This document shows positions 1 through 34,201 of a DNA stretch of 34,201 nt, in pieces. Numbering within the stretch: position 1 is the first letter of the stretch; each line of letters begins with the position of its first letter. A program made the position numbers and the translations under genes. Below the pieces are notes generated by a model that searched no databases, had not been told where the DNA came from, and worked only from the letters and a program-made list of their open reading frames with translations. Origin of the DNA: a virus. The DNA lies in the IMG/VR virus record IMGVR_UViG_3300038332_000016, positions 1 to 34,201 of that record; one strand, given 5' to 3'.

Positions 1-12
1 GGTGGTTATGGG

Positions 13-61
13 CTGTGAGCTGTGGGCTGTGGGCTGTGAGCTGTGGGCTGTGAGCTGTGGT
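13..61. repeat. Tandem 7-bp repeat (CTGTGRG)
   Basis: Seven head-to-tail copies of CTGTGAG or CTGTGGG, the last ending in T. The GC-rich, strand-asymmetric pattern is unlike the AT-rich sequence that follows. Confidence 0.85.
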
Positions 62-66
62 TGGCA

Positions 67-87
67 GGATGGTGGATGGTGGATGGT
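67..87. repeat. Tandem 7-bp repeat (GGATGGT x3)
   Basis: Three exact copies of GGATGGT, the same period as the CTGTGRG array just to the left, which suggests that replication slippage shaped this end. Confidence 0.8.
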
Positions 88-90
88 GTT

Positions 91-114
91 CATGTGTGCA
101 CACCAATGCACATG
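91..114. repeat. Inverted repeat CATGTG...CACATG with inner palindrome
   Basis: CATGTG (91-96) and CACATG (109-114) are inverted repeats. A perfect 10-bp palindrome, GTGTGCACAC, occupies 94-103. It looks like an operator-type dyad, but no regulator is identified. Confidence 0.45.
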
Positions 115-345
115 AAAGGGATTAAGAGAAATGATTTTTGAAATTAGGATTTCGGATCTTATAACTCTGCAAACTTAAACCCTACATTGTAGAAAGCATA
201 CCCCTCAAAAAAGTTACGATCTTTACGATCTTTACGAGCTTCCTACAGATGCGAGTTTTGATACACAAATATACATATAGCAATAACACTGCGATATTAT
301 TGGACTATAAATTGGAAATGTAATTATATGTAGCAATGATTCATA

Positions 346-368
346 TGTGCAGGCGAAGCGCTTGCACA
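346..368. repeat. Inverted repeat TGTGCA...TGCACA
   Basis: TGTGCA (346-351) and TGCACA (363-368) flank a GC-richer centre containing AGCGCT. The same TGTGCA core occurs in the dyad at 91-114, so the two could be sites for one DNA-binding protein. Confidence 0.4.
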
Positions 369-430
369 GAAATCAACCATACGGAGAAACAGCTTCACAA
401 CGTAGGGCCTGATAGGATATAACCCCCATA

Positions 431-460
431 TTGTGCTGCTATATTAAATTAGACTATACT
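431..460 (+). promoter_or_regulatory. Candidate sigma70-type promoter
   Basis: TTGTGC (431-436) and TATACT (455-460) are separated by 18 bp. The match is moderate, in AT-rich DNA where chance matches are common, and no gene follows closely. Confidence 0.25.
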
Positions 461-540
461 AGGCTTATTTTTTTTTGTTGGGCTGGGCCCCCTACTATGG
501 GGGGTAGGATCGCATGATATATGCATATGTACCCTCTCCA

Positions 541-633
541 CAAAATTTCCAATTTTTTTATTCTACAAAATTTCCAATTTTTTTATTCTACAAAATTTCC
601 AATTTTTTTATTCTACAAAATTTCCAATTTTTT
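541..633. repeat. 25-bp tandem repeats (iteron-like, ~3.7 copies)
   Basis: The unit begins CAAAATTTCCAATTTT and ends ATTCTA. It repeats exactly at 541-565, 566-590 and 591-615, with a partial fourth copy from 616 to about 633. Each unit contains the small dyad AAATT-TCC-AATTT. Identical direct repeats with an internal dyad in an AT-rich intergenic region resemble iterons or clustered operator sites. There are no spacers, so it is not a CRISPR array. Confidence 0.85.
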
Positions 634-689
634 CTTATTTTACTTGACTATCAAAAAAAAATACCATATCCTACTTTTAGCAAAATTAT

Positions 690-732
690 GATCTCCAAAT
701 CACATCGACGACAAAGGTCTGATCCGGAGATC
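690..732. repeat. Inverted repeat GATCTCC...GGAGATC
   Basis: Perfect 7-bp arms at 690-696 and 726-732 are separated by 29 bp. Function unknown; possible operator or weak stem-loop. Confidence 0.35.
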
Positions 733-783
733 AAGCGAACGGTTTCATTTCTTTTCACCTTTTTCGCCTCATTGCTTGTTGGT

Positions 784-820
784 CGATCGCTTGGTTTTTT
801 GTTTCCTTCCCAGGCGATCG
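784..820. repeat. Inverted repeat CGATCGC...GCGATCG
   Basis: Perfect 7-bp arms at 784-790 and 814-820 flank a T-rich 23-bp centre. Each arm contains the palindrome CGATCG. Function unknown. Confidence 0.35.
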
Positions 821-860
821 GCCCCCGGTTAATCAAGGGCTAAACATTAAGGTTTAAGGT

Positions 861-887
861 TTGAAAATTGAGGCCAAAGCCTATAAT
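861..887 (+). promoter_or_regulatory. Candidate promoter for the packaging/head operon
   Basis: A consensus -10 hexamer TATAAT (882-887) is preceded by TTGAAA (861-866) at a short 15-bp spacing. Transcription would start near 893, about 50 bases before the small terminase ATG. The position is right for the late operon; the spacing is suboptimal. Confidence 0.4.
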
Positions 888-941
888 CGATAATCGGCAA
901 TATGGGAAGCAATAAGCTTAAAGCAAATATTAAGATCCAAG

Positions 942-1638
<697 letters not shown>

Positions 1639-1661
<23 letters not shown>

Positions 1662-1947
1662 GATTGGGCTGGCTGCTGAAGCGGTAAGGCTTATTGACCA
1701 AAATGGGATAATAGGATTATTTGCCGTAACGACAAGCGCGGCCATCTTCTTATGTTGGAAGCTCATCCTCATGCATAGAAGCGAACGAGATGAATGGAAC
1801 AAAAGAGTTGATAAGCTTCATAAGGAAATGATTCAAATTATTAGCCAAAATACCTCGGCTCTTTCGGAGCTATCCACCATAGTAAAATTCACCATTGGCG
1901 AAGATGAGCTTCGATCTACAGGGAATTGGACAAGACGATCTAAATGA
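1639..1947 (+). CDS. Small single-pass membrane protein, holin candidate
   Basis: 102 aa. One hydrophobic segment (about residues 24-45, GIIGLFAVTTSAAIFLCWKL) is followed by a charged, probably coiled-coil C-terminus. It overlaps the end of the small terminase gene and the start of the large one, so it is co-transcribed with the packaging genes. Podoviruses often place a holin beside the terminase genes (T7 does), which makes holin a reasonable guess, but there is no diagnostic motif. An internal ATG at 1654 is an alternative start giving 97 aa; neither has a convincing ribosome binding site. Confidence 0.6.
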
Positions 1948-3433
1948 TCTCCTCACAGAATGCTATCGAGACACCGGCATGTTTGCCAAGGTCTTCATGC
2001 CCGATAGATTCAATGCTGAATTTTCACCTATCCATAGAACAATAATTGATCTATTAGATTCTAATGAGAAAAAAGTTGCCATAGCAGCTCCTCGTGGAAT
2101 CGGCAAGACATCATTGTGCATTGCCTACGTTGCAAAGCGTATTCTTTATCGTAGTGTTAATTTTGTGCCGTATATCGGACAAAGTCAGGCTGTGGCTATG
2201 ATGCAGACTGAGAACCTCAAGCGGGAACTAATCAGTAATTCCGATGTTCGTAAAATTTTCGGATCTATCAGGACCTCAGGGGCCAAAGATCTAAATGTTG
2301 ACGAAACGTTCTCTAAGATGTCTTGGGTAGCGAAACTCGATGAGGACCACAAAGGATGCTTTGTACTTCCTCGCGGTGGCGGACAGCAGATTCGCGGCAT
2401 TCTCTTTCGAGATAAACGACCTGATCTCTTTATTGTTGATGACTTTGAGGATGCCGATCTCATAAAAAATGAAGAAATACGGACCAAGTGGAAGACCTGG
2501 TTTGCGGCCGACGTAGAGAAAGCCGTCTCAAGAGTGTCAAACGATTGGAGGATAATTTACATTGACACCCTGAAACATGAGGATGCACTTATCCAGGACC
2601 TGCTTGATGCTCCTGATTGGACCGGAGTAAGATTGGAACTATGTGATGATCAGCTGAGATCCAATGCTCCGACCATGATCAGTGATGAAGAGATAAAGCT
2701 TGAATATGAGGCGCACAAGAAGCGCGGTCAGCTTGACGTCTTCTCAAGGGAATATCGGAATATTCCTGTCGATGAAGAATCAAAAAGCTTTAAGGCTGAA
2801 TATTTCAGGTCATATGAAGAGGATAATCTGAGGGCTATTATCGGAGGGTCTACTGATAAGCTCCAAAACGTAGTGTTGGTTGACCCGGCCAAAACGGCAT
2901 CAATGCATAGTGCCGACTCCGCTGTCGTGGGAGTAGGCATAAATCGAGAAGGACAATCAATCTTCGTCCGCGATATTGTGAGTGGAAAATTTTATCCCGA
3001 CCAGCTTTATAAGGAAATGTTCTCCATGGTAACGAGATTAAGGGCAAGAATCCTGGCCGTCGAGGTTACCGGGTTGGAGGAATTCATAAAGCAGCCGATA
3101 AAAAATACTGGAAGGCTTCTTGGCATTATCCCTGTTTATCGATGGTTAAAGGCCAGACGATCCAAAGAAGAACGAGTCGCGTCATTAGTCCCCTATTATA
3201 GGGGTGGCCATATTTATCATAATTCGAGTTGTTGTTTGAAGCTGGAACAACAACTCAGTAACTTCCCAAGGTCAAAACTTTGGGACGTTATGGACTGCTT
3301 TGCATATGTCATAGAAGTTATGGAAATGGACTCATTTTATTTTGAGCCATATGATGATGACGGCTTTGATGATGAGTTAGTTTATGATGAGCTTGAAAAC
3401 GAACCGGTCATATCCGGATGGGAGGTATATTAA
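1904..3433 (+). CDS. terL: Terminase large subunit (packaging ATPase/nuclease)
   Basis: 509 aa from the ATG at 1904; a TTG at 1895 would add three residues. The ATPase domain has Walker A APRGIGKT (62-69) and Walker B LFIVDDFED (175-183). The C-terminal RNase H-like nuclease shows the expected acidic residues: D327 in VVLVDPAKT, E387 in LAVEVTG and D461/D464 in LWDVMDCFAY. It powers DNA translocation through the portal and cuts the concatemer. The gene overlaps the preceding membrane-protein gene by 44 bases. The C-terminus is acidic. Two perfect stem-loops lie near its 3' end. Confidence 0.95.
   Translation: MSFDLQGIGQDDLNDLLTECYRDTGMFAKVFMPDRFNAEFSPIHRTIIDLLDSNEKKVAIAAPRGIGKTSLCIAYVAKRILYRSVNFVPYIGQSQAVAMMQTENLKRELISNSDVRKIFGSIRTSGAKDLNVDETFSKMSWVAKLDEDHKGCFVLPRGGGQQIRGILFRDKRPDLFIVDDFEDADLIKNEEIRTKWKTWFAADVEKAVSRVSNDWRIIYIDTLKHEDALIQDLLDAPDWTGVRLELCDDQLRSNAPTMISDEEIKLEYEAHKKRGQLDVFSREYRNIPVDEESKSFKAEYFRSYEEDNLRAIIGGSTDKLQNVVLVDPAKTASMHSADSAVVGVGINREGQSIFVRDIVSGKFYPDQLYKEMFSMVTRLRARILAVEVTGLEEFIKQPIKNTGRLLGIIPVYRWLKARRSKEERVASLVPYYRGGHIYHNSSCCLKLEQQLSNFPRSKLWDVMDCFAYVIEVMEMDSFYFEPYDDDGFDDELVYDELENEPVISGWEVY
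3190..3204 (+). other. Perfect short stem-loop inside terL
   Basis: CCCCTA (3190-3195), loop TTA, TAGGGG (3199-3204). It lies within coding sequence, 21 bases before a second, longer hairpin. There is no T-tract, so it is not a terminator. Confidence 0.5.
3226..3256 (+). other. Perfect 11-bp stem-loop inside terL
   Basis: GAGTTGTTGTT (3226-3236) and AACAACAACTC (3246-3256) are perfect reverse complements around a 9-base loop. It sits in the part of terL encoding the conserved C-terminal nuclease region. Function unknown. Confidence 0.55.
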
Positions 3434-3801
3434 TGGGCGCAGTTGAGGTTCCTTTGCGGCAAATAATTGACGGCAACGGAAATACGGTTGCCTTTACCGG
3501 CTCGGCCATAACGATTGCGACAAATATCGAATCTCTAGGCAATCTTACCATAGGAACGAGCCAGGTAGCGGTAGCATTCACCGGGACAACGCAAAGCATC
3601 ATTATGAGATCGCTAAGCACTAATACCGGTATTATTTACATTGGCACTACCGGGGTACAGAACGATGGAACATTGCACTTTGCTATGCTTTATCCTGGTG
3701 AAAATCTTACGATTGAATATAACGATGCTACAAACGCAATTTATGCAATAAGTGACACGGCCGCGCAGAAACTTAGCGCCGGAGCATTGTTGGGGGCATA
3801 A
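3433..3801 (+). CDS. Small virion structural protein (decoration or fibre-base-like)
   Basis: 122 aa from the ATG at 3433, which overlaps the terL stop (TAATG) and has GGAGG seven bases upstream. The sequence is beta-rich with a pattern common in small phage virion proteins: GIIYIGTTGV (about 63-72), then YPGENLTIEY (about 86-95) and IYAIS near the end. No enzymatic motif is visible. It is immediately followed by a fibre-like gene, so the pair may form a head- or neck-attached appendage. The precise role is not established from sequence. Confidence 0.6.
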   Translation: MGAVEVPLRQIIDGNGNTVAFTGSAITIATNIESLGNLTIGTSQVAVAFTGTTQSIIMRSLSTNTGIIYIGTTGVQNDGTLHFAMLYPGENLTIEYNDATNAIYAISDTAAQKLSAGALLGA

Positions 3802-3802
3802 T

Positions 3803-4834
3803 ATGGTTGAGATAAGACAGGAAAAGAGCGGATTCGCCATCGGTGATCACGTTACCGGGTCCACGGCAGGAAGCGTTTTGTACGTGGGAACCGATAAAAA
3901 AGTCGCGGAAGACAATGATGGACTGTACTTTGACGGTTCTTTTGGGATAGGCACTGCCGCTCCGGGATCGTTCGTCCATATTGAAGGGGCGACAAATGGG
4001 GACGGTGGAGATTTCGACGGCGGGGAATCGTTGCTTTATTTGAAGCAGAATACCTCCTGGGGCGGGAATCAGCCGTGGGCGCTGTTTGTTGATGGTTATT
4101 CATATTTGAATGGGTTTAGGATCAACGGTGATGATGGGGCTAGGGCTCTTTTTAAGGCCCAATCGGGGGGCGTATTAGGCTTTGCCACTAAAGGTGATGA
4201 TCCAATTACGTTCACTCAATCGGAAAGTACCGAGGTTATGCGAATTGCGTCCGGAGGAGATGTCGGCATAAATCAAAACACTCCTGGAGCAAAGTTGGAT
4301 GTTAACGGCGATGCCAGGGTTGGCGATAGTTCCACAAATTATGTTGAGATAGAGGCAGATGGAGATGTAAATTTCGTCGGCGGCGCAGGGCTGCAATATG
4401 GTCAAATATCGGCAGACACAAAAACAGACGCAATAACAACAGTATCGTCATTCACCTGGTATCAAATAACGACATTTGACACAAACGGGCCGTCAAATGG
4501 GAGCTGCACTCCAGATCATACCAATGATCATATAACTATTGGAAAAGATGGAGATTACGAAATTACCGTAGCTATTACTGCCTATGGCCCGGCGGCTAAT
4601 CATACCTGGTATGTACAGGCAAATTTAAACAATAATGCTACAAAACTACCGATAACAAGGATAAGGATGATCACCAATACCTCTCAGGACAAAATAACTT
4701 ATTCGTCAAGCGGTTTTGCCAGCTTGACGGCAAATGATACTGTAGAAGTGTGGGTATACAGAACATCCGCAGGATCAAATATTGATTTTACAGTCACTGA
4801 ATGCGTGTTGAATGTCAAGCAAATAGGGGGATAA
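3803..4834 (+). CDS. Fibre-like protein with C-terminal jelly-roll domain
   Basis: 343 aa from the ATG at 3803, one base after the previous stop, with GGGGGC as a likely ribosome binding site. The middle has fibre-type motifs (FGIGTAAPGSFVHIEGA; DVGINQNTPGAKLDVNGDA) seen in phage tail fibres. The last ~130 residues (from about KTDAITTVSSFTWYQ) look like a C1q/TNF-type beta sandwich, a common trimeric knob. It lies between terminase and portal rather than with the tail genes, which suggests a head fibre or capsid-associated appendage; that is inference from position. Confidence 0.6.
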   Translation: MVEIRQEKSGFAIGDHVTGSTAGSVLYVGTDKKVAEDNDGLYFDGSFGIGTAAPGSFVHIEGATNGDGGDFDGGESLLYLKQNTSWGGNQPWALFVDGYSYLNGFRINGDDGARALFKAQSGGVLGFATKGDDPITFTQSESTEVMRIASGGDVGINQNTPGAKLDVNGDARVGDSSTNYVEIEADGDVNFVGGAGLQYGQISADTKTDAITTVSSFTWYQITTFDTNGPSNGSCTPDHTNDHITIGKDGDYEITVAITAYGPAANHTWYVQANLNNNATKLPITRIRMITNTSQDKITYSSSGFASLTANDTVEVWVYRTSAGSNIDFTVTECVLNVKQIGG

Positions 4835-4839
4835 TATAA

Positions 4840-5109
4840 ATGCAGGTTATTGTTGATATTCCGGGAGCATTGCTTCCTGATACGGTTGATGCTTTTAAGT
4901 GGAAATTCAACTATAAAAGCAAGATTTTAAACGAGAACGGTCAAACAATTGATAATCCTGAGACGGAAGCTGATTTTGCGAAAAGAATGTTAATAAAAAT
5001 GGTAAGAGATATCTTGATTGATTATCGAAGATATCAGTTTATGCTTGGGAAATCGGCAGCCGTTTCAGCTGCCGAATCTGAGGCCGAAACAATAACGCAA
5101 GTAGGATAA
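4840..5109 (+). CDS. Hypothetical protein
   Basis: 89 aa, not recognised. The first half is mixed (IVDIPGALLPDTVDAFKWKFNYKSK); the second half is predicted helical and ends in an Ala/Glu-rich tail. No membrane segment or catalytic motif. It sits six bases after the fibre-like gene and four before the portal gene, so it is co-expressed with head genes and may be a minor structural or assembly protein. Confidence 0.65.
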   Translation: MQVIVDIPGALLPDTVDAFKWKFNYKSKILNENGQTIDNPETEADFAKRMLIKMVRDILIDYRRYQFMLGKSAAVSAAESEAETITQVG

Positions 5110-5112
5110 TAA

Positions 5113-7113
5113 ATGGCAAAGGCTATTTTAGGAGCGTATGAAGGAGATGGGCGGTGGTCCTCTACGCTCTCCGATATAAAGTATGATTATGATTATCCTT
5201 TAAGATCAGATGGAACAAGGATGGATCTTAGTCCGGGATCTAAAATTCATGATGCTATTAAGGATAAGATCATACGGCAGGCTCAAGATAGCTCGAATTG
5301 CATTTCACAAAGATTTGATTCTTGGAGAAAGATTGACCAAATATTGAATGTTTTTATTCCTGCTGACGAAGCGGAAGAAAAGGTTCAAGATAAGGATACA
5401 AGGAAGCCTATAAGTATAGTTTTTCCTAATACTTATGCTATCCTAGAAACCATGTTGGCCTACTTAAGCACGGCGTTCTTTATTGACCCGATCTTCAGAT
5501 ATGAAGGGGTTGGGCCGGAAGACACTGTCGGGGCCATTCTGATGGGGCAGGTAATCCAACAACAAGCTGAAAGGGCCAAAACAGTGCTTAATTTGCACAC
5601 AATGTTTAGAGATGCCCTAGCATATGGGGTTGGGGCCGTTAATCCTTTCTGGGACGTTGTGAGGGGAACAAAGCCTAGGATAACTGAGATTGCGTCGGTA
5701 AATGAGTTCGGAGAATCAAGTAGCGAGCGGATCATTGAGTTCCTGAAGGGGCAGATTACCTTTGAGGGAAATGCACTTCAAAACATTGACCCTTATCTTA
5801 TGTTGCCGGATCCTAATGTTTCTATTAATGAGATCCAAAAAGGTGAATTTTGGGGATGGGTAAGGCAGACCAACGTAATGGACCTGCTGAGTGATGAGCA
5901 GGAAGACCCTGACATGTTCAATGCTAAGTATTTGAAGCATTTAAATATTGGGCAAAGTTCAATTATTGATTGGGATCAGAGCGATCGCGGGGTGAAAACG
6001 GGGCTGGAACGTGGTCCGCAGAAGGGGATTACGTCGACAAGTCCGATTGATGTGATCGTGATGTTTGCCAAGATTATTCCGAAAGATATGAAACTGGGGC
6101 CGGAAGAATATCCGGAGATTTGGTATTTTGAGCTGGCTGCCGACGACATTGTGATTAAAGCCAGACCGGCAAATTATATGCATGGGAAAATACCGGTTGC
6201 CGCATGTGCCCCTGAATATGATGGGTATGGGATTGCCCCTATAAGCAGGTTGGAGGTTCAATACGGCTTACAAGGAGTGTTGGATTTTTTGTTCAACTCT
6301 CATATTGCGAATGTAAGAAAGGCCCTCAACGACATGCTGGTAGTCGACCCATATATGGTCAATATTAACGATTTGAGGAATCCTGCTCCTGGAAAGCTTA
6401 TACGCATGAGAAAGCCTATGTGGGGCTCCGGGGTTAATGGGGCGGTACAGCAACTGTCCGTAACGGATGTTACTCGAGGAAATATGAGCGATGCGTCGTT
6501 TGTGATGAGCATGATGCAGCAGCTAAGTGGATCGGAAGCCTCGATGATGGGCAATCTAAGACAAGGCGGCCCTGAGAGACTTACAAGCCAGGAATTCCAG
6601 GGTACAAGAGCCGGAGCAATATCAAGAATGGAGCGGGTGGCCCGTTTGATCAGCTATCAGGCCATGAGTGACATTGGACATATGTTTGCGTCTAATACCC
6701 AACAAATGATGAGTAAACCTACATATATAAAAATGGTTGGGGCTTGGCCCGAAGTTTTAAAGAGGGAATATGGGGCTATTGATGGAGAGAAATTTCCCGT
6801 AGATCCAATTGATTTAATTATTGATTATGATGTTAAGATTAGAGACGGGAGTGTTCCTGGTGGGAACTTTGCTCAGAGCTGGGTGAACTTGTTTCAGACT
6901 ATAGGGCAAAGTCAGGAACTTACACAAAGATTTGATATTGTAAGAATATTTAAACATATAGCTAGGAATTTGGGGGCTAAAAATGTTGAGGATTTTGAGC
7001 GGCAACCACCGCAACAAGTAAATCCTGAAATGAGAAGCGATGAAGATGTTATGCGAGAGGTTGAGCGTGGGAACCTTGTCCCGTCAAATATGGCTGATGT
7101 GGGGGCGTTGTGA
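5113..7113 (+). CDS. Portal protein (podovirus head-tail connector)
   Basis: 666 aa. Size, position (after terminase, before an acidic scaffold and major capsid protein) and sequence character match podovirus portals. Examples are the early region with a solvent-exposed IVFPNTYAILETMLAYLSTA helix, the central INDLRNPAPGKLIRMRKPMW segment, and the Gln/Met-rich clip/crown region around LTSQEFQGTRAGAISRMERV. The family forms the dodecameric ring through which DNA is pumped and to which the tail attaches. The next gene starts with a GTG overlapping its stop codon (GTGA). Confidence 0.85.
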   Translation: MAKAILGAYEGDGRWSSTLSDIKYDYDYPLRSDGTRMDLSPGSKIHDAIKDKIIRQAQDSSNCISQRFDSWRKIDQILNVFIPADEAEEKVQDKDTRKPISIVFPNTYAILETMLAYLSTAFFIDPIFRYEGVGPEDTVGAILMGQVIQQQAERAKTVLNLHTMFRDALAYGVGAVNPFWDVVRGTKPRITEIASVNEFGESSSERIIEFLKGQITFEGNALQNIDPYLMLPDPNVSINEIQKGEFWGWVRQTNVMDLLSDEQEDPDMFNAKYLKHLNIGQSSIIDWDQSDRGVKTGLERGPQKGITSTSPIDVIVMFAKIIPKDMKLGPEEYPEIWYFELAADDIVIKARPANYMHGKIPVAACAPEYDGYGIAPISRLEVQYGLQGVLDFLFNSHIANVRKALNDMLVVDPYMVNINDLRNPAPGKLIRMRKPMWGSGVNGAVQQLSVTDVTRGNMSDASFVMSMMQQLSGSEASMMGNLRQGGPERLTSQEFQGTRAGAISRMERVARLISYQAMSDIGHMFASNTQQMMSKPTYIKMVGAWPEVLKREYGAIDGEKFPVDPIDLIIDYDVKIRDGSVPGGNFAQSWVNLFQTIGQSQELTQRFDIVRIFKHIARNLGAKNVEDFERQPPQQVNPEMRSDEDVMREVERGNLVPSNMADVGAL

Positions 7114-7352
7114 GAGAGGTTACGGACGAGCTGCGGCATGTAATCTTGAAGCTCGTGTCAAATGACGGATGGAGCAAATTTGAGCTTTTACTTGATATAT
7201 GGCTGAAGGATCTTCATCTTCTGATGGAGAGCGAAAATGATTTGAAGTTGCTTTATCGACATCAAGGATCGATCGAGACTATAAGGAATATACTTGATAT
7301 TAATAAATATTTAGAGGATGACGAGGTTGAAGATGGCGAAGAAGAAAGATGA
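7110..7352 (+). CDS. Small acidic helical protein of the head operon
   Basis: 80 aa, starting at GTG in a GTGA overlap with the portal stop, with a G-rich ribosome binding site (GGGGGCG) upstream. Predicted mostly helical; the C-terminus is very acidic (LEDDEVEDGEEER). It overlaps the scaffold gene start by 20 bases. Not recognised as a named family; a portal- or scaffold-associated assembly factor is the natural guess from position. Confidence 0.65.
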   Translation: MREVTDELRHVILKLVSNDGWSKFELLLDIWLKDLHLLMESENDLKLLYRHQGSIETIRNILDINKYLEDDEVEDGEEER

Positions 7353-8148
7353 ACTGAATGATGAATTTGAAGAAATGATTGAAGACATTGATGAGGAAGA
7401 ATCCGAGACCGAAGGAGATGATGAGGACTTGGATGAAAGCCCCGATGAGGAGTATCAAACTGACGATGACGATGACGACGACGAAGTCGATGAGAGTGAG
7501 GATGATGACGAGCAAGAATCCGATGACGAGCAAGAATCCGATGACGATCTAAAGGCCGAGGTCGGGCGGCTACAAGCTATGATGCGTGCTATGGGCATGC
7601 AAATGCTGCAGCCTCGGCAAGCACCGCAAGAGCCTCAAGTAAAAGCTGTTAAAGAGCCAGCTCTTGATGATGTTAATTTGCTGGATGGAGTTGATTTTGA
7701 TCAAGTTTTTACCGATCCGAAGATTTTTAATCAGTTGCTGGTTAAGGCTGCCAAGATGGCGAGAGGACCGGTAGTTGATCAAGATCAAATGTATCAGCAG
7801 TTTGAGCATAAAAGAAGCCAGACTGCTATGGTGAATGATTTTTATAGTAAAAATAAAGATTTAGAGCCATTCAAATCACAAGTTTCTATAATTGCCCAGA
7901 ATATTGTAAGTTCAAGACCTGATATTACCGATCAGGGGACGCTTCTGGAGGAAACTGCGAAGACGGCAAGAATGGTATTTGGACTTCCTCCAAAAGCAAA
8001 AAGCAACGGTAAGAAGGTCAAGCGCGTTGTAAATGGAGAGATGGAGCCGGTTAAGGCAAGGGCATCAAAGAAGAGAACGGTGCCGAAAAAGAAAATGAAG
8101 ATTTCAAAAATGCAGAGAGAAATTAACGATCTGCTGGAGGATTTTTGA
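7333..8148 (+). CDS. Capsid scaffolding protein
   Basis: 271 aa from the ATG at 7333 with GAGG just upstream; an earlier in-frame ATG exists at 7318. The N-terminal ~75 residues are almost entirely Asp/Glu/Ser, including a run of Asp. The centre is helical with a Met-rich stretch (LQAMMRAMGMQMLQPRQ) and the C-terminus is Lys/Arg-rich (KKRTVPKKKMKISKMQREINDLLEDF). An acidic, helical protein with a basic C-terminal tail, between portal and capsid genes, is the classic podovirus scaffold that binds capsid subunits through its C-terminus. Confidence 0.8.
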   Translation: MAKKKDELNDEFEEMIEDIDEEESETEGDDEDLDESPDEEYQTDDDDDDDEVDESEDDDEQESDDEQESDDDLKAEVGRLQAMMRAMGMQMLQPRQAPQEPQVKAVKEPALDDVNLLDGVDFDQVFTDPKIFNQLLVKAAKMARGPVVDQDQMYQQFEHKRSQTAMVNDFYSKNKDLEPFKSQVSIIAQNIVSSRPDITDQGTLLEETAKTARMVFGLPPKAKSNGKKVKRVVNGEMEPVKARASKKRTVPKKKMKISKMQREINDLLEDF

Positions 8149-9164
8149 TGGAAAAGAGAGATCAGAGACAGCATCTCGACGGAGTTTCGTCACGAGTGAC
8201 GTTTGTCTCTAATGATGATTTGATAATGACGGAACGTGACAATATTGTGCGAGTCACGCTTACCAGCACAAACACATCTACGATTACCTTGCCTTCTGTG
8301 GGGGAAAATCGCGGACGAGCCTTTGTGATTAAATTGGATGCCGTGGGCACTGGGCGGTTGACGCTGCAAGATAAGGGCGATGATGCCAACTTCACTACGA
8401 TGGGATTGGGAGTGGCCGGAACATCCATTGTTGTTGAGTCGACTGGAGAGATCTGGGAAGTTCTACATGATGGGGGAGTTGAAGGGCAGTTTAGTGTTTT
8501 TGATGATTTTACTTATCAGGCATCGCATACCGAGGCTGATAAACCATGGATCTTGAATAGTGGCGCCGATGCGCAAGCCCTTGATCCGGTTATTACGGCC
8601 GGGGCTAATGGGACGATACGATTGACGACCGGCAACGCCGACGGCACCACGGCTAATGATGCGTCGCAGATGGTTTGCAATGTTCCGATGCGAGCGGACA
8701 GCGTCGGCCTATATGCGGAAGCACGCTTGAAATGCGTTACCAATATTGCAACCATGTCGGTATTTTTTGGGTTTACTGACAGCACCTCTTTGGAGGAAGC
8801 GTTCACGAATTCGGCTGATACGATTACTTCGACGGCAACGGATGCGTGCGGGTTCCTTTATGATACGGATGCTACCACGGACGAGTGGTGGGCCGTGGCC
8901 GTTGATACGGATGTTGATGATACGGGAAATGCTACGACCGGGGTTGCCCCTGTGGCCGATACGTATCAGGTGCTGAGGGTTGAAGTAAGCGCAGACGGCA
9001 ATACGATTAAATTCTATATTAATGGAACCCTTGTGGCCACGCGTAGCGCCGGAGGCGTCTCCCCCGATGCGTCGCTCTATGCTACGGTGATTGCATGTGC
9101 AACAACCACTACCAGCAAAAGTGTTGATGTGGATTATATTGATTGCGGACATGCAAGACGATAA
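8148..9164 (+). CDS. Capsid-associated fibre/lectin-like protein
   Basis: 338 aa from the ATG at 8148 (TGATG overlap with the scaffold stop; GGAGG upstream). The N-terminal ~95 residues are beta-rich and fibre-like (LTSTNTSTITLPSVGENRGR). The rest resembles a concanavalin/LamG-type jelly roll, ending in the typical strand motif YQVLRVEVSADGNTIKFYIN followed by GTLVATR. No catalytic residues are evident. Placed between scaffold and major capsid protein, it is best read as a head decoration or carbohydrate-binding virion protein; this is inference. Confidence 0.6.
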   Translation: MEKRDQRQHLDGVSSRVTFVSNDDLIMTERDNIVRVTLTSTNTSTITLPSVGENRGRAFVIKLDAVGTGRLTLQDKGDDANFTTMGLGVAGTSIVVESTGEIWEVLHDGGVEGQFSVFDDFTYQASHTEADKPWILNSGADAQALDPVITAGANGTIRLTTGNADGTTANDASQMVCNVPMRADSVGLYAEARLKCVTNIATMSVFFGFTDSTSLEEAFTNSADTITSTATDACGFLYDTDATTDEWWAVAVDTDVDDTGNATTGVAPVADTYQVLRVEVSADGNTIKFYINGTLVATRSAGGVSPDASLYATVIACATTTTSKSVDVDYIDCGHARR

Positions 9165-9176
9165 TGAGGGAATGTC

Positions 9177-9323
9177 ATGCCGGTAAGAAAAGTGAAAGGT
9201 GGCTATAAGTACGGGTCTACCGGTAAGGTATATCCGACAAAAGGCCAGGCCGAAAAACAAGGCCGGGCCATTGCGATAAGCAAGGCTGGGGCTGCCGGAC
9301 ATAAGATTCCGAAGAAGAAATAA
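9177..9323 (+). CDS. 48-aa basic protein upstream of the capsid gene
   Basis: A short gene beginning ATGCCGGTAAG with GAGGG seven bases upstream. It is strongly basic. The segment GGYKYGSTGKVYPTKGQAEK followed by QGRAIAISKAG is a pattern I recognise from small conserved phage proteins of unknown function that often sit near head genes. The C-terminus is KIPKKK. Probably binds DNA or RNA or a head protein; no function is established. Confidence 0.7.
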   Translation: MPVRKVKGGYKYGSTGKVYPTKGQAEKQGRAIAISKAGAAGHKIPKKK

Positions 9324-9351
9324 ATAATCTATAAGGATTTGGAGTAATAAA

Positions 9352-10623
9352 ATGGGTGCTGTACTGGGTATCAGAGGAACGGGAGATTGGGCGACCGATC
9401 AAAGGCCGAAGAATTGGAGAGAGGGAATTCTTTACCTTTATCCGAATGGAAGTGCTCCGTTGACGGCCTTATTGGCAAAGTTGAAGAGTGAAAGCACGGA
9501 TGATCCGGAATTCAATTGGTGGACTAAGACATTGCCGTTGCAGGGCGGAGCGGTATCGGGAGTTTATACCGATGCTTCGATGACCACTGCTTATGTTAGT
9601 GGCGGAGTGGCGGGGAGTGTGTTGTATGTGAAATTGGCCGAGGCCGTGGCCAAGGAGATTCGGACCGGGCATCAGGTATTGTTACGGTATGAGTCTGATT
9701 TAACGGTTGACGTTAATGCGAAGGTTACGGATACTACTATTAATGGGGCAAACAGCAGATTGACTGTGAGGTTGCTGGAAGCTGATGATAACTCAAGCAG
9801 CTATGATTTGAGTGATTGTGATCGGATTCTTGTTATCGGCAACATTAACCCTGAGAATGGAGCGTTACCGGACTCTATCAGTTATGATCCGGTAAAATGG
9901 TATAATTATACGCAGATCTTTAGAACCCCGCTGGAGCTGTCGAGGACAGCAAAAAAGACCAAATTGCGTACCGGAGATGCGTACAAGGAGGCCAAACGGG
10001 AAGCCATGGAGCTGCATTCCATTGAGATGGAAAAGGCTTTTCTTTGGGGGATTCGGACGGAGAATACCGGTGCTAACGGCAAGCCGGAACGGACCACTGG
10101 GGGGATTATTCCTGTAGCAAAGGCCAATGGGGTCACCGGAGATTATCCGACAGATACGGATTATGCGGGATCGGGATGGACTACCGGGGGTGAAGCTTGG
10201 TTGGATGCGGTGCTGGAAGAAGTTTTTCGTTATGGAAGGCCGGAGAAGATGGCGTTTTGCGGGTCCGGAACGCTGCTTGGTATTAATCGGTTGGCGAAGA
10301 ATACTGGAACAATCAATCTTAATCCGACAAGCATTGCGTATGGGCTTAAGGTCATGGAATGGGTTACTCCGTTCGGCGTCATATACCTTAAGACTCATCC
10401 GTTATTTTCTTATGAATCTACGAATAGAAATTCCATGTTGGTGTTTGAGCCGGAGAATCTTAAGGAACGGCCCTTGGACAACACAATGTTTAAGACGGAC
10501 AGGGAAGCCAGGGGGACTGACGGGTCGGCTGATGAGTGGTTGACGGAGACCGGTTTGGAATATCATTTTCCGGAGACCTTTGCTTGGCTGACGGGTTTCA
10601 ATACTGATAATGATCTATCTTAA
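9352..10623 (+). CDS. Major capsid protein (SU10/DUF5309-like)
   Basis: 423 aa, with GGAG seven bases before the ATG. The mixed alpha/beta composition, position after the scaffold and length fit a HK97-fold major head protein. The segment FRTPLELSRTAKKTKLRTGD and the helix EAMELHSIEMEKAFLWGIRT resemble the major head proteins of SU10-like podoviruses (DUF5309). An intrinsic terminator directly follows the stop codon, as is common after phage capsid genes that need high expression. The exact family assignment is from memory of motifs, not a search. Confidence 0.8.
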   Translation: MGAVLGIRGTGDWATDQRPKNWREGILYLYPNGSAPLTALLAKLKSESTDDPEFNWWTKTLPLQGGAVSGVYTDASMTTAYVSGGVAGSVLYVKLAEAVAKEIRTGHQVLLRYESDLTVDVNAKVTDTTINGANSRLTVRLLEADDNSSSYDLSDCDRILVIGNINPENGALPDSISYDPVKWYNYTQIFRTPLELSRTAKKTKLRTGDAYKEAKREAMELHSIEMEKAFLWGIRTENTGANGKPERTTGGIIPVAKANGVTGDYPTDTDYAGSGWTTGGEAWLDAVLEEVFRYGRPEKMAFCGSGTLLGINRLAKNTGTINLNPTSIAYGLKVMEWVTPFGVIYLKTHPLFSYESTNRNSMLVFEPENLKERPLDNTMFKTDREARGTDGSADEWLTETGLEYHFPETFAWLTGFNTDNDLS

Positions 10624-10634
10624 TGTTGATGGAG

Positions 10635-10656
10635 AGGGGCTGAAAAGCCCCTTTTT
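10635..10656 (+). terminator. Intrinsic terminator after the capsid gene
   Basis: Perfect 7-bp stem AGGGGCT (635-641) / AGCCCCT (646-652) with a GAAA tetraloop and a run of five Ts. It starts 12 bases after the capsid stop and ends four bases before the next ATG, so it should limit expression of the tail genes relative to capsid. Confidence 0.9.
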
Positions 10657-10659
10657 GAT

Positions 10660-11382
10660 ATGACGTATAAAGAGCTTAGAGAGAAGTTCATTAGATTGAG
10701 TGGTCGGTACGATCTGGTAACGGAAACAACGAATTGGACCGATAATGGAGCGAACTGGTACTTGCAGGCCGGGCAACGGATGATTGAACAGCTTGCCGGC
10801 GCGCCGAAACAGCTGGGACGATATTTTGAAGTGGTTGACGTCGGGACTTATTATGTGACCTTCGATGGGTGTAGGAGTATTAAGGAGGTATTTGTAGGGA
10901 CTACGACGGAACGGACAAGGTTGACTCATATGTATGCCAACGAGTTCTTTGAAGAATATAATGAACCGTTTGGAAATGTGGCTCAGGGCAGTCCGAAGTA
11001 TTATACGGAGGCGTATTTGAGGGGAATCCCCGATTTTAGCAGTCTTGATAAGCTGAGCGTTTATGCGACGTACATTGCGGAAGATACAAGTCAGATGGAG
11101 AGCAGAGGCATTATCATCATGCCGCCGCCTGATGAGCAGACTCAGGTTGAGATTTGGGGAAACTTCGAAACGTATGAATTGACAAATGAGACGGACGAAA
11201 ACTGGTGGTCGAGGAAGTTCCCTGACTTGCTTGTTTTTGCAGCCATGTACAAGCTTGAAGTTAGCTATAGGAACAGCGAGGGTGCAAAAGATTGGTACGG
11301 GGAAGTAGTGAGGGGCGTTGCTGAGATTGATAAAGAAATGGTTGCGGAAGACAGCAATCTTGCCGAGCAGATGGAGGGATAA
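10660..11382 (+). CDS. Connector/adaptor protein (tail tubular A-like)
   Basis: 240 aa. Sequence and position (first gene after the major capsid protein) match the adaptor that binds the portal and begins the tail in podoviruses. It starts with a helix (MTYKELREKFIRLSGRYDLV) and has a long C-terminal helical part (FPDLLVFAAMYKLEVSYRNS). There is no Shine-Dalgarno: the terminator stem and T-tract occupy the place where one would be. Translation may therefore need low-structure initiation or be deliberately weak. No in-frame alternative start with a better site was seen nearby. Confidence 0.65.
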   Translation: MTYKELREKFIRLSGRYDLVTETTNWTDNGANWYLQAGQRMIEQLAGAPKQLGRYFEVVDVGTYYVTFDGCRSIKEVFVGTTTERTRLTHMYANEFFEEYNEPFGNVAQGSPKYYTEAYLRGIPDFSSLDKLSVYATYIAEDTSQMESRGIIIMPPPDEQTQVEIWGNFETYELTNETDENWWSRKFPDLLVFAAMYKLEVSYRNSEGAKDWYGEVVRGVAEIDKEMVAEDSNLAEQMEG

Positions 11383-11383
11383 G

Positions 11384-11770
11384 ATGGAAATTGATGAAGG
11401 CTTGGCGATAAGGTTGCGGGCTGGGAAAAAGGATGCTTTTGAAACTTTTGCCGGATTGATTGTAGAGGAAGCATTAAAACTTTTGCCGCATGTAGTGGAA
11501 AGGCTGGCCAAGCAATCGATGGCTCTTCATAAGCTTAGTGCAAAGTTTTATGCCGATAATCCGGATCTTGTTGAGCATAAGGAAACGGTGACAAGAACTC
11601 TGGAACGATTGGAGGCGGATAACCCGGGGAAAGATCCGAGACAATTGATAGATAGATGTGCGCCAATGGTGAGAGATATTCTGAGAAATAAGAGGATTTC
11701 CACTGATAGTGGTCAAGGGATGAAAAGTTTGGGTTTGGCAAGTTTGGACGCGAAGATGGGTGAATTGTGA
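11384..11770 (+). CDS. Hypothetical helical protein in the connector region
   Basis: 128 aa from the ATG at 11384 (GGAGG eight bases upstream), two bases after the adaptor stop. Predicted helical throughout, with no hydrophobic membrane segment. Not recognised. Its position between adaptor and nozzle-like genes suggests a tail assembly or small structural role. The next gene starts at a GTG that overlaps this stop (GTGA). Confidence 0.65.
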   Translation: MEIDEGLAIRLRAGKKDAFETFAGLIVEEALKLLPHVVERLAKQSMALHKLSAKFYADNPDLVEHKETVTRTLERLEADNPGKDPRQLIDRCAPMVRDILRNKRISTDSGQGMKSLGLASLDAKMGEL

Positions 11771-12333
11771 GAGAGTATAATTATAGGTTTAGTTCCGGAC
11801 TAATAAACGGATTAAGGACGTCGGAAAGGAACAGGAGAGGGGTCCAAGCCTTGACATTGGCAACGGGAATGGTGCCGTATGATGGGGCACTTAATTCATT
11901 GCCGGAATTAGAGCAGTTGGACATTAGCAGTATTAGCCCGGCGCCGAGCTTCCCTTTTCCGCAGATTTTTAAGTTGAAGAGATTGAATATTGTTTGTACT
12001 TCGACGCAGATTTATGAGCTGGATGATGATGGGACACTGACGTTGGCTATAGAGGGCCTGGTTGCGGGGCTCAGGTGGAGCGTGGCTGACTTCCATCATT
12101 TTTTGGTGTTGGCGAATGGTAAGCAGTTAGTGTTTAGGGGCGGAGAAACAAAAAAGTGGACGACGGTAAACACGTATGCGCTGCCTAATCCGGCAACAAG
12201 TGTGCTTAATTATAAAGGACAGCTGATACTTACCGGTCCTGATGAGACGGTTCCCGAGACGGAAATACCTGCTCCGATGTTGGATTTCTCTCAACCTTGG
12301 CATAGTCAATATTTACAAGTGGGAATATATTAA
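11767..12333 (+). CDS. Nozzle-like (tail tubular B-type) protein, N-terminal part
   Basis: 188 aa starting at GTG (GTGA overlap with the preceding stop). The sequence SSGLINGLRTSERN and FPFPQIFKLKRLNIV followed by repeated beta blades (QIYELDDDG; FLVLANGKQLVFRGG) suggests a propeller-like structural protein. It is short for a full nozzle protein. The gene at 16068-17273 carries further blade-like sequence, so the two may be halves of one function separated by the fibre genes. This is inference from pattern and order. Confidence 0.5.
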   Translation: MREYNYRFSSGLINGLRTSERNRRGVQALTLATGMVPYDGALNSLPELEQLDISSISPAPSFPFPQIFKLKRLNIVCTSTQIYELDDDGTLTLAIEGLVAGLRWSVADFHHFLVLANGKQLVFRGGETKKWTTVNTYALPNPATSVLNYKGQLILTGPDETVPETEIPAPMLDFSQPWHSQYLQVGIY

Positions 12334-13019
12334 TGTCTGATAATATAAATGTTTATGATAAGGACCGTAATACCGTCGTTATGGCGACAAAGGACGTTGG
12401 TGGGGTTGAGCACTCAAAGGTAATGATCACGAACTCAAGTGGTACGATATTGGAGTTTGGAGATTATGCCGGTATTGGAGTTATAACTCATGAGCATCCT
12501 GGACATGGGACAATACATTTTCATGTAGATGGTATTTCAGCTAGCGCAAGTTATATATTGGTGGATTTGAGTGATACTACAAATTATCCACATACTAATA
12601 CTGAAGTTCTGCACGTTGACGCATTGTATTATAATATTGACTCTTCTGTTACAGCTAGTTTTGATATAGATCTTTATTATCTTGAAAATGTTGGAGCAAC
12701 TGATGGAGATTTACATATGTGGTACTCTATTAGTGGTAGTAACTCTACAGGAAATAATTTTAATGAGCATATAAATTGGGTTGGTGCAGGACCAATTATG
12801 AGGAGTGGTGTTGGCGGAACTAAGGCAAGTTCTAATGTTATTTCTTTGAATGATCCTAATTATAGTAGTGCTGATCTTTATAAGTCTACTAATGATGTTT
12901 TGAATGCTAATACTCCATGTGGTAGCGGTGATATTCTCATGAAGATTACAATAAATGCTGGAACAATTAACCTTAAGGTTGGAATTGCTTATCATTCACA
13001 TGATGCTCTTCACCCATAA
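12333..13019 (+). CDS. Putative tail fibre/appendage protein
   Basis: 228 aa; ATG overlaps the previous stop (TAATG) with GGGAA upstream. Beta-rich and Gly/Ser/Asn-rich, with a His-containing stretch (EHPGHGTIHFHVDG) and a C-terminus resembling a fibre knob. Codon choice is noticeably more A/T-ending than in adjacent genes, which suggests separate acquisition. No enzymatic motif. The location in the tail block supports an appendage role. Confidence 0.5.
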   Translation: MSDNINVYDKDRNTVVMATKDVGGVEHSKVMITNSSGTILEFGDYAGIGVITHEHPGHGTIHFHVDGISASASYILVDLSDTTNYPHTNTEVLHVDALYYNIDSSVTASFDIDLYYLENVGATDGDLHMWYSISGSNSTGNNFNEHINWVGAGPIMRSGVGGTKASSNVISLNDPNYSSADLYKSTNDVLNANTPCGSGDILMKITINAGTINLKVGIAYHSHDALHP

Positions 13020-13038
13020 GAATAAAGAGGAATGCTAG

Positions 13039-13479
13039 ATGGCTGCTGATGCTTGGTTAGTTTATGATAAATTCAAAGAATATATGGCTGATGGAACAAT
13101 GGATCTTGATGGGGATACATTTAAGATTGTTTTGTTGGCCAGTACGTACACGCCGGCATTGACTCATAGTACGTATGCTGATATTTCCGGGGATGAGCTG
13201 GCTACGGCTTATGGGTATACAAATGGAGGACAAGCTCTGGCGTCTGTGACATGGAATGAGTCTGGCGGGACGGTGACGTTTGATTGTGCCAACCCGGCAT
13301 GGACTGCGAGCGGGGGATCGATTGTGTGTCGGTATGCGGCTATTTATGACGATACTGCGACAAATGACGAGCTGGTTTGTTATTCGTTGCTGGATAATAC
13401 TCCGGCCGATGTGACGACTACGGATGGGAACACGTTAACGATTGCTATTTCGACGAATGGAATTTTTCAATTGAGTTGA
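13039..13479 (+). CDS. Conserved phage virion protein, paralogue of 15623-16063
   Basis: 146 aa with GAGGA eleven bases upstream of the ATG. It has the signature LDGDTFKIVLLAST, then ADISGDELATAYGYTNGG, PAWTASGGS and YAAIYDD, a pattern common in small structural proteins of tailed phages. The gene at 15623 encodes the same length and motif order (SADTFKIILMQSG, VSASELATASGYTAGG, TSWIASGG, GAIIFDD), so they are diverged duplicates flanking the large fibre gene. They are probably attachment or baseplate-like proteins for the fibres. Confidence 0.65.
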   Translation: MAADAWLVYDKFKEYMADGTMDLDGDTFKIVLLASTYTPALTHSTYADISGDELATAYGYTNGGQALASVTWNESGGTVTFDCANPAWTASGGSIVCRYAAIYDDTATNDELVCYSLLDNTPADVTTTDGNTLTIAISTNGIFQLS

Positions 13480-13480
13480 T

Positions 13481-15613
13481 ATGAGCCTTTGTAACGATTT
13501 TTATACGGTATGGACTGATACCGTAACGAGCAACATCCCGACCACTAGAAGTTATCGGACGGTTGTTAATCCGAGTGATCCTGGATGTGAGCCGTCGGCC
13601 ATAAGGGTTAAATTTGAGGCGACGACCGGGAATATTGTTATTACCGGGGCGTCGGTTGGGCAGGCGGCCGGAAGCGGAAATTATGAGACCGGTAAGTTTG
13701 AGCGGTTGACGTTTGATGGGGGCAATAATGGGGTTACGGTGAGCTCTGGGACGTCGAAGTGGACCGACTGGGTTCCGTATAGCCATTTTGATGGGACGCA
13801 AATTTACGTGCATTTTGACTGTTCTGCGGGGTCAAGCGCATCATATGGGGTTTCTGGGGAAGCCTGGCGGAAGGATGGGGTTTATACCGATGCAATGGTT
13901 GAAGTGTTGAGCGGATATATCCATGCGTCTTATGATTATGCCGTTGTTGAGGTGGAGATCGGCCCTATAGCTATTTTTGTCGATGAGGATGTTCTTGCTT
14001 TGACGACCGCGGCGCCGAAGATCATACAGTATCCGTCTGAAGCAAGGTTTGAAATTGCCGATCTTGAATCGTTGCTTGTTGTGGAAGATTATCATGTGCC
14101 GTGCGGACATTGGCATAATGGACAAAGTGATTCGCCGATATGGACTTTTAATCCGCAATTTACGCTGCCGTACCCTTATCATGAGGAAACGGACTCGACT
14201 AGGGTCTGCGGGCACTGGCATAAGCAATCGGTAGCGTCCCCGCCGTGTATTGAGTATTTTACTGAATTTAAAACGTCGGGAGCGGTTTATAGGGAAGCGG
14301 GGTACAGCCCTGATGAAAGATTTATATCGGTGGGAGCCGATCAGAGTTCTTCATTTGGAGGAAGATTTTATGCCTGCATGAGTGAGGCCGGAACAATATT
14401 TAAATTCAATCAAATGACAATGGCTGTTGAAGAAAGCACGACGTTCGCTGCTGCGGATGTCAAAGAGTTTAAACAAATAATTTATTATAACGGACAGATA
14501 CATGCCTTGGTATCGAGGGATGGGTATTACGGAAATTGGATTCAGAAGATCGATATTCCGGCAAATGATTCAGGATTGGATTTTACGTTGAGTGGAGATC
14601 CTCTTTATTGCGGAAGCGTGACGACGGGGACGGACGGCAATCTTTATGGGGCATATTGGGGACAGGATCAGCAAAATTTTTCCAACTTGTTGAAGCCGGT
14701 GACGGGAGCATTATGGAATGTTAATTGGGAGCAAATTCCGGCAGGTTATACTTATGCTATTGATTTGTATACTGATTATGCTTTAAGGACTCCGCCTACT
14801 ACGGTTGGAGGACACTTGGTTAATTTTCAAATTATTCCTGATGTAGGGTATGTGGTTACTTGTGGACCTTTGAGCTCGTTTGCTATTTATTATCCAAATG
14901 TTAGTGTTATTGATTTTAATGGAGCTTGGCAGAATTCTTACGATAAGATTATGTCTATAGGTCCAAGTCAGACAAAGGTAGACCCTAATGATAATAGTAG
15001 ATTTGTTTCATTTTATCATGGAGGGGCCGGGTCTGATTTGAATATGGTTATCTTTACTTATAATCCTAGTACGGTTACCACTTATCCAGTGAGCGGAATG
15101 GTTGATGGAGATGGAAATCCGAGGGATAATGCTATCTATCACTGTCAGACTGCATGGCATACTAATGGATATATTTACAATTTGCATGCGTTGTATAGTG
15201 ATTTTGCTCTGAGAATTGTATCGCTTAATTTTAATAGTGGTGTTGTATCTCATCAATATTGGTGGGATCCTATAGCAAGTCCTGATTTATGTGGTTTCGT
15301 TATACTAGGTGATTATGTTTATGTCTGGCAGAACGCAATAACTTCAGGAGACCAATGGATTTCAAGGATTTATAAACTTACGTTAAAGTTAGAATTTGTT
15401 TGTTGGTATGACTGTCCAGGTTTTCTTAGTGATATTTATAGAGAAACTGGAGGAAGTCTTAACACTGATGGATTGTGGCTTTATAATTTTGCGTCTAACA
15501 ATAATCATTCTGTTTATGGGGTTACGAAATATAATCCTAATCCAACAATACCTGTATTTGAAGAGGCACATGATCCAAGGTGGCCGTTTAATAAACAGGT
15601 AGATAAATTTTAA
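13481..15613 (+). CDS. Large tail fibre/receptor-binding protein candidate
   Basis: 710 aa, the biggest protein of the tail-fibre block. N-terminal ~190 residues are beta-sandwich-like. Residues 208-212 and 243-247 repeat the motif CGHWH, a possible metal-binding HxH pair. From about residue 260 the sequence looks like a beta-propeller (repeated FYACMSEAG, GQIHALVSRDG, GNLYGAYWG, GYIYNLHALY blades). The coding style shifts to A/T-ending codons in the 3' half, from about 14750, as expected for a module exchanged between phages. Surface exposure and receptor binding are inferred, not shown. Confidence 0.6.
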   Translation: MSLCNDFYTVWTDTVTSNIPTTRSYRTVVNPSDPGCEPSAIRVKFEATTGNIVITGASVGQAAGSGNYETGKFERLTFDGGNNGVTVSSGTSKWTDWVPYSHFDGTQIYVHFDCSAGSSASYGVSGEAWRKDGVYTDAMVEVLSGYIHASYDYAVVEVEIGPIAIFVDEDVLALTTAAPKIIQYPSEARFEIADLESLLVVEDYHVPCGHWHNGQSDSPIWTFNPQFTLPYPYHEETDSTRVCGHWHKQSVASPPCIEYFTEFKTSGAVYREAGYSPDERFISVGADQSSSFGGRFYACMSEAGTIFKFNQMTMAVEESTTFAAADVKEFKQIIYYNGQIHALVSRDGYYGNWIQKIDIPANDSGLDFTLSGDPLYCGSVTTGTDGNLYGAYWGQDQQNFSNLLKPVTGALWNVNWEQIPAGYTYAIDLYTDYALRTPPTTVGGHLVNFQIIPDVGYVVTCGPLSSFAIYYPNVSVIDFNGAWQNSYDKIMSIGPSQTKVDPNDNSRFVSFYHGGAGSDLNMVIFTYNPSTVTTYPVSGMVDGDGNPRDNAIYHCQTAWHTNGYIYNLHALYSDFALRIVSLNFNSGVVSHQYWWDPIASPDLCGFVILGDYVYVWQNAITSGDQWISRIYKLTLKLEFVCWYDCPGFLSDIYRETGGSLNTDGLWLYNFASNNNHSVYGVTKYNPNPTIPVFEEAHDPRWPFNKQVDKF

Positions 15614-15622
15614 GAGGAAAAA

Positions 15623-16063
15623 ATGTCAACGAGTCCTAGTAATAAGATACTGTATTTAATGGCAACTAAGAAGGTTGATTTTAGTGCTGATACCTTTAAG
15701 ATTATCCTTATGCAGAGTGGATTCACATACAATAAGGATACGCATGAGGATTACGGGGACGTGAGCGCAAGCGAACTGGCGACGGCAAGCGGGTACACGG
15801 CCGGGGGTAATACGCTGGGAGGAGTTGCAGTTACCGAGGACGATACCAATGATGAATGTTCCATTACGTGGAACAACACAAGCTGGATAGCTTCCGGAGG
15901 AAATATTGTAGCATCAGGGGCTATTATCTTTGATGATACGGTGGCCACGCCGGCAGACCCAATTGTTGGGTATATTGATTTTGGGACGGATCAGACAACA
16001 CTTGACGGTGGAACATTTACATTGACGAACATTGAAGTTGTTATTCAGAACATAGATTCGTGA
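15623..16063 (+). CDS. Conserved phage virion protein, paralogue of 13039-13479
   Basis: 146 aa, ATG preceded by GAGG. Shares length and the ordered motifs DTFKI(I/V)L, ELATA-GYT-GG, W-ASGG and a closing beta region with the protein at 13039. The two copies bracket the large fibre gene, which suggests two attachment points or a duplicated fibre module. No enzymatic residues. Confidence 0.65.
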   Translation: MSTSPSNKILYLMATKKVDFSADTFKIILMQSGFTYNKDTHEDYGDVSASELATASGYTAGGNTLGGVAVTEDDTNDECSITWNNTSWIASGGNIVASGAIIFDDTVATPADPIVGYIDFGTDQTTLDGGTFTLTNIEVVIQNIDS

Positions 16064-16067
16064 AATT

Positions 16068-17273
16068 ATGGCTGAAATAAGTATTCCTAATGGAACGATA
16101 ACGGCGACGGGACAGTTCGTTTCGGTCCCTTTTCAATGCTCTGCGATAACGATAGACTGTAAGATGGCGGGAGGGGCCAAGGTTCTTGGGTCGTCTACTC
16201 CCAACGTATTAAATAATAAGTTGTGGAGTTGCAGTTTCAGAGATAGGGGTATTATCAAAATAGGCGTCGGCTTGGCTGCCGATGTTATGAGCAGAACGGT
16301 GTTCTGCGATACGATTACGGTGAATGTGAGCCTTGGGCTTTCATGGCGGCCGGGAACCGTCGTCGGGGATAATACGTTTCTCATTAAGGTTGGTGTTGAA
16401 GGAAAGTGGTATTACAAGTCGGTACGAAAGAATTTTGTTGCATGGACAAAGCCGGGGACGGCGGATAGTACTATTGATAGAACGAACTTAGCCGGCAGGG
16501 CGCCGATGGAGTGGGCCGGATGGGCTTGGAAAGCGTTGCAATTGGGCGATAGAATTGTTGTGTATGGGGAACATGGCATAAGCTTAATGTCGCCGTATAG
16601 CGAGCCGATATCGACGTTTGGATTCGAAACGTTGGGCGAGGTAGGAATAAAAGGGGCATATGCCGTCGATGGGTCAAAACATATTCATTATTTTATATCT
16701 GAACTTGGCGATTTGTGGAGAATAACTGATAAAGGTCCTGAATTGCTTGGCTATAGGGAAATATTCGAGGACATGAGTGATCCAGTGCTGATGTATGATG
16801 AGCAGGAGGATCGACTCTATATCGCCAATGAGGCTGTTGGGTATTGCTATGATACGGGACTTGGAGGTGGATATTCGATTTTAAGCGGGATCTCCCGGGG
16901 GATTGCAGTTAGTCCGTTTGATTTGACGGTTCCGGCCATAAGCATTATGACGGATATACTTGATCTGGGGCATAGAGGGCTAAAACAAATAACCTTCATT
17001 GAGGTTGGGACCGATAGCGATGCTGACCTTTATGTGGCGGTCGACTTTCGTTACAGGACTGATGAAGCGTGGCGGACAAGCGAATGGACGCTGTGTAGTC
17101 CGGAGGGAGTCGCGAGATTGACGATAACCGGAGTAGAGTTTAGGCTTAGGGTGAAACAGCTGGTTTCGTCCGAACTGTCTATTGACTACATTAACGTACG
17201 GCATCAAAGAGGAGGAAAGAGGTTCCTGAGGGGTCCGCTCTTTGAGCAGCCGGAAAGGAGCGAAAGAGAATGA
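16068..17273 (+). CDS. Nozzle/hub-like tail protein, beta-propeller type
   Basis: 401 aa, four bases after the previous stop with a weak ribosome binding site. Blade-like repeats are visible (GDRIVVYGEHGISLMSP; HIHYFISELGDLWRITDKG; QEDRLYIANEAVGYCYD). The C-terminal ~110 residues (LDLGHRGLKQITFIEVG onward) look like a beta sandwich. It probably belongs with the 188-aa protein at 11767 as a tail tube or nozzle component. The next gene starts in an ATGA overlap with its stop. Confidence 0.55.
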   Translation: MAEISIPNGTITATGQFVSVPFQCSAITIDCKMAGGAKVLGSSTPNVLNNKLWSCSFRDRGIIKIGVGLAADVMSRTVFCDTITVNVSLGLSWRPGTVVGDNTFLIKVGVEGKWYYKSVRKNFVAWTKPGTADSTIDRTNLAGRAPMEWAGWAWKALQLGDRIVVYGEHGISLMSPYSEPISTFGFETLGEVGIKGAYAVDGSKHIHYFISELGDLWRITDKGPELLGYREIFEDMSDPVLMYDEQEDRLYIANEAVGYCYDTGLGGGYSILSGISRGIAVSPFDLTVPAISIMTDILDLGHRGLKQITFIEVGTDSDADLYVAVDFRYRTDEAWRTSEWTLCSPEGVARLTITGVEFRLRVKQLVSSELSIDYINVRHQRGGKRFLRGPLFEQPERSERE

Positions 17274-17719
17274 TCGTAGCGTTGCAGCCGGAACAAGTAA
17301 GTATTTTTTGGGATGCAATTAAGAGTACTTTTTTAAAAACCAATCCTTGCCCAGTGGGCATGGATGAAATTGATTATACCAATAAGTTGTTGGAAAAATT
17401 GCTTTCCATGGAATATGTAGCATGGATTGTGTTTAAATATAATGATAAGGGAGAGAAGGTTGTTCATGCAATCGGCATAACGGTTATAAAGAAAGACTTT
17501 TTAACTGAGATGCAAACACTTCATATTATTAGTTTATATGGGTTTAGGTTCCTGGAGACCGATTTGGCAAGGACGTCTTGGGGAGAATTTATAAAATATG
17601 CAAATAATTGTAATTGCGATAAAATTAGGATGGAAAGCAACGTGAAAAGGGTCTTTGACCTCGCTAAGCTTGTTGGTTTTGTAAAGAAAAGTGAAGTTTG
17701 GGAATATACGAGGAGATAG
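17270..17719 (+). CDS. GNAT-fold acetyltransferase-like protein
   Basis: 149 aa, ATGA overlap with the previous stop. It follows the GNAT layout: strand VAWIVFKYNDKGEKVVHAIG, then TEMQTLHIISLYGFRFLETD, a helix (SWGEFIKYANNCNCDKIRME) and a final strand-helix (VKRVFDLAKLVGFVKKSEVW). The acetyl-CoA loop Q/RxxGxG/A is not clear, so it may be a non-catalytic structural version. It sits at the start of the ejection-protein block; GNAT-like genes in this position are known in podoviruses. Confidence 0.55.
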   Translation: MIVALQPEQVSIFWDAIKSTFLKTNPCPVGMDEIDYTNKLLEKLLSMEYVAWIVFKYNDKGEKVVHAIGITVIKKDFLTEMQTLHIISLYGFRFLETDLARTSWGEFIKYANNCNCDKIRMESNVKRVFDLAKLVGFVKKSEVWEYTRR

Positions 17720-17722
17720 GAT

Positions 17723-18625
17723 ATGGGCTTTGTCAGCGGCGGCGAAGCGAGCGAAAGCGACAGCACTGTACATTTTGCAGAATATCTTGAAACTTTTCAT
17801 AGTGATGTGTTGAATGATCAAGGATCGGATTGGCCTAATATTTCTCTTACCGATGCGTTGAACGCGGCTTTTGGAAGGAGTCCTTTTAGCGTTGCGTATT
17901 TATATCCTGATATAGGGACTTATGGGTCAGGCTATACTACGGCCAGTTTCCCATCATTATTTGATATGTTTGGGAAGTTTATGGCCGGGCTGGATCTCCA
18001 TTCGTTGTGGGAGAAGTCGTACAATGCAATGATAGCCAGCAGCCCTATAGGAGCTGTCATAAACAGTCAAGCTGAGAAGCTTGATGATGACATCGAACAA
18101 CGGGTAATGCCGAGGTATGAAAACGGCATGAGGGATATTGGGGCTATTCATAGCTCGGCCTTTGCCGTAGGACGATCAATTATTGAGGACACCAGGATAC
18201 GGTCTATTAACGATTTCAGCGCTAAGCTTCAGCTCGGCATTTTGGAGTCAAGTACGAGTCTGTGGGCGAAACATCTTGATTGGAATGGCAGTGTGATATC
18301 CACATATGCTGAGCTGCAGCGTATTGGGCAAGCTTTGCATATTGAAGCCGATCAGCATAACACGACTATGGCTTCTAAGAATCTTACGTGGGATTTGGAC
18401 CTGTTTGATTATGCGAGAGCATTGATGGGCGCATTGAATGGAGCCCCGGCCGCTGTCGATCCGGCAAGTAAAGGCGGGCCGAGCCCACTTACAAAGGGAA
18501 TTAGTGGAGGATTGGCCGGCGCAGCCGCCGGTGCTTATGTCGGTAGCGTTGTTCCAGGGCTCGGCACTGCCGTCGGTGCTGTCATCGGCGGCGTTGTTGG
18601 ATTTGCCGCTGGATATTTTTCATAA
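17723..18625 (+). CDS. Internal virion (ejection) protein with glycine-zipper C-terminus
   Basis: 300 aa; GGAGATAGG upstream. The N-terminal part is soluble, the middle is helical (residues ~100-230). The last ~45 residues are Gly/Ala-rich and hydrophobic (GGLAGAAAGAYVGSVVPG; GAVIGGVVGFAAGYFS), a glycine-zipper pattern suited to inserting into a membrane. This matches ejection proteins that form a channel across the host envelope. First of four consecutive putative internal proteins. Confidence 0.6.
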   Translation: MGFVSGGEASESDSTVHFAEYLETFHSDVLNDQGSDWPNISLTDALNAAFGRSPFSVAYLYPDIGTYGSGYTTASFPSLFDMFGKFMAGLDLHSLWEKSYNAMIASSPIGAVINSQAEKLDDDIEQRVMPRYENGMRDIGAIHSSAFAVGRSIIEDTRIRSINDFSAKLQLGILESSTSLWAKHLDWNGSVISTYAELQRIGQALHIEADQHNTTMASKNLTWDLDLFDYARALMGALNGAPAAVDPASKGGPSPLTKGISGGLAGAAAGAYVGSVVPGLGTAVGAVIGGVVGFAAGYFS

Positions 18626-18644
18626 AAAAATAGGGAGTTTATCG

Positions 18645-19100
18645 ATGCCTGAAGACGTAGGATTAATAGCAGGAGCGTTGGGCGGGGGACCGCAACAATC
18701 ACAATCTTTAGTACCTCAACAATATGGAAGTCCTCAAGAAGGGCAAGGGGTGGCTCCGGAGTTTTGGAGGACAATGGCCTATCAATTGGCGGCCGCCCTT
18801 GATCCTCAAGGGTTCGGGGGAAGGTTAGCCCAAGCAGGCCAGGGATGGGAGCAGGCGGGGATATTAGGCGGGGAAAGGGAAAGACAGCTTAATGATCTGC
18901 AACAAGGACTTGGCCCGCAAGGCAATATGGAGCAGGTACAGAACCCGGCTGCGACGACTGCAGGGGGGCAGCTTATGGCTAATGCCGCTACTCCCAAGCC
19001 GATACAAGCGGCACCGGCACTGACCAAAGAGATGAGAGCGGGGGAAACGCAGAACCCTTTCGTCGTAGCCCTACGCCGCTTGGAAGGTATGCAGCGTTAG
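18645..19100 (+). CDS. Gln/Gly-rich internal virion protein candidate
   Basis: 151 aa from the ATG at 18645 with GGAG ten bases upstream; upstream in-frame codons overlap the preceding gene and are unlikely. Low complexity, rich in Gln, Gly, Ala and Pro, with a central helix (FWRTMAYQLAAALD). No recognisable domain. Its place between two ejection-type proteins suggests a small internal or assembly protein. Confidence 0.55.
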   Translation: MPEDVGLIAGALGGGPQQSQSLVPQQYGSPQEGQGVAPEFWRTMAYQLAAALDPQGFGGRLAQAGQGWEQAGILGGERERQLNDLQQGLGPQGNMEQVQNPAATTAGGQLMANAATPKPIQAAPALTKEMRAGETQNPFVVALRRLEGMQR

Positions 19101-19123
19101 GGCCTGAGCTTACCACGGAATTA

Positions 19124-19834
19124 ATGCGTCAGGATCTGCAACGCGCGCAGATCATGCAAAGACGGCGGGAATTTCTCGCTGAGAGGAGTGACCAGCCGTA
19201 TAGGCAGGCGCAGCTTGAGCTTGCACAACGGAAACAGAATCTTCTTGAGCATCAATTTGCAGCTTCCGAAGATGATAGAGGGAGGAAGAATCAAGCCCTA
19301 AAGAATCTTGGAAGATATGATATGTCTAATATAAACGAGGCTCCGGCTTCTGATTTAGCCACTATCGACGAAGGGTCGGTGAAGGCCCTTATTGCGGCGC
19401 ATGCTGCAAAATATCGGGTTGATAATTCGCCGTCGACTAAGGCGGAAAAGCTGCCTACTTCCGAAGTTCAGGTCATGAGGGAGATTGAAAAGCAAAAGAA
19501 GGAGATGGAACAGCAGTTGGGGAGACCGGTTGATTATAGTGAGACGCCGATGCATCAGCTCATTATGGCTAAGGCGGGGAAGACCATTAGCCCGGAGAAA
19601 ATGAAGGCAGACCTTGTTAAGCAATTAATAAAGGATCCTATCTTTCAGATGAGAGCGACGAGAGATCCGGAAGCCACGGCTAATGAGGTTGATAACCTTA
19701 TGCGGGAATTTTTCCCGGAAAAGATGGAAGGCGGTGATACGACCCAAGTTATGGGAGTACAGCCGCAGGCCGGAGATACGCTGAGAAACGCTCTTGAACG
19801 ATTTAAGGCAAGGAATAAGAATGCCCAACAATGA
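19124..19834 (+). CDS. Coiled-coil internal virion protein candidate
   Basis: 236 aa. The first ~65 residues are Gln/Arg/Glu-rich helix, probably coiled coil (QRRREFLAERS; QAQLELAQRKQNLLEHQF). The remainder is mostly helical with no catalytic motif. No clear ribosome binding site precedes the ATG at 19124, and in-frame upstream sequence reaches a stop without another good start. It overlaps the giant gene by 14 bases. Likely part of the ejected internal core. Confidence 0.55.
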   Translation: MRQDLQRAQIMQRRREFLAERSDQPYRQAQLELAQRKQNLLEHQFAASEDDRGRKNQALKNLGRYDMSNINEAPASDLATIDEGSVKALIAAHAAKYRVDNSPSTKAEKLPTSEVQVMREIEKQKKEMEQQLGRPVDYSETPMHQLIMAKAGKTISPEKMKADLVKQLIKDPIFQMRATRDPEATANEVDNLMREFFPEKMEGGDTTQVMGVQPQAGDTLRNALERFKARNKNAQQ

Positions 19835-22800
19835 TGAATTTGGATTCTATAAAGAGTTCAATCAGATTCCCGAGTTTGCGGAAGCAGATCCCAATGATAA
19901 GTTGATTTTTGGAGAAATGTATGCCGATGAGGCCATAAAAAACGATCCTGAAGGCTTTGCCGATCCGGCCGAACAGCAAGCATTAAGGGATAGTATTAGA
20001 GCATCGATCAAAGATAATACCGGAGGAATATTGGGTAGCGGTATTACGCTCGGGGAGGCCATGGGCGAGGCCGGGGAATTCATTAAGGGTACCGGCCAAG
20101 AGCTTATGGGAATATTTGATCAGGCTAAGGACCGAAGCTTTAAGGAAAATATGCGTCATCTGGCGTGGTTTAGCGAAGATGCCGCATTACATGCTGCGGG
20201 CATTCCAGGACGAGCGATTGCGGGTTTAGCGCAATTGCCGTATCAATTGCCGAGTTTCATATTGGAAAGGGCCGGCGCCGGAGATAGCGCGGCAAACCAA
20301 TGGTTGGAAAAACAGATTGAAGAATTAGAAATTAACAAGCAAAAGCTTAATATTCTGAATTCTTCAATAAGCGAGTATGAACCGGGTATTTTCCTGGCGG
20401 CTGCTGCAGGCGGGGGGACGGCGGCTTTGATGAGAAGCTTAACGGCAAAGGCCGGCGGAGCGGTATTGTCTTTGGGCGGACCGGGAATGAGTGCGGCTGA
20501 CGCAGCGTTGGTCGGGGGGTATACTGCCGCGGCCGGGGAATCGTTCGTTGTTAATCCTGTTCAGACTGTGGCCGAACACTATATTGGAGAGTCCGGATAT
20601 TCTGAGGAGCGGAAGAATTTATTGCGGGTGGCTGTGCCGATCGTCACGGGAATAGTAAGTGGGGCTACGATTGAGGCTAGATTGGACAAGATATTTCGTA
20701 ATCCTCTTGTTGTTGAAGAAATGGTTGCGAAGGGGGCTTCTCCGAAGCAGATTGCCGATGAAATTGACCGAACGGTAAAGGCTCCTACGCTTTTTGAAAA
20801 AGTTCAAGCAAAAACTGACGGGGTTGTTACTGCTGATAATTTTTCCTCTCATGGGGATACGGTTGCCGATAAACAAGCTATCCAAAGATACTTTGACAGC
20901 TGGACAGGGAAAACAATTCCTGCGGCTGATAATCCTGATGCCGTGATGGCCAGGTATTATGATAGCTGGGTGAAGAGCGCCGAGAAAACCTCAGCAATGA
21001 ACCGTTATTACGGCAGCTGGCTCGATAATACGAAAGCGGCCATAGACAGGTTGCCGGCGGCGGAAGCCGGGGTTGGAAAACCTGCTGTCGATACGAGTGT
21101 CGCGGCACAAAAGATTGTTTCAAAAAAAACAATGTCTCTTGACGAATTTGCCGGGATCCATCGGGACTCGTTAGAGGTGTTGAGCAAATATTATCCGATG
21201 GAGGAGATTGAACGTTATACGAAGCTTACCCCGGGAAGCACGGAGATAAGATCCGGACAAGCTGAAAATATGCTCATCATGACGTATAGAATTCCACAGG
21301 ATAACACGTGGACTCCGGAGATGTTGGACGATATGATTAAGTCCGCTACATCGGCAGAGACCATCTATGCGAAGACCAGGGCGATTGCCCCTAAGAAGCC
21401 GAGCGTCGATAAGGTTGACCTCTTGGATCATGTGGATGCATACGTTAACCAGGGGAGAATCGACCCGCATGATAGACCGTTTATTAAAAAAATGATCAAG
21501 GTCTTAAAGGAAGATGAGAATCTTTTTAACTTGATTCCGGTAAGGGATGGTATCGCTATTGGGAAGGAGACGGCGACGGGATCTTTTGAATTTACGAGGA
21601 ACCTCATAAAGTTGAAGGACCCCGATAGTTTTCCCCATGAAATCGGCCATTGGGGTTTTATGAATGGATTAGACGGGGCCGATCGAATTGATTATTTGAA
21701 GCTTATAAAGGAGAAATTGGAAAGAGGTTGGGTCCCGGGGGAGAATTTGGCCATTCAGAAATTCATGGTTGATCCTACAACCAGATCGGCGGTGAGAAGT
21801 AATAGGGAATTAAACGTCGATGAATATTTTGCAGAACAATATGCTCAGTGGATGTACACGAGAAATGTGGACAACGATACCATGCGGCAAATGTTTCGAA
21901 AAGTTAGGAATTACATGGCACGATTTTTTGGAGCCATGAAGAACGAAAACTTACTTGATCAGGATTTACAACCATTTTTTGAACGATTTGCAGTTATTGA
22001 GAAAAAGCGTAACTTACTTCATAATGATCTTAATGCCTTTGGGGAAACTACGGCATTACTTCACAAAATAATGCTTGATACACGACAAATTGCGAGTCGC
22101 AGAAAAGCGTCGTTACGGCCTGAGGTTTCCGGTGATCCATTATCGGTTGGTTCGAGCTTTAGGGTAACGAAGAAAATGGTTCAATCAAAGATTTATGAGG
22201 CTTATCAAGAAGGGTTATTGACGAAGCGTGATGCTCAGCTCTTCGGAACCCTGAACGATAGGGCTATGGCTGACATTCTTTATGATCCAAAATTATCAAA
22301 GGTAGCGCGTTATGCTCATGATCTTGGCCTTACCGGAGTTGAGAATCCGGCATTACATCAGATGGCAAGAGTATCGGTTGCCAACCAATCCGGTTTCGTT
22401 GACGCACATTTCTTGCGGTCCATGGCCCTTCATTCGGTGCCGTTGATTTATGGCATGGAAGTTAAAGACGGGCAGCTGCAATTTAGCGTAAATCGCTATC
22501 TTAAGGGGGCTGCCGTTTGGTACGGTCTTGGAATAGGGGGAAAGATATATCGTCGCATAGGCGCACCACAGGCAGTTAAGAGAGTAGGATCGGCTATTGC
22601 CGACAAATTTTGGAAGACGTTACCCCCTAATGAAGGGGCGGAGCCGTCGTTATTGAATAGCTTGAGAAAGGCCGGGTCCGATCTTCTTACAGCATTCAGG
22701 CCGACGGAAGGGATTGATCCCGATATCTGGGCGCTGGGCAAGGAATTTACCATTGAACGACAAAATTTATTGAGACAATTTGATGAGTTTTCCAAATCTT

Positions 22801-25076
22801 TACGGGAAAATTTTACCCCTGAAGAGCGGGAAATGATTTCTGATTTTATTGAAAAAGAGGACGGGTGGAATAATGTACCTCAGGTGCTGAGGGATCAGGC
22901 CGATGAGACGCGGAAGTTATTGACTCAGGTGAGGACCCATCTTGTGGACAGTGGGGTTGATCCGTCGGTAGTCAATCGTTATGGGGATCAATGGTTGCAT
23001 CGGGTTTATATTCCAAGGCTGGCGGAACGTAAAACATATAAATTAGCTAGGGCAAGATTTAAGTCGATCCAAGGGCATTATTTGATGAGACGTGGACGGA
23101 CGGAAAAGTTTGCCGATGTGGAGAAGAAATTTGGCATACCTTCTGCGGAGTTTAAAAAGGGCGATACAGTGTATAGCTTCCTTGATAAGGGTAATCGTAA
23201 GCGTTGGGCACATTCGTCGCAAAGAGAACGTGTTTCAACGCTTAGAGAGCGTTATGGCGATCCTTCCGTATGGAAGGTCACCGATCCGGTGAAGGGAAAA
23301 GTACAAGTGGCTCGTGATTTTACAAAAACCGAACGAATGGCCATGGGCGAATCGAGGGACGTCGCTTTACGATTGGCGGTGTTTTTTAGGGAATCAGCTC
23401 ATGATATCGCACTGGGGCATATGTTTAAATCTATAGACTCAATGGAGGGAGCAGTTTTAAAGATTCCGGAGAAGACATCGAGACAAGAGGCCAACGCTCT
23501 GGCAAAAGAGCGGGGTTATGTTTTCTTGCCCAAGGCCGTATCCAACCATGGAATTATGCGTTACGGAGCTTTAAGCGGCAAGTATGTGCGAGGTGATGTT
23601 GCACGAGTGATGGAGCGGCTGACAAGCAGACGTTATAAAGACGAAACAACGGAGTTCTTGGCATCGGGATATAAGAAGATTTTGGGAGCCTGGAAAATTG
23701 GAAAAACAGCGTATCAGCCGCAGACGCATCTTCTGAATACTATTACCAATCTCCACCTGGCAGTAATGGACGGCAGGGAGCCGGTCCGGATGGTTTATAA
23801 CGGGATAGGATCTTTGATAAAAAAAGACCAATACTATAGGGAGGCAATAGAAGCCGGGCTGCTTGACAGCAGCATTGTGAGGGGAGAATGGTCCCTTGAT
23901 GATTATGTTAAAGGGATGTCGAGCATAAACATGGAAGAACCGGAAGCTCTAACCAGGACGGCGGCTGTTATCCAGAAGACATGGAAAGGTATTAAAACAG
24001 TGGCCAAATCTCCGATTAAACTTTATAGCTGGGAGGATGAAGTCTTTAAGCTTGGGACTTTCATTGATGAGCGTAATCTGGGAAAGAGCCCCAAAGAGGC
24101 ATTGGCCGCGGCAAACAAGTTATTTTTTGATTATTCCGATGTTCCCAAGGGAGTTCAGTTTCTTAGGGAAACGGGGATAGTTCCTTTTATCTCATATACT
24201 TATAAGATTATTCCTACTATTGCAAAGACTTTTAGTGAGCATCCGGAACGCATTGCCGGCCTGCTCTTGACATACAAGGCCATCAGTGATTGGACTTATG
24301 AGAACGAGTTCGGCGAAAAAGCTATGCAGCAAAAGCAACTTGAAGAGGCCGTGCTTCCTGAATGGCAACAAAAGAAGTTATTCGGCGTGGGGCCTAGTAC
24401 ACAGGTAAGATTGCCTACTGATCCTCGCACCGGAGAGGCTCGCTTCTTAGAAGCAGGACGTTATATTCCGGGGGCTGATTTGTTCCAAGATCTTGGGCAA
24501 GCGTTTCCTTTCGGACTTCACCCGATTATAAGTTTGGCTTACGGATGGAAAAGTAATAAACATCCAAGTTTCGGTCGTAAATTATTGCCACATGATGATC
24601 CGCAAACAGACATTGAGCATCGAGAGAACATGGATGCTACTATTGATCTTATTGCAAAGACGTTATTGCCGAACATCCCCGGCATTCCTTATACGTACTC
24701 AAGTGATCGGATAGGCAATGCTCTTGTAGCCTCCGGCGCTATAGATGAAAATAGTGGTGTTCTTTGGGATCTCGCCAACAAAAGAGGATGGAGTGGTAAG
24801 AATTATTTCGGCCACGAAGTCTCTCCGGCTGAGGAAGTGTCGTCGGCGCTTGGCTTGCGGGTATCGAGGACTGATGTTCCGCAGGCTGTTGGACAAAAAA
24901 TACAACGAATATCCAATCGTCCGAGGATAGCAAAACGACAGCTTTATGCCGAACAGCATAATCTTCGTACTACCCCGGGACGGATGGAGGCGGCTGCCGA
25001 GCGTTACCAACAATCCGTGATGAAGAGTCGTCAGGATCTGGAGGAACTAAGTCGCTTGCTTGAAGCTGCAAGATAA
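19821..25076 (+). CDS. Giant internal/ejection polyvalent protein with zinc-metallopeptidase motif
   Basis: 1751 aa from the ATG at 19821 (AGGAATAAG upstream). Hydrophobic Gly/Ala segments lie at ~185-250. Residues 356-400 contain three copies of RY-x-x-SW (R356, R378, R395). HEIGH at 606-610 plus a downstream EYFAEQYAQW (E668/E672) is a gluzincin-like zinc-binding pattern. The C-terminal third has a long helical region (GAWKIGKTAYQPQTHLLNT) like the large polyvalent proteins that phages deliver with their DNA. Last gene of the + operon. Probably the main ejected protein; the protease may open peptidoglycan or process host or phage proteins, which is inference. Confidence 0.75.
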   Translation: MPNNDEFGFYKEFNQIPEFAEADPNDKLIFGEMYADEAIKNDPEGFADPAEQQALRDSIRASIKDNTGGILGSGITLGEAMGEAGEFIKGTGQELMGIFDQAKDRSFKENMRHLAWFSEDAALHAAGIPGRAIAGLAQLPYQLPSFILERAGAGDSAANQWLEKQIEELEINKQKLNILNSSISEYEPGIFLAAAAGGGTAALMRSLTAKAGGAVLSLGGPGMSAADAALVGGYTAAAGESFVVNPVQTVAEHYIGESGYSEERKNLLRVAVPIVTGIVSGATIEARLDKIFRNPLVVEEMVAKGASPKQIADEIDRTVKAPTLFEKVQAKTDGVVTADNFSSHGDTVADKQAIQRYFDSWTGKTIPAADNPDAVMARYYDSWVKSAEKTSAMNRYYGSWLDNTKAAIDRLPAAEAGVGKPAVDTSVAAQKIVSKKTMSLDEFAGIHRDSLEVLSKYYPMEEIERYTKLTPGSTEIRSGQAENMLIMTYRIPQDNTWTPEMLDDMIKSATSAETIYAKTRAIAPKKPSVDKVDLLDHVDAYVNQGRIDPHDRPFIKKMIKVLKEDENLFNLIPVRDGIAIGKETATGSFEFTRNLIKLKDPDSFPHEIGHWGFMNGLDGADRIDYLKLIKEKLERGWVPGENLAIQKFMVDPTTRSAVRSNRELNVDEYFAEQYAQWMYTRNVDNDTMRQMFRKVRNYMARFFGAMKNENLLDQDLQPFFERFAVIEKKRNLLHNDLNAFGETTALLHKIMLDTRQIASRRKASLRPEVSGDPLSVGSSFRVTKKMVQSKIYEAYQEGLLTKRDAQLFGTLNDRAMADILYDPKLSKVARYAHDLGLTGVENPALHQMARVSVANQSGFVDAHFLRSMALHSVPLIYGMEVKDGQLQFSVNRYLKGAAVWYGLGIGGKIYRRIGAPQAVKRVGSAIADKFWKTLPPNEGAEPSLLNSLRKAGSDLLTAFRPTEGIDPDIWALGKEFTIERQNLLRQFDEFSKSLRENFTPEEREMISDFIEKEDGWNNVPQVLRDQADETRKLLTQVRTHLVDSGVDPSVVNRYGDQWLHRVYIPRLAERKTYKLARARFKSIQGHYLMRRGRTEKFADVEKKFGIPSAEFKKGDTVYSFLDKGNRKRWAHSSQRERVSTLRERYGDPSVWKVTDPVKGKVQVARDFTKTERMAMGESRDVALRLAVFFRESAHDIALGHMFKSIDSMEGAVLKIPEKTSRQEANALAKERGYVFLPKAVSNHGIMRYGALSGKYVRGDVARVMERLTSRRYKDETTEFLASGYKKILGAWKIGKTAYQPQTHLLNTITNLHLAVMDGREPVRMVYNGIGSLIKKDQYYREAIEAGLLDSSIVRGEWSLDDYVKGMSSINMEEPEALTRTAAVIQKTWKGIKTVAKSPIKLYSWEDEVFKLGTFIDERNLGKSPKEALAAANKLFFDYSDVPKGVQFLRETGIVPFISYTYKIIPTIAKTFSEHPERIAGLLLTYKAISDWTYENEFGEKAMQQKQLEEAVLPEWQQKKLFGVGPSTQVRLPTDPRTGEARFLEAGRYIPGADLFQDLGQAFPFGLHPIISLAYGWKSNKHPSFGRKLLPHDDPQTDIEHRENMDATIDLIAKTLLPNIPGIPYTYSSDRIGNALVASGAIDENSGVLWDLANKRGWSGKNYFGHEVSPAEEVSSALGLRVSRTDVPQAVGQKIQRISNRPRIAKRQLYAEQHNLRTTPGRMEAAAERYQQSVMKSRQDLEELSRLLEAAR

Positions 25077-25092
25077 GATATTTTTTGTATAA

Positions 25093-25419
25093 TTATTTAT
25101 TTTTAATAGAATATAATGCGTCATGAGCCGAAATTCTTCCGTCTTTTATTAAGGATCTGAGGGCATATCTCGGCCAGTCACGCGGCTTATTACCGGCCAT
25201 CTTTCCTATATCAGCAGCGCTTATCGGCCCATGTTTCATAATTAGTTCATATACTTGGTCTTTTCTCTTTGTTCGGCATTTATGCTTTCCTTGCATTTCC
25301 GCCCTTGCTTCGGGAGTAAGATCCGGCCACTTTTGCGTACGTTCCCAAGTCCCCGGTTGCCAGGGCTTTAAATTATATTCCCTTTCATCATCATTAAGTT
25401 TTTTATATTCGCTATTCAT
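25093..25419 (-). CDS. Winged-helix DNA-binding protein
   Basis: 108 aa. Residues ~52-105 look like a winged helix: RKDQVYELIMKHGPISAADI then GKMAG and a recognition helix (DWPRYALRSLIKDG). The N-terminal half is charged and unstructured. Last gene of the leftward operon, nine bases after the helicase-like gene, without a clear ribosome binding site. It could be a regulator or a replication accessory protein. Confidence 0.6.
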   Translation of the reverse strand: MNSEYKKLNDDEREYNLKPWQPGTWERTQKWPDLTPEARAEMQGKHKCRTKRKDQVYELIMKHGPISAADIGKMAGNKPRDWPRYALRSLIKDGRISAHDALYSIKNK

Positions 25420-25428
25420 TGCAAGTTC

Positions 25429-26619
25429 TTATTTTAATTCTAAATTATTGAATCTTATTATCGATATTGATAGATCATGAAGATTTCGTTCAAAGGTACA
25501 GAACCTCATGGAAACCAGAGAATCGACCATAGTCTCCAGCATCCTTGAGTCAATGTCCCTCACGAAGATCTTCATCAGCATACCAAAACGTACCTCTTTG
25601 TATTCTTCTATTACCGACATGAGGTTGGCAATGATGTCTACATGGATATGTTTCCCTATTGTGGAGAAGACTTTCGGCATCATGATTTCGACTTCCTCCA
25701 GCGTTGTGATAGCCCGATTGAGATCATTATCGGTGATGATCATATCGTCGCTGTGTGAGGCGTTGCAAATCATTGAGAGCTTTAGTACGTGTACTTGTCT
25801 ACGGCTCATGTAGCCGTCAAAATGAGGATCCTTGAAGGGGGGATGTTCATCTTGGTACGTGTACCATTCCACCCATCGGTCGATGAATTCTTTCGTTACC
25901 TTGAAACCGCCCTTGAGAGCGTGAATTTTGGCAAGATCGATTTTAAGATTTTCGCAAATACGTTCTTCATCTTTTGTGTAAAAGACAATAGGAGTTGTTT
26001 TCGACTTGCGCTCCTCATGGACAAAAACTATACGTGAGGCAAAACCTCCACCAATCATATCGGCGGGGATAGCGTTGCGAATAGCCGTTACCGTGGTCCC
26101 TCCGAGCAGGTTGAGCCATACACCTTTTATTTCGTTGGTTCCCGATCCTTTCGTCCGATAGGTAAACGAATCGGCACAGTCGAAGAAATCGGTAAGATTG
26201 TCCATGAAAATTAGATCTTGGTTTCCAAGGAAGACTGTAAGCTCTTCGCTTATTACGGATACTGAACTGTGAGAATACGGCTTTCCATTTGCATCTTTTT
26301 CTGTTCGTTCCGATAGTTCCATGAAGTCGAAGAATGCTTCCCGTGTTGTAGCTTCGGCGCTCATCGGTATTTTTAGGCCGGCCATGAATTGCTTTCCAAC
26401 CTTGAGGGCCGTTCCCTTCCTGGTCTTGCCCGGAGGACCGACGAGTACAATGTACATGTTTGGATAGAATACAAGACCACCACCCCAATCCAGCCAGCAT
26501 TTACGCTGTAGGGCTGCGGCAATGCAAGATATGGCCACCCACTTATGGTAACTGACCGGAGGCTCAGTGTTCTCTTGGAATTTGAGATATGATTCCAGCC
26601 AGTCTTCTTCCAGCCTCAC
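25429..26619 (-). CDS. DUF3987-like replicative helicase/ATPase
   Basis: 396 aa starting at GTG in a GTGA overlap with the preceding stop and a GGAGG site. The N-terminus WVAISCIAAALQRKCW is the entry helix typical of DUF3987-type primase-helicases. The P-loop is GPPGKTRKGT (61-70), Walker B is SVISEEL (121-127), and GGFASRI (191-197) is a likely arginine-finger region. The C-terminal ~100 residues are helical and winged-helix-like. No primase domain is present. Together with the exo/UDG protein it forms the replication core of this module. Confidence 0.75.
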   Translation of the reverse strand: MRLEEDWLESYLKFQENTEPPVSYHKWVAISCIAAALQRKCWLDWGGGLVFYPNMYIVLVGPPGKTRKGTALKVGKQFMAGLKIPMSAEATTREAFFDFMELSERTEKDANGKPYSHSSVSVISEELTVFLGNQDLIFMDNLTDFFDCADSFTYRTKGSGTNEIKGVWLNLLGGTTVTAIRNAIPADMIGGGFASRIVFVHEERKSKTTPIVFYTKDEERICENLKIDLAKIHALKGGFKVTKEFIDRWVEWYTYQDEHPPFKDPHFDGYMSRRQVHVLKLSMICNASHSDDMIITDNDLNRAITTLEEVEIMMPKVFSTIGKHIHVDIIANLMSVIEEYKEVRFGMLMKIFVRDIDSRMLETMVDSLVSMRFCTFERNLHDLSISIIRFNNLELK

Positions 26620-28910
26620 AGCTCCTCCAACAGACGTTCGATATCTTTCATAACATAAATTTCGCTATGCTGCATATCGACAGCAGTTCGTTGGCTAAAC
26701 TTGTGAAATATTGACAAAATAACAGGAATAGTGAATTCTTCCCCATTGATCGTCAATGGTCTTTCCAGTTCTCGTTTAAGCGACCATAACATTTCAGCAC
26801 ATCGTAAGATATCATCGTTTTCTTCGTTGGAAACTTGTAAGAATATCTTGTTGTTGGCTATCCCTAAAAGCTGAATATCTCTAAATCTCGCCACATGATG
26901 ATAGATATGGTTTATGCCGCGATCATTAATGATGTCATTTGCCGTGCTCTTCGGAATGTACTTATAAGCTTCCAACAATAGAGCGTTATCGAATCTCCCC
27001 ATGAATTTTTGCTTTCTTCCCGTAAGATTTGTTAGCACTCTTCCGGATAATACCTGTTCTTCAATCATGGGAAAGTATTCTGTATTGATCTTTGGATAAC
27101 TATTATGAAAAGAGTCGTAAAGTTTTTTCCCATCTTTTTCAGGAATAGCTTTTAGTAAAGAGAAGGCTTTGTATCCCATACCATAAAAAAGCTCCTTACA
27201 ATCTGTATAGATATCCAGATCTTTGCTATTTATATAATTAGAAATGATATTCTCTTCCAATCTATAAAATTCTATAGCTACTCCAAGATATCCTTCATCA
27301 ACAGTTAATGCCGACCAATAGGAATCTTCTATTTTTTCTAGATCAACTCCTTTACTGTAAATATCAGATGAGCTTGTTATTTTTCCGTATCTATTTCCAA
27401 CCGGATTATAACAAGGATGAATTCTGCCGTTTGTCAACATGCTCTTGTTAAGTTTTCCTATTGTTCCCTTGATTTTTTTTGCCTTCAGTATAAGGTTGGC
27501 TTCTTCACATCCTTGCCTAGCTAATCTGATAAGAGCTGTTTCATTTACTGTAGGTTTTTTTGTTTTTCTATCTACATATACTTTGTAATTCTTCTTGCTA
27601 TTGTAAATAAATCCTCTAACTTGTGCGGGACTATCTATATTGACGGCCTTACCGGCCATTGTTTTTATTTCATTATTTATTTTTTTTTCTTGTTCTTTCA
27701 ATATTTTATTAATTGATGCTATTTCTTTCGGGTCTATGTTGATTCCTCTTTGATTCATATAGACTAAGGGATAGACTAGATTTCTTTGTCGTTGATATGC
27801 CGGGAGGTTCTCGGTTGCGGCCAACTCTTTAATTTGCTTTTTATAAATACAATAACAAGCGTAAGAGTCCATTGCATTGTAATGCCATAAATCTTGCCAT
27901 GGTCCTCCTTCTTTAAACCATTGTTTTCCCACTCCCTTATAATAAGGAATATTCGTATAAATGCTGGCTGCGAAAGCCAGTCCTTTAGAATAGTCAGGAT
28001 TAAGAATACTTTGCGCTATCATGCTGTCCTCAATATTCCGAACCTTTATGCCGTAGAGGCTAAACAGTATGGAACAATCGAATACCGCATTATGGGCAAT
28101 TGATTTAATATCTTTATTTTCAAGTAGTTGTGCTATTTTACGCCATATGCCCAGTTCATGTTCCGGAGAAAAATATTGTCCATCCCCATCAATAAATGGA
28201 ATAGATACGGCAACATTGTAATCTGCAAAACTTATGCAGCTGATCTGCCCATGGTAGGTTTCAATGTCGAAAGCATGCATTCTTTTACTGAGAAAATAAT
28301 CGATAATATTGAGACATTCCTTATATGAGGGATAAATCTTCACAATATCCCCATAATTGGGGACTATTCCATTTTTGTTTCCCTTCGCCTTTGCAATATC
28401 CTTTATTATTAGCCATTTGTTGGTAAAGACATTCTTTGGGGGGATGACTGTCGCCGGGTGGAAGCACGGAACAACGGTCTTGTCATTATTGAGGGTAGAT
28501 TCGATAATGGAACCGCGCCAATTAGTTATCCCCGATCTTCCAGTGAGGGCTTTAAGCGCTACGCCGCCGACGGCGATAACGATCTTTGCCTTACATGCTG
28601 CCAACTCCTCGGACAAAACATCAAGATAGGGAAGAGCGGGGGCTTTAAATTCGCACATTTTGCTATCAAAATAATACGACAATGGACGGTCAAGGTCCTT
28701 AATCGTATTTGTTATATAGCATTCATCACGGGCAATCTCAGCGCTCTGAAGGCACTCATCCAAAATACTTCCTGCCGGACCGGCAAACGGTTTCCCAACG
28801 CTCACTTCCACTCTCCCCGGCTGTTCACCAACAATGATGTAGGAGGCTGATGTCGGCACTCCACTGGGGCCTACCCACGTTTTGGCATTATTGGGATTCA
28901 TTTCATTCAT
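26616..28910 (-). CDS. Uracil-DNA glycosylase / 3'-5' exonuclease / degenerate family-A DNA polymerase fusion
   Basis: 764 aa. Residues ~1-180: family 4-like UDG, with GEQPG (28-32), GKPFAGPAG (39-47) and HPATVI (151-156). Residues ~210-365: DnaQ-like proofreading exonuclease with D215/E217 (FDIET), HNAVFD (273-278) and YNAMD (344-348), all intact. Residues ~375-764 align with PolA but the key motifs are altered. Motif A is IEFYRLEE (546-553; catalytic Asp replaced by Glu). The O-helix is shortened with no Arg (DCKELFYGMG, 570-579). Motif C is QVSNEE (692-697; His-Asp replaced by Ser-Asn). GRKQKF and STANDI remain. UDG-polymerase fusions are known (phage SPO1); polymerase loss is the odd feature. 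Coupled to DUF3310 upstream. Confidence 0.85.
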   Translation of the reverse strand: MNEMNPNNAKTWVGPSGVPTSASYIIVGEQPGRVEVSVGKPFAGPAGSILDECLQSAEIARDECYITNTIKDLDRPLSYYFDSKMCEFKAPALPYLDVLSEELAACKAKIVIAVGGVALKALTGRSGITNWRGSIIESTLNNDKTVVPCFHPATVIPPKNVFTNKWLIIKDIAKAKGNKNGIVPNYGDIVKIYPSYKECLNIIDYFLSKRMHAFDIETYHGQISCISFADYNVAVSIPFIDGDGQYFSPEHELGIWRKIAQLLENKDIKSIAHNAVFDCSILFSLYGIKVRNIEDSMIAQSILNPDYSKGLAFAASIYTNIPYYKGVGKQWFKEGGPWQDLWHYNAMDSYACYCIYKKQIKELAATENLPAYQRQRNLVYPLVYMNQRGINIDPKEIASINKILKEQEKKINNEIKTMAGKAVNIDSPAQVRGFIYNSKKNYKVYVDRKTKKPTVNETALIRLARQGCEEANLILKAKKIKGTIGKLNKSMLTNGRIHPCYNPVGNRYGKITSSSDIYSKGVDLEKIEDSYWSALTVDEGYLGVAIEFYRLEENIISNYINSKDLDIYTDCKELFYGMGYKAFSLLKAIPEKDGKKLYDSFHNSYPKINTEYFPMIEEQVLSGRVLTNLTGRKQKFMGRFDNALLLEAYKYIPKSTANDIINDRGINHIYHHVARFRDIQLLGIANNKIFLQVSNEENDDILRCAEMLWSLKRELERPLTINGEEFTIPVILSIFHKFSQRTAVDMQHSEIYVMKDIERLLEEL

Positions 28911-29145
28911 TTTCCTTTTTTCCTTTCAAAGTATTTTGAGAATCTAAAATTTCGGCATAAATCCTTGCCTTTCTAATATCCTCTTCCTTATTCCCTTTAA
29001 AATTAAGACGACAGACATATTTTATAATGTTGCCTAATATGAATCCTTCAAATTGCTCAGGAGTTAATTTAGCCCTCAATATTTGAAAAACTTCTATTCC
29101 TCCAACATCATAATATGAAGCCTCATCATCAAGCGGTTCATTCAT
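28903..29145 (-). CDS. DUF3310 family protein
   Basis: 80 aa with GGGAG upstream. The pattern GGIEVFQILRAKLTPEQFEGF, ILGNIIKYVCRLNFKG and EEDIRKARIYAEIL matches DUF3310, a short helical family frequent in phage replication modules (nucleotide-kinase-like annotations exist, function unproven). Its stop overlaps the start of the UDG-exo-polymerase gene. Confidence 0.8.
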   Translation of the reverse strand: MNEPLDDEASYYDVGGIEVFQILRAKLTPEQFEGFILGNIIKYVCRLNFKGNKEEDIRKARIYAEILDSQNTLKGKKENE

Positions 29146-29188
29146 CTTTTTCTCCCAAAAAAATTTTCTAATTAAATATTATAGAAAA

Positions 29189-29317
29189 TTATTTTTTATT
29201 TTCTTTTTTGCTTGTCGTTCTGGTTAAGATTCTTTTTTTCCTATTCCCCAATATTAAAACAAGGGCCGTCTTGTCGTCCATTTGTGATATTGATTTTTTC
29301 ATATTATCTAGGTTCAT
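29189..29317 (-). CDS. Tiny basic protein
   Basis: 42 aa with an excellent ribosome binding site (TTGGAGGATTT before the ATG) and an ATGA overlap with the stop of the 61-aa gene upstream. The C-terminal half is strongly basic (NRKKRILTRTTSKKENKK). Short, but the coupling and the GGAGG make it credible. Function unknown. Confidence 0.6.
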   Translation of the reverse strand: MNLDNMKKSISQMDDKTALVLILGNRKKRILTRTTSKKENKK

Positions 29318-29499
29318 AAATCCTCCAATAAAGAAGGGAGCTTATCTATTGCCGTATAGACAGCTTGTTTTCCGCCTCTTTCATTACATTCCATTAACAT
29401 TTCCAAGAATTTTCTTACGGCAAAAGCCGTAAATCCATGATGTTGGTTTTGTAAAAACTCCCTACTCTTTTCATCGATGTTGACATGCAATGCACTCAT
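29314..29499 (-). CDS. Small helical protein
   Basis: 61 aa with GGGGAG upstream. Predicted two or three helices (FTAFAVRKFLEMLMECNERG; KQAVYTAIDKLPSLLEDL) after a short strand (ALHVNID), loosely like a small DNA-binding or adaptor protein. Not recognised. Followed by the 42-aa gene in an ATGA overlap. Confidence 0.6.
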   Translation of the reverse strand: MSALHVNIDEKSREFLQNQHHGFTAFAVRKFLEMLMECNERGGKQAVYTAIDKLPSLLEDL

Positions 29500-29523
29500 G
29501 TTTCTCCCCTTGTTCCCGTCATG

Positions 29524-29549
29524 AGGGGGACCGCCGCCGGCCCCCCCCT
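29524..29549. other. GC-rich hairpin between early genes
   Basis: AGGGGG (29524-29529) and CCCCCT (29544-29549) flank a GC-rich centre containing CCGGC. It stands out in AT-rich surroundings, between the stop of the 140-aa gene and the ribosome binding site of the 61-aa gene. No T-tract follows on the - strand, so it may affect mRNA processing rather than terminate. Confidence 0.3.
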
Positions 29550-29561
29550 ATCTTTGTTTTA

Positions 29562-29984
29562 TTATTTGCCGGACTGAAAACTACGTACGTAATTTTGGCG
29601 GCCATATTCCTTTGTCTCTTCGACGCCCAGGATCGCCCATCCGGTGATCCCTACCCAATAGTCCGTATTGGGTTGTCCGTACGAATCAAACATGTCCCCT
29701 GGAGCAATTCCGAAGCATTGGGAGATTTTCTTTATCGTTCGTAATGTGGAATGGTATTTTTTCTCATCCATCCAAGATTTGTCCGGTATTCCGATGAATT
29801 TCGAAAACTCTTTATAACCGGTTTCATTGGCTATTTCGAAGATCGGCATAATATAATCATGGCCGTTCTTATCTCTACCACTTCTCACGTCGACGATCCG
29901 GAGCTTTACTTCTTCAGTAGTCTCCCATACTTCAAGTTCCTGTACATTTTCTAAATCTTCGATCAAATCGCTTAAGTCAAACAT
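29562..29984 (-). CDS. Putative ssDNA-binding / DUF669-like recombination partner
   Basis: 140 aa; GGAGG precedes the ATG, which sits one base after the upstream ATPase gene stop. The order of strands (WETTEEVKLRIVDVRSGRDK; DYIMPIFEIANETGYKEF), a helix (TLRTIKKISQCFGI) and a closing strand (WVGITGWAILGVEE...YVRSF) resembles DUF669-type OB-fold-like proteins that accompany Sak4-like ATPases. The family call is tentative. Confidence 0.5.
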   Translation of the reverse strand: MFDLSDLIEDLENVQELEVWETTEEVKLRIVDVRSGRDKNGHDYIMPIFEIANETGYKEFSKFIGIPDKSWMDEKKYHSTLRTIKKISQCFGIAPGDMFDSYGQPNTDYWVGITGWAILGVEETKEYGRQNYVRSFQSGK

Positions 29985-29985
29985 T

Positions 29986-30780
29986 TCATTCCTCCAATTT
30001 TTTAGGTGTTCTTATGGGCCATTTGGCCTTTGTTAATATATCGTTAAGATTTGGTTTCTCATATTTGTCCAACTTTCCATCTTGGCAAAGTCTCGACCTC
30101 GCCAAATTGAAACCAGTGGACGATAAAAGTATCTTGTAATCGACTCCTTTCGAATTCTCCTTCGGCTCCATTACCCATATTTCGTCGAAGAGTAGCGGCA
30201 AATAGACTGCAGCTTGACCGGGAGCCATGAATCGTTGTGTTACTTTCCCAATCAGTTCATCTTTTATGGTTTGCAAATGACCGGTGAGAACAAAATTGCA
30301 CGGCATATTTAATAGCCGTGTAGTCCAATTTTGGACAATCATTTTTTGCGGTGCATAATCATGAGACCATTGCGGTGACTCTCCGGCCCGTCCGGCCTTC
30401 TTTAGTACATGATTCATTATTGCCGAACTCCACGTTGTAGAAGAATCCAGCATGTAGGTACCGAGGTAGTCGAAAAATCCTTCCTGGCTACGCATGGCGG
30501 TTTCTCTGGCCCAAGTATCGAATGCCGACGGACGGTATGGATCTTCATCCTCCCACCTTGAATCAACAATGACATCTCCCTTATCAATCCATGGTTGTAA
30601 GCACTTGGAGCCGCCGCGGTCAAAGCTGTCGATAAATACCGGCTTTGGTGCCGTCCGCATAAGGAAGGTCTTGCCGCTTCCCGACTCTCCCAACAGCAAG
30701 ATGTTAAGGCTCTTGCTTGCCGGGTTGTCTTTGTACTGTTGCCGTATTTCGGAGCAGTATTTTTTTATGTCAAGACTCAT
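29986..30780 (-). CDS. Sak4-like P-loop recombination ATPase
   Basis: 264 aa from the ATG at 30780 with GGAGG upstream, overlapping the nuclease gene by 11 bases. Walker A is GESGSGKT (31-38) and the Walker B-like strand YLGTYMLDSSTTW spans 105-117. FVLTGHLQTIKDE and LFDEIWVMEP are further core strands of the RecA-type fold. Phage Sak4 proteins act in single-strand annealing or strand exchange during replication and repair. Neighbours (RecB-like nuclease, DUF669-like protein) support that role. Confidence 0.7.
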   Translation of the reverse strand: MSLDIKKYCSEIRQQYKDNPASKSLNILLLGESGSGKTFLMRTAPKPVFIDSFDRGGSKCLQPWIDKGDVIVDSRWEDEDPYRPSAFDTWARETAMRSQEGFFDYLGTYMLDSSTTWSSAIMNHVLKKAGRAGESPQWSHDYAPQKMIVQNWTTRLLNMPCNFVLTGHLQTIKDELIGKVTQRFMAPGQAAVYLPLLFDEIWVMEPKENSKGVDYKILLSSTGFNLARSRLCQDGKLDKYEKPNLNDILTKAKWPIRTPKKLEE

Positions 30781-31756
30781 CTCTTTTACCTCCAATTTCC
30801 ATTGAGTGTTTCGCCTCCCGTTCCGTCGGGTCCCAGAATTTAACTTCGAAACCGGGCGGTGGTTCATTACAATATCTTAAGGGGTTCGGCCATGCCGAGC
30901 AGAGATCGCGATACCTACAACCAAAATATTTATCACATGCCGTAACATTCATTGGAAAAGCCACAAGGGCTTGGTCCGATATTTTGCTTAAAGATAACAA
31001 CAAGTATTCGTTGTCCAACTGCTCCATCCAGTATCTGATATTGTGCCACCATGACAACATCTGATTGTTAGTCCTGATAACCTTTACTCGGCCGAAGTCC
31101 AATTGTCGGGCCGGATCTTTTACCTTATTAAAGAAGATCCCATTAAATATAATCCCGAAGACATCTTCAAACGCTTGTCGTAGGACATGGGTATAAATTC
31201 CGGCCTGTAGACTTAGTTCCCATTTCTCCCGCCATTGCTTGTTAAGGCGTGTCCCGGTTTTATGTTCTAAGCTGCCGAACTCCTCGGTCTCAACATTCTT
31301 CACGATGGAATCCATCCTGAAGAATATATGATACTGATCATCGAGAGATATTTTCCCCGCAATCTCCGTATAAATGATTTTGTATCTCTCCCTATCTTCA
31401 TGATATTTTTTACAATATGCATGCAAAGCCTTTCTGGCCGCAGCCGGAGTTTTCGGCTCAAACATGCTATCGAGATGCTCCGGAATTTCCTTCCTATACG
31501 ATAGGAGAAACTTATCGTATGCTTCATCCGCATATTTTTCATCGTATCCGTTAATCAACAAGTACTCTAAGCCGTCATGCAGGGCTTGCCCAAAGACCAA
31601 GTGATTGTTAATCATGGAGCTCCGCCAACCCAAGAGATAATGATAAAAGAATTCTCTCTGACACTGCATAAAGGTAGTAAGCTTCGATCCGTCGATTATT
31701 TGGTGGGTAGGATGCGAGGGAATCGGCAGTATGTAGTCCAGCATTGCTTCACCCAT
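30770..31756 (-). CDS. PD-(D/E)XK nuclease, RecB/Cas4-like with Fe-S cysteines
   Basis: 328 aa. Motifs in order: SKLTTFMQCQREF (24-36), H60 in GQALHDGLEYL, D149 in FRMDSI, E164-x-K166 in SLEHKTG and Q184 in LSLQAGIY. C32 with C274, C280 and C286 fit the four-cysteine iron-sulfur arrangement of AddB/Cas4-type exonucleases. It probably resects DNA ends for the Sak4-like annealing module. ATG at 31756 or, with a better site (GGTGA), at 31744. Confidence 0.8.
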   Translation of the reverse strand: MGEAMLDYILPIPSHPTHQIIDGSKLTTFMQCQREFFYHYLLGWRSSMINNHLVFGQALHDGLEYLLINGYDEKYADEAYDKFLLSYRKEIPEHLDSMFEPKTPAAARKALHAYCKKYHEDRERYKIIYTEIAGKISLDDQYHIFFRMDSIVKNVETEEFGSLEHKTGTRLNKQWREKWELSLQAGIYTHVLRQAFEDVFGIIFNGIFFNKVKDPARQLDFGRVKVIRTNNQMLSWWHNIRYWMEQLDNEYLLLSLSKISDQALVAFPMNVTACDKYFGCRYRDLCSAWPNPLRYCNEPPPGFEVKFWDPTEREAKHSMEIGGKRDES

Positions 31757-31766
31757 GATCGTTCAT

Positions 31767-32144
31767 TTAAGGAGTTGTTTTGCGCTTTTCATCAACAATT
31801 AACACCTGTAGATAGTTTAGTAAGTTTTCTCGATCTTTTATCGAAAGCTTTGCAATCCGCTCCTTGGCCTTATAAAGGGGATCAATTGTTTTTCTAAGTC
31901 TATTCCCTACCTTCCACTTATTTATCGTCGACTGGATCTCCTCTTGCGTCATTCCCTTTGCTAAACAATTACGGATTGCGGCTCGATATCTGTTTATGAC
32001 GGTATCCCTGATAAATTTAACAATTATTTTCTCACCATAATCACTTAACAACCCTTCAAGCGTATCGCTTATGTCCACTATGATCGTTGCCTTCCGACTA
32101 TCCTGATCAATAGTATATTCTCTTGTTATTGTTTCTTTCGTCAT
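31767..32144 (-). CDS. First gene of the early operon, hypothetical
   Basis: 125 aa from the ATG at 32144 (AAAGGTGG upstream; a GTG nine bases earlier is less likely). The N-terminus is a beta hairpin (EYTIDQDSRKATIIVDIS), then helices (LLSDYGEKIIVKFIRDTVIN; AIRNCLAKGMTQEEIQSTIN). Similar short proteins open many phage recombination modules, but I know no function. Transcribed from the promoter at 32192-32221. Confidence 0.65.
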   Translation of the reverse strand: MTKETITREYTIDQDSRKATIIVDISDTLEGLLSDYGEKIIVKFIRDTVINRYRAAIRNCLAKGMTQEEIQSTINKWKVGNRLRKTIDPLYKAKERIAKLSIKDRENLLNYLQVLIVDEKRKTTP

Positions 32145-32191
32145 ACTTTCCACCTTTTTGTTAATTTAATATTATCATGTTGTTTTATGTT

Positions 32192-32221
32192 AGCATAACA
32201 ACATTAATGTTAGTTTGTCAA
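32192..32221 (-). promoter_or_regulatory. Early leftward promoter with palindromic operators
   Basis: On the - strand, TTGACA (32221-32216) and TATGCT (32197-32192) are 18 bp apart. The spacer holds the perfect 12-bp palindrome AACATTAATGTT, and TGTTA-TGC-TAACA overlaps the -10. Several AACAT half-sites surround it, so a repressor or activator probably acts here. It lies 48 bases before the first gene of the leftward operon. Confidence 0.7.
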
Positions 32222-32229
32222 CATATATA

Positions 32230-32991
32230 TTATTTTTGTGCCAAAAACAACATTTCCAACTTATCAGCCATCCATTCAATGGAATGATCGGCAAACGGAT
32301 CAGCCGCCGCTTCAATATAATTCTTAATATTTCCAAAACATACATCAGGATATCTATCCCATGGCTTTATTTCAAAGTCCATGGTTCCATCCCTGTGGAA
32401 ATATACTTGGGTGCCGACCTGCCTATATCCCCAAGATGCCGGAGGCAACCTTGGAACTGGATCAAGGTGTCGGGTGAAGGTCCATGTCGTCTCGCCGAAT
32501 CTTCGATCGAAATCTTCAGCAAAGTCTTTGTCCCCCACTCTCGGGGCACAAAACGCATAACATGCATCATATCCTAAGCATCTGGAAATTATGGCTTGAG
32601 CTGCGCCCAACGAATGGCCGGCCGCAATCTTCCGCGAATCATGAAACCTACTAAGGGATGAATGTAATTTGTGAATAATGGAGCCAAAAGCATGCAGGAA
32701 CCCTGCATGTACTTTTCCCTCAGAAATTAGCGAATCTTTAAGGTTAAAAGTGAAATCAGTAAGCCAATCCTTTATTTTATCGGGTTCCGTCCCCCGGAAT
32801 ACAGTCCATAATATTCCGTTGTTATCCCCTACGATATACGCTTGAGTGTCGGTTTCGTTCGATTTAATATAATCAATGAACTTCAATTGCTGCCCTTCAG
32901 TAATCTTCAGATAAAATTGTTCCGGATCAAGGTAAGCCCACTGGCTGAGCCTTGCCGCTGTCGAAGCTTCACTTAATCGTAATCTTTCCAT
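32230..32991 (-). CDS. Class 3 lipase (alpha/beta hydrolase)
   Basis: 253 aa; GGAGATAAG precedes the ATG. Family landmarks: FRGTEPDKIKDWLTDF (65-80, oxyanion region), VHAGFLHAF (94-102), nucleophile elbow GHSLG (125-129, S127), LDPVPRLPP (176-184, D177) and a downstream His in DHSIEW (H236), giving a full catalytic triad. No signal peptide or membrane segment. Class 3 lipases cleave acylglycerols or phospholipids. Here it could help lysis, remodel host lipid or counter a defence; nothing in the sequence decides. Confidence 0.85.
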   Translation of the reverse strand: MERLRLSEASTAARLSQWAYLDPEQFYLKITEGQQLKFIDYIKSNETDTQAYIVGDNNGILWTVFRGTEPDKIKDWLTDFTFNLKDSLISEGKVHAGFLHAFGSIIHKLHSSLSRFHDSRKIAAGHSLGAAQAIISRCLGYDACYAFCAPRVGDKDFAEDFDRRFGETTWTFTRHLDPVPRLPPASWGYRQVGTQVYFHRDGTMDFEIKPWDRYPDVCFGNIKNYIEAAADPFADHSIEWMADKLEMLFLAQK

Positions 32992-33002
32992 TGCTTATCT
33001 CC

Positions 33003-33026
33003 TTATTATTATTATTATTATTATTA
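33003..33026. repeat. Trinucleotide repeat (TTA x8)
   Basis: Eight exact TTA units just upstream of the lipase ribosome binding site. A TATAAT on the - strand (33035-33030) lies on the far side, so copy-number change would alter the leader or promoter spacing. Confidence 0.85.
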
Positions 33027-33064
33027 ATTATTATACGAAATAAATTATTATATTTGTTCATGTC

Positions 33065-33214
33065 TTAATTCTTTTTTTTAAAGACAAGCCGGAAGCCGTA
33101 GATGACGTTGCGGCCGGCGGGCTCGAGCCCGCTGCGGGAGGCGGAACGGACGTTCCTGCCGCTGTTGATCCAGGAGCCGCCGCGAATTATTTTTATAGGA
33201 CTTTTTTTGTTCAT
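33065..33214 (-). CDS. Mini variable-region protein A (FGE/C-type-lectin C-terminal segment)
   Basis: 49 aa. Only a short lysine-rich lead, then IIRGGSW (9-15), RSA (23-25) and YGFRLVF (39-45): the C-terminal portion of the formylglycine-generating-enzyme/C-type-lectin fold diversified in DGR target proteins. 20 of 24 codons from residue 16 to 39 end in C (ATC, AAC, AGC, GGC, GTC, TCC and others), as expected if AAC codons were mutagenised at their adenines. ATG overlaps the previous stop (ATGA), with AAGGAAT upstream. Strikingly GC-rich against AT-rich flanks. Too short to fold as a full lectin domain alone. Confidence 0.75.
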   Translation of the reverse strand: MNKKSPIKIIRGGSWINSGRNVRSASRSGLEPAGRNVIYGFRLVFKKKN

Positions 33215-33636
33215 TGCTTTATTCCTTTAAAATTTAACATATTATTTATTTTCTCTTCCTTTTCTTTTCTCTGTGCCAACAAAAGAGCTGCTTCTTCAGC
33301 AACTTTTTGATTGTTTCTTTGACTAAATTTCCTGAAATGAGCCCTCCCTCCGACCTCCCCTTTTACTTGGTTGTCTAGTTTTGGCGTTAATGTTGTATGA
33401 AGATTCATGTTCAAACATAATTTTTCATAAACCTTTAACGCCTCTTCTTCATCATGAACAACACATTCCGGATCATGTTCTTGAATATAATTCAACAAGC
33501 TTATCAGAGCCAAATGTACCGTTCTAGCTTGTGATGGAGCCGGCGTTCCGTTTTTATTCAACCATAATGCCAACGTGCCGATCTCAGCCGTCGTCATTCT
33601 TAAGGTTATTGATTTTCTAGTTGATTTTTTAGTCAT
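33211..33636 (-). CDS. Ribbon-helix-helix-like protein in the variable-region cluster
   Basis: 141 aa from the ATG at 33636, which overlaps the previous gene's stop (ATGA) and has GAAGG upstream. The N-terminus fits ribbon-helix-helix: strand KSITLRMT, helix TAEIGTLALWLNKNG, helix SQARTVHLALISLLNYI. The C-terminal part is charged helix (NQKVAEEAALLLAQRKEKEE). It could be the cluster's regulator. Similarity to DGR accessory (Avd) proteins is not evident. Confidence 0.6.
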   Translation of the reverse strand: MTKKSTRKSITLRMTTAEIGTLALWLNKNGTPAPSQARTVHLALISLLNYIQEHDPECVVHDEEEALKVYEKLCLNMNLHTTLTPKLDNQVKGEVGGRAHFRKFSQRNNQKVAEEAALLLAQRKEKEEKINNMLNFKGIKQ

Positions 33637-33800
33637 ATAATACCTTCTATAGAACACTTCCAAACATAGTGTTCGTCCACTTGCCCTGATGATAACAAAT
33701 CATAGAGTTCATCTGATATTTCATCTCGCTCTTCCTCTGTGATTTGCTCATTAAGTTTCCTTAAAAGATTAATATATTCAATAGTTTCCGTATTAATCAT
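33633..33800 (-). CDS. Small acidic helical protein
   Basis: 55 aa from the ATG at 33800; GGAAGG precedes it, one base after the stop of cassette B. Glu/Asp-rich helices (YINLLRKLNEQITEEERDEI; ELYDLLSSGQVDEHY). Not recognised. Translationally coupled to the next gene (ATGA). Its place inside the variable-region array suggests a functional link with it. Confidence 0.6.
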   Translation of the reverse strand: MINTETIEYINLLRKLNEQITEEERDEISDELYDLLSSGQVDEHYVWKCSIEGII

Positions 33801-33801
33801 A

Positions 33802-33966
33802 TTATCCTTCCTTTTTTGTTCCTTTCTTGAAAACAACACGAAAACCGAGGTCGTCGTAGCGGATGCCGGGTCGCCAATCGCTGCCAAACGCCGACCGACA
33901 GCTACGGGCATCGTCGTACCACGAGCCGCCGCGAATCCGGTAGGGACTTTTATGTTTATCCTTCAT
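33802..33966 (-). CDS. Mini variable-region protein B
   Basis: 54 aa. Starts MKDKHK, then IRGGSW (11-16), R-x-CRSA (21-26) and RYDDLGFRVVF (36-46). Same FGE/C-type-lectin C-terminal layout as cassettes A and C, with different residues at the exposed positions (Y, D, D, S, F, G, S, D, W, R, G, I). The start codon overlaps the stop of cassette C (ATGA), and the leader plus ribosome binding site are part of a 37-bp direct repeat shared with cassette C. Confidence 0.75.
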   Translation of the reverse strand: MKDKHKSPYRIRGGSWYDDARSCRSAFGSDWRPGIRYDDLGFRVVFKKGTKKEG

Positions 33967-33983
33967 TTTCTTGTTCCTTTCTT
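33947..33983. repeat. 37-bp direct repeat, copy 1 (cassette linker)
   Basis: Identical to 34111-34147. On the - strand it encodes the end of one cassette (KKGTRK), the ribosome binding site AAAGGAA, the ATGA stop/start overlap and the first residues (MKDKHK) of the next cassette. A third, truncated match (about 14 bases) lies at 33817-33830. Spacing between copies is 164 bp, one cassette length. Confidence 0.9.
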
Positions 33984-34130
33984 GAAGACAATACGAAAGC
34001 CGAGGTCGTCGTAGCGGAAGTCGGGGTAGTTCCAGTTGCGGGCGGCGCAACGACAGAGACGCGCGTCGAAGTTCCAGGAACCGCTGCGGAAGACACGCCC
34101 CCCGCCGGGCCTTTTATGTTTATCCTTCAT
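33963..34130 (-). CDS. Mini variable-region protein C
   Basis: 55 aa. MKDKHK lead, then VFRSGSW (13-19), R-x-CRCA (24-29), P36 and RYDDLGFRIVF (39-49). Variable positions again use NNC codons (AAC, TTC, GAC, CTC, AAC, AAC, TAC, GAC, TTC). The start overlaps the stop of cassette D and its stop overlaps the start of B, so the three are translated in series. It shares the RYDDLGFR end with B, which suggests duplication or a shared template. Confidence 0.75.
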   Translation of the reverse strand: MKDKHKRPGGGRVFRSGSWNFDARLCRCAARNWNYPDFRYDDLGFRIVFKKGTRK

Positions 34131-34147
34131 TTTCTTGTTCCTTTCTT
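34111..34147. repeat. 37-bp direct repeat, copy 2 (cassette linker)
   Basis: Identical to 33947-33983; carries the junction between cassettes D and C on the - strand (end of D, ribosome binding site, ATGA overlap, start of C). Confidence 0.9.
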
Positions 34148-34201
34148 GGGCATAACGAGCCGAAAACCGAGGCCGCCGTCGCGACTACCGGCCGGGTAGC
34201 T
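34127..34201 (-). CDS. Variable-region protein D (partial, C-terminal end)
   Basis: Only the last 24 residues are in the window: SYPAGSRDGGLGFRLVMPKK then GTRK. The GLGFRLV end matches cassettes A-C. The gene continues past the right edge, so it may be another mini-gene or the C-terminus of a full-length DGR target protein with its own fold and virion-attachment domain. Its stop overlaps the start of cassette C. Confidence 0.7.
   Translation of the reverse strand, partial: SYPAGSRDGGLGFRLVMPKKGTRK

Follow-up and report, generated by a model that had tools for sequence, protein, structure and literature searches.

The gene at positions 26616-28910 on the (-) strand of the window, the whole stretch of DNA analyzed here (an entire linear IMG/VR record of 34,201 bp), encodes a 764-aa fusion of a UDG, a 3'-5' exonuclease and a degenerate family-A polymerase. 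The polymerase residues are lost from this protein and the UDG and exonuclease residues are retained. The polymerase half has changed faster than the rest, the frame is open and the hydrophobic core is kept. We consider it probable that the protein is a catalytically dead family-A polymerase which still possesses a working UDG and a working DEDDy 3'-5' exonuclease, with the polymerase fold kept as a scaffold and the genome copied by a host replicase.

Domain organization of the fusion protein

The reading frame is uninterrupted. Pfam matches were detected for UDG (residues 19-156), DNA_pol_A_exo1 (residues 213-360) and DNA_pol_A (residues 396-514 and a second stretch), the last being weakened and strong over 396-514 only. 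The PF00476 score was 50.8 bits (cut-off, 34.3), and the protein is thus a family A homolog. Conservation was analyzed by column in an alignment of 94 full-length sequences, namely the window fusion and 93 relatives, whose phages are about 44-52 kb long.

The UDG domain (residues 15-177; 28380-28868, (-) strand) matches PF03167 (E 8.7e-20; 71.7 bits against a cut-off of 24.3) and keeps 22 of the 23 columns that are at least 95% conserved. The superfamily motifs GExPG, PF.G, TN and HP are all found, including GEQPG (G28-E29-Q30-P31-G32), PFAG and H151-P152, and F42, N68 and H151 are retained. The domain model shares the fold of UdgX and family 4 UDG (UdgX 6l6s: Z 23.5, 27% identity, 1.9 Å), and the GEQPG motif is as in UdgX. 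However, the protein falls below the NCBIfam cut-offs for family 4 UDG and UdgX (TIGR00758, 70.4 against 125.3 bits; TIGR03914, 75.5 against 190 bits), and the N-terminal CxxC for a 4Fe-4S cluster was found in none of the 94 aligned sequences.

The exonuclease domain (residues 205-362; 27825-28298, (-) strand) scores above the PF01612 cut-off (E 1.4e-13) and keeps 27 of 29 conserved columns. Its DEDDy residues D215, E217, D278, Y344 and D348 are invariant in 94/94 sequences. The initial annotation had stated that all exonuclease catalytic motifs and the UDG motifs are present, and this is correct. Judging from these residues, both the UDG and the exonuclease are predicted to be active.

The polymerase half is different. 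Its thumb, or N-terminal part (residues 370-520; 27351-27803, (-) strand), is fast-evolving with the core kept and retains 16 of 26 conserved columns. The degenerate palm, with the fingers largely deleted (residues 521-764; 26619-27350, (-) strand), retains 16 of 40. Most relatives tested retain 37-40 of 40-42 conserved palm/fingers columns, and the lowest value is 31/42 (L133).

Loss of the polymerase active site

The metal-binding Asp of motif A (Klenow D705) is present in 93/93 relatives, where the motif is of the DLSQxENR type. In the window fusion, the former motif A (residues 544-554, VAIEFYRLEEN; 27249-27281, (-) strand) has Glu547 in its place, as had been noted from the sequence. Two in-frame deletions follow on the (-) strand. 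Nine residues are lost between residues 561 and 562 (27227-27228). The other deletion, between 575 and 576 (27185-27186), took 36 residues and with them the entire O-helix (motif B). The O-helix closes on the dNTP. Its Arg and Lys (Klenow R754 and K758) occur in 93/93 relatives and are deleted here together with the equivalent of position 762. Thus, the dNTP-binding Arg is gone, as the initial annotation had it, but the O-helix is absent and not shortened.

Motif C is readable in 91 of the 93 relatives, and His-Asp (H881-D882) was found in 91/91. The former motif C of the window fusion (26850-26855, (-) strand) is Asn686-Asn687, in the turn between predicted strands 679-685 and 688-694. The Ser-Asn reported earlier at this site was a misplacement; it belongs to QVSN a few residues on, which aligns with FQIP.

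The residues R668, N675, N678, R714, H734 and Q849, which are primer-template contacts in Klenow, are also changed (R668>K, N675>D, N678>K, R714>N, H734>Y and Q849>K). The equivalents of H734, R714 and R668 are present in 93/93 relatives; the window fusion has Y568, N554 and K510 at these positions, and K654 at that of Q849. Only the equivalents of Klenow E710 (Glu552) and Y766 (Tyr576) survive in the polymerase half. Since Klenow-type contact residues are substituted and few of the canonical residues that touch DNA and dNTP remain, ordinary primer-template binding seems doubtful.

Alignment with phage UDG-PolA relatives, a check proposed with the initial annotation, makes its claim of a destroyed polymerase active site stronger than it was, for the window fusion is the sole one among 94 sequences in which all these polymerase residues are lost. 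Intein-bearing or split versions among the relatives also retain the motifs wherever these are readable. Because 93/93 relatives retain the lost residues, the pattern is not due to chance. A frameshift concealing the fingers was ruled out, since the tblastn segments on either side of the fingers gap are 42 bp apart in the window and the O-helix motif was absent from alternative frames at the gap in the six-frame translation. The motif A Asp, motif B/O-helix and motif C His-Asp of an active family A polymerase are all missing, and the window fusion is predicted to have no polymerase activity.

Predicted structure

An AlphaFold2 model of the window fusion (71 sequences) had a mean pLDDT of 90.0 and a pTM of 0.89, and that of its closest full-length relative, the intact L009, had values of 90.9 and 0.88. 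In the window model, the palm has pLDDT mostly above 85 and its strands are kept. Three fingers helices, corresponding to residues 582-589, 594-603 and 626-638 of L009, are missing, the last being the O-helix. The model nevertheless aligned to Klenow and Pol theta with Z of about 29-30 over about 530 residues (1kfs: VIA-align Z 29.3, 528 residues, 4.0 Å), whereas the L009 model gave Z 32 to Klenow. Fold matches among viral proteins were low and were to phage PolA only. Modeling, also proposed earlier, thus yielded a Klenow-like fold, but one that lacks the O-helix and two other fingers helices. The thumb-palm fold of the model is that of a family A descendant. The good fold is, however, weak and non-independent evidence that the window protein folds so, because the input alignment consists of intact relatives.

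Relatives and the replication module

Well over 100 homologous loci were found in scans of viral and genome contigs. L009 (IMGVR_UViG_3300019861_000001) is 39% identical over 750 residues. Its identity to the window is 55% in the UDG, 52% in the exonuclease and only 33% in the palm, and it has intact DLSQAENR, SERFWGKKSNH and VHDS, unlike the window. L055 and L122 are nearest in the UDG and exonuclease, but the contig ends cut both before the polymerase half; the remaining polymerase half of L055 was not found elsewhere in its record. Viral contigs yielded no close sister of the window when scanned with the full fusion protein or the palm half. A terminase scan of these contigs gave two matches at 39%, one with an intact UDG-Pol, and no close sister. 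At the DNA level, the replication region had no match in phage records, and a plasmid search gave distant PolA and UDG matches only.

Among named proteins, the nearest is a 'DNA polymerase' from Desulfofustis phage LS06-2018-MD01 (L003; WBK39748.1, OP947158.1), with 31% identity over the full length. It resembles the window in domain order, primase neighbor and replication module. In contrast to the window, its polymerase motifs are intact, the catalytic Asn and His of its UDG, both kept in the window, are replaced by Tyr and Asn, and a ParB-like gene is present. UDG residues are lost in L003, L115, L116 and L118, polymerase residues are lost in the window, and the exonuclease is invariant. 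The UDG and polymerase parts therefore appear to have been lost separately within the UDG-exo-PolA family.

Most relatives have the gene order PDDEXK - Sak4 - 140-aa protein - UDG-Pol - primase. The replication module of the window, on the (-) strand, consists of a PD-(D/E)XK exonuclease (30770-31756; PF12705 E 3.5e-12; phrog_1218), a Sak4-like AAA ATPase (29986-30867; phrog_124 E 1.5e-19; homologues in 89 loci, up to 51%), a conserved 140-aa protein (29562-29984; homologues in 98 loci), a DUF3310 protein (28903-29145; PF11753 E 1.9e-19) directly upstream of the fusion, the fusion, and a DUF3987/primase-like gene (25429-26619; PF13148; phrog_14296 E 2.6e-59; homologues in 107 loci). The start of the last gene overlaps the fusion stop by 4 bp, and the relatives have the same neighbor. 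The 140-aa protein, SSB-like by position only, had no family match in Pfam or PHROG. Between its gene and UDG-Pol lie 0.65 kb in the window, against a minimum of 1.9 kb and a median of 3.5 kb in 98 relatives. The DNA lost from this interval includes a ParB-like/DNA-methyltransferase fusion, which was detected in 119 loci, is present in nearly all relatives and had no match in the window. Loss of the ParB-like gene and of polymerase activity in one lineage suggests a wider change in replication strategy, with any causal link being only conjectural.

Search for a second polymerase

No second polymerase was found among the proteins examined in this 34-kb fragment, in agreement with the initial annotation. 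A single PolA gene was found in every one of 27 near-complete relatives (44-52 kb); in two of these records it is interrupted and shows up as two PolA pieces. A Pol III alpha gene was found in none of the 27. In the PF03175 search, no control matched. Roughly 10-15 kb of the window phage may lie beyond the fragment, and another polymerase may be encoded there. Because the relatives carry a single PolA and no further polymerase turned up in the window, use of the host replicase is the simplest explanation and the most likely one from the gene content.

Selection on or decay of the polymerase half

On a fixed tree, the window tip branch was 0.81 substitutions/site in the UDG, 0.83 in the exonuclease, 2.06 in the thumb and 3.18 in the palm/fingers, whereas the median of the other tips was 0.23-0.26 in every domain. 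Substitution on the window branch was thus 2.5-4 times faster in the thumb and palm than in the other two domains. The GC content is 0.353 in the palm segment and 0.489 in the UDG segment, a difference beyond the range of the relatives, and the drop fits what relaxed selection alone would give. The codon usage of the polymerase segment is similar to that of the phage's other genes.

These observations raise the question of whether the polymerase half is simply decaying, free of selection, in a phage that needs only the UDG and exonuclease and has acquired a replacement replicase, encoded in the 10-15 kb or so that lie outside the record. The open frame would then mean that decay is recent. Besides the accelerated change and AT drift, the linear, incomplete record (34 kb against 44-52 kb in relatives) and a module otherwise reduced by absence of the ParB-methyltransferase gene are in line with this explanation. 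However, about 395 codons at about 35% identity contain neither a stop nor a frameshift. In neutral simulations from the L009 palm, a stop was gained in 400/400 runs before identity fell below about 0.69, and the identity of the window palm to L009 is about 0.34, well below this threshold. The simulations also failed to keep the hydrophobic core. Of the columns occupied by a hydrophobic residue in 90% or more of the relatives, the window keeps 34/34 in the thumb and 58/63 in the palm, together 92/97; this level was reached in 0/300 stop-free neutral runs at identity of 0.63 or less and in 2/300 at 0.75. The palm core alone is a weaker test (7/300 at 0.63 and 23/300 at 0.75). Because the simulations start from L009 in place of the true ancestor and assume a simple scheme of mutation, they offer guidance and not an exact test. 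The lack of Pol III alpha or a second PolA gene in all 27 near-complete relatives also speaks against a replacement replicase. We regard a decaying remnant as unlikely.

Selection on the polymerase fold reads as having continued after catalysis was lost. A pseudogene would show a disrupted frame and no constraint, and neither was found here. The earlier remark that this is not a simple pseudogene holds on the open frame, the exclusively in-frame deletions and the core. The sequence is best read as encoding a pseudo-polymerase with a fold under continuing selection, and not as a pseudogene or a sequencing error. The dead site is known from one sequence and is shared by no closer relative, so it may not be evolutionarily stable.

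Proposed function and remaining alternatives

In the explanation that we prefer, the ancestral fusion would have served this phage group as its only replicative polymerase. In the window lineage, polymerase chemistry would have been lost by replacement of the metal-binding Asp residues and in-frame deletion of the fingers and O-helix, with DNA and dNTP contacts under relaxed constraint. The gene would be retained for its still-selected functions, the UDG excising uracil and the DEDDy domain trimming 3' ends. The thumb-palm fold would serve as a scaffold that seats the exonuclease and UDG, or as a protein-docking surface; a scaffold role is what we infer from its retention. The host replicase would copy the genome with the phage primase, Sak4-like ATPase and PD-(D/E)XK nuclease. 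The initial annotation had suggested an enzyme of uracil removal and proofreading or resection that retains the polymerase fold to bind DNA. Retention of the fold agrees with this, but the substituted Klenow-type contacts argue against canonical binding, and proofreading requires a partner polymerase, which is not in evidence here. Only tentatively do we extend the proposal to the statement that this phage group converted its sole replicative polymerase into a UDG/3'-5' exonuclease subunit, with the fold as a non-catalytic, non-canonically binding scaffold beside the host replicase.

A further explanation is that the dead half regulates a polymerase of the host or phage, or docks onto it as a subunit, much as ImuB and the inactivated module of Pol epsilon act in their complexes, and gives UDG and proofreading in trans. 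The fold is kept though catalysis and DNA contacts are lost, and inactivated polymerases in complexes have precedent (PMC2669801; PMC12926913). Neither a partner nor an interaction surface was identified, and we give this somewhat less credence than the decaying remnant.

It is very improbable that the protein is still a polymerase, using Glu547, acidic residues close by (for example E694/E695/D696, past motif C) and minimal fingers: Glu could bind metal in principle and Glu552 and Tyr576 are retained, but both metal-binding Asp residues, H734, R754, K758, 762 and the template contacts are jointly substituted or deleted, and the dNTP-closing O-helix is missing from the model. Hardly more credible is an artefact, whether a chimeric assembly or clustered sequencing errors, even for a single metagenomic contig with no second copy found in viral contigs, given that three separate motifs are lost, every deletion is in frame, the coding signal and core pattern persist across the segment, and the polymerase half still best matches its own family and so is not joined to an unrelated gene. 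Origin of this half from another, separately inactivated family was ruled out by the same best match.

Relation to known polymerases and significance

The window fusion shares the exonuclease and thumb-palm fold with E. coli DNA polymerase I Klenow and family A. It differs from Klenow in the absence of the Asp pair, the O-helix, the dNTP contacts and most template contacts, and in having an extra N-terminal UDG. The PolB module of Pol epsilon is a family B case in which the polymerase fold was kept after catalytic residues were lost (PMC2669801), and ImuB/iPolY is an inactivated polymerase of family Y (PMC12926913). In contrast to these, the present case concerns family A, a phage, and the only recognized polymerase of the relatives. 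In the literature searched, of which coverage was partial, we found neither a published inactivated phage family-A polymerase domain nor an account of a UDG-exonuclease-PolA fusion. If our explanation is true, this protein would be a family-A counterpart to the inactivated PolB and PolY modules, a claim that rests on a single sequence.

Phage polA is widely taken as a marker of self-replicating phage DNA. One survey discards every sequence that lacks D705, K758 or one of F, L and Y at 762 (PMC9069017). Because such filters require residues that are lost here, proteins like the window fusion are removed from surveys unseen. The separate losses of UDG and polymerase residues alongside an invariant exonuclease make this family a good system for asking which activity phages need. 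If the explanation proposed here is true, the presence of polA does not mean that a phage encodes its replicase. Replication in one phage lineage would then have passed from the phage's own enzyme to the host, with the parts for proofreading and uracil excision retained.

Variation of the UDG-Pol Fusion among Its Homologues

In the Desulfofustis phage LS06-2018-MD01 copy (L003:11779-14259) and in the homologous loci L115, L116 and L118, the UDG catalytic residues are lost, with Asn replaced by Tyr and His by Asp or Asn. The loss is partial in L111 and L129. Polymerase and exonuclease are intact in these homologues. They show the reverse pattern to the window, in which the polymerase residues were lost instead.

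Five UDG-Pol homologues of 1123-1149 aa (L045:4529-7975, L051:7968-11417, L060:5530-8901, L131 and L132) appear to carry an intein. The O-helix is where the insert sits in L051 and L060 (GKK^..^NH), and the 36-residue deletion of the window spans exactly this site. The fusion is divided into two ORFs in L053, L125, L127, L071/L072 and L008:5953-9087. The halves are in overlapping frames in L125, L127 and L071/L072, and are separated by a foreign ORF in L008, a Vibrio phage.

Neighboring Genes and Repeats

A ParB-like/DNA-methyltransferase fusion adjoins UDG-Pol and is conserved at 119 loci (e.g., L009:2356-3789); it was not found in the window, where the corresponding interval is 28910-29562. 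A Class 3 lipase-like gene (32230-32991; PF01764, E = 1.4e-21) sits in the phage early region. Upstream of the terminase genes, a perfect tandem repeat of a 25-bp unit (ACAAAATTTCCAATTTTTTTATTCT; 540-633, 3.8 copies) is possibly an origin or regulatory array. Short-period repeats occur at the contig end (GCTGTGA/GCTGTGG, 9-60) and within the putative small terminase ORF (TCAAGG x19, 995-1105).

Position 762 of the Polymerase

In the family alignment, His occupies the Klenow F762 equivalent in all 93 relatives (e.g., H635 of L009, the closest full-length relative). Phage polA surveys sort sequences according to whether residue 762 is F, Y or L (PMC6302109, PMC9069017), and sequences without these residues were filtered out in one (PMC9069017). 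Because the surveys sort or filter on this position, the entire His762 family may be absent from them.
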